64,000 bases of DNA, taken from contig LDXJ01000062.1 of assembly GCA_001029295.1 (NCBI GenBank), positions 62,001 to 126,000 on the forward strand. The letters run 5' to 3'. Position 1 is the first letter of the stretch; every line of letters begins with the position of its first letter. This document shows positions 1 through 64,000 of this stretch, one piece after another. Origin of the DNA: Peptococcaceae bacterium CEB3. Lineage in GTDB: Bacteria > Bacillota > Desulfitobacteriia > Desulfitobacteriales > Desulfitobacteriaceae. A program made the position numbers and the translations under genes. The notes under the pieces were generated by a model, which saw only the letters and a list, made by a program, of their open reading frames with translations, was not told where the DNA came from and did not search any database.

Positions 1-831
1 GCCAAAGATCCGGATGAGTTCCTGCGCACACATGGATATGACGCTTTTAAGAGTAGTTTAACCCAAACTCAGACATATGTCGAGTTTAAGTATCAGATAA
101 TAACGAAGGAAATTCTACCCGAGGGCATTTTGGGCAAGGCGGACGTGGTGGCCAAACTGGCCCCCGACATTCGCAAGACCGTCAGTCCGGTGGAGAGGGA
201 GGGGTACGAACGATTCTTAAGCGAGCAACTGGGGCTCTCTCTGGAAGCGATACAGCGCGAGATCGCAAAAAACGGAGGGCAAGGGCCCGACAAAGCCCAA
301 AAACAGGAATATTCTCCCGATGAACAGGATATTTCTGTAAAAAACAGGGATAATATCAATAGGTATGTTCTATCCGGAGAACGGTCGTCCGGGCAGTTCC
401 CGAACCCACCCGTGGAGCCGCGGCGTTGCCGGGCCGAACGGCACATTTTACGGCTGGTCCTGGAAGATTCTTCCCTGCTTTCCCGGGTTGAAAATGAGCT
501 TGGTCCAAAGTTTTGTACGGTTCCGGCACACCAGGAGATTCTCGATCGAATACGGCAGACGCCTGCGGTCGACGCTTTCTCGGATGTGGGCAGGGATTTG
601 AGCGAAGGGACCGAGAATCGGCTCGCGGGTATTATGGCGGAAGACATCGACCTGAGTAAAAGGGGAAAGTTGCTGGCGGATTGCATTCAGGTAATCCTGC
701 AGGCCCGTGAGGAAGAGAAAGTCGAAGAGCTTCAGACGCGTATGGCGGCTTTGGAAAGATCCGGTGACATAGCCGGGGCGATGGCTTTGTTAAAAGAGAT
801 AGGAGAGCGGTTAAAACGTGGCGAACAATAA
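1..831 (+). CDS. dnaG: DNA primase, C-terminal part
   Basis: This open frame enters from the left edge, so only the last 276 residues are present. It reads [11 protein letters not shown] near the start, which matches the end of the TOPRIM core of bacterial DnaG. A charged linker follows (about residues 85-115), then a helical C-terminal domain that in this family binds the replicative helicase DnaB. DnaG makes RNA primers at the replication fork. The catalytic TOPRIM acidic residues and the zinc finger lie outside the window. The identity is supported by the directly following rpoD, since dnaG-rpoD is a classic pair in Firmicutes. Confidence 0.9.
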
Positions 832-877
832 GGTGATGAGTATCCAGGAAAAAGACCCGAGGGAAGGAGGGAATCCG

Positions 878-2005
878 GTGAGTGAAGAAGAAATGAAAGT
901 GGAAAGCGTCAGGAACCTTCTGCAAGAGGGCAAGAAAAAAGGCTCGTTGACGTACCGGGAAATAATGGATTCCCTCCAGGGGATCGAACTCACCGCCGAC
1001 CAAATCGACGAGATCTATGAACAATTGGGCCGGATGGGTATTGATGTTGTGCCTGAACCGCAAGAAGTAGAGGAGGAGTTGGAAGGACCGGCGAGCGATG
1101 AGGCGGTAGACGTGTCAGATGAAGGGGAGGAAAACGAGGAAGAGGCGGAAGTTGACCTGTCCATTCCGGAAGGCGTGGGCATTGACGATCCGGTGCGCAT
1201 GTATCTCAAAGAGATCGGGCGGGTTCCCCTGCTCAACGCCGAAGAGGAGATAGACCTGGCCAAACGCATGGAGGCGGGGGAAGAAAACGCCAAACGACGG
1301 CTGGCCGAGGCTAATTTGCGCCTGGTTGTAAGTATTGCCAAGCGCTATGTGGGTCGGGGTATGCTGTTTTTGGACCTGATCCAGGAGGGAAATCTGGGCC
1401 TGATCAAGGCCGTGGAAAAGTTTGATTACACGAAAGGGTATAAATTCAGCACTTATGCCACTTGGTGGATTCGCCAGGCGATTACCCGGGCCATAGCCGA
1501 CCAAGCGCGGACCATTCGCATTCCGGTGCACATGGTGGAGACGATCAACAAGCTGATCCGGGTGTCCCGCCAGCTTCTGCAGGAACTGGGCCGGGAGCCG
1601 AGCCCGGAAGAGATAGCCAGGATTATGGAGATTCCCGTGGAGCGGGTACGGGAGATCATGAAAATCGCGCAGGAACCTGTTTCCCTGGAAACCCCGATTG
1701 GGGAGGAGGAGGACTCCCATCTTGGGGATTTTATTCCGGACGACGATTCCCCGGCTCCATCTGAAGCAGCCTCCTTCATTTTGCTGAAAGAACAATTGGA
1801 GGAAGTTCTCGAGACCCTCACACCGCGTGAAGAGAAAGTTCTGCGGCTGCGCTTCGGGTTAGATGACGGCCGCACCCGCACCCTCGAGGAAGTGGGACAG
1901 GAATTCGGAGTCACCAGGGAACGGATTCGCCAGATCGAGGCCAAAGCCCTGCGCAAACTCCGCCATCCCAGCCGGAGCAAGAAGCTGAAGGACTATTTGG
2001 AGTAA
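878..2005 (+). CDS. rpoD: RNA polymerase primary sigma factor (sigma-70/SigA)
   Basis: Primary sigma factor of about 375 aa that directs RNA polymerase to vegetative promoters. Region 1.1 is followed by an acidic linker. Region 1.2 begins at [16 protein letters not shown], region 2 contains the -10-reading segment [14 protein letters not shown], region 3 follows, and region 4 has the helix-turn-helix [21 protein letters not shown] chose GTG 878 because a strong GGAAGGAGG lies 7 nt upstream. In-frame GTG 818 and ATG 836 are possible but have weak ribosome sites, and 818 would overlap dnaG by 14 bp. It is probably co-transcribed with dnaG. Many promoters in this window fit the sequence this factor reads. 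Confidence 0.97.
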
Positions 2006-2124
2006 AGTCTGACCTCAGGAAGTGAAGATTCGGATCGCGTTCGCTAAACGCAACTTCAGTTGTGGAGAGGTTCAGAGAAGAGTGTTCGGGATTGTGAGTA
2101 TTTGAGTATTTGACTTTCTAGGGC

Positions 2125-2153
2125 TTGACTCAGGGAAGCGGATTGCGTATAAT
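2125..2153 (+). promoter_or_regulatory. Promoter of the tRNA operon
   Basis: TTGACT (2125-2130), 17-nt spacer, TATAAT (2148-2153). Transcription would start near 2160, just before tRNA-Asn. This is a near-perfect vegetative promoter. The rest of the 2006-2171 interval shows no gene. Confidence 0.85.
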
Positions 2154-2171
2154 AATTCGTGCGAAGGGCTT

Positions 2172-2246
2172 TCCTCGATAGCTCAATGGTGGAGCGACCG
2201 GCTGTTAACCGGTAGGTTGCAGGTTCGAGTCCTGCTCGGGGAGCCA
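2172..2246 (+). tRNA. tRNA-Asn (GTT)
   Basis: Cloverleaf with acceptor TCCTCGA paired to TCGGGGA, discriminator G, encoded CCA, and anticodon loop CTGTTAA giving anticodon GTT (Asn). First gene of a four-tRNA operon. Confidence 0.95.
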
Positions 2247-2255
2247 TTTTTGTTT

Positions 2256-2330
2256 GGGCCTATAGCTCAGCGGTAGAGCAGCCGGCTCATAACCGGTCGG
2301 TCCCTGGTTCGATCCCAGGTGGGCCCACCA
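2256..2330 (+). tRNA. tRNA with CAT anticodon (elongator Met or Ile2)
   Basis: Acceptor GGGCCTA pairs with TGGGCCC, the CCA end is encoded, and anticodon loop CTCATAA gives CAT. It lacks the C1-A72 mismatch and the three G-C pairs of an initiator, so it is an elongator. Whether it is tRNA-Met or an Ile tRNA modified by TilS cannot be decided by eye. Confidence 0.9.
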
Positions 2331-2334
2331 AGTT

Positions 2335-2415
2335 AGAAGTCGGAGGTCGGAGGTCAGAGGTGGGACCGTGGAACTGGCGACGGTGTGGATTCGGAGGTCA
2401 GAAGCCAGAGGTCAG
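2335..2415 (+). repeat. GARGTCR heptamer repeats between tRNA genes
   Basis: Two blocks of 7-nt units: GAAGTCG, GAGGTCG, GAGGTCA, GAGGTGG at 2336-2363, and GAGGTCA, GAAGCCA, GAGGTCA at 2394-2414. Each block is followed by an almost identical GACCGTGGAACYGGC, so a unit of about 50 nt was itself duplicated. Related blocks occur near 46043-46106 and 61233-61260. Confidence 0.8.
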
Positions 2416-2480
2416 ACCGTGGAACCGGCAGCACTAAGCAGTATTCCGACATATGATTTCTTCTTTCTGACATCTATATT

Positions 2481-2556
2481 GGCCCGTTGGTCAAGCGGCC
2501 TAAGACACCGCCCTTTCACGGCGGTAACGCGGGTTCGAATCCCGCACGGGTCACCA
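2481..2556 (+). tRNA. tRNA-Glu (TTC)
   Basis: Acceptor GGCCCGT pairs with ACGGGTC, the anticodon stem CCGCC/GGCGG encloses loop CTTTCAC with anticodon TTC, and CCA is encoded. Third tRNA of the operon. Confidence 0.95.
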
Positions 2557-2622
2557 ATTCAGCAGTCCAGAGGCAACACGTCGGATTCTGACTTCCGATA
2601 TCTTGCATCTGACTTCCATTAT

Positions 2623-2698
2623 GGGCGATTGGCTCAGTCGGGAGAGCGCATCCTTCACACGGATGAGGTCACTGGTTCGATCCCAGTACCGCCCACCA
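2623..2698 (+). tRNA. tRNA-Val (CAC)
   Basis: Acceptor GGGCGAT pairs with ACCGCCC with one A-C mismatch. Anticodon stem CATCC/GGATG encloses loop TTCACAC, anticodon CAC, reading GTG codons. CCA is encoded. Last gene of the operon. Confidence 0.93.
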
Positions 2699-2714
2699 TC
2701 TAAAGCCTTATGGG

Positions 2715-2741
2715 AAGCGGGTTTGAAGAAAGCCCGCTTTT
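2715..2741 (+). terminator. Terminator of the tRNA operon
   Basis: AAGCGGG and CCCGCTT form a 7-bp stem followed by a T run, 17 nt after the tRNA-Val CCA. It fits intrinsic termination. Confidence 0.8.
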
Positions 2742-2789
2742 ATGTATTGCCAGAGACGGGCCGAACAGGGCTTGGAGATCCATGCGGAA

Positions 2790-3085
2790 ATGGAACGGGA
2801 ATTTGGCGAGATACCGGACCATCTCAAACTGAGCGGCGAGCGGGAAAGAGACGAGCGAATCGCCAAGGTTTTCTTCATGGCCTGTTACGATTTGGACAGG
2901 TTCAGGGATTTCTTGACGGACAACTCGTCCCTGCCTGAGGAAATGCAGCTGAATGAAGAAGCCTTGGAAAGACTCTGAATGAAGAAGCCTTGGAAAGACT
3001 GAGACGCGATGATGTTCAGTTGATGAAATTTGGCTTTGAGCTTCTGTCTTCGGGTCGTGAACGCTTCACTGAACTTATTGTCTAA
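2790..3085 (+). pseudogene. Small unknown gene interrupted by a 26-bp tandem duplication
   Basis: The frame from ATG 2790 (in-frame ATG 2742 lies inside the tRNA terminator and is unlikely) encodes an acidic, helical protein without a family I recognise. A 26-nt stretch beginning CTGAATGAAGAAGCC is repeated back to back at about 2949-3000. Because 26 is not a multiple of 3, the reading frame stops at 2978. Removing one copy restores a continuous frame ending LLSSGRERFTELIV at 3085. The original protein was therefore about 90 aa, and the present product loses its last 30 or so residues. No function is assigned. Confidence 0.65.
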
Positions 3086-3088
3086 AAA

Positions 3089-3100
3089 TTGTATAGACAA
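3089..3100 (+). promoter_or_regulatory. Operator 1 of the GntR regulon
   Basis: TTGTATAGACAA, a near-palindrome of the GntR/HutC type (TNGTNNNNACNA). It ends 15 nt upstream of the -35 box. The reverse complement occurs exactly at 12826-12837 in front of the gntR gene. Confidence 0.65.
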
Positions 3101-3115
3101 TTTGAGAAAAATTGC

Positions 3116-3144
3116 TTGACATAGGCAATTTTTCATATTATTAT
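3116..3144 (+). promoter_or_regulatory. Promoter of the MFS-methyltransferase operon
   Basis: TTGACA (3116-3121), 17-nt spacer, TATTAT (3139-3144). It lies between two copies of the GntR-type operator, as expected for a repressed promoter. The expected start point is near 3151. Confidence 0.85.
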
Positions 3145-3165
3145 GAAGTTAGTATAAACATCAAG

Positions 3166-3177
3166 ATGTATAGACAT
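3166..3177 (+). promoter_or_regulatory. Operator 2 of the GntR regulon
   Basis: ATGTATAGACAT, with all ten central bases identical to operator 1. It is centred about 20 nt after the predicted start point, where a bound repressor would block RNA polymerase. Confidence 0.6.
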
Positions 3178-3468
3178 ATAAGCAAATTAACGGAAGTACT
3201 TAATCCGGAAAGGGGGGAAGCCGAAATTCATTTCTACCGATTCGGAGTGAACCCCAAGATACCGCATTGGCTCGGAGCTCTTTTCACTACAGGCTTCAGG
3301 ACCAGACTAGAGAGAGAATTCGTCAGGAACATCATAGGGGCGGTCTCAGGCAGTATCGGGTTGCCGGAATCGCTGCCATGGATGTGAAGTGAAGCATGAG
3401 ACGGCAGAGGAGTCGAAATAATCGAAAGAGACAAGAAAGAGGTAAAATTGTGTGAGAGGAAGATGTTT
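3178..3468 (+). other. Untranslated leader, nothing recognised
   Basis: About 290 nt between the second operator and the transporter start. A 74-codon open frame starts at 3166 inside the operator but has no ribosome binding site and no recognisable product. I saw no clear terminator or known riboswitch. Confidence 0.5.
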
Positions 3469-4731
3469 ATGAACGACAAGAGGCAGTCCCTGGTTTTGCT
3501 GGCTATATTTTCATTTGGTTTTCTCGCCATGGGCGTCGGAACCATCACGCCTGCCATAGCTGCGATCGGAGGAGCCTTTCCTTCCGTAAGCTTCAGCACA
3601 CTGTTGCTTGTATCCACTGTTCCTTCCCTCATATCGATCCCGGTATCGATCATCGGCGGCGGTATGGCCGGAAAGTCTGTAAAGTACAGGACTCTCGTCT
3701 TATTCGCGACCTTGATGTTCAGTCTTGGCGGGGCAGTACCCTATTTCTTGCATGATTTCACGCAGATCTTGGTAGCCAGAGGCTTTTTCGGCTTAGGGCT
3801 CGGACTCATTATGCCGCTGAACAGTGCCTTGATCTTCAATCTTGTTGATCCAGACAAGCAAGCCAACGTGATGGGGATAAACGGAGTTGTGATGAATATC
3901 GGCGGGATCGTGCTCCAGCTCTTGGGCGGCGTTTTGGCGTCAGTACGCTGGAACTACAGCTTCCTGGCTCATGCGCTGGGCTTACTCTCATTTATTATCC
4001 TCTTGCTTTATCTTCCGGAGCCAGAAAAAACCGCAATTCCGTCAGGTTCAGCCGGGACGGCTAAAGCCGAAAGACTGAAAATGCCTGCTTCCGTTTACGG
4101 CTGGGCGCTTGTCTTTGCAATCATGACGATACTTGACTATCCTTCACTGACTAATATGTCTTCCGTCCTCTTGACCATCAAGGCGAATGCCGCGGTTGCC
4201 GGGGTCGTCCTGATGTTCATGACGGTAGGAGGGATGGCTGCCGGAGCGGTGTTCGGCAAAATATATCAAAAGGCCGGAAGGCAAACGCTGAACATCGGTC
4301 TCGTTTCTTTCGCAGCATCCCAGATATTGTTTTCGTTCAGTCAAAGCGTACCGCTGCTCATTGTCGGGGAGGCTTTACTGGGCATTGGCTTAACTCTCTG
4401 CATGTCATCCATCTATATGCTGGCCGGCGCTTCCGTGCATCCGAGCCAAACTCCGATGGCCATGTCGATCATTGTGTCCGGCATGAGCTTGGGAGGGTTC
4501 CTTTCCGGTTATTTCTACGCTGCGATCATGGGGCCTCTGCATATCACGACCTTGAGGTTCCAGTACTATTCCGGAATAGTTGGATATTTGGCCACCTTAG
4601 TCGTGTTCTTAATCCTGTTTGCGGTCAAGAAACCGGTTGCGTCCCTGAGTCCTGCTTCTCAAGCGAAGGTGCACTTAGGGCACGGCCAAGAAGTCACAGA
4701 GGAGGCAGCTAATCGTGATAATCATTGGTGA
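3469..4731 (+). CDS. MFS transporter
   Basis: Major facilitator superfamily permease of about 420 aa with roughly 12 hydrophobic segments, starting LVLLAIFSFGFLAMGVGTI. A long polar loop around residues 185-210 (PEPEK to ERLKMP) is in the usual middle position between the two six-helix halves. GAGAGG stands 9 nt before ATG 3469; ATG 3463 and TTG 3448 are in-frame alternatives. It is the first gene after the double-operator promoter and overlaps the next gene by 17 bp. In this context it probably imports the methylated substrate or exports the demethylated product. The substrate itself is not readable. Confidence 0.85.
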   Translation: MNDKRQSLVLLAIFSFGFLAMGVGTITPAIAAIGGAFPSVSFSTLLLVSTVPSLISIPVSIIGGGMAGKSVKYRTLVLFATLMFSLGGAVPYFLHDFTQILVARGFFGLGLGLIMPLNSALIFNLVDPDKQANVMGINGVVMNIGGIVLQLLGGVLASVRWNYSFLAHALGLLSFIILLLYLPEPEKTAIPSGSAGTAKAERLKMPASVYGWALVFAIMTILDYPSLTNMSSVLLTIKANAAVAGVVLMFMTVGGMAAGAVFGKIYQKAGRQTLNIGLVSFAASQILFSFSQSVPLLIVGEALLGIGLTLCMSSIYMLAGASVHPSQTPMAMSIIVSGMSLGGFLSGYFYAAIMGPLHITTLRFQYYSGIVGYLATLVVFLILFAVKKPVASLSPASQAKVHLGHGQEVTEEAANRDNHW

Positions 4732-5518
4732 AAAAATTAACGGATCCATTCCTTCCGTGGGAAAGGCGATCGCGGAAAGAGATGCGGACTTTATCCGCAA
4801 CCTGGCCAAGATTCAGACAGACGCCAGCGCGGCTTTCATTGACGTCTGTGCTTCAGTGGAAGTCAGCGTTGAGCTTGAAACGATGAAGTGGCTCATCGAC
4901 TTGGTCCAGGAGGTCACGGATACCCCGATATCAATCGACAGCCCGCATGCGCGCACGTGCGTCGAAGCGATAGAGTTCTGCAGAAAGCCGGGACTCATCA
5001 ATTCGGTATCAGGTGAACGGGACAAGATGGAAGTGGTCTTCCCGGTCATTGCCGCCACGAAATGGGAATGTGCAGCCCTCTTGTGCGATGATACCGGAAT
5101 CCCGAAGACGGCAGACAAAAGGCTGGAAGTGTTTGGAAAGGTTTTAGAGAAAGCAGAGGCTCGTGGAATTGCCTCCTCGCGCCTCCACATCGACCCGTTG
5201 GTGGAAATGCTCTGCACTTCAGAGGACGGGATCAATATGGTAGTTGAAGTGATAAAAAAGATTAAAAAAGAGTATCCGGCCATTCATGTGACAGGAGGCC
5301 TCAGCAACGTTTCGTTCAACCTTCCTGCACGCAAACTTGTCAATCAGGCCTTTACCGTCTTGATGATGAATGCGGGTATGGACAGCGGAATACTTGACCC
5401 GACGAACAGGGATCTCATGGGCATGATTTACGCGACCGAGGCGCTTTTGGGGCAGGATGAATACTGCATGGAGTATATCGGAGCCTACCGGGAAGGATTA
5501 TTCGGACAAAAGAAGTAA
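4715..5518 (+). CDS. Methyltetrahydrofolate:corrinoid methyltransferase (MT II type)
   Basis: A 267-aa TIM-barrel protein of the pterin-binding family (MeTr/AcsE, MtrH, dihydropteroate synthase fold). Signs are the start IIIGEKINGSIPSVGKA, the folate-site segment LCDDTGIPKTADKR and the motif TGGLSNVSFNLPARK, whose Asn in MeTr is a catalytic residue. Known relatives move a methyl group between a corrinoid protein and tetrahydrofolate in the cytoplasm. GTG 4715 has AGAGGAGG upstream and overlaps the MFS gene, so translation is coupled. With the corrinoid protein and UroD-type gene that follow, it completes an O-demethylase-like set. The direction (to folate) is inferred. Confidence 0.9.
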   Translation: MIIIGEKINGSIPSVGKAIAERDADFIRNLAKIQTDASAAFIDVCASVEVSVELETMKWLIDLVQEVTDTPISIDSPHARTCVEAIEFCRKPGLINSVSGERDKMEVVFPVIAATKWECAALLCDDTGIPKTADKRLEVFGKVLEKAEARGIASSRLHIDPLVEMLCTSEDGINMVVEVIKKIKKEYPAIHVTGGLSNVSFNLPARKLVNQAFTVLMMNAGMDSGILDPTNRDLMGMIYATEALLGQDEYCMEYIGAYREGLFGQKK

Positions 5519-5572
5519 TTACTCATAGGGCGAATTTCTTGACGCGGAATAGGAACTAAGGAGGAACTAAAG

Positions 5573-6205
5573 ATGTCTAAAATCGAAGAAGTTAAGGCGA
5601 TGGTCGAAGCCGGAAAGTCTAAAGTCGTTCCAGGTTTAGTCCAGGAAGCATTGGCGGAAGGAAACTCTGCAGACAGCATTCTCCAAGCCATGATCGCTAC
5701 CATGGGCGTCATTGGCGACAAGTTCTCCGCCGGAGAGATCTTTGTGCCTGAAATGTTGGTGGCGGCGAAGGCCATGGCCAAGGGCGTCGACGTGTTGAAG
5801 CCGCATTTTTCGGCTGACAGCAGGCCCTCCTTGGGCACATGTGTCATCGGAACGGTTGCCGGCGACCTTCACGATATCGGCAAAAACCTTGTAGCGATGA
5901 TGATTGAAAGCGCCGGGTTTGATGTGGTCAACCTCGGTGTGGACGTGTCGGCGGCCAAGTTTGTCGAAGCCGTCAAAGAAAACAAGAACGTAACTCTGGT
6001 GGCCTGCTCCGGGCTTCTGACGACGACCATGCCGGCCATGAAGGAGACTGTGCAGACGCTCAAATCTTGCGGAGAGACCGGCTTTAAGGTGATCGTCGGC
6101 GGTGCGCCCGTATCGCCGGAATATGCCGCTTCGATCGGCGCGGACGGATTTGCCCCCGATGCAGGCAGCGCCGCCGTAAAGGCAGTCGAACTTGTAAAAG
6201 GCTGA
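5573..6205 (+). CDS. Corrinoid (methyl-carrier) protein
   Basis: A 210-aa protein of the MtaC/MtbC/MttC class. Residues 1-85 form the helical cap domain, and residues 86-210 the Rossmann-like cobalamin domain. The lower ligand motif GDLHDIGKN places the cobalt-coordinating His at residue 100. Downstream GVDV and the VIVGGAPV loop fit the family. It carries the methyl group as methyl-cobalt between MT I and MT II. GGAGG lies 9 nt before ATG 5573. It is in the same operon as the genes before and after, with gaps of 54 and 30 bp. Confidence 0.95.
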   Translation: MSKIEEVKAMVEAGKSKVVPGLVQEALAEGNSADSILQAMIATMGVIGDKFSAGEIFVPEMLVAAKAMAKGVDVLKPHFSADSRPSLGTCVIGTVAGDLHDIGKNLVAMMIESAGFDVVNLGVDVSAAKFVEAVKENKNVTLVACSGLLTTTMPAMKETVQTLKSCGETGFKVIVGGAPVSPEYAASIGADGFAPDAGSAAVKAVELVKG

Positions 6206-6235
6206 TAAAGAGCACGGATAAGGAGGAAAAATTCA

Positions 6236-7213
6236 ATGTTAACAAAGAGGCAGAACTTAATGGAAACGATTAAGGGCGGAAACCCCGATCGGTTCGTTGA
6301 GCAATATGAATTCATGCACTTCATCATGGAAGTACCGGGCGGAACCTTCCCGCAGCCTGGACAGACGATAAAAAACGAATGGGGTATCACGTTTAAGTGG
6401 CCGGAAGGTCAAATCGGTGGCTTCCCCGTGCATGATGAGGAACACAAAGTATTAAAAGACATTACAGAGTGGCAGAAATACGTCAAAGCGCCTGCCGTCA
6501 AGACTTCCGCTGAGGCTTGGGCGCCGGCAATCGAACACGCGAACTCTGTTGACCGCACAGAGGAATTTGTCACCGCGTTCGTGGCCCCGGGCGTGTTTGA
6601 GATGACTCATCACCTCATGAGCATGGAAGACGCTCTCATGGCCCTCTATGAGGAACCTGAGAAGATGCACGAACTGATTGATTACCTTACGGAACATGAG
6701 CTGGCGTACGCTGAGGAGCTGATCAACCGCATCCATCCCGACTGCATCTTCCACCATGACGACTGGGGCAGTCAAAAATCCTCCTTTATCTCTCCGGCAA
6801 TGTTCGAAGAGTTCTTTCTCCCGGCTTATAAGAAAATATACGGCTACTATAAAGCCAACGGGGTTGAACTGATCATACACCATAGCGATTCCTATGCGGC
6901 GAACCTCGTGCCCTTTATGATCGAAATGGGAGTCGATATCTGGCAGGGCGTTATGACCACGAACAATACGCCTGAGCTCGTGAAAAAATACGGCGGACAG
7001 CTCAGTTTCATGGGGGATATCGACAGCGGCGTCGTGGATTTTCCGGCCTGGACGCCGGAAATAGCTGCGAAGGAAGTTGAGAGAGCCTGCAAAAATTGTG
7101 GCAAACTGTACTTTATTCCGTGCCAAACCCAGGGCGGGAACTGGAGCTCATTCCCCGGGGTATACGATGCCATCAGTGCGGCGATTGACAAGATGAGCAA
7201 AGAAATGTTCTAG
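6236..7213 (+). CDS. UroD-family methyltransferase (MT I type)
   Basis: A 325-aa protein of the uroporphyrinogen decarboxylase superfamily, which includes MtaA, MtbA and the MT I subunits of O-demethylases. A TIM barrel is indicated by FHHDDWGSQ and ELIIHHSDSY strands and a late IPCQTQGGNW loop. The H-x-C zinc motif of MtaA/MtbA is absent: the barrel has HHSD instead, so the zinc site must differ. I infer that it demethylates a methylated substrate onto the neighbouring corrinoid protein. AAGGAGG precedes ATG 6236. It is the last gene of the operon, followed by a strong terminator. Confidence 0.85.
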   Translation: MLTKRQNLMETIKGGNPDRFVEQYEFMHFIMEVPGGTFPQPGQTIKNEWGITFKWPEGQIGGFPVHDEEHKVLKDITEWQKYVKAPAVKTSAEAWAPAIEHANSVDRTEEFVTAFVAPGVFEMTHHLMSMEDALMALYEEPEKMHELIDYLTEHELAYAEELINRIHPDCIFHHDDWGSQKSSFISPAMFEEFFLPAYKKIYGYYKANGVELIIHHSDSYAANLVPFMIEMGVDIWQGVMTTNNTPELVKKYGGQLSFMGDIDSGVVDFPAWTPEIAAKEVERACKNCGKLYFIPCQTQGGNWSSFPGVYDAISAAIDKMSKEMF

Positions 7214-7242
7214 CGACGGATGTCCCCGGGCATTACGAAAGA

Positions 7243-7293
7243 CGCGGCCTCGATTTTGAGAAGTATGGCTCTCAAAACGAGGCCGCTTTTTTT
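7243..7293 (+). terminator. Terminator of the first methyltransferase operon
   Basis: A long stem, GCGGCCTCGATTTTGAGA against TCTCAAAACGAGGCCGC, with an 8-nt loop and a run of seven T. This is a very stable intrinsic terminator. Confidence 0.95.
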
Positions 7294-7454
7294 GTCCTTG
7301 CAGAGAGTAAGCTTCCGTTGGATAAAAAAGACTGGCGTTGCCGCGTTTGCCGGATTGTTGCTGCCTCTTTTTGAATCGATAGCACCTGGAAAGAAATAAT
7401 TTCCGGACGCCGGATAAAACCTAAAGAAACTGTTAAAGGATGGGGGAAGGGAAA

Positions 7455-7859
7455 ATGTTAGGAGCTACACATGCCCTGGTCGGCAGTGCGATTTACCAAA
7501 CGGCAGACAAGCGATGGTTGTCCTATGCTTTGGCTTTTGGCGCACATTATCTGTTGGACATAATACCTCACCAAGAATTGAGTGCCACAGCCAACTGCCT
7601 TCTCTTTGTCGGGACGGGTGTGGGGTTAGGATATGTTGCTTGGAAAGAAAGAGATTGGGGCATGCTGATTGCGGGATTTCTGGGCGTTTTACCGGATGTC
7701 AGTCGACAGCTGGATTTGCTGCCGTTCATAACCCATTCTCACGCCGTGGTCCATACAAAGGATACTTCCCCAGAGTATGGAATGCTTTTAGAGTTGCTTA
7801 TCGATATTTCGGCCGTCGTTCTCATTCTGAGAGGCCGAGCCCGCTTTGAGTACGAATAG
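7455..7859 (+). CDS. Small membrane protein, YdjM/DUF457-like
   Basis: A 134-aa hydrophobic protein with about four membrane segments. The opening MLGATHALVGSAIY and the internal HYLLDIIPHQ and GFLGVLPDV resemble the membrane-bound YdjM/DUF457 family, in which early His and Asp residues are conserved and a metal-dependent hydrolase role has been proposed. I give no reaction. ATG 7455 has GGGGAAGGG just upstream; in-frame ATG 7440 has its AAAGG too close. It stands alone after a terminator, with no clear tie to its neighbours. The 7294-7454 interval shows nothing else. Confidence 0.6.
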   Translation: MLGATHALVGSAIYQTADKRWLSYALAFGAHYLLDIIPHQELSATANCLLFVGTGVGLGYVAWKERDWGMLIAGFLGVLPDVSRQLDLLPFITHSHAVVHTKDTSPEYGMLLELLIDISAVVLILRGRARFEYE

Positions 7860-8090
7860 AGTGCACTATCGGTCTTGGACTCACTAGTGCGGATTCAAAG
7901 ACAGACATCTGGTAAGTAGTGGTATAATAAGAAGAAGGGCTAAGAAGTTTACGAGCAGCTGAGCATATATAGCCAGGTCCTCGTTTGAGCGAGAAGCCGT
8001 AGTTGCAATTACAGACAGTAAACTCGACGTTGGCCATTATGATCGCCACTGTTGCGACGCATATCAATAAAAATGGAAGGGGAAGGCGTT
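7860..8090 (+). promoter_or_regulatory. Promoter-like element and possibly structured leader
   Basis: TATAAT at 7923-7928 with only a weak -35 (AAGACA, 19-nt spacer). The 160-nt leader that follows can pair AGTTTAC (about 7946-7952) with GTAAACT (about 8019-8025) around an inner CTCG/CGAG hairpin. It matches no riboswitch class I know. Confidence 0.35.
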
Positions 8091-8270
8091 ATGAAGAATT
8101 GTGAAATGAAACTGGACGGCAACATATTGACCATAACCGTTAATATATCAAAGGAGTTCGGCAAATCATCTTCAGGCAAGAGCATCATCATTAGTTCTAC
8201 TGAAGGGAATGTGTCCATACCGGAGAAAGAGGATATCAAAGTAGGTCTGAATGTTTACCGAAAGTCTTGA
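8091..8270 (+). CDS. Hypothetical protein, 59 aa
   Basis: Small protein starting MKNCEMKLDGNILTITVNIS, with alternating polar and hydrophobic residues that suggest beta strands. It has no membrane segment and no Cys motif apart from the single Cys 4. GGGGAAGG stands 4 nt before ATG 8091, so translation is likely. I do not recognise a family. The next 188 nt carry three loose copies of ATGAGGYTRAAA (about 8353-8420) before the zinc-ribbon gene, meaning unknown. Confidence 0.5.
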   Translation: MKNCEMKLDGNILTITVNISKEFGKSSSGKSIIISSTEGNVSIPEKEDIKVGLNVYRKS

Positions 8271-8458
8271 ATTTCTATTGGAAGGCCTGTGACCCGTACC
8301 CGGAAATCGACCGGGGAAACCTCAAGTGCTGAAGGCGCGATAAAGCAAAACGATGAGGTTGAAAAGCATAAGGCTAGATCGAACAAGGCTTAACCCATGA
8401 GGCTGAAACCAATGAGGTTAAAGCGATATACCAAATATACCAAGGAGAGGTGAATACA

Positions 8459-8662
8459 ATGCCAACGTACGACATGGTCTGTCAAGACTGCGAGCACAAG
8501 TTTACTGTGTTCTGCGCCATCAGCGAAAAAGAAAAACAAGTCTGCCCGAAATGCAAGAGCTCAAAAATCAGCCAAAGGTTCACGAGCGTCAATATCGGAG
8601 GAAGCAAGGGCGGCGGAGGCGGCTGCTCAGGATCGTCTTGCGCAGGCTGCTCCGGCTGTTAA
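8459..8662 (+). CDS. FmdB-family zinc-ribbon protein
   Basis: A 67-aa protein opening MPTYDMVCQDCEHKF, the hallmark of the FmdB/CxxC_CXXC_SSSS family. Two Cys pairs (CQDC and CPKC) would bind one zinc. A Gly-rich tail ends in further Cys residues (GGGGGCSGSSCAGCSGC). FmdB was named from a formamidase operon and is thought to be regulatory, but the molecular role is unproven. ATG 8459 follows AAGGAGAGG. It lies next to debris of a sigma-54 activator and has no clear operon partner. Confidence 0.85.
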   Translation: MPTYDMVCQDCEHKFTVFCAISEKEKQVCPKCKSSKISQRFTSVNIGGSKGGGGGCSGSSCAGCSGC

Positions 8663-8731
8663 ATAGTGACAGCAAATTCATCCCCGGCCAAGGCACGCTG
8701 ACCGGCCGCGAGTAAACGAGCATAAGGGTGA

Positions 8732-9522
8732 GAAGGGCTGCTCTTCGGCACGGTCCGGGGAAGCTTCACCGGAGCGGTGGACAGGCCCGGACTCATTGAA
8801 CAAACGGCAGGCGGCACGCTCTTACTGGATGAGCTTGATTCGATGAGCTGGAACCTGCAGGCGAAGTTGCTGCGCGTTCTTCAGGAAGGGAAAGTCAGGC
8901 GGCTTGGGGATACCCGGGAGCGCGAGCTCGATGTCCGCTTCCTCGCTACCATCAGTGCCCCGGCAGAAGACAGCGTGCGCCAGGGTCGGATGCGCCCGGA
9001 CCTCTTTTACCGGCTGAGCGTGGTCGACCTGTACCTACCGCCTTTGCGGGAGCGGGGCGGGGATATCGAACTTTTGGTGGAGCATTTTTTGCAGGAACAT
9101 GCCAAGACACAGAAGAAAGGGGTTCCCCGTCTTCGGCCTGAAGTCGGGCGGCTTCTGCGCGAGCATGACTGGCCGGGCAATGTGCGCGAGCCTGCGCATG
9201 TGATTGAGGGAGGGCTTGTTCTAGCCGGAGAGGAATTTGGCCTGGAAGAATTGCCGAATTATTTGCGCTTTTGTACGGAAAAAAAGCGAAGCCCGGGCAG
9301 AGCGCGGCTCAGGAAGCCGCGGCAGCTGACGGTGAGCATTTACTTTCGCTCGCGGCAGAGCTTCCGGCTATGAATCTGCCGGAAAGGGTCGAATGGCTGG
9401 AAAAGAAATTGATTGCTGCCGCCGTGACGGAGGCTCAGGGAAACATGACGAGAGCGGCCAGGGCTCTTGGAATTTCCCGCCAGCTCCTGCAGTACAAGAT
9501 GCGGCGATACTCAGAAAGCTAA
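8732..9522 (+). pseudogene. Sigma-54-dependent activator, 5'-truncated and frameshifted
   Basis: The frame begins after a stop at 8729-8731 and enters directly at the sigma-54 contact loop GSFTGAVDRPG. Walker B (GGTLLLDELD), the sensor region (MRPDLFYRLSVVDLYLPPLRER) and WPGNVRE follow. The sensory domain and Walker A are missing. The frame shifts at a run of seven A (9282-9288), and the other frame supplies the C-terminal Fis-type helix-turn-helix ending GISRQLLQYKMRRYSES. Such activators use ATP to open sigma-54 promoters. Without Walker A this remnant cannot do so. Relatives often control catabolic methyltransferase operons, so it may be a lost regulator of this island. Confidence 0.85.
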
Positions 9523-9531
9523 GCTGGACCC

Positions 9532-9567
9532 AAATCGGGGCAAGACTATCGGTCTTGCCCCGATTTC
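9532..9567 (+). terminator. Terminator after the sigma-54 activator remnant
   Basis: AAATCGGGGCAAGAC and GTCTTGCCCCGATTT make a perfect 15-bp stem with a 5-nt loop. The T run is short. Confidence 0.8.
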
Positions 9568-9570
9568 GCC

Positions 9571-9605
9571 AGGGAACGGACCGGACTTAGAGAGGACCGT
9601 TCCCT
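9571..9605 (+). terminator. Second hairpin, possible terminator
   Basis: AGGGAACGG and CCGTTCCCT pair perfectly around a 17-nt loop. No T run follows, so its role is unsure. Confidence 0.45.
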
Positions 9606-9727
9606 GATACTTAAGCGCAGATGGTGAGTTTGATTTTTGAAAAACCAAATGCCTTAGTTTACCGTCTAACTAGAGGAGAAGGATTGTTGAGAAGCTCGAC
9701 GAACGAAGAAGACAAGCGGGAGGGAAC

Positions 9728-10581
9728 ATGAACGATAGAAACGGGGTGACCGGAGCTGAACCTGACCTTCTCTTGAAAGTGCACCTTCAGGCTTCAGCGT
9801 TCTCTGGCCCGGGGGCTTCTCCCTCCGGCAGCGCACCGGGAGCCGGAACGGATGAACAGCAGGGACCAGGCGACTTAGCCGCACAATTCTCCGCAAAGAG
9901 CGGAACGTTTGACTCCGCCGCAACTTGGCAAGTCTTGATTCCGATAGACAAGAAGAAGTTCCAGGATCTCAAGCAAGTCTACGACGTGAACAAACAGGTG
10001 GAGGTGGCCGGCCAGAAGATCTTATTCCGGAAGCTGTCAGTCTATCCGACCCGCATCAGCATTGACTTGGCCTGTGATCCGGCCAACACCAGGAAGATCC
10101 TGTTTTTTGACGACCTGGCCGTTGTCGACGAGAAAGGAAACAAGGTCGGCGCCATAGCGAACGGGATTTCCGGTTCAACTCCGGATGCGGATCACCGAAC
10201 CCTCTGTTACCAGAGCAATTACTTTGCTCAATCGAAAGAGTTATATATCGAAGGGAGCAGCATCCGGGCGGTCGATAAGTCGGAGGAGAGTGTCCGGGTG
10301 GATCTGAACAAGAGTACTCTGATTGGGAACCCGGCCGGCTGAAGCTAGAGAAGATCGTACGGACCGGCCAAACCGGCACACTCTATTTCACACTGACCAC
10401 GGATCCGGAGGAAGATCACGGCCAAGCTAACAGTGTGTTCAGCCCGGTCTTTAAGCGAGCGGACGGGACGGAGGGGAACTCACATTTTTCTTCAACGTCG
10501 CACTCCGGTTCGGGGTCGGAGAAGATAACTTATGATGTGCCTGTCGAGGACGGAAGTCCGGAATCATTACCCTTTTCATAG
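9728..10581 (+). pseudogene. DUF5643-like extracytoplasmic protein, truncated and frameshifted
   Basis: A 204-codon frame, then a shift near 10330-10340 into a second frame that reads on through LKLEKIVRTGQTGTLYFTL to a stop at 10579-10581. The core (VLIPIDKKKFQDLK, PTRISIDLACDPANTRK, FDDLAVVDEKG) resembles the immunoglobulin-like DUF5643 domain found in DUF4179 proteins, usually membrane-anchored and encoded beside ECF sigma factors. The N-terminal membrane anchor and DUF4179 domain expected for such proteins are absent, and no sigma factor gene is near. I read it as the broken distal part of a larger gene. The family call is by recollection and moderate. Confidence 0.5.
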
Positions 10582-10789
10582 ATGACTATCCAAGCAGAAT
10601 TTGCGGACATTTCAAAGTGAGAATCAAGTGACTGAGTTCGAGTTGAGAAAGCGGAATGTATGAGGATGCGGGAGCGGGGCGGTCCATTGCCGGCATTGCA
10701 CAGTACTGCGGAAGAGCGCGATATGCCGGGAATATTCTGCCGGAATTTCGGGTATTTTGAACTTGTGCCAGGTTTGTTAGCTGGTGCTA

Positions 10790-10818
10790 TTGACTTCGGC
10801 CCTCAACTGGCCTATATA
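10790..10818 (+). promoter_or_regulatory. Promoter of the phasin-like gene
   Basis: TTGACT (10790-10795), 17-nt spacer, TATATA (10813-10818), 25 nt before the ATG at 10843. Nothing is recognised between 10582 and 10789. Confidence 0.7.
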
Positions 10819-10842
10819 TTAATTGAGAGCGGAGGTGTCGAG

Positions 10843-11209
10843 ATGAAGGATTTGATTAAGAAAGGTCTCGCTTTGGCTCTGGGCATGGCAGTGGCCAGTT
10901 CGGGAACAGATCGAAAAAGTGGTGGACGAACTCGTCAAGAAAGGCGAGGTCTCGGCGTCTGAGTCCAAGAATTTGGTGGATGAACTGATCCGGAAAGGGG
11001 AAGAAGAACACCAGGCGATGCGTAAACGGATGCGGGACCATATGAAAGAGCATCTGAGCGAACTTGAGGTTCCATCCCATGAAGATGTGAAGAATTTGCA
11101 GAGCAAAGTGGAAGAACTGATGAACCGCCTTGACAAGCTGGAAGGCCGAGAGAGTGAGAAGAACCCGGGAGACCGGGGGAACCAAGGAGACCCGGAAAGC
11201 CGGGCGTGA
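10843..11209 (+). pseudogene. Phasin-like protein (COG3937 type) with a 1-nt frameshift
   Basis: ATG 10843 follows GGAGGTG and reads MKDLIKKGLALALGMAVASS, then the frame breaks at GGG 10902-10904. Removing one G joins it to EQIEKVVDELVKKGEVSASE and a long charged coiled coil ending in a Gly/Asp-rich tail at 11209. The rebuilt product is about 121 aa and resembles the small coiled-coil phasin-like proteins (COG3937) of Firmicutes, which often stand beside an AarF/UbiB gene, as here. Its cellular role in Clostridia is unknown. The indel may be a sequencing error. Confidence 0.7.
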
Positions 11210-11342
11210 TTCTGTTCGGCATCGGGACATAAGGTGCGTCTGTTTGCAGCGGGGCTGTGTTTCAGAAGGAGTATTCAGACAGGAATGATAAGGGGGCCTG
11301 AAGTGATTCAGGCTCCTTCGCTTAGCGTGAAAGGGTTTCAGT

Positions 11343-12564
11343 ATGATAGGCAAAAGAATGCGGCATTTTAAACGCTACCGGGTCGTGGCATCCGTCATGG
11401 CCAGGCACTGGTGGAAGAGATAGGACTCTTCCACCTTCTCTCCCTGCCCAGACGGTTGTTCACGGATATGGAAGAGGAAGAGGCCGATGCCAAGTCCATC
11501 GGGCAGCGGGTTCGTGAGGTCTGTGAAGAACTCGGACCGACCTTTGTCAAGATAGGTCAGATGGCCAGCTCGAGGCCTGACCTGATTCTGGAGGGGATCA
11601 TAAAAGAACTGGCGAAGCTCCAGGATCAAGTGCCTCCTTTCTCTTCCGCTGAAGCGCGGGAAATCATCGAAGAAGAGATGGGACTCCCTTTAGACCGTGT
11701 TTTCCGTGAGTTTGAGGAGGCTCCTTTGGCCGCCGCTTCGATCGGACAAGTGCACCGGGGCGTGCTCTTGAGCGGAGCCGAGGTGGCCGTTAAAGTTCAG
11801 AGACCGGAGATTCGCGGCATCATTGAGACAGACCTGGAGATCCTGACGGATTTGGCGGTCCTGGCCGAACACCGCCTGGAATGGGCGGCCCGCTATCGCC
11901 TGAGCGAAATCGTCGAAGAATTCGGCCGCTCCCTCACTGCGGAAATGGATTACACCATTGAAGGGCGGAATGCCGAACGGATTGCAAAGCAATTCACGCA
12001 GGAGCCGTATATCTCGGCGAGACAGTCAACGATCTTTTTGCCGTTGCCTTTCGCCATCACATACGAATTCCCGCCGATCTCACCCTGGTCGGGAAATCTC
12101 TCCTCACTTTAGAAGGATTGGTGGAGACGCTCGATCCGGAGCTCAGCATCATGGACATCGCTCAGCCTTTTGGGCGACGGCTGCTCATGGAGCGTTTCCG
12201 GCCGTCCAACATCGCGGAGCAGGCCTGGCAAAATTTAAACGAGTACGGGGACATGGTCCTTGAACTTCCCAAACAACTCAAGGAACTCCTGCGCAATGCG
12301 CAGCGCGGGCGTTTAAGCTTGCAAATCCGCCTACCTGAGACGAATGATTTTCTGCGCAAACTGGACCGCATGACGAATCAGCTTTCGTTCAGCATCGTAT
12401 TGCTTTCCTTCAGCATTGTCATGGCGGGGCTCATCATTGCCTCCGCTCAGTCAACCCGTCCTATCCTGCTCTTTCACATTCCGGCGATCGAACTGGGCTT
12501 TGTCTTTGCAACGCTGATGTTTGTCTGGATGATCTTCGCCATCTTCCGCTCGGGAAGATTTTGA
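11343..12564 (+). pseudogene. AarF/UbiB (ABC1) kinase with internal deletion
   Basis: The gene starts MIGKRMRHFKRYRVVASVMARH, breaks frame near 11408, continues EEIGLFHLLSLPRRL and the conserved GPTFVKIGQMASSRPDL, and keeps the Ala-rich loop AAASIGQVH and the Lys segment AVKVQRPEIR. At about 12005 it jumps from the AERIAKQF helix to the C-terminal YLGETVNDLF region. The segment that should hold the HADPHPGN catalytic loop and the DFG motif is gone, about 400 nt by comparison with the usual length near 550 aa. The tail keeps two membrane helices. The protein cannot be an active kinase or ATPase. Confidence 0.85.
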
Positions 12565-12782
12565 ATACCCTAAAGTTGACTTTGCAGTGGGCGGTTTCGG
12601 CATAACTCATCCTCGGCCGTTCTGCATTACTTCCACGACATCGGCCTCGACGAAACTCTCCACCGGAGAGTTATGCCATTGAAGAGTCACGTTCTGCCTG
12701 AATGGCTCGCTTACTGCTGTATCCCTTGGGATATTCTCAGCCTTGGTTGTTCTCAGTATGGGGTTTCCACATTCTTCCCGGC

Positions 12783-12811
12783 TTGACGTTTGCCACAATT
12801 CGGAGTATGTT
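12783..12811 (+). promoter_or_regulatory. Promoter of the gntR-corrinoid protein unit
   Basis: TTGACG (12783-12788), 17-nt spacer, TATGTT (12806-12811). The predicted start near 12818 is directly followed by an operator. The 12565-12782 interval holds nothing else recognised. Confidence 0.65.
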
Positions 12812-12825
12812 GTTTCTTAGGGAGA

Positions 12826-12837
12826 TTGTCTATACAA
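12826..12837 (+). promoter_or_regulatory. Operator 3 of the GntR regulon (autoregulation)
   Basis: TTGTCTATACAA, the exact reverse complement of operator 1. It covers about +9 to +20 of the gntR transcript and lies about 100 nt before the gntR start codon. Confidence 0.7.
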
Positions 12838-12935
12838 ATCACGCAAGAGTCTTCGAGAGTCAGGGTGAGCTCAGAGGACGGGACAAGGGTGCTGGTGTTG
12901 AGCGGACTGAAGCTATAGAAGTGGGTGTTTTGACC

Positions 12936-13694
12936 ATGCAGGAAGGCGATTCGATTGACAAGAATTCAGTCATTCCCATATATTATCAGTTGGCCAAACT
13001 CATGAGGGAACAAATTCGGCGGGGAGAGTTTAAGCCGGGGGAAGCTCTGCCCACGGAAATCGAGATTGCCAACCGCTATGAAATCAGCCGGATGACGGTT
13101 AGGAGATCCATCGCAGAACTGGTAGCGGAAGGTATGGTCTATGCGCTTCAGGGAAAAGGGACTTTTGTGGCAAGTCCGAAGCTGGACAATGTAGTTTTCG
13201 AACTGAATAATTTCAGCCGGGAGATGGCCCAAAGAGGATTGAACTTCAAAACAACCCTTCTGCAAGCGAAGATCGTCCGGGCTGATGAAGAATTGAAAGA
13301 GAAATTCCGGCTGCTGGGTGGGGGAACGTACAGAATTCTGCACTTTCGCACGGTTACGTCTGCGGAAGACGAGCGCCTGAGCCTTGAAAACAAGTACATT
13401 ATTTACACCAAAAGCAAACCCCTTTTGGAGTCGGAACTAAATGATCCGACCTTGCCGGGCTTGATTGCTTCCCACAGCGACTACCTGCCGGTTAGCGCCA
13501 AGAAGGTTCTTAAGGCAGCGGTGGCGACCGATGAAGAAGCGACGCTGCTCGGGATCGCTGCCGGCGCTCCCCTGTTCCTGGTCGAGACGACTGTTTTTGA
13601 TCCGGACCTTAAGCCTGTTGGTTGGAGCAAGTCCATTTACCGAGGGGACAGGTATAAGATCACAAGCTATGATGGATGGTATCAAAAGGAGTAG
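12936..13694 (+). CDS. GntR-family transcriptional regulator, HutC subfamily
   Basis: A 252-aa regulator with an N-terminal winged helix (IPIYYQLAKLMREQIRRGEF, then ALPTEIEIANRYEISRMTVR, about residues 13-80) and a C-terminal UTRA effector domain (about 95-240). HutC-type proteins bind palindromes of the form found here (TTGTATAKACAA) and release DNA when a small ligand fills the UTRA pocket. ATG 12936 is the best start for the family length, though its ribosome site is weak; the frame is open further upstream, across the operator. It is followed 20 nt later by a corrinoid protein gene. I infer that it represses its own promoter and both methyltransferase operons. Confidence 0.88.
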   Translation: MQEGDSIDKNSVIPIYYQLAKLMREQIRRGEFKPGEALPTEIEIANRYEISRMTVRRSIAELVAEGMVYALQGKGTFVASPKLDNVVFELNNFSREMAQRGLNFKTTLLQAKIVRADEELKEKFRLLGGGTYRILHFRTVTSAEDERLSLENKYIIYTKSKPLLESELNDPTLPGLIASHSDYLPVSAKKVLKAAVATDEEATLLGIAAGAPLFLVETTVFDPDLKPVGWSKSIYRGDRYKITSYDGWYQKE

Positions 13695-13714
13695 CGCCGG
13701 GAGGAGGTAAAGAA

Positions 13715-14365
13715 GTGGACGAGCCATTGGAATTGGCCATGGGTGAACTCGATGAAGAAAAAGTCCTGGCCCTGGTCGAAGAGCGAATTCAGGCGGGAGT
13801 CAGCCCGACAGAGATCGTAGAAAGCTGCCGTAACGGTGTGGAAATTGTGGGGAGGCGCTACAGCGACGGGGTGTACTTTCTCTCGGATTTGATCATGTCC
13901 GAGGAGATTTTCCGGGGTGTGATGCGTCTTGTCGAGCCGCACATTCCTCAGGGAGAGGAGACGAACGGGTATACGGTCGTCATGGGTACGATTGAGGGCG
14001 ACATCCACGACCTGGGGAAAAACATCATAATTTATCTTCTGCGTTCGTCCGGTTTTCGCGTCTACGACATGGGCGTCGATGTCTCTCCGGAAAGATTTGT
14101 TCAGGCTGTGAGCGAGACGAAAACTTGCATCCTCGGGATCAGTGTTCTCCTTTCCTTCTGTGTCGGCTCGATTAAGAAGGTAGTAGACCTTTTGGAGGAG
14201 GCGGGCTTGAGGAATAAGGTCAAGGTGGTCGTCGGCGGCTATACAGTCAGTGAGTTAGTGCGGGAATATACCGGGGTGGACTACTATGCCAGCGATGCAT
14301 CACAGGCTTTACGGATTATTCGGGAAATCGCAGAGAGAGACTGCCCCCGTCAAATAGAGAAATAA
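13715..14365 (+). CDS. Corrinoid protein, cotranscribed with gntR
   Basis: A 216-aa corrinoid protein: helical cap (residues 1-85) and cobalamin domain with GDIHDLGKN, placing the cobalt ligand His at residue 98, then VVVGGYTVSE. GTG 13715 has GGGAGGAGG 6 nt upstream. Its neighbour on the left is the repressor gene. The rest of the second methyltransferase operon has its own promoter beginning at 14417, so this gene is expressed with the regulator. It may be a spare methyl carrier, or one that serves a different MT I from the protein at 17149. Confidence 0.93.
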   Translation: MDEPLELAMGELDEEKVLALVEERIQAGVSPTEIVESCRNGVEIVGRRYSDGVYFLSDLIMSEEIFRGVMRLVEPHIPQGEETNGYTVVMGTIEGDIHDLGKNIIIYLLRSSGFRVYDMGVDVSPERFVQAVSETKTCILGISVLLSFCVGSIKKVVDLLEEAGLRNKVKVVVGGYTVSELVREYTGVDYYASDASQALRIIREIAERDCPRQIEK

Positions 14366-14416
14366 AAAATAGAAAAATTATCAGATAGAGAATTTTAAAT
14401 AGTTTGCCTAAGGGTA

Positions 14417-14445
14417 TTGACCCGCTCTTTACACCGTGCTAAGAT
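14417..14445 (+). promoter_or_regulatory. Promoter of the second methyltransferase operon
   Basis: TTGACC (14417-14422), 17-nt spacer, TAAGAT (14440-14445). The start point near 14452 is followed at once by an operator. Confidence 0.8.
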
Positions 14446-14459
14446 CGAAATAGACTAAT

Positions 14460-14488
14460 TTGTATATACAATTACACAAATATACAAG
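14460..14488 (+). promoter_or_regulatory. Operator 4 of the GntR regulon plus a partial site
   Basis: TTGTATATACAA (14460-14471) is a perfect 12-bp palindrome, the same form as the operator known for HutC-type TreR. A weaker copy, read on the other strand as CTTGTATATTTG, sits at 14477-14488. The position just after the start point fits repression. Confidence 0.75.
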
Positions 14489-14828
14489 TTGATCTATTTA
14501 TTCTAGGATTTTTAAATATTTAGTCTCACGGGAAGAATCACCGCCCCCGTCGAGTTTCCCTCACCGCAGCAGATCCGACAAGAATAAAGAAGAAAGATGT
14601 GAAGAAACCGAAAATGGGCAAAATCGAAATACCGGGGCTTGAGGAAAGGGGAAAAAGAGGCCGATGGAGAATTAAACTGAACGAAGTTCCGGCTTTCGCT
14701 AAGCCGACTGGAGCAAGTGCATGAAGAACCGCCTTCAGTCGGGAAGGCTGTCGGGTGTTCAAAGTGCGGCCCGGAACGGAGTTTTGGGTCTCCGGAAAGC
14801 AAATTCGAAAACTTAGGAGGTCTAAGAG
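14489..14828 (+). other. Long leader of the second methyltransferase operon
   Basis: About 340 nt without a gene. It holds a short hairpin (GGCTTTCGCTAAGCC near 14694-14708) and a CGACTG/CAGTCG pairing around 14707-14742. I looked for a cobalamin riboswitch and did not find its conserved box. A GGAGG for the next gene ends it. Confidence 0.45.
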
Positions 14829-15620
14829 ATGCTTATCATTGGCGAGAAGTTGAACAGTGCCATTCCTTCCGTGCGGGAGGCGATGTTGAAAAAGGATGTC
14901 GAGTTCATTAAAGAACTGGCTAAGAAGCAGGCCGCCGGCGGAGCGGACTTCCTCGACATCAATACGGCCCAGGGAAACAGTGAAATCGACGATATGGCGT
15001 GGGTTGTGCAAGCGGTGCAGGAGGTCGTCGATGTTCCGCTCTGCATTGACAGCGTCAGTCCGGAAGTGGTCAAAAAAGGCTTGCTGACCGCGGAAGGCAA
15101 GACGATGCTGAATTCCATCAGCATGGAGGCCGCCCGGCTCGAGGGGATGCTTCCCCTGATTAAGGAATACGATTGCTCCGTCATCGCTTTGACGATGGAC
15201 GACAACGGAATTCCGAAGACTGCGGAAGAACGCATCCGGATTGCAGGCCAGCTTGTCGAGGTCTTCAAGCGGGAAAACATTGACATGGAAAAAGTCTATT
15301 TTGATCCCCTGGTCTTGCCTCTGGCCGTGGACAGCAACAACGGAGTCGTCTTCTTTGAATGCCTGTCTGAAATAAAGCGCTTGTTCAATGGCAAAACGGT
15401 GTCAGGCCTGAGCAATGTCTCACATTCGCTTCCGAAGCGCAAGTTGATCAACCGCAATTTCCTGACGATTTGCATGAGCCATGGAATGGATGCGGCGATT
15501 ATGGATCCGACGGATGCGAAAATCACCAGTGCCTTGATCGCGACGAATTTGCTTCTAAACAAGGACCGTTTTTCCCGCAATTACTTGAAAGCCTTCCGCA
15601 GCAACGTTTTGGAAGACTAG
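14829..15620 (+). CDS. Methyltetrahydrofolate:corrinoid methyltransferase (MT II type)
   Basis: A 263-aa pterin-binding TIM barrel, the paralogue of the protein at 4715. It has MLIIGEKLNSAIPSVREAM at the start, LTMDDNGIPKTAEERI in the folate site, and VSGLSNVSHSLPKRK with the catalytic-type Asn. It should transfer the methyl group from the corrinoid protein to tetrahydrofolate, feeding the Wood-Ljungdahl pathway. TTAGGAGGT stands 9 nt before ATG 14829. It is first in a long operon with MT I, corrinoid protein and activator genes. Confidence 0.92.
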   Translation: MLIIGEKLNSAIPSVREAMLKKDVEFIKELAKKQAAGGADFLDINTAQGNSEIDDMAWVVQAVQEVVDVPLCIDSVSPEVVKKGLLTAEGKTMLNSISMEAARLEGMLPLIKEYDCSVIALTMDDNGIPKTAEERIRIAGQLVEVFKRENIDMEKVYFDPLVLPLAVDSNNGVVFFECLSEIKRLFNGKTVSGLSNVSHSLPKRKLINRNFLTICMSHGMDAAIMDPTDAKITSALIATNLLLNKDRFSRNYLKAFRSNVLED

Positions 15621-15731
15621 GCTCTAGTCTCAACAAGAGGAGCGAAACGGGAGAGGGAGGTGGCGGCGGAAAGAAAATCTGCGGTTCGGGTTCTGGGCCA
15701 AAATCGGAAAATTAACGTTGGAGGTGTCGGA

Positions 15732-16907
15732 ATGTCAATGGGCAAAGAAGAACTTTTTCAAGAAAGGTTAAACCGCTATACAACCGCCCTCAAAGGAGGG
15801 AAACCGGACAAGGTGCCGATCCGGCTGCAGTTGAGCGAGTTTATGGCGGCCTATGCCGGAATAAAGTTGCAAGACATCTATTACGATTTGGATAATAACA
15901 TTGCAGCAGTTGACAAAATCCTTACGGATTTCGATATGGATGTGTGCGGCGGGGCGCCCAGCCTTTGGTGGGCCGGCTTGCATGATGCGGTCGGAGCCAA
16001 ATACCTCAAGTTTGCGGGACGCGAACTGGAAGAGAACCGGCAATTTCAATATGTTGAAGAAGACTATATGAAGGCGGACGACTATGACGCCTTTATCGCC
16101 GACCCGACGAAATGGATTCTGGAAGCCTATCTCCCGCGCATTCACGAAGAATTTGCCGAGCCGGGCTCATATCGAGCCAATCTGGCTTTGATTAAGGGAA
16201 CTGCGGCCATGATGATGGCCAATGGCGCTTCCCAGCAGGCTGGCGCCCATTGGGCTAAAGACTTCGGCATGCCTCTGTCTATTGCCGGGATAAGCAAGGC
16301 TCCTTTTGATACCTTAGGCGACACGCTGCGGGGCCTCAAAGGAATTATGATGGACCTGCGCAAGCGCCCGGACAAAGTCCTGGCCGCGACCGAGATGCTG
16401 GTCGGGCACAACATTTTCTATGGCATGGCCACAGCCGGCGGGGACACGACGCTGCCTTGCTTCATGCCCCTGCACCGGGGAAGTTTTCCGTTCCTCAATC
16501 CGACACAGTGGGATACGTTCTACTGGCCTTCGCTGAAGGCTGTGATTGAGGGCATGTGGAAGCTGGGTAAACAGACGATGTTCTATGCGGAAGGCAACTG
16601 GACGCCGTACCTGGAAAAGATCGCCGAGCTGCCGGATCACAGCATTGTCTTCCACGCGGATCAGACCGACATGGCAAAAGCTAAGGAAGTGCTGGGCGGG
16701 AGGTTCTGCTTGAGCGGGAACGTGCCGAACACACTGCTGGCCTATGGCAAACCGGCTGAAGTCAAAGAGTATGTGAAACGGCTTCTCCACGATAATGCCG
16801 TAGACGGGGCCTTCATCATCGACAGTGCCGGGGTTATGCAGACAGACGTTAAGGCTGAGAATGTGTTTGCTCTCATTGAAGCGGCCAGAGAATTTGGGAC
16901 TTATTGA
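15732..16907 (+). CDS. UroD-family methyltransferase (MT I type)
   Basis: A 391-aa protein of the UroD superfamily. It is longer than the protein at 6236 and only distantly alike, so the two MT I proteins probably act on different substrates. The segment FYAEGNWTPYLEKI and the later VFHADQTDM stand where MtaA-type enzymes carry zinc ligands. Here Glu, Asp and His are the candidates rather than the usual H-x-C. ATG 15732 follows GGAGGTGTC; ATG 15738 is also possible. Downstream come a 59-aa protein and the corrinoid protein. The methyl donor is not readable. Confidence 0.85.
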   Translation: MSMGKEELFQERLNRYTTALKGGKPDKVPIRLQLSEFMAAYAGIKLQDIYYDLDNNIAAVDKILTDFDMDVCGGAPSLWWAGLHDAVGAKYLKFAGRELEENRQFQYVEEDYMKADDYDAFIADPTKWILEAYLPRIHEEFAEPGSYRANLALIKGTAAMMMANGASQQAGAHWAKDFGMPLSIAGISKAPFDTLGDTLRGLKGIMMDLRKRPDKVLAATEMLVGHNIFYGMATAGGDTTLPCFMPLHRGSFPFLNPTQWDTFYWPSLKAVIEGMWKLGKQTMFYAEGNWTPYLEKIAELPDHSIVFHADQTDMAKAKEVLGGRFCLSGNVPNTLLAYGKPAEVKEYVKRLLHDNAVDGAFIIDSAGVMQTDVKAENVFALIEAAREFGTY

Positions 16908-16925
16908 ACGGGGAGGTAATGAAAA

Positions 16926-17105
16926 ATGACGGATATGCCGAAAAAAGAGGATATGCATGGCAACCCTCCGGGAGTCTGCGTCCCCTGGGAAGAAAAGATG
17001 AAGGAGTTCGGGCTGATTGCCGGAAACCCTGAAACCATAAAGAAGGAATGGGAGAAGATAGACGCTTTTGCTTATGTCTATCTTTGGTACTGGGTTCATC
17101 GTTAA
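16926..17105 (+). CDS. Small protein of unknown function, 59 aa, in the methyltransferase operon
   Basis: ATG 16926 follows GGGGAGGT at a good distance, 18 nt after the MT I stop, and the frame ends at 17105. It is rich in charged and aromatic residues, with PGVCVPWEEKMKEFGLIAG in the middle and WYWVHR at the end, and has no membrane segment. I know no family for it. Its place between MT I and the corrinoid protein, tight spacing and strong ribosome site argue for a real accessory subunit or a peptide that helps the complex. Confidence 0.6.
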   Translation: MTDMPKKEDMHGNPPGVCVPWEEKMKEFGLIAGNPETIKKEWEKIDAFAYVYLWYWVHR

Positions 17106-17148
17106 AAGCGGGCACAACTATCTTGGAAAATTGGGAGGAATCGTGAAA

Positions 17149-17778
17149 ATGGCTACACTGACGGATGAACTAGCGAGCGCCATTGCGGAATTGGAGGACG
17201 AAAAGGTCTTGGATTTGGTGCAGACCCGCCTGGATTCCGGAACTTCGCCTTTGGAGATAGTGGGCAACCTCCAGCAAGGGATGACCGAGGTCGGGATGCG
17301 CTTTGAAGCCGGGACCTACTTTTTGAGCGAATTGGTTATGTGCGGGGAAATCATGAAAGACGCGATGAACATCCTCGAACCCCACCTTGCCGGAGAGGAT
17401 CAGAAGCACCGCGGCAGCATTGTCATCGGAACGGTCAAAGGGGATGTGCACGATCTGGGCAAGAACATTGTCGTCATGCTCCTTAAAGGGGCAGGATACA
17501 ATGTGATTGACCTCGGTATCGATGTCCGGGGCGAGAAATTTATTGATGCGATCAGGGCTAATGAGGCTCCATTGGTGGGAATGAGCGTTCTTCTGACGGC
17601 CTGCCAGGAGGGGATGAAGGGGATCATTGAAGAGATCCGGGCCGCAGGACTGGACACCCGTGTGGTCATCGGCGGCAACTATGTCGACGAGTCTGTGAGA
17701 GACTATGTCAAGGCAGACTATTTTGCTCATAACGCGAGTGATGCGGTTAAAATTGCGGACGAGATCTTCGTCCATTAA
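17149..17778 (+). CDS. Corrinoid protein
   Basis: A 209-aa methyl-carrier protein with helical cap and cobalamin domain. GDVHDLGKN gives the cobalt ligand His at residue 101, followed by LGIDVRG and VVIGGNYVDE. ATG 17149 lies 9 nt after GGGAGGA; in-frame GTG 17143 is too close to the site. It differs clearly from the copies at 5573 and 13715. Being between MT I and the RACE activator, it is the most likely methyl acceptor of this operon. Confidence 0.94.
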   Translation: MATLTDELASAIAELEDEKVLDLVQTRLDSGTSPLEIVGNLQQGMTEVGMRFEAGTYFLSELVMCGEIMKDAMNILEPHLAGEDQKHRGSIVIGTVKGDVHDLGKNIVVMLLKGAGYNVIDLGIDVRGEKFIDAIRANEAPLVGMSVLLTACQEGMKGIIEEIRAAGLDTRVVIGGNYVDESVRDYVKADYFAHNASDAVKIADEIFVH

Positions 17779-17885
17779 TGTCCGGCACGAAATTACGCAT
17801 CGGAGGCTGGTGAGGAAATGGGGAGGTTGCCTTTCAAGCATCTCCACATTTTATCGTCTGGCCGGGGAGAAAGGGGGAGCCAGCT

Positions 17886-19712
17886 ATGGTCGAGGTAAGA
17901 TTCTTGCCCGCAGACAAAACGGTTCGCGTTCAGGAGGGAATGAGCCTCCTTCAAGCGGCTATCGCGGCTGAAGTCCGGGTGGAGAGCACCTGCGGCGGGA
18001 AAGGGACCTGCGGCAAGTGCAAAGTGCGGCTGCAGACGGGAAAAACGGAGAACGGAGCGAATTTGACTCCGGCCGAAGAGAAGTTCCTCACTCCGGCTGA
18101 AATTGAGTCGGGGTGGGTTTTGGCCTGCCGGCACATTCTGACGGAGGATACCGTCGTTGTCTTAGAGGAACAGAAAGACGCGTTTGACCGTAAAGCCGGC
18201 ATGCACGATTCCGAAAAGGCCCGGGCGCACGCCCCGAGCATCCGCAAAGTTGCGCTTGCCTTAGCTCCTCCGACCGTGGAAGAACAAAGTGCGGATTGGG
18301 AACGGCTTGTCCGGGCCCTGCCGGTCGACAATGTTCCGTTCAGCCGGAGCGTTGCCGCCTCTTTGCCGCAGAAACTGCGCCAGGGCAAGTTTAAGGTGAC
18401 GGCTGTGCTGGATGGCGCCAAGCTGCTGGCAGTCGAGCCGGGAGACACGACTCAGCGTACTTTCGGTTTGGCCGTCGATATCGGGACGACTACGGTGGTG
18501 GTTTACCTTGTCGATCTGAACAGGGGAACGGTTATCGGCAGCGGTGCCGTGACGAATCTCCAGAATGTTTTTGGGGCGGATGTCATCTCCAGGATTACCT
18601 ATGCGGCCGGCGGTCCGGAAAAGCTGGCGGAATTGCAGGCCAAGGTGGTCGGCGGGATCAACGGAGTCCTAACCCAATTGACCGAAAAACACGGCGTGAG
18701 TTTTGATGAGATCTATCAGGCAGTTGTGGTCGGCAATACGACCATGAGCCACTTGTTTCTGGGCATTGACCCGACCTTCCTCGCCCCCGCCCCTTTTATT
18801 CCTGTTTTTCAGAAGGCGGTGGAGATCGAGGCGAGGGAACTGGGGCTTAATATTCTGCCCACGGCCGTCGTGACCATGCTGCCCAACGTTGCCGGCTACG
18901 TCGGTTCGGACACCGTCGGCGTGATGCTGGCCGGAAACGCGGACAGCTTGCCGGGTCTCAATCTCATGGTGGATATTGGGACGAACGGCGAAATTGTCCT
19001 GGCTGGCAGAGGAAGCATTCTGACCTGCTCCACAGCGGCCGGCCCCGCCTTCGAAGGGGCGGAAATCAAACACGGGATGCGGGCTGCAGAGGGCGCAATC
19101 GAGAGAGTGCGGCTTTGCTCGGATGTCTCTGTCGAAGTGATTGGCGGGGCGAAAGCACGCGGGATTTGCGGCTCCGGTCTGATCGATGCCATGGCGGAAA
19201 TGGTGCGTGCGGGCGTCGTTGAGAGTTCGGGCCGGCTTGTTAACAAAGAAGCTCAGCTGGAAAAGCTCCCGCCCTTGGTGCGGAGGCGCTTGCGCGGCGG
19301 GACGGAGTTTGTCCTCGTTTGGGCTGAGGATTCGGCTACGGGCGAAGACATCGTGATCAGCCAGAAGGATGTGCGTGAACTCCAGCTGGCAAAAGGAGCG
19401 ATCATGGCCGGGATCAGGATTCTCCTGCGGGAGGAGGGAGCCGAGGCCGGGGAGCTCGACCGGGTGCTTCTGGCCGGAGCTTTTGGCAACTATATCGGAA
19501 AAGAGAGCGCCCTTGGCATCGGGCTCTTGCCTCCCGTGCCGCTGGAGCGGATTGCGGCGATTGGAAACGCGGCCGGCGACGGCGCCAAAATGGCTTTGCT
19601 CTCCCTCCCGGAAAAAGAGCGGGCGCTCAGGCTGGCCCGCCAGGCTAAGCACATCGAATTGTCGACGGATCCGGACTTTCAGGTGGAGTTTGTTAACGCC
19701 CTCTCATTTTAA
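17886..19712 (+). CDS. Reductive activator of corrinoid enzymes (RACE; RamA-like, DUF4445)
   Basis: A 608-aa protein. The N-terminal [2Fe-2S] ferredoxin domain has ligands C36, C42, C45 and C81 (STCGGKGTCGKC and LACRH). A linker and an ASKHA-type ATPase domain follow, with phosphate loops around VDIGTTTVVVYLVD, ANIGTNGEIVLA-type strand MVDIGTNGEI and LAGAFGNYIGKESA. Such activators use ATP to drive electron transfer that returns accidentally oxidised Co(II) to Co(I) in the corrinoid protein. It is full length and has a strong GGGGGAG upstream. One activator probably serves all three corrinoid proteins here. Confidence 0.95.
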   Translation: MVEVRFLPADKTVRVQEGMSLLQAAIAAEVRVESTCGGKGTCGKCKVRLQTGKTENGANLTPAEEKFLTPAEIESGWVLACRHILTEDTVVVLEEQKDAFDRKAGMHDSEKARAHAPSIRKVALALAPPTVEEQSADWERLVRALPVDNVPFSRSVAASLPQKLRQGKFKVTAVLDGAKLLAVEPGDTTQRTFGLAVDIGTTTVVVYLVDLNRGTVIGSGAVTNLQNVFGADVISRITYAAGGPEKLAELQAKVVGGINGVLTQLTEKHGVSFDEIYQAVVVGNTTMSHLFLGIDPTFLAPAPFIPVFQKAVEIEARELGLNILPTAVVTMLPNVAGYVGSDTVGVMLAGNADSLPGLNLMVDIGTNGEIVLAGRGSILTCSTAAGPAFEGAEIKHGMRAAEGAIERVRLCSDVSVEVIGGAKARGICGSGLIDAMAEMVRAGVVESSGRLVNKEAQLEKLPPLVRRRLRGGTEFVLVWAEDSATGEDIVISQKDVRELQLAKGAIMAGIRILLREEGAEAGELDRVLLAGAFGNYIGKESALGIGLLPPVPLERIAAIGNAAGDGAKMALLSLPEKERALRLARQAKHIELSTDPDFQVEFVNALSF

Positions 19713-19800
19713 GTTTGTTGGCTTGACAGAGTACTCGGGAAAAAGCATGCGAAGGGCTCGCAATCGCCCGGGATTTCCGGGGGACTCGCGAGTTTTAGGA

Positions 19801-20745
19801 ATGGGTGTGAATGAGGTGCCGGACAGAAATAAAAGCGAGGCGGAGAAGCAGCGCGAATGGGTTGCCCGGAGCATTGCCCACGGCGTTAAGGAGCGGGTAC
19901 CGAAAGGAGAGCTGGGCATAGCCGATTCCCTCATTGCGCAAGCCTTGAATTGCCGCGAGGTCGGCTTTCGGGAAAGGTACGCTTTTGTTCAAGGAATGAA
20001 TCTGGACGTCGTCACAATCGCCCCCGTCTATCCGGAGCAGGGAAAACGCCTGCCCGACCGGAATGAGATCGTCTGGCCGGGGCTCAGGGAATGGACCAAG
20101 GAGACTCCTTTGTTCACATTTGCTATTCTTGACGGAGCGTTTGAATGGGGGTTGCGCACCCTGGGTTTTCAGGATTTTCTCCTCTTGCCCCACGTTTCTC
20201 CTTGGCAGCTCGCCGGATTTATCCGCAGGGTTGAGGAGATGAACAGCGCCCAGATCCGGCTTCTGGCCGAGGGCGGAGTCAACGGCATTATCTTGGCGGA
20301 CGACATTGCCTTTGCGAACGGCCTCATGCTTCGCCCCCCCGTGCTGAGGGAACATTTCTTCCCTTCCCTTTCCAGACAGGCGGCACTGGCGGCGAAACGG
20401 GGACTTCCCGTTTTTTATCATTCTGACGGCCGCTATAGGGATGCCCTGGAGGATATCATGACCGCCGGATTTACCGGACTGCATTGCATAGACCGCGCTT
20501 CCGGAATGGAGATGGAGAGTCTGCAAGCGGAAGTGGGAAACCGGCTCTGCCTCTGGGGTCATCTCGATGCGAGCGATGCGGAAAGAGCCGGAGACCCGGT
20601 CGCGCTGGAAAAGGCGACGCATTCCGTTCGGCTGTTCGCCCGGGACAAGAGATTTATCCTTGGGACGAACAGCGGCCTCTTCGAAGGTATGGATATTGAG
20701 GGGCTGCGGGCTCTGTACCGCTCGCTCGACGGCTTGGTCCTCTGA
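19801..20745 (+). CDS. UroD-family protein, second in the operon
   Basis: A 314-aa TIM-barrel protein of the UroD/MT I superfamily, with GVNGIILADDIAFANG, LPVFYHSDGRYRDAL and LCLWGHLDASDAER as strand and loop motifs. HSDG stands where other members bind zinc. ATG 19801 follows TTTTAGGA, so the ribosome site is modest, and the frame is open upstream into the RACE gene. It could be another substrate-specific MT I or a methyltransferase for free corrinoid. It is not the heme enzyme HemE, since the heme-pathway substrate motifs are not apparent and the context is methyl transfer. Confidence 0.75.
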   Translation: MGVNEVPDRNKSEAEKQREWVARSIAHGVKERVPKGELGIADSLIAQALNCREVGFRERYAFVQGMNLDVVTIAPVYPEQGKRLPDRNEIVWPGLREWTKETPLFTFAILDGAFEWGLRTLGFQDFLLLPHVSPWQLAGFIRRVEEMNSAQIRLLAEGGVNGIILADDIAFANGLMLRPPVLREHFFPSLSRQAALAAKRGLPVFYHSDGRYRDALEDIMTAGFTGLHCIDRASGMEMESLQAEVGNRLCLWGHLDASDAERAGDPVALEKATHSVRLFARDKRFILGTNSGLFEGMDIEGLRALYRSLDGLVL

Positions 20746-20926
20746 GCCCGGACTGTGGCTCCCTGAGGCTCCGAGCCTCCGGATGCGCCTCCGAGAGGAT
20801 TTCACGGAAGGTTGGATGAATTTGGCTTGAGAGGGCCGTGGCTTGAGAGAGCTGTGGCGGTCAGGACATGTTCCTCGAACGTGCGCCTGTTCTCCGGCTT
20901 TTGATCCTGAGAAAGGGGGTGAGGAT

Positions 20927-21647
20927 GTGGCCGAAACGGTTATTCGCAGTCTGCCTCTGCCGAAAATTCGAGTCGAGGACATCTTGCGGGCGGAGGAAAA
21001 TGACAGCGCCCGTTCTCCTCGTCAGAGTATCTTGGCTCTTTACGAGGATGTGTTGCTGGAAGCGGCGACTTTGCTGGAGCCTAAAGCGCTCTGGAAGGAA
21101 ACGGAGGTTGAGGGTGCGGGCGAAGACAAGCTCTATCTCAGAGGGGGGATTTCGACTGGGCAGCAGGCTTTTGGTCAGGTGTGCCGGGTCAGCCGAGAAA
21201 CTACTCATGTTCGTTATGACGGCCGGCATTAAGATTGACGAAAAGATCGCTTTCTATCAGGAAAATGACGACCTTTCCCGGGCGTATGTTCTGGATTCCG
21301 TCGGTTCTGCGGCCATTGCCTTGGCGAGTTCCGAGGCCCTGGGACGGATGGAGAAAGACTATGCCGAACAGGGTTTGAGGACCTCGATTCCCTTAGGACC
21401 GGGACATTCTTACTGGAAGAGACTGGAGGATCAGCAGGTTCTCTTTCAAATCCTTCAGCCGGAGCGGATCGGGGTAACTCTCAACAGCTCCAATCTCATG
21501 CTTCCCAAGAAATCGGTCAGCATGGTCATGGGGGTCGGCAAGGAACTGCCGGAGCATGAGGAGGGGCAGAAGCATTGTGATTTTTGTGCTTTGCGGGGAA
21601 ACTGCTCCATGAGCAGAGTTGTTTCCGGCTACGCTTCACTGACTTAA
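20927..21647 (+). pseudogene. MetH activation-domain-like protein with a frameshift at a G run
   Basis: GTG 20927 follows AAAGGGGGTGAGG and reads VAETVIRSLPLPKIRVEDIL to KLYLRGG, then the frame fails at six G (21143-21148). The neighbouring frame continues FRLGSRLLVRC to a stop at 21647. The joined product is about 240 aa. Its second half (SIPLGPGHSYWKRLEDQ, ILQPERIGVTLNSSNLM, PKKSVSMVMGVG) matches the S-adenosylmethionine-binding activation domain of cobalamin-dependent methionine synthase. It ends in a Cys cluster, CDFCALRGNC. It could bind S-adenosylmethionine for reactivation. One lost or gained G explains the break, so the gene may be intact in the cell. Confidence 0.75.
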
Positions 21648-21693
21648 GCGGCCGGATGTCCAGAGAGAGAGAGATTATGAGGAGGAGTAGTCT

Positions 21694-22016
21694 ATGAAGG
21701 CAGCCAGAGTCAAGGCGGGAATTTGCGGCTTTGCCTCGGAGATTTCAGCAAGTTCCCAGAATGGACACCAAGTTGATCTTGTCTTTCACACACAATGTCC
21801 GAATCTAAAGCCGATGGAAGAAGAGCTCACTCAGGTTGACGCTTATGCGGAATGTTTGCCAAGGTCGGAGATTCTCCCGTTTATCATTTGGCGCGCAAAT
21901 TCTGTAAGCATGCCGCCTGTCCGGTACCGAGCGCAATTATTAAGGAAATAGAGATCGCCGCCAAGCTGGCTCTGCCGGCGGATGTCGTGATCGAATTGGA
22001 AGACGGTGCTGAGTGA
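21694..22016 (+). pseudogene. DUF6951-like small protein with a 1-nt frameshift
   Basis: ATG 21694 follows GAGGAGTAG. It reads MKAARVKAGICGFASEI and CPNLKPMEEELTQVDAYAE, then one base appears to be missing near 21852. The next frame gives MFAKVGDSPVYHLARKF, CKHAACPVPSAI and LPADVVIELEDGAE to the stop at 22014-22016. The joined 107-aa protein, with Cys motifs near both ends, resembles a small family often found near corrinoid methyltransferases (DUF6951, from memory). The function is unknown. The Cys pattern suggests metal or corrinoid handling, which is inference. Confidence 0.6.
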
Positions 22017-22089
22017 ACTCGTTTAGCTACAGCCTGAAAATTGATAAGGCTTAGCGTTTCAGCACTGTCAGCAAAGGTGGTTGCAATTG

Positions 22090-23349
22090 ATGAAAGAGAA
22101 AAACCTCGGTGAAGATCTGCAAATGACAGGAGCCCGGCGGCTGGAAATTACTTTTGTTCTTGGAGCACTGGCGGCTTTTGGCCCCTTATCCATTGATATG
22201 TACTTGCCTTCGCTGCCTTCGCTGACCCGAGACTTGCACACAACGGCCTCGCTGGCCCAGCTCAGCCTGACCGCCTGCCTTTTGGGGCTTTCGGTCGGAC
22301 AGCTCTTGGCCGGCGCGCAAAGCGATGTCCGCGGACGCCGCCTGCCTCTTTTGGTCGGTCTCGTTGCCTATGCGGCTTCTTCCATACTCTGTGCCTTTAC
22401 GCCCAGCGTCTGGAGTTTGATTCTCCTTCGCTTTATTCAAGGCCTGGCGGGTTCGGCCGGAATCGTCATCTCCCGGGCCGTGGTCAGAGACCTGTATTCC
22501 GGGACGGAGATGACCCGGTTTACCGCCCGCCTCATGCTGGTCAACGGGGCTGCTCCGATTTTGGCGCCGATTCTCGGAGGACAGCTCTTGGAATTTACGA
22601 CTTGGCGAGGGGTCTTTCTTGTCCTCTTCGTGGTCGGAACCCTGATGCTCCTGAGCGTTTTCTTAAGTCTGCCGGAAACGCTGTCGGCAGAGGAACGCTC
22701 TCGTGGGGGCTTAAAAAACACTCTGGCGACGTTTGGCATTTTGCTGAAGGATCGCGAATTTATGGGCTACGCTCTGTCCCAGGGGTTCGTGACCGGGGCG
22801 ATGTTTGCCTATATCTCCGGTTCGCCGTTTGTCATCCAGAATATTTTCGGGGTGTCTCCCCAAGGGTTCAGCCTGATCTTCGCCATGAACGGGTTAGGCA
22901 TCATCCTGGCGGGTCAGATTACCGGGAAACTGGCAGACCGCGTCCGCTTGCGGACCCTTTTTCTTGCCGGGCTTTCTCTCGCCGCGATGGGAGGGGTAGC
23001 CCTCTTGGTCGTAATTTTGCTTAAGGCGGGACTTTTCGCCATTTTGCCGCCTCTCTTTTTAGTGGTCTCCTGCGTGGGCGTCGTGGGAACCGCCGGCTCT
23101 TCTCTTGCGATGGAGAACTACGGACGGGCGGCCGGGAGCGCTTCGGCCATTCTCGGCCTCCTGTCCTTCATCTTTGGGGCGATTGTCGCTCCGCTCGTCG
23201 GTTTAGGCGGCGACAACACAGCTGTCCCGATGGGAATTGTCATTGCCGTGATCGAAGTCTGCGCCTTGCTCCTCTATAGTTACTATTCACAGCCCCATAA
23301 AAAAGACATGCAGAACAAGGCTCAGAGATCTGGACATGACATTACCTAA
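22090..23349 (+). CDS. Bcr/CflA-family MFS efflux transporter
   Basis: A 419-aa permease with 12 hydrophobic segments. The start LAAFGPLSIDMYLPSLPSL and the first-loop motif AGAQSDVRGRRLPLL are typical of the Bcr/CflA drug-resistance branch of the MFS. ATG 22090 lies about 9 nt after AAAGGTGG; TTG 22081 and TTG 22087 are in frame. It closes the second methyltransferase operon and may export a phenolic product of demethylation, though relatives usually export antibiotics. I saw no convincing terminator behind it. Confidence 0.88.
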   Translation: MKEKNLGEDLQMTGARRLEITFVLGALAAFGPLSIDMYLPSLPSLTRDLHTTASLAQLSLTACLLGLSVGQLLAGAQSDVRGRRLPLLVGLVAYAASSILCAFTPSVWSLILLRFIQGLAGSAGIVISRAVVRDLYSGTEMTRFTARLMLVNGAAPILAPILGGQLLEFTTWRGVFLVLFVVGTLMLLSVFLSLPETLSAEERSRGGLKNTLATFGILLKDREFMGYALSQGFVTGAMFAYISGSPFVIQNIFGVSPQGFSLIFAMNGLGIILAGQITGKLADRVRLRTLFLAGLSLAAMGGVALLVVILLKAGLFAILPPLFLVVSCVGVVGTAGSSLAMENYGRAAGSASAILGLLSFIFGAIVAPLVGLGGDNTAVPMGIVIAVIEVCALLLYSYYSQPHKKDMQNKAQRSGHDIT

Positions 23350-24175
23350 TGAGTTGAACAATCGCTACCGAGAGCCCAGAACCCCCGACACCACTCGAAA
23401 CCCGGAACTCTAGCCGTGCTAACTATTTGTGCAAACGATATTGGTGATAATTTTTTGTCGCCAGCAGGCGGGCGGAAAGCTATTCGGTAAGCTTGACGAG
23501 TTGGAGCCGGTAATATTCGATAAAAGTAATTCCCGATTTTCTACCGAGTAGCTTACAGGGATTAGCTTATCACCAATGACTCTTTTTGTATCGCTGGCTA
23601 TGTTCAGAGTTCTGAATCTTCGGGATATGACTAAGGACATTGGCAAGACAATTTGCAAGGTGATACCTCAGATATTTGATCAGAGACTCCTTCGCGTTGA
23701 TGGTAATAAGGCGGATTAAATCTGTAGCCGACCGTCTCGCGGTTGCCATTAATTAGCATGCGACAAACATGGTGCCATTCTGTGAATGGCAGATAAATAA
23801 TTCAACGGGTCTAATGGTGGCAAAAATGGCGTACATAGCTATACGGGTTTCAGGGCTTATCCGCAGGCAAAAATGAAGTGGAGACCCGACAAACTTGGGC
23901 TACTCTGCGCTTCAAGCTGGAGAACATTCATCTCATTGAGTGGCAATCCGCTGATGGAAAGGGCTGAAAAAGTAGATACACGACAGGTTATCCACAGGTG
24001 CCTGAAACCCAGATAACATAAGGGTTTGAAGTACCTTCCGTGTCTACGGACTGTAGAGAGGGAGTTCCAGGGAAAGATCATTTCCGTATATCCGCTTAAC
24101 AACAGAACGGCGGACAAAACAATTATTTACCGGTTGTTTAACCGAGACACCGCGCGGTTTTTAGCATAATTTAAT
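23350..24175. other. Gene-poor interval
   Basis: About 825 nt without a credible gene on either strand. The short open frames have no ribosome sites and no known product. It contains one copy of a repeat also present near 34873. Confidence 0.6.
23961..24056 (+). repeat. Long imperfect repeat, copy 1
   Basis: About 96 nt from GGGCTGAAAA through AGGTTATCCACAGGTGCCTG and CATAAGGGTTT to TGTCTACGGACTGT. It matches 34873-34974 at roughly 80 percent, in the same orientation, with a few small indels. It looks like the remnant of a mobile element end. Confidence 0.75.
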
Positions 24176-24234
24176 TTGCATTTAATTTGGCTTGTATGCT
24201 ATAAATATTCTAACGATTAAGGAAACGAATCGTT
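24176..24234 (+). promoter_or_regulatory. Promoter with an inverted repeat after it
   Basis: TTGCAT (24176-24181), 18-nt spacer, TATAAA (24200-24205), followed by AACGATT (24212-24218) and AATCGTT (24228-24234), a perfect 7-bp inverted repeat that could be an operator or hairpin. Confidence 0.45.
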
Positions 24235-24264
24235 TAGACGTTTGAAGATAAGGAGGCGGGAAAA

Positions 24265-24468
24265 TTGATCACGGCTATCAGTGCGATGCAAACGCAGCAT
24301 CATGGGGCTATGGTCGCAATGCCACAGCGGATCAATCAGGGGGCAAGTGAAGAGGCAAGCGAAAGTCCGGCTGCACGGATGGCGGAGGCTAGGAGAGGCA
24401 GTCAAACTGCAACATCTTTGCGCACGCCCGGTGGTTCAGTCGGTCGTAGACTTGATGTTCGCGTCTAA
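24265..24468 (+). CDS. Hypothetical protein, 67 aa
   Basis: TTG 24265 stands 8 nt after AAGGAGG and opens a 67-codon frame with Ala/Met/Gln-rich start (MITAISAMQTQHHGAM) and a basic C-terminus. No membrane segment or known motif is seen. A promoter-like pair and an inverted repeat lie directly upstream, and two hairpin terminators follow, so it forms a complete small transcription unit. I do not recognise a family. A noncoding RNA gene is the alternative. Confidence 0.4.
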   Translation: MITAISAMQTQHHGAMVAMPQRINQGASEEASESPAARMAEARRGSQTATSLRTPGGSVGRRLDVRV

Positions 24469-24518
24469 AAGGCGACTGGGTCGGCGGATTGGTGACTCTT
24501 GTCGATTTAAGGGTTAGG

Positions 24519-24562
24519 AAAGAGGACTGTCCTTGGGGCCGATCCAGGGGACGGTCCTCTTC
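24519..24562 (+). terminator. Terminator after the 67-aa gene
   Basis: AAGAGGACTGTCC pairs with GGACGGTCCTCTT (one G-U) around a 16-nt loop, followed by a mixed T/C run. Confidence 0.65.
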
Positions 24563-24630
24563 TTGTTGCGGGTCACTTTATCCCGGATTAAATCCGTCCC
24601 TCAGTCAAATAGAAATGGACCGAAAAAAAT

Positions 24631-24663
24631 AACCCTGTTGGTCGATGAACCAGCAGGGTTTTG
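24631..24663. terminator. Bidirectional hairpin terminator
   Basis: AACCCTGTTGGT and ACCAGCAGGGTT form a 12-bp stem with one G-U pair. There are A residues on the left and T on the right, so it may stop transcription from both sides, including from the transposase gene. Confidence 0.7.
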
Positions 24664-24747
24664 GTTAGATCGCGTAGCGGGCATTCGCAGCTCCATTTCA
24701 TAGCCTCTCGGAATTTAGGGGGTGAAAATGGGTAATTGTACCAGAAC

Positions 24748-26484
24748 GAACTGGAAATTCACGAGTCCAAAGGAAAAATGCCTCAATGATCCAGTGTTTC
24801 AAAAAATGGGCATAGCAAACAAGCGTCACAGTCTTCCTTTTTGAACACAGAAAACCGTTAAGCGGTCTGGGGGAAAATCAACGTTTCGAGATCCGCAAAG
24901 CGCTCCTTCTGATGAGAAAACCAAGCATCCATGTGCTGACAGATTAGAATGCCATAAATGCGAACGTACCACATTTTCGTGGAGCGATGTCGCCCGGATT
25001 CCAGCTTGTAGTCGATCTTCTCTCGCTTATTGGAACGTTCAATGGAGGTGCGGCGTTTGTAAAGGATCTTCCACTTTTCCGAGTCGCGAGGTATCTTGGT
25101 AAACAGCCGTAAGTTGTCCTTGGAGTGGGTGTGGTAAGTCCGTCCATACTTTGCTTTAGAGCAAGGAGTCGCACAGGAATTTTTCGAACCACAGGACAGA
25201 GGACATCTCCACTTATCACGATGTTGAAGGGTGTCGTGACCATTGGGCTTCATCTCTAAGCCAAGGGGACAAAGGGGAATGCCCTTCGGTGAAATCCGGA
25301 TATCGCTATCGGTTTGGGTCTTCTTCTTACTGCGGCCGTTCAGATCAATAAACGGCTCAATGTTCTGATGGTCCATCAGGCGATAAATCGCCTCAGCGTC
25401 ATGGGCCGCATCCAACAGCATTTTTTCCACCGTGCCCAAGGTAAAACGTTGCTTGAATTCAACCGCACTGACAACCAGGCTGACGGCATCATGTCTAGAG
25501 GCAGGCTGCAGTCTTGGATATAAGCGCAGATCGTAGGGAGAGTCCGAAGCAGAGAGCATGTAGAGATGGTACCCGTTAAAGTACTTCTCACGGGCGCTAT
25601 CCCAGCCCGAGTTGCAGTCGGGTTGGGAGTAGATACGAGGATGGTTGCAAGGGGCAAGGCCTTGGGCACGACAATCACACGTTGGCTTACTGCGGGGATA
25701 AGCAGCCGTAACGATGGGTGTTCCATCACCTGCTACGCTCAAGGCATCCATATTCCCAAGTAACCCAAGCTTGGCGGAAATGGCCAAGATTTGAGTCTGA
25801 AAAAAGTGGAATAAGCGGTCCGAGGGCAAGTCCGTTTGCTTAGCGGCGTGACGAATTACCCACTCAACCAGGCGTTTGATCTTACCCGGCGTGGTGGTCG
25901 GAGCCTTTTCACCCTTCTTCTTTCCTTTCTTAGGCTTGTGTTTACGCCGTTGTTTTTTGGCTTTGAGATTGTTTCCGCTGGCCGTCCAAAGACGGTTGAA
26001 GAAGTCGTAGAAGGTACCGACACCCGGAATGTCTCCGGGTTCGAAACCACTAAGGATGGCGTAATAAGGAACCCGTATCATCTCATTAATCCACTCGGTG
26101 ACGCCGATTTCCGGCTTTGCCATGAGAAAGAGAAGATACGATCGGAGCATGGAAGCCGGATCACGAGGCTCCGGGCCTTTAGCATCATAGTCGTTCTGAA
26201 GCAGCGTCGTGATGTAAGACAAATCGGTCATCCAGAACTTTGCAACCAAATGCCAGTCATCGTTAGCGATGACGAAGGTCCCGCCGGAATAATGACGACG
26301 AAGACGTTCGATTACGGAATCCTGATAGGTCGCATGTGGAATCAAAACAGGTTTTAAGCAAATCACCCCCAATCTTGCCGTAAAGGAAAATAGTTCCTTC
26401 CGTCGCGATTATGGGGGTGACTCTCAAAAGTCAAGTGCTTTCGACAGGATTCGCAACATTATTTTCGAAGTGAACTTCCAGTCG
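24748..26484 (-). mobile_element. Insertion sequence, about 1.7 kb
   Basis: A single transposase gene bounded by inverted repeats: ACTGGAAATTCAC at 24750-24762 and GTGAACTTCCAGT at 26470-26482, 12 of 13 bases matching. No clear target duplication was found. An 11-bp direct repeat, TTCACGAGTCC, occurs inside the left end (24762-24772) and again outside the right end (26704-26714), which hints at a second, partial copy of the element end. Confidence 0.75.
24858..26372 (-). CDS. DDE transposase (IS4/IS1182-like)
   Basis: A 504-aa transposase on the minus strand. The catalytic acidic triad is suggested by SVAGDGTPIVT (first Asp), MLLDAAHDAEAIYRLM (second) and TSIERSNKREKIDYK (Glu). A Lys-rich stretch (KAKKQRRKHKPKKGKKKGEK, about residues 136-155) and a Cys-rich insert (CPLSCGSKNSCATPC) are notable. 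It is full length and uninterrupted, so the element may still be active. The exact IS family is not certain by eye. Confidence 0.85.
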   Translation of the reverse strand: MGVICLKPVLIPHATYQDSVIERLRRHYSGGTFVIANDDWHLVAKFWMTDLSYITTLLQNDYDAKGPEPRDPASMLRSYLLFLMAKPEIGVTEWINEMIRVPYYAILSGFEPGDIPGVGTFYDFFNRLWTASGNNLKAKKQRRKHKPKKGKKKGEKAPTTTPGKIKRLVEWVIRHAAKQTDLPSDRLFHFFQTQILAISAKLGLLGNMDALSVAGDGTPIVTAAYPRSKPTCDCRAQGLAPCNHPRIYSQPDCNSGWDSAREKYFNGYHLYMLSASDSPYDLRLYPRLQPASRHDAVSLVVSAVEFKQRFTLGTVEKMLLDAAHDAEAIYRLMDHQNIEPFIDLNGRSKKKTQTDSDIRISPKGIPLCPLGLEMKPNGHDTLQHRDKWRCPLSCGSKNSCATPCSKAKYGRTYHTHSKDNLRLFTKIPRDSEKWKILYKRRTSIERSNKREKIDYKLESGRHRSTKMWYVRIYGILICQHMDAWFSHQKERFADLETLIFPQTA

Positions 26485-26712
26485 GAAGCTCATAAAAATG
26501 AAATCCCCCTACCGAAAAGTAGGAGGAAATCTATATCGATGGTTCAAGCTAAGCCTTGTGCCATCTGACTCGGCGAATGCCGAGAGGCTACTTTCGTTTA
26601 AGGAGGTGTTGGCTTGCCATTTGGGTTCTTACGCCGGGAATAGGCGGAGGTTCGGGGATACTCTGGGAGCTCATTTGAAAGGTTGCCCCATCGAAGTTAA
26701 CTTCACGAGTCC
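26485..26712 (+). other. Short interval right of the IS
   Basis: A 72-codon frame from 26498 follows no clear ribosome site and resembles nothing I know. The interval ends with GAAGTTAACTTCACGAGTCC, which partly repeats the left end of the IS. Probably debris of an older insertion. Confidence 0.4.
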
Positions 26713-27486
26713 TTAGTCGCGCATGGTAGGTGCCAGGCACAATTCGATATCTTTGGCCTGAATTCGGGCCAGCGCTTCAGAGTCAAGTTGATTATCCGTG
26801 ATGAGCTGGTCGAACTCTTCCAGGTCGGCAAACCGATGGAGGGACAGAACACCGTATTTCGAACTGTCTATCACTAGACTTCGGATCCTTGCCCTCGACA
26901 TCATGCATCTTTTAATTTCTGACTGCTGGATATTCGCATCTGTGAGTCCATGCTCCAGCGAAAAGCCGGTCGCCGTGATGAAAGCTCTGTTGACGTAAAG
27001 CGATTTGATCGAATCAATCACACCAGAACCCACGGTGGCCTGAGGTACGTGCGCCAGAGTTCCCCCTAAGAGCAGCACTTCGATTCCGGGTTTATAAATA
27101 AGTGCATTTACCACTGTTATGGCATTCGTCACTACTGTGAGACCGATATCCTCCGGTAAACGGCGGGCGACTTCCATAACGGTTGTTCCGGCATCCATAA
27201 GGATTGTGTCCTTAGGCTGTACCAGTTGGGCGCAGACCTCTGCGATAGCAATCTTGCGTTCCAGGTTTTCGGTAGCCCTTACTTGTACCGAAGTCTCGAT
27301 GCTTTCCCCTAAGACGATAGCACCGCCATAGGTTCTTTTTATGAGACCCTGACCCACTAACTTCACGAGGTCGCGCCTAATGGTCATATCTGAGACTGCG
27401 TACATTTGGCTCAGTTGCTGAACAGTAACCTCACCGTGTTTTACAATATAATCCAAAACGGCCTTTTGCCTTGTGCCAGCGCTCAT
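26713..27486 (-). CDS. DeoR/GlpR-family transcriptional regulator
   Basis: A 257-aa regulator on the minus strand. The N-terminal DeoR helix-turn-helix (TVQQLSQMYAVSDMTIRRDL, residues about 20-40, then LIKRTYGGAI) precedes a sugar-phosphate-binding DeoRC domain with ILMDAGTTVMEVAR and LTVVTNAITVVNAL. Such repressors release DNA on binding a phosphorylated sugar. It is divergent from the sugar/polyol operon and probably controls it; a xylulose or related phosphate is a plausible inducer. The minus-strand ribosome site AGGAGGT lies upstream of the ATG. Confidence 0.92.
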   Translation of the reverse strand: MSAGTRQKAVLDYIVKHGEVTVQQLSQMYAVSDMTIRRDLVKLVGQGLIKRTYGGAIVLGESIETSVQVRATENLERKIAIAEVCAQLVQPKDTILMDAGTTVMEVARRLPEDIGLTVVTNAITVVNALIYKPGIEVLLLGGTLAHVPQATVGSGVIDSIKSLYVNRAFITATGFSLEHGLTDANIQQSEIKRCMMSRARIRSLVIDSSKYGVLSLHRFADLEEFDQLITDNQLDSEALARIQAKDIELCLAPTMRD

Positions 27487-27535
27487 AGCATCTACCTCCT
27501 AACAACAAATTCATTTTAAACCAAGAAGTTACTTC

Positions 27536-27660
27536 TGTAAACAAGGTTGAACACGCTTAAACAAAAAGGTTCTACTCATGAACAGAATAAATAAAATTCA
27601 CTTGACAGTGAGCTCCTATCCGTTTATTATAAACACATAACTGATCGGTGTAAACAAATA
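27536..27660 (+). promoter_or_regulatory. Array of DeoR-type operator half-sites
   Basis: TRTAAACAA-like motifs recur: TGTAAACAAGG at 27536-27546, TTAAACAAAAA near 27558, ATGAACAGAAT near 27579, TATAAACACA near 27628 and TGTAAACAAATA at 27649-27660. They lie on both sides of the promoter at 27602 and reach the divergent regulator gene, as expected for a DeoR-family repressor acting on both directions. Confidence 0.55.
27602..27630 (+). promoter_or_regulatory. Promoter of the sugar/polyol operon
   Basis: TTGACA (27602-27607), 17-nt spacer, TATTAT (27625-27630). It overlaps the operator array, with half-sites upstream and directly downstream. Confidence 0.9.
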
Positions 27661-27678
27661 GTTCAAAGGGGGATGACG

Positions 27679-28692
27679 ATGAAACGAAAGATGATGGGTG
27701 GTTTGGCAGTCTTGTCTCTTGTTTTTCTTCTCGCCGGATGTGGACAAGCCAGTACCGGTTCAAGTGCAGCGGGTACGCAGCCCGGCTCAGCCCGATCCAG
27801 TTCAGGGAAAAAGTACACGATCGGAGTGTCTATGTATTCACTGACAAATCCTTATTTTGCAGCCATGAAGGATAGCTTTGTAACGAACGGAGCCAAGTAC
27901 GGTGTGACTGTGAATGTCGAAGCATCAAACGGCGATGAAGCGACGCAACTTTCGCAAATTGAGGGATTTATCCAACAACGTGTGAATGCAGTGGCGATCG
28001 TTCCCCAGGACTCCAACTCCATCGTGACAGCTGTGAAAGCGCTGAACGAAGCACATATCCCTGTCTTCTTTATTGATGCCAATGCGGATATGAACGTGAT
28101 GAAACAGGACGGAGCAACGGAAGTCGAAGCTGTAGAGTCAGACAATTACCAGGGAGGAGTGCAGGTCGGCAAGGAAGTTGTGGCTTATCTCGGTTCCAAG
28201 CCGCAAGCTGACATTGGTATTGTGAACTTCCCCACAGCGTCTTCGACCCAAGCGCGCGATGCGGGATTCCTCAGTGTCATCAAGAAATATCCTGGCATCA
28301 AAGTGGTGAGCACTCTGAACGGAAATGTTTCGCCGGTGACCGGTCTGCAGGTGGGCTCGGAAATGCTTCAGGGTCACCCCAATATGACCCTTATCTTTTC
28401 CGACACCGGCCCGGCTGCTCTTGGAGTGATGCAGGCTATTCAGAGCCAGCACAAACAAGGGAAAGTCGCCCTGTTCGGCTTCTCCAGTGCGCGTCCGAAT
28501 ATCAAGGCCATTCAAGACAACAGCATCTACAAGGCGGGCGTGCGGCAGCAACCGGCCGTTGAGGCACAAATCGAAGTGGAAAATATGTACAAGTATTTTA
28601 ATCATAAGTCAGTTCCACCCCAAGTGTTGGTCCCGGTACCTGCGGTAACAAAACAAAATGCACAAGCGTCTTATGCGGCAAGCTTTGGTTGA
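27679..28692 (+). CDS. Sugar ABC transporter substrate-binding lipoprotein (RbsB-like)
   Basis: A 337-aa extracellular binding protein. A lipoprotein signal peptide ends in the lipobox LLAGC, with the Cys to be lipid-modified near residue 23, followed by a Ser/Gly-rich tether. The periplasmic-binding-protein type 1 fold follows (YTIGVSMYSLTNPYFAAM, AVAIVPQDSNSIVTAV, VPVFFIDANAD). ATG 27679 has AAAGGGGG at the right distance; ATG 27673 is too close. It captures a sugar or polyol outside the membrane for the ATPase and permease encoded next. Confidence 0.92.
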   Translation: MKRKMMGGLAVLSLVFLLAGCGQASTGSSAAGTQPGSARSSSGKKYTIGVSMYSLTNPYFAAMKDSFVTNGAKYGVTVNVEASNGDEATQLSQIEGFIQQRVNAVAIVPQDSNSIVTAVKALNEAHIPVFFIDANADMNVMKQDGATEVEAVESDNYQGGVQVGKEVVAYLGSKPQADIGIVNFPTASSTQARDAGFLSVIKKYPGIKVVSTLNGNVSPVTGLQVGSEMLQGHPNMTLIFSDTGPAALGVMQAIQSQHKQGKVALFGFSSARPNIKAIQDNSIYKAGVRQQPAVEAQIEVENMYKYFNHKSVPPQVLVPVPAVTKQNAQASYAASFG

Positions 28693-28702
28693 TTGACACT
28701 GC

Positions 28703-28737
28703 ATCGAAGGTGCAAAGATTTTCTTTGCACCTTCGAT
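28703..28737 (+). promoter_or_regulatory. Intercistronic stem-loop after the binding-protein gene
   Basis: ATCGAAGGTGCAAAGA and TCTTTGCACCTTCGAT form a near-perfect 16-bp hairpin without a T run, between the binding-protein and ATPase genes. Such stems commonly protect the upstream message, raising binding protein over transporter. Confidence 0.7.
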
Positions 28738-28758
28738 AAACGTGAGGTGGGGTGAATC

Positions 28759-30276
28759 ATGACGGTGCGCTACGTTGCACAGGGAATTCATAAAACTTAT
28801 GGACATAATGAAGTGTTGAAGAACATTAGCGTAGAATTTAGGACTGGGGAGATTCATGCCATCGTAGGGCATAACGGTGCCGGCAAGTCAACGCTTTTGC
28901 GCGTGTTGGCAGGCGTTGAGAAGGCGGACAACGGCAGTGTCATTTTAGATAAAAAAACAGTATCGTTTTCATCCCCGAGAGAGGCGCAGTCATTAGGCGT
29001 CACCTGTGTTTACCAGGAACTTCGGTTGGTCAACGAACTGACAGTCGCTGAAAATATCTTTCTGGGTCAGGAATTGCATCACGGCGCTGTGCTTAAGAGG
29101 AAAGAAATGAACCGTCAGGCGTCGGCAATGCTCGCCGTACACGGGTTGGACATATCGCCGAGTGACAAAGTCAGGAAATTATCCCATCCGCAGCGTCAAT
29201 TGGTTGAAATAGTTTCCGCCCTTCACAAGAATGCGCGTTTTTTGCTTCTCGATGAGCCGACAACCGCCTTAGAGTTTCAGCAAATCCAGGAACTGTTGGA
29301 AACCCTGAAGAAACTTGTCAGTTCGCAAGAGGTCGGGGTCGTGCTTGTGACTCATAAGCTGGACGAAGTGTACGCGGTTGCAGATAAGATTACGGTGCTT
29401 TGTGACGGTAAAGTTGTGCTGTCAGGCAAGACCACAGACATCAAACAACAAGATGTCATCGGTTATATCATCGGTGAAGAGCAAAACTTGGGAGTTCGGG
29501 AGGGAGAAATTTCCGTAAGGAATAGGAGGAAGGAATTCCTTGCCAAGGGACCGGTGCTGCAGGTTGCCAACCTGAAAACCTCCAAAATTAAGGACGTAGC
29601 CTTGCAGGCGTTCCCCCAACAAGTATTGGGAATCTACGGTTTGGGGGGATCGGGAAGAACGGAATTCCTGCGCACTGTGTTCGGCGTGGACAGGATAGTT
29701 TCCGGGACCATGTCCATGGGAGGAAAACTCTTCGCGCCCAAGAGCCCAAGGGATGCTCTCCGCTGGGGCGTGGCTTACATTACGGAAGAGCGCAAAGTCG
29801 ATGGGTTTAACCCGCTAATGAACAGCGTCCTGAATATGGGGTTGCCGGTCCTTTCCAGGTTTTCGCGTTACGGATTCATTCGCAAACACAAGCTCCAGAA
29901 AGCAGTTCTCAACGTTACTAAGCCGCTGCAAATCAGAGGAAGTATCTTTGATCCGATGCAGAGTCTCAGCGGGGGGAATCAGCAGAAAGTCCTTTTTGGC
30001 CGGGTTATTATGCAAGACGCACAGCTCCTGCTCTTAGACGAACCTACAAAAGGTATTGACATTGGTGCGAAAAGTGAAATTCATAAATTCATACGTTCCC
30101 TGGTTGAGAGCAACCCGATTGCAGTTATCGTAGTTTCCTCAGAGGAGGAGGAGATTTTGACACTAAGTGACCAAATCGTTATCTTTCGCTCGGGTGTCTG
30201 CGACGGGAAACTGTATCGGAGCGAAGAAATGACGGCAACTATGTTACGTACATTGGCACTTGAGGAAGGGTGTTAG
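28759..30276 (+). CDS. Sugar ABC transporter ATP-binding protein (RbsA/MglA-like)
   Basis: A 505-aa double ABC ATPase. Domain 1 has Walker A GHNGAGKST, a degenerate signature (LSHPQRQLVEI) and Walker B FLLLDEPTTAL. Domain 2 has a degenerate Walker A (GLGGSGRTE), the signature LSGGNQQKV and Walker B LLLLDEPTKGID. This pairing of one canonical and one altered site is typical of carbohydrate uptake transporter-2 systems. It powers import through the permease encoded next, with which it overlaps slightly in reading space. The ATG at 28759 follows GAGGTGGGG. Confidence 0.95.
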   Translation: MTVRYVAQGIHKTYGHNEVLKNISVEFRTGEIHAIVGHNGAGKSTLLRVLAGVEKADNGSVILDKKTVSFSSPREAQSLGVTCVYQELRLVNELTVAENIFLGQELHHGAVLKRKEMNRQASAMLAVHGLDISPSDKVRKLSHPQRQLVEIVSALHKNARFLLLDEPTTALEFQQIQELLETLKKLVSSQEVGVVLVTHKLDEVYAVADKITVLCDGKVVLSGKTTDIKQQDVIGYIIGEEQNLGVREGEISVRNRRKEFLAKGPVLQVANLKTSKIKDVALQAFPQQVLGIYGLGGSGRTEFLRTVFGVDRIVSGTMSMGGKLFAPKSPRDALRWGVAYITEERKVDGFNPLMNSVLNMGLPVLSRFSRYGFIRKHKLQKAVLNVTKPLQIRGSIFDPMQSLSGGNQQKVLFGRVIMQDAQLLLLDEPTKGIDIGAKSEIHKFIRSLVESNPIAVIVVSSEEEEILTLSDQIVIFRSGVCDGKLYRSEEMTATMLRTLALEEGC

Positions 30277-30278
30277 TT

Positions 30279-31268
30279 ATGACAAGGTGGAAGTTGCCCA
30301 ATGAAACTGGAATTTTTGGCGTGCTGGTGGTCGTATTCGTCGTGCTGAGTCTGCTTTCGCCGACATTTTTTACTGTTTCGAACACGTTTACTTTGTTGCT
30401 CAATGCGACAGTCATCGCGATATTGTCCTTGGGCCAGACTTTTGTCCTCCTGACTGCTGGCATCGACCTGTCCGTGGGTGCGGGCATCGCACTTTCTGGC
30501 GTTATCGCCGCAGTTGGGATGCAAGACGGGTTTTCGTGGGGCGTATCGGTGATCCTCGCCTTGCTGGCTACGGTCCTGATCGGCGTTTTTAACGGCTTGG
30601 TGATTCACTATATCAAAGTGCCTGCTTTTATTGTTACGTTTGCCACCATGGGAGTTGCGTCGAGCATCCCCTTGATCCTGACTCATGCGGTTCCTATTCC
30701 GATCCTTAACCCTTCATTCTCCATCATAGGTCAGGGATTTGTCGGGCCGGTGCCTTTTCCCGTCATTCTCTTGGCTATTCTCGCGCTAGTAGCCTACGTA
30801 ATTCTGTCGCGCACGGTCTTTGGCCTCCATGTATACTCTGTCGGTGGCAATCGGGAATCCGCTCGTTTGGCCGGTGTCAACACGGCCAAGATAGACATCC
30901 TCGTCTACTCCATCAGCGGCCTGATGTCAGGAGTGGCGGGGTTGATCGACGCATCCCGCTTGATGTCGGGCTATCCGACTGCAGGTTCAGGCAACTCTTT
31001 GTTCTTCTCGATTTCAGCTGCCGTGGTGGGTGGGGTGAGCCTGTTTGGGGGTATTGGAACCATACCGGGTGCCATTATCGGTGCGCTTCTGATCGGGACC
31101 TTGAGTGATGGCATGAATATCCTTAACGTCAGCAGCTATTGGCAGTCCTTGGTTATTGGTGTGATCATTCTTTTGGGAGTCACTTTCGACACAATTCGCA
31201 CGTCTCAGAAGGAGAAGGTGGGCTTCACAAAAGTAATCTCGGGCAAATTTGCCGGGAAAAAGGTTTGA
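30279..31268 (+). CDS. Sugar ABC transporter permease (RbsC-like)
   Basis: A 329-aa membrane protein with about 8-10 hydrophobic helices, of the branched-chain/ribose permease family (BPD_transp_2). AGIDLSVGAGIALSG and AVVGGVSLFGGIGT are family signatures. ATG 30279 lies 8 nt after GAGGAAGGG, which sits inside the end of the ATPase gene, so the two are translationally coupled. It forms the membrane channel of the importer. Confidence 0.94.
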   Translation: MTRWKLPNETGIFGVLVVVFVVLSLLSPTFFTVSNTFTLLLNATVIAILSLGQTFVLLTAGIDLSVGAGIALSGVIAAVGMQDGFSWGVSVILALLATVLIGVFNGLVIHYIKVPAFIVTFATMGVASSIPLILTHAVPIPILNPSFSIIGQGFVGPVPFPVILLAILALVAYVILSRTVFGLHVYSVGGNRESARLAGVNTAKIDILVYSISGLMSGVAGLIDASRLMSGYPTAGSGNSLFFSISAAVVGGVSLFGGIGTIPGAIIGALLIGTLSDGMNILNVSSYWQSLVIGVIILLGVTFDTIRTSQKEKVGFTKVISGKFAGKKV

Positions 31269-31286
31269 TAAGTGGAGGGATAAACC

Positions 31287-32276
31287 GTGAAAGCAGCAGT
31301 TCTACGGAAAATGCAAGACCTAGTCATCGAAGAAGTTCCCGAACCGTCGTCGACGCCTCCAGGTCATGTCAAGGTTGCCGTTAAAGCCGTCGGTATATGC
31401 GGATCGGATGTTCACTATTACAAAGAGGGCGCTATTGGTTCCTTCGTCGTGAGAGAACCCATGATCCTAGGGCACGAAGTGGGCGGAATTATTGAAGAGA
31501 TCGGTGAAGGCGTGGATCTGCCGGTTGGAGCCGTCGTTGCTCTTGAACCTGGCATTCCTTGCGGGAAATGCCAGCATTGCCGAACAGGCGAATACAATCT
31601 CTGTCCGGAGGTGAGATTCTTTGCCACGCCGCCTGTAGACGGCGTGATGACAGGTTATGTGGTCCATCCGGCAGAGTATACCTTTTTAGCGGATGGACTG
31701 ACACCGGAGGAAGCAAGTCTAGCTGAACCGATGTCTGTTGGTGTCTACGCCTGCCGAGAAGCTTCGATTCACCTTGGTCAACGGGTAGCGGTTCTGGGAG
31801 CAGGACCGATCGGGATTCTCACAGCGATGGCCGCCTATGCCGAAGGGGCTATCGTGTCATTGTTTGACGTGCGGAAAAAGAGAGTCGAGTTTGCTTGCAG
31901 CCTTGGTTTTTCGGCTTGGCCTTTCCGCCAAGGACCGGACTTGAAGTATGACCGAGTAATAGACTGCAGCGGCAACAGAGATGCGATTCAGTGGGGACAA
32001 AGCGTTGTCCGTCCGGGAGGGAAGCTGATTCTGGTAGGAATGGGAGCCAAAGGGAGCATGCTTATTGATGGGCTTGATCTGGCGAGTCGGGGCATCTCAG
32101 TGCAAGGGATTTTCCGTTATTCGAATACGTTTCCGGCGGCTATCGAGTTGATTCGCCGGCACCGCGGGAAGCTAGCCGCTTTCACGGAAAAGAGGATACC
32201 CCTGGACGAACTGCCCACGTATCTCGCCTCCAATGAATACTTGGGATATATCAAGACCATTGTCACGGTCGACTAA
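31287..32276 (+). CDS. Zinc-dependent polyol dehydrogenase (xylitol/sorbitol dehydrogenase-like)
   Basis: A 329-aa medium-chain dehydrogenase. Catalytic zinc ligands are in GICGSDVHYY and GHEVGG, and the structural zinc site is the four-Cys CGKCQHCRTGEYNLC. The NAD-binding Rossmann motif is VLGAGPIGILTA. The start AVKAVGICGSDVHYYKEG is typical of L-iditol/xylitol dehydrogenases, which oxidise a polyol to a ketose with NAD. With xylulokinase in the same operon, oxidation of xylitol or D-arabitol to D-xylulose is the likeliest reaction. Confidence 0.9.
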   Translation: MKAAVLRKMQDLVIEEVPEPSSTPPGHVKVAVKAVGICGSDVHYYKEGAIGSFVVREPMILGHEVGGIIEEIGEGVDLPVGAVVALEPGIPCGKCQHCRTGEYNLCPEVRFFATPPVDGVMTGYVVHPAEYTFLADGLTPEEASLAEPMSVGVYACREASIHLGQRVAVLGAGPIGILTAMAAYAEGAIVSLFDVRKKRVEFACSLGFSAWPFRQGPDLKYDRVIDCSGNRDAIQWGQSVVRPGGKLILVGMGAKGSMLIDGLDLASRGISVQGIFRYSNTFPAAIELIRRHRGKLAAFTEKRIPLDELPTYLASNEYLGYIKTIVTVD

Positions 32277-32301
32277 TTAATTTTGCTAAACGAGGCATCC
32301 G

Positions 32302-33114
32302 ATGATAAAATTGCTGGTAACAGACTTGGATGGGACGCTTCTGGACGAACAAAAGAAAGTCGGCATGGAAAATCAGATCAGTGTTAAGCATATTAAGGAC
32401 GCAGGACTTGAAGTGTGCCTTGCCTCGGCTCGTACCTACCGTGAAATTGAACACGTTATGGAAATACTGGAAGGCGATTTCTCTGCGGTCAGTCAGAACG
32501 GCTCGTTCGTGCATACCAAGAATCGTGTTTTGCTGGAAGGGTCCTATTTTGAAAGTGAGCAGGCTTTGAATATCTGGGCGATCGCGAAGAGATTTCCGAT
32601 AGCCCTATTCGCCGGATGCGCCGACCACTACATTTATACGCCTCCGAAAACAGGAACCTATCGCTCCCTCGAACCACGTATGTTTGTTCTACCCCGCGAA
32701 ACGCCAGATTTTGACAAGGCAATTCGGGCAGGATTGACCGTAACAAAGTTTTCTTTCTACGGAGACATAAAGGTCCTTGAAAACCTGCGGCGCGCTCTGA
32801 CGGACAGCCGACGGCCGGATTTGAGCGTGGCGATATCAGACAGGGATTGTTTGGACGTGATGCCCAAGGCCATCTCCAAAGGCAAGGCGCTTGACGCACT
32901 CATGAAAGACCTGTTATTGACGCCGGATGAGGTGGCTTGCATCGGAGATTCTTTCAATGACATCTCAATGTTCGGCGCGTGCTCGCATAGTTTTGCCATG
33001 GAAGGCGCTTCAGCTGAGGTCAAGAGCCAAGCGCAACATGTTGTTTCCTCTGTGGCCGAGGCTGCTGCTTGGATTCTGAGCTACAATCTTGGGCGCTTCC
33101 AGAACAGCAAATAG
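32302..33114 (+). CDS. HAD-superfamily hydrolase, Cof subfamily
   Basis: A 270-aa phosphatase. HAD motif I is VTDLDGTLLD with two Asp nucleophile/acid residues, the large C2 cap fills the middle, and motif IV is GDSFNDISMF. Cof-type enzymes remove phosphate from sugar phosphates or related small molecules. In this operon it may relieve sugar-phosphate excess, which is inference. The spacing of 25 bp from the dehydrogenase and 30 bp to xylulokinase places it in one transcript. Confidence 0.92.
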   Translation: MIKLLVTDLDGTLLDEQKKVGMENQISVKHIKDAGLEVCLASARTYREIEHVMEILEGDFSAVSQNGSFVHTKNRVLLEGSYFESEQALNIWAIAKRFPIALFAGCADHYIYTPPKTGTYRSLEPRMFVLPRETPDFDKAIRAGLTVTKFSFYGDIKVLENLRRALTDSRRPDLSVAISDRDCLDVMPKAISKGKALDALMKDLLLTPDEVACIGDSFNDISMFGACSHSFAMEGASAEVKSQAQHVVSSVAEAAAWILSYNLGRFQNSK

Positions 33115-33144
33115 AAATAAATCAAAAAAGCTAGGTGAGGTTAG

Positions 33145-34656
33145 ATGGCTTATGTTTTAGGAGCTGATATTGGGACTGAGGGTACAAAAGTTGTCGTCGT
33201 TGATGCAAGAGGTCAAATTGTCGGCAAGGCTTATCAATCGTATTCGTTTGAAGTGCAGCGGAGCGGTTGGGCCGAACAGGCTCCGGACATGTGGTGGGAA
33301 GCGTTTAAAGCATGTCTTAAAGAACTGTGGACCGCAGGATTCAGACCCGCGGACATGTCTGCCATTGGCGTGGCAGGACAGATGCACTCGTCGGTCCTAT
33401 TGGATGAACACGGCGCTGTTATCATGAAGAGTATTTTGTGGAACGACACCCGCACGAAGGCAATCTGCGATGAAGCGCTTGAATCTTTTGGAAGGAACCG
33501 ATATCAGGCCGAGACTTGCAATTCTTTGCTGCCAGGCTTTACTCTGGGCAAACTTCTCTGGGTGAGAGAAAACTTGCCTGAACAGTATTCGCAGATCGAA
33601 CACGTGCTGATGCCCAAGGATTACGTGAACTTTCGGCTTACGGGCTTGTACGCGGCAGATGTTACCGATGCGAGCGGGACGGGAGTTTTTGATGTCCGAG
33701 AACGCAGATGGAAGGAAGGGCTGATTGCTGAGTTCGGCTTGCCCAGGACATGGTTTCCTGAGGTGTTTGAAAGCAGCCGCACGGTAGGGTTTGTCAGCCA
33801 AAGCGCCGGCCGGGAAACAGGACTCAGCCCGGATACCCTTGTGATTGCGGGCGCGGCAGACAACGCCGCCGCAGCTGTCGGGATGGGTGTTGTCCGTCCG
33901 GAACGCGGACTGGTGTCTGTGGGTACGTCGGGTGTTGTTCTGTGTTGCTTGGAGCATCCTCCCGACGCTGAGCAAGCGGCGAAGCAGAACTCAACACTCC
34001 ATGTTTTTTGTCACGCTGTGCCGGGCATGTGGTACGGTATGGGGGTGACTTTGGCGGCTGGAGCATCCCTCAGGTGGTTGAGGGACTCTCTTAGCGGCGG
34101 GCGAACATACAGCGAACTTATTGAAAAAGCAGCATCTATTGAGTGCGGCAGCAGCGGACTTTTTTATTTCCCGTTCTTGGCGGGGGAGAGAACGCCCTAT
34201 AACAGTGATCGCATGAGAGCCGCCTTTCTGGGGGTTCACATGGGGCATCAACTTTCTCATTTTGTCAGAAGCGTTATCGAAGGAGTCTCTTATTCACTGC
34301 GGGATTGTTTGAATGTGGTCCATTCGGTGTCCGGCGACGTCAATGAGTTTATTATTACCGGCGGTGCTGTCAACAGCTCCCTTTGGCTGCAGGTTCTTTC
34401 CGATGTATTAGATGCTAAGTTGATCGTGCCAAATTACTCTGAAGGAGCCGCACTTGGGGCCGCCCTGCTGGCGGGTATAGCTGGGGGGCATTGGAGCGGC
34501 TTGGAGGAGGCGTTTATGGAGCGGAGCCCGATGCATCATGTGGACCAGTCCATGGAGAGGGACTTCTATCAAAGGCAATATCGGCAGTATAAGATCTATG
34601 CAGAATCTCTTCTCAGAGCGTCTGCTGCCGTCAAGGAGTTGGCTGTCCGCCAGTAG
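33145..34656 (+). CDS. xylB: Xylulokinase-like FGGY kinase
   Basis: A 503-aa FGGY-family sugar kinase. The N-terminal domain begins LGADIGTEGTKVVVVD (phosphate loop), with the xylulokinase-type GVAGQMHSSVLLD and LWNDTRT. The second domain has FIITGGAVNSSLWLQVLSDVL split over the adenosine site. It phosphorylates D-xylulose to D-xylulose 5-phosphate, which enters the pentose phosphate pathway. No xylose isomerase is nearby, so ketose probably comes from the polyol dehydrogenase at 31287. GTGAGGT precedes ATG 33145. Other ketose or polyol substrates cannot be excluded. Confidence 0.88.
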   Translation: MAYVLGADIGTEGTKVVVVDARGQIVGKAYQSYSFEVQRSGWAEQAPDMWWEAFKACLKELWTAGFRPADMSAIGVAGQMHSSVLLDEHGAVIMKSILWNDTRTKAICDEALESFGRNRYQAETCNSLLPGFTLGKLLWVRENLPEQYSQIEHVLMPKDYVNFRLTGLYAADVTDASGTGVFDVRERRWKEGLIAEFGLPRTWFPEVFESSRTVGFVSQSAGRETGLSPDTLVIAGAADNAAAAVGMGVVRPERGLVSVGTSGVVLCCLEHPPDAEQAAKQNSTLHVFCHAVPGMWYGMGVTLAAGASLRWLRDSLSGGRTYSELIEKAASIECGSSGLFYFPFLAGERTPYNSDRMRAAFLGVHMGHQLSHFVRSVIEGVSYSLRDCLNVVHSVSGDVNEFIITGGAVNSSLWLQVLSDVLDAKLIVPNYSEGAALGAALLAGIAGGHWSGLEEAFMERSPMHHVDQSMERDFYQRQYRQYKIYAESLLRASAAVKELAVRQ

Positions 34657-34693
34657 TCCCAAAATGTCCTCCCATATTAGGGCGAATTTCTCA

Positions 34694-34733
34694 GAGCCAA
34701 GCAACTGCGCGATCTGCCGGCTGCCTGGCTTTT
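34694..34733 (+). terminator. Possible terminator of the polyol operon
   Basis: AGCCAAGCA can pair with TGCCTGGCT around a loop of about 17 nt, followed by TTTTG. The stem is imperfect, so support is modest. Confidence 0.45.
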
Positions 34734-34872
34734 GTTCCTAATGGACCTCCATATCCCACAAGTGTGGCACTAACAGAGGACGAAAAAGGTTAGAGGGCAG
34801 CAAATACCTGATGTATTCAGGAGCGCTCAAATTGCCGGAATCCCAGAGAATATGGGATGTTTCGCTTCGCGA

Positions 34873-34974
34873 GGGCTAAAAAGTAGACGCACGAGAGGTT
34901 ATCCACAGGTGCCTGAAACCCAGATGCCATGCCATAAGGGTTTTACGGGCACTTTCCATGTCTACGGACTGTCG
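34873..34974 (+). repeat. Long imperfect repeat, copy 2
   Basis: About 102 nt matching 23961-24056 in the same orientation, with shared AGGTTATCCACAGGTGCCTG, CATAAGGGTTT and TGTCTACGGACTGT. The two copies enclose the IS and the whole polyol operon. Confidence 0.75.
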
Positions 34975-35189
34975 AAAGCGATCTTGACGATTTCGCACAA
35001 AAAAGCAGAAGGACTTGATAGAGTCAGTATCAAGTCTTTTTGCATATTCCAGCCGTTTCGTCAAGTGACTTGAACGTGCGCTCAAATGTGACCGACGGAA
35101 GCCCCGGCACTAACTGAATTTTGCAGGGCAGTACAATACCCATTCCCTTGTGCCTTTCCCCGGTTTGTCTTCAGCCGAACCCTAAACAC

Positions 35190-35444
35190 ATGATAGCGAT
35201 TCAGATTGACTGGGGGGTGGCAACGGCCTACATCCGTGGCAAAAAGACAAAGGTGAACCTGTTTTGTATGCGGGAGTGTTACAGTGCGGATATATTCTCT
35301 AAAGCGTTCTACCGTCAAAACGAGGAGAGTTTTCTTGAGGCTCAAATCAGCGGTTTCGACTATTTCGAAGGCGCCCCAAAACGGATGATATTTGATTACG
35401 CCGCAGAAATGATTATCGGCGATGCATACAGCAAAGCCGCATGA
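35190..35444 (+). pseudogene. IS21-family transposase (IstA) fragment
   Basis: An 84-codon fragment reading QIDWGVATAYIRGKK, VNLFCMRECYSADIF and FEGAPKRMIFD, the start of the DDE core of IS21-type IstA. The rest of the roughly 400-500 aa protein and the helper IstB are missing, and the end (YAAEMIIGDA) no longer fits the family. It is debris, not a working gene. Confidence 0.7.
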
Positions 35445-35500
35445 AAACGGCTTCATTTTTTAAAAGTACGGAATAATTTTTTACATCCTGGATAGACTTA

Positions 35501-35764
35501 ATGCTGAAATACTATGGATGGATGGATGTGAAAAAAATGCCTCGATTATCTGATTGTATAAATCTTTCGAATGAAATAAAATGGGTTCCAATCCCGGATC
35601 TGATTGTGAAAGCAAAGTCGCTGATAACAGCAAAGAGATATTCGCAGAGCACAATATGGCACTACAATGAAAGGTTCAATGATCTCCAATATAGCGCGGC
35701 CCTATTTAACACAGAAAAACTCTCGGAAAGATTTATTACTGATTTCAGTGCAGAAACCCCCTGA
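35501..35764 (+). pseudogene. Possible N-terminal fragment of a tyrosine recombinase
   Basis: An 87-codon frame with a helical pattern (PDLIVKAKSLITAKRYSQST then WHYNERFNDLQ) that resembles the SAM-like N-terminal domain of phage-type integrases. The catalytic domain is absent: the frame stops 100 nt before the next IS. If correct, it may be the relic of the integrase that used the tRNA-Thr site near 45871. The family call is weak. Confidence 0.35.
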
Positions 35765-35852
35765 TTTTTTGGTCCAAAGGCAGGAATTCGCCCCTGGTAT
35801 GCCGAATTGGTACAGTATGACGGAGATATTCTGAGGTATCAGAATGTAACTT

Positions 35853-37587
35853 GCGCATATGGTTATTTGAGGTGATGTTTGCCGTGTTTAGAGAAAATAC
35901 GTTACATAGACAAGAGAAATTGTTTAATAATTTGAGTGGAATGGACCCTCGCTATAAAAAGAGACTGGAAGAGAGTTGGGCCGGACTGTTTTATAAGCAT
36001 GTTTTTTGTCAGATTGACGAGAGGTTGTTTTCTCCTCTTTATTCGAGTGATAATGGACGTCCCAATTTTCCTATCAACATCTTGGTTGCGCTCGAAATCA
36101 TCAAGCATTTGAAGAACTTTACGGATGAAGTGCTTTTTGATGCGTTTGCCTACGACTTTCAAATTTCCTACGCCTTGGGCCTACGTAATATCGGCGAACG
36201 TTATTTTGCACGCAGAACCTTCTATGATTTTCGGGCCAGACTGTATCAATACACCTTGGAACACACCCCAAGGAAGGAAGTGTGATCTTTCAACAGTTTG
36301 AAACACTCGTTCAACACTTCATTGAAGTCGCTCAACTGGATACCGACGAACAGAGAATGGATTCAACTCAGATTATGTCGAACATCAAGCGGGCTGGGCG
36401 ACTCGCCTTGGCTTATGATGTTTTGCTTCAAGGAATCAAGGCATGTCCCTTGGAAATCCTTAGTTCTGAGTTTAAAGAGGTCTTAGATCCACATTACAAG
36501 ACGAATCTTCTCTATAAATTGAAAGATACCGAAGCCTCGTCACGCCTGGAAAAACTCCTGAATTTAGGCGGTGAATTGAGCCAACTTGTAAAAGACAACT
36601 TGGAATTACAAGGGCGTCTAGAAATTCAAGTACTCGTTCGCTTTATAAAGGAACAAACGGTTCATGATGACGAACGTAACGTGTGGCTCACTAAAGAAAA
36701 TAAAGATATCACCGCAAGTTCCCTTCAATCCGCTTTCGACGCAGAGGCAACGTATCGGAAAAAGGCGGGCAAGAGTCACGTTGGCTTTGTGGTCAATCTC
36801 ACCGAAACCTGCGCTGATAATAATCCTGTTCAAATTGTGACAGATTACCAAGTGGAGCCCAATAGCACAAATGATGTTAAAATGGCCGGTGAGAGTCTCG
36901 AAAAACTCCAAGGAACAACTCCAATGAACGATCTTTACGTGGACGGTGGGTATTATAGCAGCGATCTCGTGAAAAAAGCGGAAGGACAGGGAGTTCAACT
37001 CCATTACACGGATATGACGGGGCGGAACGTCACCTCGAACAAACTGCCTTACAACGTCTTTAATATTGAACACTTCGAAAGGATCTTGAGCTGTCCGAAA
37101 TTGCAGGAACCCTTGCGGAGTAACTTTGATTCCAAGAGCGGCATCTTGAGCGCTCACTTTGACCTAAACGTCTGTACTCCATGTCCCTTCAAGGATCAAT
37201 GTCCGGTCAAGTTTCATAAAAAGGATACCGTATTGCGCGTCAGTCAGAAAAGCCTCATGGCCGAAAATACTCGTTTAATCCTAATGGATAAAAAGGACCG
37301 AAGCGAAAACGGTAGTAAACGTGCCGCTATCGAAGGAACCAATTCCGCTTTTAAACGGGCCCATGGAGCTGGGAAACTTAAAGTTAGAGGTTTAGTACGC
37401 TGTAGTTTGGTCATGGGCTTGAAAACAATCGCTCATAACTTCCACCAGATCGTTCGTCTCCTCCAAGGTGATACTCGTCAAAAGTGCAGAAAAAATGCAG
37501 GCCTACACCAAGGGACACTTGCGACCATTTAGAGAAAATGACAGGTTGGAGAGAAGAAATACCCTCCTGCACCACGAAAATATGCGC
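35853..37587 (+). mobile_element. IS1182-family insertion sequence
   Basis: About 1.7 kb holding one split transposase gene. GCGCATAT near 35853-35860 is inverted at 37580-37587 (ATATGCGC) and may mark the ends, but the repeat is short and the borders are uncertain. Confidence 0.6.
35875..37532 (+). pseudogene. IS1182-family transposase, split by a frameshift
   Basis: The first frame (35875-36285) carries the DUF772-type N-terminal domain (NGRPNFPINILVALEIIKHL, FAYDFQISYALGLR). It stops at a point where the second frame (36282-37532, 416 aa) takes over by a -1 shift in AAGGAAGGAAGTGTGA. The second part has the DDE core (VDGGYYSSDLV, then a Cys cluster CTPCPFKDQCP, then EGTNSAFKRAHG). Members of this family are normally one protein of 500-560 aa, so this copy is either inactivated or depends on frameshifting. 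Confidence 0.8.
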
Positions 37588-37703
37588 TATTTTCTATGGA
37601 TATTCCGGATTTTGAGAAACACAGGATCCATGAACTGGTAAAATCAATTTGAGCGTACAATTAGGAGCGGGTCGGCCTACTATATCTTTAGACTTTTAGC
37701 ACT

Positions 37704-37901
37704 GGAATCATTGATAAGTTAAGCAAAAATATCAAAGATAAATGGTATATGCACTTTTGGGAAGAGAAAAATGTAATAGCCATTTTTAAAGGAAGAATTT
37801 TCAAATTTAATTACGATGATAAAGGATCTTGGAAAGCTGCAACAGAATACGGATTATCTATCGGCATACCTCACGAGCAATTAGACTTTCCTATTGGCTA
37901 G
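37704..37901 (+). pseudogene. Fragment of an unknown gene
   Basis: A 65-codon frame without a start codon (GIIDKLSKNIKDKWYMHFWE, later YDDKGSWKAATEYGLSIGIP) ending at 37901. The composition is AT-rich compared with neighbours. No family recognised. It looks like the 3' end of a gene cut by the IS. Confidence 0.35.
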
Positions 37902-37924
37902 GCACTGTTATATGATATCCTTCC

Positions 37925-38185
37925 GTGTCATTGACCCTCTGGGGTCTACGACTCGGCACCATTGAGGAGGCCAACCCCCTGATGCAGTGGCTGATTGAGA
38001 GAGGCTCTGTCGCATTCATCGCCGTCAAGGTTTCCCTGCCCGTCATCCTCGGCTTCCTGTTATGGAGGGCGCGGAATAGACCGCATAAATGGGTTGTCCG
38101 GTTGCTGATTGTCGCCGTGCTTGCCTATGCCGTGATCATCATTGCCCATGCGCATTGGATTGTTTTGGGCGCTTTAGAGGAGTAG
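37925..38185 (+). CDS. Small membrane protein, DUF5658-like
   Basis: An 86-aa protein with two membrane helices (VAFIAVKVSLPVILGFLLW and VVRLLIVAVLAYAVIII). The motif LRLGTIEEANPLMQWLI resembles DUF5658, a small membrane family with a conserved E-x-NP. GTG 37925 has no strong ribosome site, and the N-terminus may be shortened by the insertion upstream. It is followed after 3 bp by a helix-turn-helix gene, so the two may be co-transcribed. The function is unknown. Confidence 0.55.
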   Translation: MSLTLWGLRLGTIEEANPLMQWLIERGSVAFIAVKVSLPVILGFLLWRARNRPHKWVVRLLIVAVLAYAVIIIAHAHWIVLGALEE

Positions 38186-38188
38186 CCT

Positions 38189-38551
38189 ATGAATAACGTT
38201 GGACAACGTTTGGCCCGCCTCCGCGAACAGAAGGGCCTATCTCAGGCGGCTCTCGGCAAGCTGGTGGGGACAACCAACAAATACATTAACGACTTGGAGC
38301 ACGGGAGACCTGGCGGAATCGCGATCCTCGCCAAGATTGTGGCAATGCTCGACGTGCCGCTGGACGAAGTGTACCGGAAAGACAAGAAGGGAGACGAGAC
38401 TATGGAGAAACAAACGCTCATCGAAATCAACGGCTGCGTGGAAACGGACCTGGGCCACGACCAGTGGCTGGACGAATTTATCGACTGGCTGGAATCCCGT
38501 GGCGAATACTTTGGCGGGGGCACGAAAGACATCACGGATGAGCAGGAATGA
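38189..38551 (+). CDS. XRE-family regulator fused to a small C-terminal domain
   Basis: A 120-aa protein. Residues 1-65 form an XRE/Cro helix-turn-helix (GQRLARLREQKGLSQAALGK, GTTNKYINDLEHGRPGG). Residues 71-120, from MEKQTLIEINGCVETDLG to FIDWLESRGEYFGGGTKD, look like a separate small domain that I have seen as a stand-alone phage-type protein of unknown role. ATG 38189 follows TTAGAGGAGTAG, so it is coupled to the membrane protein gene. The cas operon begins about 120 bp later, so it may regulate it, which is inference. Confidence 0.8.
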   Translation: MNNVGQRLARLREQKGLSQAALGKLVGTTNKYINDLEHGRPGGIAILAKIVAMLDVPLDEVYRKDKKGDETMEKQTLIEINGCVETDLGHDQWLDEFIDWLESRGEYFGGGTKDITDEQE

Positions 38552-38671
38552 TCTAACAAAGAAATCGCCGGTGGGGAGAGCCATGCCATCTGCCACTGCA
38601 AGTATTTGTCCTTGGGATATAGTATACTGAATCTTGACGAAACAGGTTTTTTTAGCGAACGGAGTGAGAAC

Positions 38672-39388
38672 GTGATTATCCTACAGTTGCACGGTAAGGA
38701 GAACGTAACAGTGTCTCGCGAAGGGGTCCACGGCTTGATTCATCATTTATTGCCGACTGAGTATCATGAACAGGGGGTAGGCACCCAATTTGCAAACGGC
38801 GACAATATCAAGGCGCACACTTTTTGGGTTCCGTGCGGTGACTATGAGAAATACCAGCCCTTTCTCTTGGAAATTAGGGCATTAGGAATCACAGAACAAA
38901 ATCTATACAAAGCCCTTAAAAGTAAGGAATCCCTTACACTTGATGGCAAGGAGGTCAACATTGATTTATGCAGGCACTTTTCGGTAAAAGCTGAAGAAGT
39001 CCTCCGTACATTCATGCCAATCCTCGTGAGGAAATCCATGAAAAACGCGGCCTTTCTAAAGTACGGAAGCCCCGGCCAAAAAACAATATACTTGACGTAT
39101 AAGGATAACCCAGCAGCATGGCTGGAAACCGTAAAAAGTAATCTAGTTCGGCGTGCTGAAGCCATCATGGGCGGCGGATGGGTAGAACAAGCAGGTCCGC
39201 TGCATATTCGTGTCATTCAAGCCACAGATGCGAGAAGCCAATTACGGGGTAGGGTTGTAAGAGGTACGCGAGGCAAATTAGAAATAAAGGCGCCGTGGAA
39301 CGACATTGCTTTTAATTTATCCCTAGGGGAACGTTGTTCGTATGGGTTCGGTGTACTTGGGGGGGAGGCGTATGAGTCATGGACCTAA
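38672..39388 (+). CDS. cas6: Cas6 CRISPR RNA endonuclease
   Basis: A 238-aa RAMP-fold protein. Family signs are the early strand IILQLHGKENVTV, the His-containing GVHGLIHHLLP near residue 30, and the C-terminal Gly-rich loop LSLGERCSYGFGVLGG that contacts repeat RNA. Cas6 cuts the long CRISPR transcript inside each repeat, leaving the 8-nt tag (here TTTGAAAC) on every guide. GTG 38672 follows GGAGTGAG. It is first in the cas operon and overlaps cas8 by 10 bp. Confidence 0.85.
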   Translation: MIILQLHGKENVTVSREGVHGLIHHLLPTEYHEQGVGTQFANGDNIKAHTFWVPCGDYEKYQPFLLEIRALGITEQNLYKALKSKESLTLDGKEVNIDLCRHFSVKAEEVLRTFMPILVRKSMKNAAFLKYGSPGQKTIYLTYKDNPAAWLETVKSNLVRRAEAIMGGGWVEQAGPLHIRVIQATDARSQLRGRVVRGTRGKLEIKAPWNDIAFNLSLGERCSYGFGVLGGEAYESWT

Positions 39389-41073
39389 CGGTCGTTCTGC
39401 GAGATTTTGGTGTGCTCATTTCAGAAAGCCTCCGGAGCAAAAATTCCAGTCAAGGCAACATTTTTTCAGGTTCCCCGGAGGCCCGGTTGTTCCCGTTTTT
39501 TCCCGCGGCTTCATATTTCAGAAACCGGTCCTTTTACTGTTCGTCCGTATCAAAATCAGCTAGGGATGACTTTGACTATGACGTAGAAGTGTTGCCTGAG
39601 CAAAGCGCTTCGCCAGAGCAATCGTATCGAATTGCTTGTGATTGGTTCTATGTTCCTCCGAAAGCGAAGACGGTTTACGCGTCGGCTACGGGAAACTACA
39701 AAAATGTCAAGCCAGGAGCCTTATTTAGGGACAGGCAGCACATACTTGAGAACTTTGCAGACTCTCTGCCAGATGACTATATTTACAAAGAACTCTTGGC
39801 GGACATTGGGAGGGCGTTTAGGGAAACCCGCGTGGCGTTTGTTCAAGAAATAAATATTCCGGATAATGCCATAGTAACGATTGAGGTTAATCACGAAGGG
39901 GTTAGAGATCCCGTAATGGGCGACCCTGTATGCCAAAGGCAGTTGGTCAAGAATGTGTACGGCAGCGATACCAAAGGAAATTGCCCAATCTGCGGGCAAA
40001 GAAACGTAGCTCTGGTTCGAGGCAAAAGTACGGCATGGAAGCTCTTTACCATCACTAGAAAAACAAACGCGCATACATTTGACCGTTGCGAGTGTTGTGA
40101 AAACGCGATTGGTAATGCTGAAAAGTTTTTGGAAACGCATACGGTGGCTACTTACGCAAAAACGAAAGCAAAAAACACATGCCTTTTTATTCCAGCATCC
40201 GCTCAAGAAACAGTGCATACTGACCTTTGGTTTCATGACGTGGAGAAAACAAAAAAGCTCAAAGACACGCTGGATGAGCTTTCGACACTAGCGGGCGAAA
40301 CATATTTGGAAGCTGTCTATGCTCTACATGTTGTACTCGCAAAGTCTAATGCCGGAATAAATCTTTGGAATACCGAGGTAGAACGTATTGAAGGTTCGGT
40401 CATAAGACAAACAGAACAAACGATTGCGAGGGTTAACGAACTCGTTCCACACCCCGAGATTAGCAATCCCTTTTTTAGCTATTGGGAAATACCAGGTCTA
40501 GCACCGATGGTTTTCCGCCTCATACAAGGGAAGACGGATTTTCCCCTGCAAAGGCTGAGTGCCCTTTTGCGAAAGAGTGAGAACAAGGGCGGTGTAGGGT
40601 CTTTAGTCTGGTTGGAATTGTTTTATCTTACGGTTCAGAAGGGGGAAGAGTTTATGACGGCATTTAAGAACACAAAAGAATATGCCTTCGGGGAGCTGTT
40701 TAGGTTAGCTTTAAGGGTAGAGTATTTCGGCATGAACGGTAATTCTCGGCTAAAGGCAAAATTTGCAAATCCGCGTCCTCACCAAATAGAGAGCATCGGA
40801 CGCGAAGCCCTCGCGGTGATCCACCGGTATGAAAATTATCTTTCCAACGAAGAACGTAAAGAACTGTCGGAAATGATCGACAAAGTTGTTGGAGAGGAAG
40901 CCCAAAATACGGATCTTATGACGGAAAATCAGCGTATGATTGCTTTCTTCGCTGGAACTCAAAAATTGAGAATATCGGAAACCCTCAGGATAGAGGAAAA
41001 ACTGCGAAAGGCAGCCCAACAGACTAAGCAGGAAGGCCAGCAAGAGCCTGAAGTACAAGACGCAACGAAATAA
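39379..41073 (+). CDS. cas8b: Cas8 large subunit, type I-B-like
   Basis: A 564-aa protein with a zinc-finger-like set of Cys: C202 and C205 (NCPICGQRN) and C237, C239, C240 (DRCECCENA), typical of Cas8b large subunits. The rest is mostly helical. Cas8 recognises the PAM and holds the Cascade complex together. ATG 39379 overlaps the end of cas6. The assignment rests on length, the Cys pattern and the place between cas6 and cas7; sequence identity to known Cas8b is low by eye. Residues 30-75 are unusually Ser/Phe-rich. Confidence 0.75.
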   Translation: MDLTVVLRDFGVLISESLRSKNSSQGNIFSGSPEARLFPFFPAASYFRNRSFYCSSVSKSARDDFDYDVEVLPEQSASPEQSYRIACDWFYVPPKAKTVYASATGNYKNVKPGALFRDRQHILENFADSLPDDYIYKELLADIGRAFRETRVAFVQEINIPDNAIVTIEVNHEGVRDPVMGDPVCQRQLVKNVYGSDTKGNCPICGQRNVALVRGKSTAWKLFTITRKTNAHTFDRCECCENAIGNAEKFLETHTVATYAKTKAKNTCLFIPASAQETVHTDLWFHDVEKTKKLKDTLDELSTLAGETYLEAVYALHVVLAKSNAGINLWNTEVERIEGSVIRQTEQTIARVNELVPHPEISNPFFSYWEIPGLAPMVFRLIQGKTDFPLQRLSALLRKSENKGGVGSLVWLELFYLTVQKGEEFMTAFKNTKEYAFGELFRLALRVEYFGMNGNSRLKAKFANPRPHQIESIGREALAVIHRYENYLSNEERKELSEMIDKVVGEEAQNTDLMTENQRMIAFFAGTQKLRISETLRIEEKLRKAAQQTKQEGQQEPEVQDATK

Positions 41074-41093
41074 TGTTGAAGGAGGTAGTCCCC

Positions 41094-42224
41094 ATGCCAA
41101 GAAAATCTAAAAACGCACCTAAATCCGCAACAGCGATTACACCAAACACAACGGTTCAGGGATTGACACCGGAAGAAAAAGAAGAAGTACTTTTTTCTTT
41201 TATTGACAACCGGTTATTTGGGGCAATGATTCCTCAACCGGGAAAAGACTCTTTTTTTGCAGACTTCCAGTCGATTTATACGGGGGCAATACAAGTGCTG
41301 CCATCCATCTGTCCACACCCGATTGTTATTGAGGCAACCCAAGTAACTTCCCCTTTCAAAGATCGACAAGCTGAACCAACGGCAACGAAAGAAGAAAGGG
41401 ATAATGAGGAAGAGGAAAAAGACGAGAATAGTGAGACGCAAGGTAAACTATCTGGAGGTATGGGTTTCCGGTATACTGTGCCATATGCCCTGTATGTGGG
41501 CGGGGGCAGTTACAATGCAATGCGGGGAAAATCGTGTAGAACACAAGATCACGATTTAGAGTTGTTCGATGAGGGTGCAAAATTTGGTCCAATATTTGGT
41601 CGGAGCGCGACAAAAACATGGGTACAGCACATTGTCTATATTCACTTCGAGTACACAGATGGCAGTGATGGCGGATGGCGCGATCTTTTGAGACACGTCA
41701 AAATGACAGTTGAGAATAAGGAATCGGAAAACACGGTCGATCCATCGGCTCCCTATACTTCAGCCGATGTACAACTGGATGTTGACGGGCTTATAGCTTT
41801 CCTGAAAAAACCTGACAATGAAATCAGCAGAGTATCCTATTATATTCCAGACTATGCCGCCGAGGTCTATGCGGGTTTAGCAGCCCTAAAGAAGCAACTA
41901 GCAACCATGCCTGGGTTTGAAACGTATAAAGACTGTCGTTTACGCAATCAAGAGTACCTATGGATTACGGAAGTCCGTCATAGTTCAGCCAACGGTGATC
42001 CAGCGCTCGATAATCAGCCGCGTATGTTCTCTAATAGTCACGGATACTACACCCCTGAAAGATTTAAGCGTTGGGTTAGAGAATACCTAGGAGCGACGGG
42101 AGAAAAGATTTTCGTTTCACGTAAAGAGCTTGCCCTTGCGCCGAAAAAAGCGAGTCAACACCTTATAAAAAAGATGAACGAGGCTTTCCCTGATGGGAGC
42201 GGCAACGGCCTCATCGGGAAGTGA
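41094..42224 (+). CDS. cas7: Cas7 backbone protein
   Basis: A 376-aa RAMP-fold protein of the Cas7 (Csh2/DevR) type, whose copies line the guide RNA in Cascade. Signs are the N-terminal SIYTGAIQVLPSICPHPI, the Gly-rich MGFRYTVPYALYVGGGSYNA and the late LRNQEYLWITEVRHSSANGD. An acidic insert (EERDNEEEEKDENSE, about residues 101-115) is likely a surface loop. AAGGAGGT lies 9 nt before ATG 41094. It is coupled to cas5 by a TGATG overlap. Confidence 0.85.
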   Translation: MPRKSKNAPKSATAITPNTTVQGLTPEEKEEVLFSFIDNRLFGAMIPQPGKDSFFADFQSIYTGAIQVLPSICPHPIVIEATQVTSPFKDRQAEPTATKEERDNEEEEKDENSETQGKLSGGMGFRYTVPYALYVGGGSYNAMRGKSCRTQDHDLELFDEGAKFGPIFGRSATKTWVQHIVYIHFEYTDGSDGGWRDLLRHVKMTVENKESENTVDPSAPYTSADVQLDVDGLIAFLKKPDNEISRVSYYIPDYAAEVYAGLAALKKQLATMPGFETYKDCRLRNQEYLWITEVRHSSANGDPALDNQPRMFSNSHGYYTPERFKRWVREYLGATGEKIFVSRKELALAPKKASQHLIKKMNEAFPDGSGNGLIGK

Positions 42225-42937
42225 TGAATATGGCTATTCTAGTGATACTTGAGGGGATTTGGGCCCACTATCGCTCGGCCTGGACCAATCACTCCAATGC
42301 TTTAAGTTATCCGGCTCCGCCTCGGTCATCTCTTCTTGGTATGGCTGGAGCAGCCCTGGGCCTTGCTTATCGCGAAATAGCTACATGGGACTCTGTTTTG
42401 GAAATGGGATTTATGTGGGATACAGCGGTCACAGAAACCGTCACACAAGTGCGCAGATATAAGATCGAAACGCCGAGTGAGGAAAACTACCTAAAACCAC
42501 TGGAATATACAAAAAATCCCACACTGGATACGGTTTCCTATCTGCACCATCCCGGTATTCCCACCCGGTTACGCGGAAAATGGCTAATCGTTGCATTCAC
42601 TGAGAAGGATGAAGCAAAACTCTACGAAGCACTTGTGCATCCCGTCTATCCTTTATCCTTTGGCAGTTCAGAAGCACTTGCACGCATTGTTGACGTCAGG
42701 AAGGTTGAGGCAAATAGAACGGATGGCCCCATAACGACGTTGTCCAGCGTTCCCTGTGATGAATTGCTTCACAGTCAAAACGCTGTACCCTCTGTCATGG
42801 CACGGAGATACCAGAGGTATGGGGAATGGCTGGATCATACGCGAGTTTGGACACCGATTGACCAAAGCCCCCTTACAAATATTACGCCAAAATTTGGTGC
42901 ATACAAGGTTGGAGGGGATATTTTTGCAGTCCTGTAA
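42224..42937 (+). CDS. cas5: Cas5 protein
   Basis: A 237-aa RAMP-fold protein that caps the 5' end of the guide in Cascade. The opening MAILVILEGIWAHYRSAWT and the Pro-rich SYPAPPRSSLLGMAGAALGL are the usual Cas5 N-terminal signature. ATG 42224 overlaps the cas7 stop; ATG 42230, with GGGAAG upstream, is an alternative, as is GTG 42221. It overlaps cas3 by 14 bp. Confidence 0.88.
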   Translation: MNMAILVILEGIWAHYRSAWTNHSNALSYPAPPRSSLLGMAGAALGLAYREIATWDSVLEMGFMWDTAVTETVTQVRRYKIETPSEENYLKPLEYTKNPTLDTVSYLHHPGIPTRLRGKWLIVAFTEKDEAKLYEALVHPVYPLSFGSSEALARIVDVRKVEANRTDGPITTLSSVPCDELLHSQNAVPSVMARRYQRYGEWLDHTRVWTPIDQSPLTNITPKFGAYKVGGDIFAVL

Positions 42938-45206
42938 CCCGTTTTATTCTCATCCTAACATACTTCTAACCCAGCATGTGCAGAACATGCTGGCCTCTGC
43001 CCAAGTTCCAAGTCCATTCGAAGAGAATCAGGTTGACAACCTGGTAGAGAGAGCAATCAAACTTCACGATGACGGTAAGAAGTTCTCTCTCTTTCAAGCA
43101 AGAATGAAAAGAGTTATGATGGGCTATCCAACGACATCAAGACACCCACTGGATCAACATTCTCGCATAAGTGCACTGTGGGCATTCAAGGAATTGGTAA
43201 GGACAGATCTCGAAAACCAAGATATTTTCAAGATAGTCGAAATGATTCTGGGGCACCACACGGGTCTAATTTGCGATCCCCAACAAGCATATGATGTCCT
43301 GAGTCGTTACGCTGCTCAGGTTAAATTACAAGATGACTTGTGGGATGAATTAGGCTTTTCGGAAGACGATCGTGAGCGGCTAAAAAAGATAAAGAGCGCA
43401 GAAAGTCATCGCATATTCCAACTGGAAGAAGAAGAACGCAGATGCGAAAAAATCTATTTACAGCAGGCATTTTCAAGGCTCGTCGATGTCGACCGGCTCA
43501 GTGCAGAACGCCAAGGAGGATTTGAAGTGGCCGATACTCTCCCTTTCAAGCATGGCCAAGAGATAGCAAAGCACAGGCTGGAAAAAAGTCAGGACTTGAC
43601 CAATAACAATCTGTTGAGTAACGTTCGGGCTATGGTCGAGAAAGAACTTCTTTCCTGGCGAGAACAACCACCTGTAGGAATATACTCTGTAGGTTTGCCA
43701 ACAGGTGTTGGGAAAACTCTTGTGGCCTTGCAGTTGGCCGAATGGTGGACTGCACCCGCTGTTATCGTTGCTCCCTATATGGCACTTCTTGATCAGACGG
43801 AAAAAGTACTGCTTGCAGACGCTAAGGTTTCACATGAAGGCGTTATTGTCGATCATCATCTGTCGCTCCCGTCTCAGGAACAAGGTTGCGGAAGAACTGG
43901 GAAAAACGAAGACGAAGCGGAAGATGAAGAGTATCACGATGTAAGTCCATGGACAGAAACAGAGCGGTGGCACGGGAAATTCACTCTTACAACGACTGTC
44001 CGTTTTTTTGAGGACTTATTCTCAATGAAGCCGACGGACTTGCGGAAGTGGCATAACACATATGGGGCAACCATTGTCCTCGATGAACCGCAGTCCATTC
44101 CAACGGGTCCTTGGCTGGGATTTACAAAGTTATTACCACTGTGGGTTGAGGCATATCAATGGAGAGTCGTTTTGCTTTCCGCTACACTACCCAAACAACC
44201 AGAAGGAACCATTCCTTTGATAAAGGCACCGGTCCAAACGCTATCCCGTACCCAGATCGCGCTCTACCCTAAAATACTTGAGGAATCCGAAGAAGACGTT
44301 ACACAATGGGCACAACTGGCACAAACGTGCACAGACAATGCGGCTGAGGCATTATGGATGCTAAACACCGTAAATCGTGCTCAAGCAGTCTACAATCAGG
44401 CTCAAGTTCTGTATAAAGATTCTACTCGCAAGATAGAGTTCATTTCCGGTGAATTGTGTCCTCTGCACAGAGCGGTAGTGTATAATCGAATCGAATCCTA
44501 TATGGGCAAAGGCACACCGTTTGTCTTGGTATCAACGACAGCTATTGAAGCAGGGGTAGACTATGATTTTCAGGCTATCATTCGGGAATTGGCCCCCTTA
44601 CCGAACTGCATTCAGGCTGCGGGTCGTCTGAACCGGAAGGGAAATTCCGAAACGAAAACTCTGTGGATCATTGAAACAAAAGGCCCAACGGAACCTTATT
44701 CGGCAAGAGATATTTCGTTAACTCGTGAAATACTGAACATCTATGACAAACTCATTCCGGAGTCAGACTATACGAAAGTAGTTGGCGAATACTACCAAAA
44801 CGCCACCAGAGATCGAAAAATCTTAGGGGAACAGGACAAGGTTCTCGAAGCATTTGATAAAGACGAACCAATTAAGTTAATTAAAGATGATATATGGAGG
44901 GAGTCTGTAGTTATCAACATTTTGCCCTCCATTTTCGGAGAAGACGAACTGCGCGAGGGATGGAAGCGTGTTGTTCGCGGATACCCGTATCAAACGGCTC
45001 AGGATTTATACACTCAATGGGAAGAGATCAAGAAAGTACGTATAAGAAATCCCTTATACAACAAGAAGAGAGAAACGATTCGGTTGCTAGGGTTATACAT
45101 GGCCAACCTAAAAACAAAGAGAATTGCTGGCACCGCTAAAGGGATTAAAATTCGCTCTACAGGGTACGGTGTAAGCGGGGCAAACGATGTCGTCGATACA
45201 TGGTAG
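42924..45206 (+). CDS. cas3: Cas3 nuclease-helicase
   Basis: A 760-aa fusion of an HD nuclease and an SF2 helicase. HD motif: QHVQNML near residue 13, LHDDGKK with H48-D49, and GHHTG around residue 111. Helicase motifs: Walker A GLPTGVGKT (about 257-265), DEPQ at 387, SATLP, VSTTAIEAGVDYDF and QAAGRLNRKG. It unwinds and shreds DNA recruited by Cascade. TTG 42924 is the right start: GGAGGGG lies 6 nt upstream, within the end of cas5. Earlier in-frame starts would run back through cas5. No cas4, cas1 or cas2 follows. Confidence 0.93.
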   Translation: MQSCNPFYSHPNILLTQHVQNMLASAQVPSPFEENQVDNLVERAIKLHDDGKKFSLFQARMKRVMMGYPTTSRHPLDQHSRISALWAFKELVRTDLENQDIFKIVEMILGHHTGLICDPQQAYDVLSRYAAQVKLQDDLWDELGFSEDDRERLKKIKSAESHRIFQLEEEERRCEKIYLQQAFSRLVDVDRLSAERQGGFEVADTLPFKHGQEIAKHRLEKSQDLTNNNLLSNVRAMVEKELLSWREQPPVGIYSVGLPTGVGKTLVALQLAEWWTAPAVIVAPYMALLDQTEKVLLADAKVSHEGVIVDHHLSLPSQEQGCGRTGKNEDEAEDEEYHDVSPWTETERWHGKFTLTTTVRFFEDLFSMKPTDLRKWHNTYGATIVLDEPQSIPTGPWLGFTKLLPLWVEAYQWRVVLLSATLPKQPEGTIPLIKAPVQTLSRTQIALYPKILEESEEDVTQWAQLAQTCTDNAAEALWMLNTVNRAQAVYNQAQVLYKDSTRKIEFISGELCPLHRAVVYNRIESYMGKGTPFVLVSTTAIEAGVDYDFQAIIRELAPLPNCIQAAGRLNRKGNSETKTLWIIETKGPTEPYSARDISLTREILNIYDKLIPESDYTKVVGEYYQNATRDRKILGEQDKVLEAFDKDEPIKLIKDDIWRESVVINILPSIFGEDELREGWKRVVRGYPYQTAQDLYTQWEEIKKVRIRNPLYNKKRETIRLLGLYMANLKTKRIAGTAKGIKIRSTGYGVSGANDVVDTW

Positions 45207-45297
45207 CGCAAAAAGACCGGGAGATCGACGACAAGGTAATTTAATCCCTACGCGGCTTGCTGGAAAATGCGCAGCACCATGGGACTAGAAAGATTAT

Positions 45298-45327
45298 TTG
45301 ACCCGTGGCTCAGTAACAGGGTAAAAT
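45298..45327 (+). promoter_or_regulatory. CRISPR leader promoter
   Basis: TTGACC (45298-45303), 18-nt spacer, TAAAAT (45322-45327), directly before the first repeat. The start point would fall at the edge of the array. The leader region 45207-45329 holds nothing else recognised. Confidence 0.6.
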
Positions 45328-45329
45328 GG

Positions 45330-45627
45330 GTTTTGAGGGTACCTATGAGGGTTTGAAACGATGGTAACGCTGTCAGGTTAACCTGTGCACCCGTCGTTTT
45401 GAGGGTACCTATGAGGGTTTGAAACTCCGGGATGTACTCGAACCCGTGATTGTGAAAGTTAACGTTTTGAGGGTACCTATGAGGGTTTGAAACCAGAATA
45501 TCGGTTTGCCGTCTAGCCATCCAGCGACGGGTTTTGAGGGTACCTATGAGGGTTTGAAACATTTACGGATTTCCATTGCCGCAACCCTCCAATTCGCGTT
45601 TTGAGGGTACCTATGAGGGTTGGAAAC
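45330..45627 (+). CRISPR. CRISPR array, 5 repeats and 4 spacers
   Basis: Repeats of 30 nt start GTTTTGAGGGTACC and end GAGGGTTTGAAAC, at 45330, 45396, 45464, 45531 and 45598. Spacers are 36, 38, 37 and 37 nt. The last repeat carries one change (TTTGAAAC to TTGGAAAC), the usual sign of the trailer end, so the leader is on the cas3 side and transcription runs rightward. The repeat shape fits type I-B. With Cas6 cutting before the last 8 nt, each guide keeps a TTTGAAAC handle. Confidence 0.97.
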
Positions 45628-45690
45628 ATGGTATTCTTCGGCCAAGATGGCGATCTACAAGGAAAATTGCGCGCGAAACGGAATTCACTA

Positions 45691-45773
45691 TTGACATTTG
45701 GGGATCACATGTTAAAATAAGTCCTGTGCTGCAATTACTGCAACCGATACTGCAACAGGATCCAAATGTTGCA
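45691..45773 (+). promoter_or_regulatory. Promoter followed by iterated TGCAA motifs
   Basis: TTGACA (45691-45696), 16-nt spacer, TAAAAT (45713-45718). Directly after come TGCAA at 45730, 45739 and 45751 and the inverted TTGCA at 45769. No gene follows; next is the tRNA-Thr fragment. It may be the promoter and operator of a lost gene, or of the tRNA operon. Confidence 0.5.
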
Positions 45774-45870
45774 GTATAAAGCAGGATACCGAAGATAGGC
45801 GAACTACGAAAACCCTTTAGAATAGCCCTGTTCAGGGTGACAAAGATTACTTCAGGAGGTCTATCAGCTC

Positions 45871-45916
45871 CTTTGTAATCAGCAGGTTGCGGGTTCGAGT
45901 CCCATCGTCGGCTCCA
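45871..45916 (+). pseudogene. tRNA-Thr 3' half, probable integration (att) site
   Basis: From the anticodon loop onward (TTTGTAATCAGC, anticodon TGT) through the T arm (GGGTTCGAGTCCC) to GGCTCCA, the sequence is that of a tRNA-Thr. Everything upstream of the loop is unrelated: the 5' half of the anticodon stem reads GCTCC instead of GCTGA, and no D arm or acceptor strand is present. A break at the anticodon loop with an intact 3' end is typical of tyrosine-recombinase integration, so this is likely one att end of an island. Confidence 0.75.
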
Positions 45917-45953
45917 GCTTATACTACTAATGAGTTGACTCAATTCTTTACGC

Positions 45954-46037
45954 GGGCAGGTGGCCGAGTGGTTAAAGGCGGCAGACTGTAAATCTGTTCC
46001 GGAAGGTACGGTGGTTCGAATCCATCCCTGCCCACCA
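45954..46037 (+). tRNA. tRNA-Tyr (GTA)
   Basis: Acceptor GGGCAGG pairs with CCTGCCC, the anticodon loop CTGTAAA gives GTA, and a long variable arm and encoded CCA are present. Confidence 0.95.
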
Positions 46038-46042
46038 ATTCA

Positions 46043-46106
46043 GAGGTCAGAAGTCAGAGGTCGGAGGTCAGAAACCAGAGATTCAGAAGTCAGAGGTCGG
46101 AGGTCG
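46043..46106 (+). repeat. GARGTCR heptamer repeats after tRNA-Tyr
   Basis: Tandem 7-nt units GAGGTCA, GAAGTCA, GAGGTCG, GAGGTCA, GAAACCA, then after a break GAAGTCA, GAGGTCG, GAGGTCG. Same family as the blocks at 2335 and 61233. It begins 6 nt after the tRNA CCA. Confidence 0.85.
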
Positions 46107-46194
46107 GACGGTTTCCGACATAAATATTGAGACAAAGTAGGAAACGATTCCGGAAATTCCGACTATCGACTTATTGTCTGAGACAATTGATTAG

Positions 46195-46269
<75 letters not shown>

Positions 46270-46276
46270 AGACTTC

Positions 46277-46304
46277 AAAAGGCAGCTTGGCTGCCTTTCT
46301 TTCG
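46277..46304 (+). terminator. Terminator after the initiator tRNA
   Basis: AAAGGCAGC and GCTGCCTTT form a 9-bp stem with a 3-nt loop, then CTTTC. Confidence 0.85.
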
Positions 46305-46423
46305 CTGGATAGCTTCCGGCGGGCAAGGCGAAGAGGGTTTTGCGCAGTCAAATTCGAAGTAGAAGTCTCACGATTGAGTGAGATTTTAGCAGCGCGCTTA
46401 GAGGCGAGAAAATCAGGCTTTTC

Positions 46424-46452
46424 TTGACATGATATGTGTCATATGATAAATT
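46424..46452 (+). promoter_or_regulatory. Promoter of rpmG
   Basis: TTGACA (46424-46429), 17-nt spacer, TAAATT (46447-46452), about 50 nt before the rpmG start. Confidence 0.8.
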
Positions 46453-46504
46453 ATTGGGAGCAATGGGCTTATTTCCAGGGCTATACAGTGGGAGGTGTTC
46501 GTGG

Positions 46505-46654
46505 ATGCGCGTTGGTATTATCTTAGCATGTACGGAATGCAAACACCGGAACTATGCGACGGTAAAAAATAAAAAGACCAACCCAGATCGCTTGGAGGTT
46601 AAAAAGTACTGCAAGTTTTGCAGGACACACACGTCGCATAAGGAGACAAAGTAA
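46505..46654 (+). CDS. rpmG: Ribosomal protein L33
   Basis: A 49-aa large-subunit protein of the zinc-binding type: CTECK and CKFC are the two Cys pairs. ATG 46505 lies 7 nt after GGAGGTG. A paralogue without Cys often exists in Firmicutes, and such zinc forms give way to it under zinc limitation. It heads the usual rpmG-secE-nusG-rplK block. The 250 nt to secE hold no tRNA-Trp or other gene that I can see. Confidence 0.95.
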
Positions 46655-46903
46655 GTTTTTTCGCTTTCGCAAAGAATGTGTGCCGTCTCGCAAAACTGAC
46701 GCCGAACTTGGCCGGGCTTGAACGGTGTTTCCGACGGGTCCGCCGGGAGCGGCCGGTGCGGCGGTCGGGTGCGACTGGGGGTTCTCCGGAGAGACTGGCT
46801 ATACGCCTGGGAACGTTGTTAAGAACCCGGCTGCGTGACCGTATGGTCCCCGGACCCGCGTATGGTTCGGAGGTCCGTATGTCTTAATTAAGGATGTGAT
46901 ACA

Positions 46904-47125
46904 ATGGGCGCCGCAAGGAAACCCGGAAATGCTCAGAGCCAAATGACAAAATCCACGGAGTATTTTCGGGGGGTTTGGGCTGAATTAAAGAAGGTGCATT
47001 GGCCGACTCGGCAACAGCTCCTCGTTTATACGGGAGTTGTCGTGGTGTCGGTGGCGATAGTAGCCATCTTGATGTGGATCGTGGATAGCGCTTTAACTTT
47101 GGCGCTGGCTAGGTTCCTTCCCTAA
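46904..47125 (+). CDS. secE: Preprotein translocase subunit SecE
   Basis: A 73-aa protein with the conserved cytoplasmic motif ELKKVHWPTRQQLL and a single membrane helix (VYTGVVVVSVAIVAILMWIV). It stabilises SecY in the protein-export channel. The short length is normal for Firmicutes. Start ATG 46904 follows AAGGATGTG. The next gene, nusG, is its standard partner. Confidence 0.95.
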   Translation: MGAARKPGNAQSQMTKSTEYFRGVWAELKKVHWPTRQQLLVYTGVVVVSVAIVAILMWIVDSALTLALARFLP

Positions 47126-47257
47126 AGAAGCGGATCCCCGGGTTGACCTTGTACTTCCGATCCGGGTTTGCCGTCGGGGTGGCTCCGACATGTAAACGTT
47201 AAGGCCTGGGTTAATTTCACAGGGAGGTTTGGGCTTCGTTTAGTGCCCTGATGAGCG

Positions 47258-47785
47258 ATGGAGAAGAACTGGTACGTCATTCATACGTATTCCGGCTATG
47301 AGAACAAAGTCAAGACGAACTTGGAGAAGCGGGTTGAGTCCATGAACATGGAAGACAAGATCTTTCGGGTGCTTGTCCCCATGGAGGATGAGATCGAAAT
47401 CAAGAACGGCAAGAAAAAGGTTGCCAAGCGCAAGGTGTTTCCCGGGTATGTTTTGGTTGAGATGGACATGACAGACGACTCGTGGTATGTCGTGCGCAAC
47501 ACCCCGGGTGTGACGGGGTTCGTCGGGACCGGCGCCAAGCCGATTCCTTTGTTGGAGTATGAAGTGACAAGCATTCTCCGTCAGATGGGGTACGAAGAAA
47601 TCCGGACGAGAGTCGATTATTCGGTGAACCAGAGTGTCCGGGTGATTACGGGGCCTTTCAAAGATTTTATTGGGGTAATCCGGGAGATTCTCGAAGACAA
47701 AGGAAAGCTCCGTGTAATGGTTTCTATGTTTGGTCGGGAGACCCCCGTGGAATTGGAGTTTGCTCAAGTCGAAAAAATTGATTAA
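47258..47785 (+). CDS. nusG: Transcription antitermination factor NusG
   Basis: A 175-aa protein: the NGN domain (WYVIHTYSGYENKVKTNLE at the start, VFPGYVLVEMDM) and a C-terminal KOW domain (GPFKDFIGVIREILEDKGKL). It binds RNA polymerase and links it to Rho or to the leading ribosome. It lies between secE and rplK as usual. The ATG of MEKNWYV is preceded by an imperfect AGCGATGG, so the ribosome site is weak. Confidence 0.96.
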   Translation: MEKNWYVIHTYSGYENKVKTNLEKRVESMNMEDKIFRVLVPMEDEIEIKNGKKKVAKRKVFPGYVLVEMDMTDDSWYVVRNTPGVTGFVGTGAKPIPLLEYEVTSILRQMGYEEIRTRVDYSVNQSVRVITGPFKDFIGVIREILEDKGKLRVMVSMFGRETPVELEFAQVEKID

Positions 47786-47839
47786 GGACGTTCCAAACTT
47801 GACTTGATTAAGGATATCCCGAAAAGGAGGTGTTTGTTC

Positions 47840-48265
47840 ATGGCAAAGAAAGTTGTCGGTTTGGTCAAGTTGGCGATCACGGCAGGCAAGGCTACGCCCG
47901 CGCCGCCGGTTGGTCCGGCACTCGGTCAGCATGGAGTCAATATCATGGCTTTTTGCAAAGAGTACAACGAACGCACCAAGGACCAAGCCGGACTCATCAT
48001 CCCGGTGGAAATCACGGTGTTCGAAGATCGCTCATTTACATTTATCACCAAGACTCCCCCGGCCTCAGTACTGCTGAAAAAAGCGGCCAATATCAATTCC
48101 GGATCGGCAGAGCCAAACCGTAAGAAAGTTGCTAAAGTCGACAAGGTCAAAGTTCGTGAAATCGCCGAGTTGAAAATGAAGGATCTTAATGCCGCCAGTG
48201 TCGAGGCCGCCATGCGGATGGTGGAAGGAACGGCCCGGAGCATGGGTATTGAAATCGCCGAGTAG
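47840..48265 (+). CDS. rplK: Ribosomal protein L11
   Basis: A 141-aa protein, the normal length. The N-terminal domain has [20 protein letters not shown] and [12 protein letters not shown], with the Pro-rich hinge; the C-terminal domain binds 23S rRNA at the GTPase centre. AAAAGGAGGTG lies just upstream of ATG 47840. It forms an operon with rplA. Confidence 0.97.
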
Positions 48266-48338
48266 TCGGTTGCGGCGGCGGGTCTGAAGAAAGATAGTGG
48301 GAGGGCTTGAGCCCGTTTCACCACTGGGAGGTTAAGTT

Positions 48339-49031
48339 ATGCCGAAAGCAGGAAAGAATCGTCAGGAAGCGGTCAAACTGTATGACCGCAACGCGCTGTT
48401 TGAGCCTTCGGAGGCCGTGGCTATCGTCAAAAAGATCGCCAAAGCGAAGTTCGACGAAACTGTCGATGCCGCTTTCCGCTTGGGAATCGATACCAGGCAC
48501 GCGGATCAACAGATCAGGGGAGCGGTGGTTCTCCCTCACGGGACCGGTAAGAGCAAGACGGTTTTGGTTTTCGCCAAAGGTGACAAGGCGAAAGAGGCCG
48601 AGCAGGCCGGAGCCGACTTTGTCGGAGCCGAAGATATGGTGGGAAAAATTCAGCAAGGCTGGTTTGATTTTGATGTGGCGGTCGCAACCCCGGACATGAT
48701 GGGGACGGTCGGTAAATTGGGCCGGCTGCTGGGTCCTAAAGGTCTGATGCCCAATCCGAAAACCGGGACGGTTACCTTTGAAGTGGCTAAGGCCATTCAT
48801 GAAATTAAAGCCGGTAAGATTACCTACCGTGCCGACAAAGCGGGGATTATCCACGCCCCCATCGGCAAAGCGTCTTTTTCCGAAGAACAATTGCTGGACA
48901 ACTACCGGGTGCTGGCGGAGACTTTGATTAAGGTAAAACCCGCCGCGGCCAAGGGTCAATATATTCGAAGTGTCACCTTGTCCTCTACGATGAGCCCCGC
49001 CGTAAAAATTAACCCTCTTAAGGCTCATTAG
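48339..49031 (+). CDS. rplA: Ribosomal protein L1
   Basis: A 230-aa protein of normal length. [15 protein letters not shown] and [20 protein letters not shown] are L1 signatures. It forms the L1 stalk and in many bacteria represses the L11-L1 message. CTGGGAGG stands before ATG 48339. Confidence 0.97.
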
Positions 49032-49189
49032 TCCGTAGGGTGGGGAATTAACGGGTCGCCGTACCGCGTGTCTTACTGCCGGTATACGGCCCAGAGATTC
49101 TTCGGGTCTTATTTTTGGGTACTACTGTCGGGAGTCATTCACACTTTGGTGCCACGGACGTGGTTTTGCCGGTTAGGAACAAATTTCGC

Positions 49190-49332
49190 CGGTTGTGACG
49201 ATGAAGAATAAGGTAAAGTTGCCACTGAAGACAGCAGGAGCCTGTTGGCTTAATCTTATATCCTGCCGAGGTTGGACAGATCGCTGACATAAGTTCAGCT
49301 TTCTTAACCTCTGTTGCGGCAGAGGTTTTTTT
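49190..49332 (+). promoter_or_regulatory. L10 leader with attenuator
   Basis: The RNA upstream of rplJ ends in a terminator, AACCTCT/AGAGGTT with TTTTTTT (49306-49332). AACCTC can also pair with GAGGTT at 49268-49273, forming an alternative antiterminator. This is the arrangement of the ribosomal protein L10 leader, in which free L10 (with L7/L12) lowers expression of rplJ-rplL. Nothing else is recognised in 49032-49380. Confidence 0.75.
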
Positions 49333-49380
49333 GACTGGGTGGAAGAGACGATGAAGAATTCCGGGAAGGAGGTGTCAATG

Positions 49381-49899
49381 ATGCTTAACCATGAAGAGAA
49401 GGCTCAGGTGGTGGCAGAGATCAGGCAAAAATTGGACAGTGCCACAGGGGTGGTTTTGGCGGACTACCGCGGTTTAACCGTCGCTCAGGTGACTCAATTG
49501 CGCGCAAAACTGCGTGAAGCCGGGGTGGACTATCAGGTTCTGAAGAACACTCTGGTGAAGAGAGCCGCACAGGAAGTCGGTGTCCAGGGTTTGGATCCGT
49601 TTTTGGAAGGGCCTACGGCCGTTACCTTCAGCGCTGACCCCGTGGCCCCCGCCAAGATTCTCTCTGAGTTTGCTAAGACCCATAAGAATTTCGTAATTAA
49701 AGCAGGGGTCTTGGAAGGAAAGGTCATCGGCGCGGACGGGGTAAAAGTCCTCGCGGATCTTCCGTCGCGCGAGGTGCTCTTGGCGCAGGTGGTGCGCGGG
49801 ATGCAGGCTCCTTTGGCCGGAATGGTCAATGTTTTGCAAGGCCCGATCCGCAAGCTGGCGTATGTATTGGAAGCAATACGCAAAGCACAGGAAGCGTAG
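49381..49899 (+). CDS. rplJ: Ribosomal protein L10
   Basis: A 172-aa protein with GVVLADYRGLTVAQVTQLRA and the rRNA-binding YQVLKNTLVKRA, followed by the C-terminal helix that holds L7/L12 dimers. AAGGAGG lies 8 nt before ATG 49381; ATG 49378 would be one codon longer. It is the autoregulator of its own operon. Confidence 0.96.
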   Translation: MLNHEEKAQVVAEIRQKLDSATGVVLADYRGLTVAQVTQLRAKLREAGVDYQVLKNTLVKRAAQEVGVQGLDPFLEGPTAVTFSADPVAPAKILSEFAKTHKNFVIKAGVLEGKVIGADGVKVLADLPSREVLLAQVVRGMQAPLAGMVNVLQGPIRKLAYVLEAIRKAQEA

Positions 49900-49930
49900 G
49901 AGAAAAAGTCTATTTTAGGAGGAAACAAAA

Positions 49931-50311
49931 ATGTCAAAGACAAGTGAAATTATCGAAGCCGTTAAAGGCCTGTCTGTTCTGGAACTGGCTGAGTTGGTCA
50001 AAGCTTTTGAAGAGGAGTTCGGTGTCAGCGCCGCGGCCCCGGTAGCGGTGGCTGCGGCCGGCGCGGCTCCCGGTGCCGCGCCGGCCGCGGTGGAAGAACA
50101 AACCGAGTTTGATGTCATCCTGGTCGAAGTCGGGCCTTCCAAGATTAATGTCATCAAGGTCGTCCGTGAAGTGACCGGCTTAGGGCTGAAAGAAGCGAAA
50201 GACGTCGTCGACAGCGCTCCGAAACCTATCAAAGAGAAGATCTCCAAGGAAGACGCCGAGGCGTTAAAGACCAAATTGAGCGATGCCGGTGCCAAGGTGG
50301 AAGTAAAATAG
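49931..50311 (+). CDS. rplL: Ribosomal protein L7/L12
   Basis: A 126-aa stalk protein: N-terminal dimer helix ([18 protein letters not shown]), a long Ala/Pro hinge (about residues 37-55), and the factor-binding C-terminal domain with [15 protein letters not shown]-type segment [17 protein letters not shown]. It recruits elongation factors. TAGGAGG precedes ATG 49931. Confidence 0.97.
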
Positions 50312-50338
50312 GTTAATGTATAGCGCAGCGCGGGACTG

Positions 50339-50369
50339 GGGCGGGGTGTTTTGAACACCTCGCCTTTTT
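50339..50369 (+). terminator. Terminator of the rplJ-rplL operon
   Basis: GGCGGGGTGTT pairs with AACACCTCGCC around a short loop, followed by TTTTT. Confidence 0.85.
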
Positions 50370-50422
50370 GCGGTCCCCTGCCGGGAGCGATCTCCGGAGT
50401 GGGCACATTTTCGGATTAGTCC

Positions 50423-50451
50423 TTGACATACGCACTGAATAATGGTATCCT
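50423..50451 (+). promoter_or_regulatory. Promoter of rpoB-rpoC
   Basis: TTGACA (50423-50428), 17-nt spacer, TATCCT (50446-50451). The leader to the rpoB start is about 170 nt. Confidence 0.8.
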
Positions 50452-50632
50452 TAATAATTGTTACTGTGGAGAATTGGTAAATCCTATCAAAAGGCCCATA
50501 TTCATGTCCACTTTGGATCGGTCCGGATTGTGCGGCACGAAGGAGGATTGTTTCCTGCCGCCATTTATTGAGAGTTTGAGTTTAAACTGCTTGCCTGTTT
50601 CGGAAAATCAAACTTGAGGGGTGAAGCATCAA

Positions 50633-53600
50633 ATGTTCTATCCTGTTAAGGTTGGGACAAGGGAGCGCTGGAGCTATTCAAGGATTCGGGAAATTCTCGA
50701 AATGCCGAACCTGATTGAAATCCAGCAAAACTCCTATCTTTGGTTCCTTGATGAGGGATTGCGCGAAATGTTTCGTGACATTTCCCCCATTCAGGATTTC
50801 ACAGGTAATCTGGTTTTGGAATTCATTGATTACAGCCTGGGGGATCCAAAATATGAGGTCGAAGAATGTAAAGAACGCGACGTGACCTATGCTGCCCCTC
50901 TCAGGGTCAAGGTTCGCCTTATAAATAAAGAAACCGGAGAAGTCAAAGAGCAGGAAGTGTTCATGGGGGATTTTCCCCTAATGACGGAAAAGGGAACTTT
51001 TATCATTAACGGGGCAGAGCGGGTGATCGTCAGCCAGTTGGTTCGTTCCCCGGGGGTATATTATTCCGAACAAATCGATCCGAGCGGCAAGAAAATCTTC
51101 GGTGCGACGGTTATACCGAACCGCGGCGCCTGGCTTGAGTTTGAGAGTGATCTGAACGATAACCTTTATGTCAGGGTGGATAGGACGCGTAAGCTGTCCG
51201 CGACTATTCTGATCAGAGCCTTGGGATACAGCAGCAACGGTCAAATCTTGGAACTGTTTGACGACCGGCCTGAAATTCGTGGAACGTTGGAAAGGGACAA
51301 CTCCGAGTCGACGGAGGAAGCTCTGGTCGAAATATATAAAAGGCTGCGTCCCGGCGAACCGCCAACGGTCGATAGTGCCCGTTCCCTGTTGGAGACCCTC
51401 TTCTTTGATCCTAAACGCTACGACTTGGCGAAAGTCGGACGTTACAAGTTGAACAAAAAGCTGGGTTTGGACATTCCTATGAACATCCGTCACTTGACGA
51501 AGGAAGACATCATAGCGGCGATGAACCGGATGCTTTTCCTCATGACCGGGGAAGGACACGGCGACGATATCGACCATCTGGGCAACCGACGCCTCCGGTC
51601 TGTCGGAGAACTTTTGCAGAATCAGTTCCGGATCGGGCTGTCGCGCATGGAACGGGTTGTGCGTGAACGGATGACGATTCAGGACGTGGACGTGATTACC
51701 CCTCAGGTGCTGATCAACATCCGTCCCGTCGTGGCGGCGATCAAAGAGTTTTTTGGCAGCAGTCAGCTCTCCCAGTTCATGGATCAGACGAATCCGCTGG
51801 CGGAATTGACCCATAAGCGACGCCTCAGCGCCCTGGGTCCGGGGGGGTTGAGCCGGGAAAGGGCGGGATTCGAAGTCCGGGATGTGCACCACTCACACTA
51901 TGGCAGGATGTGCCCGATTGAAACCCCTGAGGGTCCGAACATCGGCTTGATTGGCTCTTTGAGTACTTATGGCAGGATCAATGAATACGGGTTCATTGAG
52001 GCTCCGTACCGCAAGGTCAACCAAGAGACGGGTATTGTCACGGACGAGATTCATTATGTTACGGCGGATGAAGAAGAGAAATATATCGTGGCCCAGGCCA
52101 ATGCCCTTCTAGACGCGGACGGCCGCTTTATCGCTGAGAAAATCGACGCCCGCCACGGTCCGGATTTTGTCTTGGTTCCCCCTAACCGCGTTGACTACAT
52201 GGATGTCTCGCCCAAGCAGATGGTTTCCATAGCCACGGCTCTCATTCCGTTCTTGGAACATGATGACGCGAACCGGGCTCTGATGGGCTCAAATATGCAG
52301 CGCCAGGCTGTGCCCCTCTTGCGGGCGGATGCGCCCTTGGTCGGAACGGGCATGGAATATAAGGCAGCCAAAGATTCAGGTGTTTGCGTCTTAGCCAAGA
52401 AGGGTGGAGTGGTGGAACGGGCGACAGCGGATGAAATCATCATCCGCCGTGACGACGGGACAACCCAAAAGAATAGGCTTCTTAAGTATTTGCGCTCGAA
52501 CCAGGGTACCTGTATCAACCAGCGTCCGATCGTGCATAAAGGTGAAATCGTCAGCGCGGGGCAGATCGTTGCGGACGGACCGTCGACAGAGCAGGGCGAA
52601 CTGGCCCTCGGGCATAATGTTCTGGTGGCCTTTATGACTTGGGAAGGGTACAACTACGAGGACGCCATTCTCATTAGTGAAAAGTTGGTTCGCGAGGACT
52701 ATTATACTTCCATTCATATTGAAGAATATGAAGCAGATGCCCGGGATACTAAGCTGGGCCCGGAAGAGATTACGCGCGACATTCCCAACGTGGGCGAGGA
52801 TGTGCTCAAAGACCTCGACGAGCGCGGTATTATTCGCATCGGTGCGGAGGTACACCCCAGTGATATTCTGGTAGGAAAGGTGACCCCGAAAGGTGAAACA
52901 GAGCTCACGGCGGAAGAACGTCTTTTGCGGGCCATTTTCGGTGAAAAGGCCAGGGAAGTGAGAGACACATCCCTCAGAGTTCCGCATGGGGAGGCTGGGA
53001 AGATTGTCGATGTCAAGGTTTTTACCCGGGAAAACGGGGACGAGTTGGCACCGGGAGTCAACGAACTGGTTCGGGTCTACATTGCTCAAAAGAGAAAGAT
53101 TTCCGTGGGAGACAAAATGGCGGGCCGGCATGGCAATAAAGGCGTCATTTCCCGTATCATGCGCCAGGAGGACATGCCTTTTATGCCGGATGGCACACCG
53201 ATTGAGATCGTGCTCAATCCATTGGGGGTTCCTTCGCGGATGAACCTGGGTCAAATCATGGAGACTCATTTGGGTTGGGCTGCCAAGACCCTGGGCATTC
53301 ATGTCGCCACCCCTGTCTTCGACGGGGCCACAGAGGACGATGTCTTTGCCACTTTGGCCAAAGCCGGACTGCCGGAGGGGGGGAAAACGGTTCTCTACGA
53401 CGGGCGGACCGGAGAACCTTTCGACAATCCATTGACCGTCGGTTATATGTATGTTTTGAAACTGCACCATCTGGTTGACGATAAAATCCATGCCCGTTCG
53501 ACGGGGCCCTATTCTCTGGTGACCCAGCAGCCTTTGGGGGGTAAAGCTCAGTTCGGCGGGCAGCGTTTCGGGGAGATGGAAGTTTGGGCTCTGGAAGCTT

Positions 53601-53980
53601 ACGGCGCCGCTTACACCCTGCAGGAGATTTTAACGGTGAAATCCGATGATATCGTCGGCCGGGTCAAAACTTATGAAGCGATTGTCAAAGGAGAGAACAT
53701 TCCCGAACCGGGGGTTCCCGAATCATTCAAGGTCCTGATCAAGGAACTCCAGAGCCTGGCTCTTGACGTCCGGGTTCTCTCCCAAGACGATGAAGAAATA
53801 GAGATCCATGAAATCGACGAGGATGTCACGGAGACCGCAAAGGAGTTGGGGATTGACCTGCATGAAGAGATGCCTGTGGCTGAGGTTTTGGCAAGCCCCG
53901 GCGACGAGGAGGAAGAGCTCTACGACGACGATGAAGAGATTGCCGAAGACGAACAAGGTTTAGAAGACGATCTTGAGTAG
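50633..53980 (+). CDS. rpoB: RNA polymerase beta subunit
   Basis: A 1115-aa subunit with its usual order of domains. Conserved points include the rifampicin region ([20 protein letters not shown], then [17 protein letters not shown]), the [11 protein letters not shown] active-site segment, and a C-terminal [20 protein letters not shown]. It ends in a long acidic tail. ATG 50633 fits the family start [16 protein letters not shown] and lies about 9 nt after GAGGGGTG; GTG 50621 is in frame. Nothing in the rifampicin region looks altered by eye. Confidence 0.97.
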
Positions 53981-54115
53981 GCTCCATGCCGGTTTTGCGA
54001 CACAGGAGAGTCCCCGCCGCGGATAAGTGACACCGGGCCGGCAAGCGCATTCCTTGGCGGAGTGCGCTGTCTGCACCCGTTTTCTTGATCCTCAGGGGCG
54101 AAAGGAGAGAGAATC

Positions 54116-57100
54116 TTGCTGGACGTCAACAACTTTGACCGTATGCGCATTGGTCTCGCTTCCCCGGAAATGATTCACGACTGGTCTTACGGAGAGGTTA
54201 AGAAACCGGAAACCATTAACTACCGGACGCTCAAACCGGAGCGGGAAGGGCTGTTCTGCGAGAAAATCTTCGGACCGACACGAGATTGGGAGTGTCATTG
54301 CGGTAAATATAAAAGGGTTCGTTACAAAGGAATCGTCTGTGATCGCTGCGGGGTGGAAGTCACGCGCTCCAAGGTGCGCCGGGAACGGATGGGACATATA
54401 GAGTTGGCGGCACCGGTGTCTCATATTTGGTATTTTAAAGGGATTCCCAGCCGCATGGGGCTTCTCCTGGACATGTCTCCCAGGGCCCTGGAAAAAGTTC
54501 TCTACTTTGTTTCTTATATAGTGACTGAGGCTGGGGATACCTCTCTCATGCCGAAACAGCTTTTGACCGAGACCGAGTACCGGGAATACCGGGAAAAGTA
54601 CGGGACGCGTTTTGAAGCGGGCATGGGGGCGGAATCCATCAAGAAACTACTCGTCGAAATAGACTTGTTAAAACTTAATGACGAACTGCGCACCGAATTC
54701 AAGGAAGTGACCGGTCAACGCAAAGTGCGGGCGATACGCCGGCTGGAGGTGGTTGAGTCCTTTTTGCAGAGCGGAAACCGGCCCGAGTGGATGATCCTGG
54801 ATGTCGTTCCGGTGATTCCCCCGGAACTCCGGCCCATGGTCCAACTGGACGGTGGTCGCTTCGCCACTTCCGACTTAAACGATCTTTACCGCAGGGTGAT
54901 CAACCGCAACAACCGTTTGAAACGCCTGCTCGATCTGGGCGCGCCGGACATTATTGTGCGCAATGAGAAGCGAATGCTGCAGGAAGCAGTGGATGCCTTG
55001 ATCGACAACGGACGCCGCGGGCGGCCGGTAACCGGTCCCGGCAACCGTCCCCTTAAGTCGCTCAGCGATATGTTAAAGGGTAAGCAGGGGCGTTTCCGTC
55101 AGAACCTTCTGGGTAAGCGCGTGGATTATTCCGGCCGTTCGGTGATTGTCGTGGGGCCGAATCTGAAACTGCATCAGTGCGGACTGCCCAAAGAAATGGC
55201 CCTCGAACTTTTTAAACCTTTTGTCATGAAAAAGCTGGTCAACGAAGGGCACGCACATAACATCAAGAGTGCGAAACGGATGGTGGAAAGGGTCCGTCCC
55301 GAAGTTTGGGATGTCCTGGAAGAAGTCATCACCGGTCATCCGGTTCTGCTCAACCGGGCGCCTACTTTGCACCGCCTAGGGATTCAGGCCTTCGAACCGG
55401 TATTGGTGGAGGGACGCGCTTTGCAGATCCATCCCCTGGTTTGCACGGCTTATAATGCTGATTTTGACGGGGACCAGATGGCAGTGCACGTGCCGCTTTC
55501 GGCGGAGGCCCAAGCCGAAGCGAGGCTGCTTATGCTTTCGGCTCACAATATTCTCAACCCCAAAGACGGCAGGCCGGTGGCTCAACCCAACCAGGACTTG
55601 GTTCTGGGAGCTTACTACTTGACGATTGACCGTCCGGGGGCGAAGGGCGAGGGCAAGATATTCCGGGATGTCGATGAAGCGCTCTTGGCTTTGGACAGCA
55701 AAGAACTCCATCTGCAAGCCATGATGAAAGTGCGCTCGCTGGGCAGACTGGTCGAGACAACGGTGGGGCGGATCCTCTTCAACTCCGTCATTCCCGTCGG
55801 GAAGAGTGAGCCTTACGCGGTCAATGTCCCGGGGGGACCCGATTACATCAACGAAGTGGCCAGCAAAAAGACTTTGGCCAATATCGTGGCCAAGACCTAC
55901 CGGGTCGGGGGATATGCGGCGACAGCCACCCTCTTGGACGGGATCAAGAGTTTGGGTTTCAAATTCTCCACCCGGGCTGGGATCACGGTTGGCCTCTCTG
56001 ACATTGTTGTGCCGGCGGACAAGAAACGGATCTTGGCGGAGGCCGATGGCCTGGTTGCCAAGATTGAGCAGCAGTACCGGCGCGGACTGATCACAGATGA
56101 AGAACGCTACACCTTGGTTATTGACACCTGGACCAAAGCCACGGATTCGGTGACCAAGGCATTGATGGACACTTTGGACAAGTTTAACCCGGTCTATATG
56201 ATGGCCAACTCCGGTGCGCGCGGCAACATTCAACAGTTGCGCCAGCTGGCCGGGATGCGCGGTTTAATGGCAGACCCGTCAGGCCGGACCATTGAATTGC
56301 CGATTAAAGCGAATTTCCGGGAGGGCCTGACGGTTCTGGAATACTTCATCTCCTCGCACGGAGCCAGGAAGGGCCTGGCCGATACGGCTCTGCGGACAGC
56401 CGACTCTGGTTATCTCACGCGCCGCCTGGTTGACGTGTCTCAGGACGTCATCGTCCGCGAGGATGATTGCGGTACGACGACCGGCATTACCGTTGAGGAC
56501 GTCAAAGACGGGCCGGAAGTGATCGAAAAACTCGAGGAGCGACTGGTCGGACGTTTTCTCTTGGAGAATGTCTATCACCCCGAGTCGGGGGAAATTCTGG
56601 CGACAAGCGAGGAAGAAATCAACGAAGACCAAGCGAAACTTATCGCCAAATTCTACAAGTCGGTGCGGATTCGCTCGGTGTTGAACTGCAAGAGCCGTTT
56701 CGGCGTCTGCAAAAAGTGTTATGGTCGTAATTTGGCCACGGGGCGTCCCGTCGAACTGGGTGAAGCGGTGGGTATCATTGCCGCTCAGTCCATCGGTGAA
56801 CCGGGAACCCAGCTGACCATGCGCACGTTCCACACGGGGGGCGTTGCCGGGGATGACATTACTCAGGGTTTGCCCCGGGTCGAGGAACTCTTTGAGGCCC
56901 GCAAGCCGAAAGGACAGGCGATTATCGCCGAGATCGACGGGAAAGTGACTATGCGGGAGGTTAAACTTCGCCGCGAAGTCGAAGTGACGGGGTCGAAAGA
57001 AGAACACATTGTCTACACGATTCCATACGGATCCCGCCTGCGCGTGCACGACGGGGATACGGTGGAAGCGGGGGACGAGCTGACAGAGGGCAGTGTCAAT

Positions 57101-57586
57101 CCGCACGATATGTTGAAGGTCAAAGGCCTGCGCGGGGTTCAGGCTTACCTGCTCAGTGAGGTTCAGTGCGTTTACCGCCTGCAGGGGGTTGACATCAACG
57201 ATAAGCACATTGAAGTGATGGTTCGCCAGATGCTGCGTAAAGTGAAAATCGAAGAGCCGGGCGATACGACCCTGCTGCCGGGCGGATTGATCGATATTTT
57301 CGATTTTGAAGCAGCCAACGCCAAGATTATTGCCGACGGGGGTGAGCCCGCGGTGGCGAGGCCGGTTTTGCTGGGGATTACGAAAGCTTCTTTAGCGACG
57401 GATTCTTTTCTTTCGGCGGCGTCTTTCCAGGAGACGACGCGCGTTCTTACGGAGGCCGCTATTAAAGGAAAGGTGGATCCTTTGCTGGGTCTCAAGGAGA
57501 ATGTCATTATCGGCAAGCTGATTCCCGCCGGAACGGGTATGTCCCGTTACCGCAATCTGAAAGTTTCCGCTCCGGCGGAGGTTTGA
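54116..57586 (+). CDS. rpoC: RNA polymerase beta-prime subunit
   Basis: A 1156-aa subunit, compact as usual in Firmicutes. The N-terminal zinc site is [20 protein letters not shown], the catalytic loop is [12 protein letters not shown], and the trigger loop region includes [20 protein letters not shown] second zinc site appears as [18 protein letters not shown] 54116 has AAAGGAGA 7 nt upstream. It follows rpoB after 135 bp of leader without a terminator. Confidence 0.97.
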
Positions 57587-57674
57587 GCGAGGGTTGACGG
57601 AGGAAATGCGGAGCGGCTCTGCAGTGCACGCTCGTTAACTTTGAACGAGGTCCTGGGAGGAAATGCTCCGCACC

Positions 57675-57703
57675 TTGACAGTGACCTGCGGGAATGCTAA
57701 AAT
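57675..57703 (+). promoter_or_regulatory. Promoter upstream of the L7Ae-like gene and str operon
   Basis: TTGACA (57675-57680), 17-nt spacer, TAAAAT (57698-57703). Just before it, TGCGGAGC and GCTCCGCA can pair over about 60 nt. Confidence 0.8.
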
Positions 57704-57750
57704 GTTATCGTGTGATTTTATGGGTCTAGTGAAGGGGGAAAGCATGAATC

Positions 57751-58008
57751 TTGCTTGATGAAACCTTGAAACACGCCGGCAGGAAAACGATCGGCCTGAA
57801 ACAGACCCAAAGGGCCTTGGAAAAAGGGTCGGTCGAGCGCGTTTACGTGGCTCGCGACGCTGATGCCCGTATCGTGCGGCCGATCAGGGAACTGTGCCAA
57901 AGTCACGGTGTGGAATGTGTCGAAGTGGGAAGCATGTCCGAATTGGGAAGGGCCTGCGGAATCGAAGTTGGAGCGGCGGTGGCAGCGATTTTGGCTGATC
58001 GGCCGTGA
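57751..58008 (+). CDS. L7Ae-family ribosomal protein-like (YbxF type)
   Basis: An 85-aa protein of the L7Ae/L30e/S12e fold, with IGLKQTQRALEKGSVERVYVARDAD and a closing hydrophobic strand. Relatives bind kink-turn RNA and stand between rpoC and rpsL in Firmicutes, as here. The start is unsettled: TTG 57751 is in frame but 14 nt from AAGGGGG, while the better placed ATG 57744 runs into a stop after four codons. A single base change or sequencing slip at the start would explain this. Confidence 0.8.
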   Translation: MLDETLKHAGRKTIGLKQTQRALEKGSVERVYVARDADARIVRPIRELCQSHGVECVEVGSMSELGRACGIEVGAAVAAILADRP

Positions 58009-58040
58009 ACGACCGAGAGTTTGTTTTGCATGCGGGTTTT

Positions 58041-58112
58041 GGAATTGCTTGCCTGATGCTGGGGCAAGCAATTCCTTGTATATTGTTTATCGATGTTCAG
58101 CTTAAGCTGAAC
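58041..58112 (+). promoter_or_regulatory. Two hairpins in the rpsL leader
   Basis: GGAATTGCTTGCC and GGCAAGCAATTCC (58041-58075) form a perfect 13-bp stem. A separate perfect palindrome, GTTCAGCTTAAGCTGAAC, lies at 58095-58112. Neither has a T run. They may regulate the str operon or be attenuator-like, but no known leader class fits. Confidence 0.5.
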
Positions 58113-58146
58113 GAGTTCATTATCCGTGTAGGAAGGAGGTGTAGGC

Positions 58147-59111
<965 letters not shown>

Positions 59112-59149
59112 TCGGTCCGGTTTTGACTTTAGCAGAAAGGGGGATTATC

Positions 59150-61228
59150 ATGGCAAGGCAATATCCATTAGAGAGGACTCGGAATATCGGCATCATGGCT
59201 CACATCGATGCCGGCAAAACGACGACGACCGAGCGCATCCTTTTCTACACAGGACGGGTGCACAAGATCGGGGAAGTTCATGACGGCGCCGCGACCATGG
59301 ACTGGATGGTCCAGGAACAGGAACGCGGCATCACGATTACCTCGGCGGCCACGACCTGTGCCTGGAAGAACCACCGTATCAACATCATAGACACACCAGG
59401 ACACGTGGACTTCACAGTGGAAGTGGAGCGTTCTCTGCGCGTGCTCGATGGCGCAGTGGCCGTCTTTTGTTCGGTCGGCGGTGTTGAGCCACAATCCGAG
59501 ACAGTCTGGCGGCAGGCGGATAAGTACGGGGTTCCCCGTATTGCCTATATCAATAAGATGGATCGGATGGGTGCCGACTTTTTCCGGGGAGTTTCAATGA
59601 TTGCCGACCGGTTGGGTGCTAATCCCGTGCCAATCCAACTCCCGATAGGGGTTGAAGATTCCTTCCAAGGAATCGTGGATTTGGTGAGGATGAAAGCTAT
59701 CACCTACACGGATGATCTTGGCACCACCAGTGACGTCGCCGATATCCCCGGAGACTTAGTCGAGCTAGCCAATGAATATCGTGAGAAACTCGTGGAGGCC
59801 GTAGCCGAAACGGATGAAGGACTCATGATGAAGTATCTGGAAGGTGAAGAACTGACGGAAGAAGAGATCCGCGGCGGGATCCGCCGCGGCACGGTTGGGT
59901 TGAAGTTCATCCCGATCCTCTGCGGTTCTTCGTTCAAGAACAAAGGGGTACAACCGCTGTTGGACGCGGTCGTTGATTACATGCCATCCCCGCTGGATGT
60001 GCCTGCCATTAAAGGGGTACATCCGGAGACGGGCGAGAGTGATCAGAGACATTCTGACGATACTCAACCGTTTTCCGCCTTGGCCTTTAAGATCATGGCT
60101 GACCCCTATGTGGGTAAATTGGCATTTTTCCGGGTGTATTCGGGAGTGCTGACCTCGGGCTCCTATGTTTACAATTCGACCAAAGGAAAGCGTGAGCGCA
60201 TTGGCCGGATTCTGCAGATGCACGCCAATCACCGCGAAGACATTCAAGAGGTGCGTTCCGGGGATATCGCGGCTGCCGTCGGTCTGAAGGACACGACCAC
60301 CGGGGACACTTTGTGTGACGAAAAAAGCCCGATCATCCTGGAGTCGATGCAGTTTCCCGAACCGGTGATTGATGTTGCGGTCGAGCCCAAAACGAAAGCC
60401 GACCAGGAGAAAATGGGCGGGGCGCTGAGCCGCTTGGCGGAAGAGGACCCGACTTTTCGTGTGCATACGGATACCGAAACCGGGCAGACGATTATCTCCG
60501 GTATGGGTGAACTCCATCTGGAAATTATCGTCGACCGGCTGCAACGCGAGTACAAAGTGGAGTGCAATGTCGGACGGCCGCAAGTTGCGTATAAGGAGAC
60601 GATCCATCGCGCCGTGAAGGCGGAAGGGAAGTTTGTGCGCCAGTCCGGCGGCCGGGGTCAGTACGGCCATTGCTGGATTGAGCTGCAACCCCTCGAGGCG
60701 GGCAGCGGCTTTGAGTTTGTCAATAAGATTGTCGGTGGAGTCATCCCGAAGGAGTACGTTCCGGCGATTGGCGCGGGCATAGAAGAGGCCATGCAAAACG
60801 GTATCCTGGCTGGGTACCCAGTCTTGGACGTGCGCGCCACGGTTTACGACGGGTCCTACCACGACGTGGATTCTTCGGAGATGGCTTTCAAGATTGCCGG
60901 CTCCATGGCCTTTAAAGCCGCGGCTGCCAAGGCTGATCCGGTGATTCTGGAGCCGGTCATGAAAGTTGAAGTCACAGTCCCGGAAGAATATATGGGGGAC
61001 GTGATCGGGGATATGAATTCAAGGCGGGGACGAATCGAAGGAATGGAAGCTCGCGCCGGGGCTCAAGTGGTGAGCGGTTTTGTGCCGCTAGCCGAAATGT
61101 TCGGATATGCGACGGATCTGCGCTCACGTACCCAGGGACGGGGTACCTATGTGATGATGTTTGATCATTACGAGGATGTGCCCAAGAACATCGCCGAGGG
61201 GATCATTACGAAACGGCAGGGCGCCTGA
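59150..61228 (+). CDS. fusA: Elongation factor G
   Basis: A 692-aa translocation GTPase. G1 [10 protein letters not shown]3 DTPGHVDF, G4 NKMD. The later domains include [19 protein letters not shown] and [19 protein letters not shown]. It moves tRNA and mRNA after peptide transfer. ATG 59150 follows GAAAGGGGG. It stands in the str operon between rpsG and tuf. Confidence 0.98.
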
Positions 61229-61232
61229 TCTA

Positions 61233-61260
61233 GAGGTCGGAAGCCGGAGGTCGGCGGTCA
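61233..61260 (+). repeat. GARGTCR heptamer repeats between fusA and tuf
   Basis: GAGGTCG, GAAGCCG, GAGGTCG, GCGGTCA in tandem, the fourth block of this family in the window. It begins 5 nt after the fusA stop and is read within the fusA-tuf message. The rest of the 145-nt gap shows no terminator. Confidence 0.8.
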
Positions 61261-61373
61261 GAACATCGAGGCCGCGTCATCATGGTCCGTTCCGGCCCGG
61301 GTACAGTGCCGAGTAATGCCACATTGTGGCCAAATACCAGACCTTAATTCTATTAAAGGAGTGAAACGCTCAA

Positions 61374-62576
61374 ATGGCAAAACAAAAGTACGAACGTACC
61401 AAGCCCCACGTTAACGTCGGCACCATCGGTCACGTTGACCATGGCAAGACGACCACCACGGCGGCCATTACCCTGGTTCTGTCCAAGACCGGCGGAGCGG
61501 TAGCCACAGCTTTTGACCAGATTGACAAGGCCCCGGAGGAGAGGGAACGCGGTATCACGATTTCGACGGCTCATGTGGAATATGAAACAGCCACCCGGCA
61601 CTATGCCCACGTGGACTGCCCAGGCCACGCCGATTATATCAAGAACATGATCACCGGCGCCGCCCAGATGGACGGGGCCATCCTGGTTGTCTCCGCTGCC
61701 GACGGACCGATGCCGCAAACCCGGGAGCACATTCTTTTGGCCCGCCAGGTCGGCGTGCCCTATATCGTGGTCTGGCTCAACAAAGCGGACATGGTGGATG
61801 ACCCGGAGCTGATGGAACTGGTGGAAATGGAAATCCGTGAGTTGTTGAGCGAATACGAGTTCCCGGGCGACGATATTCCGATTGTCGCCGGCTCCGGCTT
61901 GAAGGCGCTTGAATGCGGCTGCGGCAAACGCGAGTGCGAGTGGTGCGGCAAGATCTGGGAGCTGATGGATGCCATCGATTCCTACATTCCCACACCGCAA
62001 CGGGATACCGACAAACCTTTCCTCATGCCCGTTGAAGACGTCTTCACCATTACCGGCCGCGGAACTGTGGCTACCGGCAGGGTAGAGCGCGGTATGGTGA
62101 AAGTCGGGGACGAAGTGGAGATCGTCGGCTTGACGGATGCGCCCCGCAAAACCGTGGTGACCGGGGTGGAAATGTTCCGCAAGCTGCTTGATCAAGCGCA
62201 GGCGGGAGACAATATCGGCTGCTTGCTGCGCGGCGTGGAACGTAAGGACGTCGAACGCGGTCAGGTTCTGGCGAAGACGGGCAGCATCAAACCTCATACG
62301 AAGTTCAGTGGCGAAGTCTACGTCTTGAGTAAGGAAGAGGGCGGACGCCATACGCCTTTCTTCAATAACTACCGGCCGCAGTTCTACTTCCGCACCACGG
62401 ACGTGACCGGAGTCATCACTCTGCCCGAAGGGACGGAGATGATCATGCCGGGAGACCGGGTGACGATCAATGTGGAACTCATTACCCCGATCGCCATGGA
62501 AGTGGGCCTGCGTTTCGCTATCCGTGAGGGCGGCCGCACAGTGGGCGCCGGAGTGGTTGCCAGCATCACCGAATAA
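61374..62576 (+). CDS. tuf: Elongation factor Tu
   Basis: A 400-aa GTPase that delivers aminoacyl-tRNA. G1 [11 protein letters not shown]3 DCPGHADY, G4 NKAD. Where most EF-Tu have a short acidic stretch, this one has a Cys-rich insert, [14 protein letters not shown] (about residues 181-194), with four Cys that could bind zinc. This pattern is shared, as I recall, by several Peptococcaceae. TTAAAGGAGTG precedes ATG 61374. Confidence 0.98.
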
Positions 62577-62623
62577 GGCCTGAAGAACCGCACGGTTCGG
62601 TCAGGGAGTCTGTGACGAGAGTG

Positions 62624-62656
62624 CCGAAATCCGTGGCCAGCCCGGATTTCGGTTTC
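62624..62656 (+). terminator. Terminator after tuf
   Basis: CCGAAATCCG and CGGATTTCGG form a perfect 10-bp stem with a 9-nt loop, followed by TTT. It ends the str operon ahead of the S10 operon. The remaining 170 nt to rpsJ are GC-rich leader with no gene. Confidence 0.85.
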
Positions 62657-62828
62657 CCGGTTTGCGCGTTTGGGGAGTGCGGCGGTTTTCCCGGCCGCGC
62701 GCAGCTCCCCCCGGCGCGGGGCTGGGAAAAAGTGAAGCGTAAAAGGTTGCCGGCACGGGGGCTCCGCCCGGACCGGGTAATTTTTACGCCATTTGCCCGC
62801 TTGAGAGGGCTGAAGGAGGATGTTTATA

Positions 62829-63134
62829 ATGAGTCAAAAGATCCGCATTCGTTTAAAAGCGTTTGATCACAAAGCGCTGGACCAGTCGGCCGCTAAGATC
62901 GTCGAGACGGCAAAACGGACCGGAGCGCAGGTGAGCGGTCCCATTCCTTTGCCCACGGAGAAAAATATCTACACGATTCTTCGTTCTCCGCACGTCAATA
63001 AAGATTCCCGTGAACAGTTTGAGATGAGAACACACAAGCGCCTGATTGACATTCTCGAGCCCACGTCGAAAACGGTTGATTCCCTTATGCGTCTGGATTT
63101 GCCGGCGGGGGTCGATATTGAGATCAAATTATAG
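62829..63134 (+). CDS. rpsJ: Ribosomal protein S10
   Basis: A 101-aa protein, normal length: [20 protein letters not shown] and the loop [20 protein letters not shown]. It is part of the small-subunit head and, as NusE, of antitermination complexes. ATG 62829 is 10 nt after GGAGG; ATG 62820 is too close to it. First gene of the S10 operon. Confidence 0.97.
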
Positions 63135-63185
63135 GGGTGATTATTCGCCGGACGGGAAGTTTTCCTGGCATTGAAAAGGTATTTG

Positions 63186-63194
63186 TGCTACAAT
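63186..63194 (+). promoter_or_regulatory. Possible extended -10 promoter before rplC
   Basis: TGCTACAAT has the TGN extension and a good -10 hexamer, but no -35 box at the right distance. It lies in the unusually long 220-nt gap between rpsJ and rplC. Confidence 0.35.
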
Positions 63195-63354
63195 ATGTGT
63201 GTTTGTGGTGTGAAACGCCCGGAGGCGTGGTTCCAAAATCCGGGCCGCGGTCAAACCCGAAAGGGCGGGCGTGGCACAGCTTCTGAGCGAAATAGAAACG
63301 CTCTCGTGCTCCGGAAAACTTCGGTGCACTTCAAAGCGTCAGGAGGTGGCATTC

Positions 63355-63999
63355 GTGTCTAAAGGAATCTTGGGTAGGAAAGTCGGGATGACCCAAGTCT
63401 TCGTGGAAGGCGGGCATTTGATTCCCGTCACGGTTGTGGAGGCGGGACCTTGTTATGTCGTGCAGAAAAAAACAGCCGCAACTGACGGGTATAACGCCAT
63501 TCAAGTGGGTTTTGCGGAGAAAAGGGAGAGCTTGGCGAATAAGCCGGAGAAAGGCCATTTTCAAAAAGCTCAGCAGAAGCCGCTGCGTTTTCTCAGGGAG
63601 TTTAAAGTGTCTGCGGACGACCTGGAGCGCTACCAGTTAGGACAGGAGATCAAGGCGGACGTTTTTCAAAGCGGGGACAAGATCGATGTAGTGGGCATGT
63701 CCAGGGGAAAAGGCTTTGAAGGGATGATCAAGCGGCACGGCGCGCGGCGGGGCCCCATGAAACACGGGTCAAAATACCATCACCGGACAGGTTCGTTAGG
63801 CGCGAAGGGTCCGGCTCGTGTCTTTAAAGGACGCAAACTTCCCGGACGTATGGGCGGAGACCGGGTTACGGTGCAAAATCTCGAGATCGTCCGGGTTGAT
63901 GTGGATAAGAACATGGTCTTAGTCAAAGGGGCAGTTCCGGGGGCAAAAAAAGGATTGCTCATTCTTAAAGCCTCCGTCAAGGGCGTCAAGGCGAAGTAA
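63355..63999 (+). CDS. rplC: Ribosomal protein L3
   Basis: A 214-aa protein, normal length, complete just before the window ends. It has [14 protein letters not shown] at the start and the conserved loop segments [20 protein letters not shown] and [14 protein letters not shown] near the peptidyl-transferase centre. GTG 63355 follows AGGAGGTGG. The rest of the S10 operon (rplD onward) is expected to the right. Confidence 0.97.
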
Positions 64000-64000
64000 C

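Follow-up and report, generated by a model that had tools for sequence, protein, structure and literature searches.

A tRNA-Thr 3′ half as the right attachment site of a probable integrative and conjugative element in Peptococcaceae bacterium CEB3

The draft genome of Peptococcaceae bacterium CEB3 (G000; 5.3 Mb, 64 contigs) carries the 3′ half of a tRNA-Thr gene ahead of tRNA-Tyr, which raises two questions: how this partial gene arose, and how much of the DNA to its left came in with an insertion. We analysed a stretch of 64,000 nucleotides around it, referred to here as the window (C62:62001-126000; Table 1). An earlier note, made from the sequence of the window, had described a tRNA intact from the anticodon loop to CCA with unrelated DNA upstream, and had proposed one att end of a tyrosine-integrase element. 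The description is correct except that the piece starts at 45872, one base later than the 45871 given there. Positions 45872-45916 are the 3′ 45 nt of tRNA-Thr(TGT), identical to its positions 32-76, and ARAGORN called tRNA-Tyr (45954-46037) and tRNA-Met (46195-46269) but no tRNA-Thr ahead of tRNA-Tyr in the window. Short GTCAGAGGTCGGA-type repeats, which recur widely in this genome and its relatives, follow tRNA-Tyr at 46033-46108.

Table 1. Coordinates of features in the window, on both sides of the junction
Feature	Position	Strand	Remarks
IS1182-family insertion sequence, multicopy	35734..37710	+	Possible site of a crossover or misjoin where element DNA meets rpoD-linked DNA
Type I-B-like cas operon	38189..45206	+	XRE regulator, cas6, large-subunit candidate, cas7, cas5, cas3; probable element cargo
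CRISPR array	45331..45629	+	5 repeats, 4 spacers, last repeat degenerate; distal end ~20 bp before the conserved right-end block
Right-end block	45650..45792	+	143 bp, 87% identical in the sister species, beside tRNA-Tyr
Predicted outward promoter	45691..45718	+	TTGACA-16-TAAAAT with TG before the second hexamer, 11/12; out of the element towards tRNA-Tyr
Three TACTGCAAC copies	45736..45776	45736+, 45748+, 45768-	Candidate integrase arm-type sites
CAGCT plus 2 mismatches	45865..45871	+	Similarity extending left into the anticodon stem, element-supplied; 96% match over 45865-45918
attR core	45872..45918	+	47 nt identical to the attL copy; first 45 nt = tRNA-Thr(TGT) 32-76
Host side of the junction	45954..46269	+	tRNA-Tyr and tRNA-Met, then rpmG, secE, nusG, rplK

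Exactly one other place in the 5.3-Mb assembly matches the tRNA-Thr piece, and it is an intact tRNA-Thr(TGT) gene on contig C54 (43281-43356; L002 1503-1578, minus strand), which excludes a chance match. The identity is exact over 47 nt, and a wider alignment covers 54 nt (96%, 45865-45918, E 1.3e-18); at the corresponding leftward extension of the core, related right ends likewise have TCAGCT or TCAACT. The intact gene was identified as attL. In the sense of the tRNA, the order on C54 is tRNA-Thr, a hairpin, and the 3′ end of an integrase gene convergent with the tRNA, ~120 bp away. This gene (C54 41930-43162) encodes a tyrosine integrase of 410 aa with domains PF00589 and PF14659, for which plasmids gave only distant matches (~30% identity). 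Thus, the restored tRNA-Thr that the earlier note had supposed to be outside the window or lost is present, with an integrase beside it. The hairpin is followed by a T run, has a predicted energy of -20.4 kcal/mol that 2/200 shuffles equalled, and would terminate the tRNA-Thr transcript. The genes on the other side of the tRNA are presumably sigH, rlmB, thyX, mrnC and cysS, names that we assigned ourselves. A second related integrase in the same genome, on C34 (L071 6016-7852), is located at tRNA-Thr(CGT), where a hairpin and GTTGCAAC repeats also occur, and is part of another element of the same family; the right end of that element was not found.

Comparison with other genomes places the original tRNA-Thr gene at this junction, as had been supposed from gene order. 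The site is empty in 12 relatives, in which tRNA-Thr and tRNA-Tyr are 6-22 nt apart and the Thr/Tyr/Met order is unbroken. The nearest relative among the genomes searched, Acididesulfobacillus acetoxydans (G001; closed, 4.52 Mb), belongs to the same genus and has a filled site. Its chromosome is collinear with the C54 flank from sigH outward (787.4 kb down to 760 kb) and with the window from tRNA-Tyr onward (858.8 kb upward), which means that C54 and C62 each carry one half of a single interrupted locus. Between these flanks, A. acetoxydans has an intact tRNA-Thr (787.84 kb), the C-terminal part of the integrase (94% identical), ~71 kb of further DNA, the 143-bp right-end block and tRNA-Tyr (858795). 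Both element ends thus lie on one chromosome there, 71 kb apart, and in the present draft on C54 and C62. The sister species lacks the tRNA-Thr 3′ piece that forms the attR core, as well as the 5′ part of the integrase gene, and two of its three arm sites are mutated. The island interiors of the two genomes have almost nothing in common, and the right-end block has nevertheless been retained; we conclude that the content was exchanged or degenerated and that the ends persisted. In another relative (G011:C206 ~12521-12995; L073 3522-3996, also L048 1162-1545), three degenerate tRNA-Thr copies stand in tandem, ~105 bp apart, between an intact tRNA-Thr(TGT) and tRNA-Tyr. These copies could be stacked att remnants or the product of local tandem duplication.

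The flanks of the two core copies share a further signal. All three occurrences of TACTGCAAC in the 64-kb window fall within 41 bp in the right-end block, against 0.35 expected, and 0/100 shuffles reached three. Two more copies lie between tRNA-Thr and the integrase gene on C54, and A. acetoxydans has them in the same place too. Their position on both flanks is what would be expected of arm-type sites of the C54 integrase, and we regard them as candidates for this role. A positive control is provided by G022, in which a 41-kb prophage occupies tRNA-Thr(CGT). It resembles the present element in its related integrase (64% identical), in a 45-nt core at both ends that starts in the anticodon loop, in doubled GTTGCAAC arm repeats at both ends, and in a hairpin after the restored tRNA. 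Homologous right ends also occur in G014 (two) and G048, where they adjoin pieces of tRNA-Thr(CGT), again with a core that begins in the anticodon loop and a homologous arm array. The elements of these three genomes differ from this one in that they use another tRNA-Thr isoacceptor, have a terminator and not essential genes behind them, and lack a strong outward promoter.

The start of the core in the anticodon loop, the arm repeats and the right ends in G022, G014 and G048 together identify the junction as an attR produced by tyrosine recombination. We consider it highly probable that an integrative element, most likely of the integrative and conjugative kind (ICE), was inserted in the 3′ half of tRNA-Thr(TGT) by a tyrosine recombinase and that the piece in the window is its attR. 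The target would have been the operon tRNA-Thr/tRNA-Tyr/tRNA-Met/rpmG, with recombination in the anticodon-loop region. Because the element would bring its own copy of the tRNA-Thr 3′ half, recombination would leave a whole tRNA-Thr at the integrase end (attL, on C54) and the displaced original 3′ half at attR, in the window.

The demonstrable body of the element (integrase, S24-type repressor and type IV secretion system (T4SS) genes) is on C54 and amounts to 43 kb, and most of the insert is therefore outside the window. In C54 1-43280 we identified genes for the S24-type repressor, a RecD2 helicase, a protein with a CHC2 primase domain, T4SS components and the integrase. The T4SS parts are a VirB4/TraC-like ATPase of 709 aa, an SLT transglycosylase, TraX and a TrbC/VirB2-like pilin candidate, and the C54 element is most likely an ICE. 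A VirD4-like protein (T4SS-DNA_transf) is encoded only on C46, which is tied to C54 solely through a TnpB repeat. The proteins scanned, which represent part of the open reading frames, included no relaxase. The TnpB repeat starts C54 and also ends C31 and C46, and the repeat overlaps among these three contigs permit more than one path, including a circular C31. C31 (L088-L089; 39.6 kb) has ends that overlap each other by 283 exact bases and overlaps C54 by 910; it may represent either a circular element or an internal section of the ICE. We infer that the element is conjugative, that it carries CRISPR-Cas as cargo, and that its right-end promoter and left-end terminator serve the interrupted operon as described below.

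To the left of attR, beyond the CRISPR array, the cas operon and the IS1182-family insertion sequence, the window contains a sugar-uptake operon and corrinoid methyltransferase genes (86% identical to A. acetoxydans at 1.555-1.565 Mb), and further left a tRNA-Val/Glu/Met/Asn cluster followed by rpoD, dnaG, glyQS and era. The rpoD core block is found in A. acetoxydans at 4.49-4.52 Mb on the opposite strand, and collinearity with that genome ends at the tRNA-Val cluster (window 2698; cluster tRNA-Asn/Met/Glu/Val 2172-2698). Since the rpoD region is distant and inverted in the sister genome, the contig joins two places, by rearrangement or by misassembly. A related integrase occurs at tRNA-Val(CAC) in G021 (L075), and the tRNA-Asn/Met/Glu/Val cluster of the window may be a second integration hot spot.

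The multicopy IS1182-family element is likely to have given rise to rearrangement or misassembly of the genome. It is present in more than 12 copies, and no clear target-site duplication was seen at the copy in the window. The rpoD/attR junction would result either from one inversion that broke within the element or from a misjoin at the insertion sequence. We put at slightly below even the chance that the contig is misassembled at this copy, in which case no inversion took place and the true neighbour of 37.7-45.87 kb is the ICE body. Most of the 99%-identical partial copies lie at contig ends, which makes a join through the insertion sequence suspect, and both att ends are collinear in the sister genome; against this, no direct sign of a misjoin was detected, and the rpoD side is reversed relative to the sister just as one inversion through the element would leave it. 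If the inversion is real, attL and attR would be inverted relative to each other, which would prevent excision of the element in circular form.

Integration at tRNA-Thr deprives tRNA-Tyr, tRNA-Met and rpmG of the promoter that precedes tRNA-Thr, and the right-end block contains a sequence that could replace it. Sites matching the sigma-70 consensus at 11/12 positions are rare, with only 8 in the 64 kb on both strands, and one of them points out of the element towards tRNA-Tyr (Table 1). Both hexamers are identical in A. acetoxydans, in which the core is deleted, the integrase truncated and two of three arm sites mutated; such agreement of the promoter bases does not exceed what the 87% overall identity predicts (P = 0.12). 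Both Acididesulfobacillus right ends have such a site, whereas the four related right ends at tRNA-Thr(CGT) have none of comparable strength. The promoter stretch had no match among viral contigs and, among genome contigs, matched A. acetoxydans only. For tRNA-Tyr, one match is listed per genome in CEB3 and A. acetoxydans. The predicted promoter would take the place of the tRNA-Thr promoter for a single-copy tRNA-Tyr and the genes behind it, and the hairpin at the left end would close the tRNA-Thr transcript. Because conservation alone is not significant, we put forward as a proposal that the essential tRNA-Tyr gene is now probably driven by a promoter at the element end.

It is also possible, if less probable, that the outward promoter serves the element itself in its circular form or is a chance occurrence, and that tRNA-Tyr is read through from inside the island. 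The block that contains the promoter does lie within the element end, and a 10/12 promoter site at 45298, before the CRISPR array, means that the CRISPR leader could drive the tRNAs as an alternative. In the circle, however, the promoter would face the 3′ end of the integrase gene, directed against that gene and through the left-end terminator, and the sister species, which lacks this cas operon and no longer has the attR core, the 5′ part of the integrase gene or two of the arm sites, has retained the promoter beside tRNA-Tyr. We give even odds to promoter replacement in its full form, in which the left end terminates the tRNA-Thr transcript and the right end restarts the operon, so that the element can live inside an essential tRNA and ribosomal operon. 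The host in the sister species would then have been left dependent on the element end, with the promoter kept while the attR core, the 5′ part of the integrase gene and two arm sites were lost.

The CRISPR-Cas locus left of the right-end block is probably cargo of the element. The best PADLOC matches of the cas operon are Cas7b, Cas5/Cas5b, Cas3b and Cas6, with NCBIfam scores mostly under the cut-offs, and inspection and family scans revealed no cas1 or cas2 among open reading frames of at least 90 aa at 38.2-45.9 kb. The large-subunit candidate (564 aa) had no PADLOC or NCBIfam match and occurs in no other of 73 genomes of the order, which fits cargo. The CRISPR spacers matched only themselves among the loci compared. 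Of the window, only ~37.7-45.87 kb, which comprises this CRISPR-Cas system without cas1/2 and then attR, is likely to be element DNA.

The earlier note had taken all accessory DNA to the left of the tRNA piece (CRISPR, insertion sequence and catabolic operons) as the inserted material, and this part of it does not stand, as that DNA is not one insert. A single contiguous island at tRNA-Thr is unlikely. In its favour, the sister genome has no DNA counterpart of 26.6-45.65 kb except for IS-like repeats, but the contig runs on leftward into rpoD, dnaG, glyQS and era, a block found at 4.49-4.52 Mb on the other strand of the sister chromosome. The integrase and the T4SS genes lie on C54, and the insertion sequence at 35734-37710 provides a ready point for crossover or misjoin. 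The catabolic operons left of the insertion sequence are best described as accessory DNA of uncertain origin.

A chance match or a decayed duplicate tRNA gene is rejected as the source of the tRNA-Thr piece by the att architecture and the genome comparison, and the second of these, tandem duplication and degeneration with no integrase, is very improbable even though local duplication occurs in the family (the degenerate copies in G011), because the piece begins at the same point of the anticodon loop as the G022 prophage and the G014 and G048 right ends, its flank has the arm repeats of the C54 integrase end, and sigH and tRNA-Thr, the remainder of the operon, adjoin the integrase on a different contig.

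The attR reading fits a well-known group of ICEs, prophages and islands that occupy tRNA 3′ halves, such as ICEBs1 in trnS-leu2 (PMC3715440). The present element shares with these a tyrosine integrase by the restored tRNA, a direct-repeat core that corresponds to the tRNA 3′ end, and a displaced 3′ half at the far end (PMC3715440). It differs in that the target is tRNA-Thr(TGT) within an operon and that the far end parts tRNA-Tyr, tRNA-Met and rpmG from their promoter. Supply of a promoter to a host gene by an element end would be shared with the dusA-associated islands, for which -10/-35 sites are predicted ahead of the target gene in the empty as well as in the occupied state (PMC4482086). 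Those islands replace the 5′ end of a protein gene, whereas here the element entered a tRNA, and the promoter is directed at the operon genes that follow. Searches of an open-access library gave no direct match for a promoter-bearing element end within a tRNA operon.

The junction is an ordinary and well-supported att junction of a known kind, to which the present analysis adds a corrected extent of the insert and promoter replacement as a testable proposal. The analysis establishes where a probably conjugative element of an acidophilic sulfate reducer really ends, and it illustrates that a position beside an att scar is not sufficient ground for counting accessory genes as part of the insert. 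Should the promoter reading be true, this locus would be a checkable case of an element that entered the middle of an essential operon and whose end could then no longer be lost.
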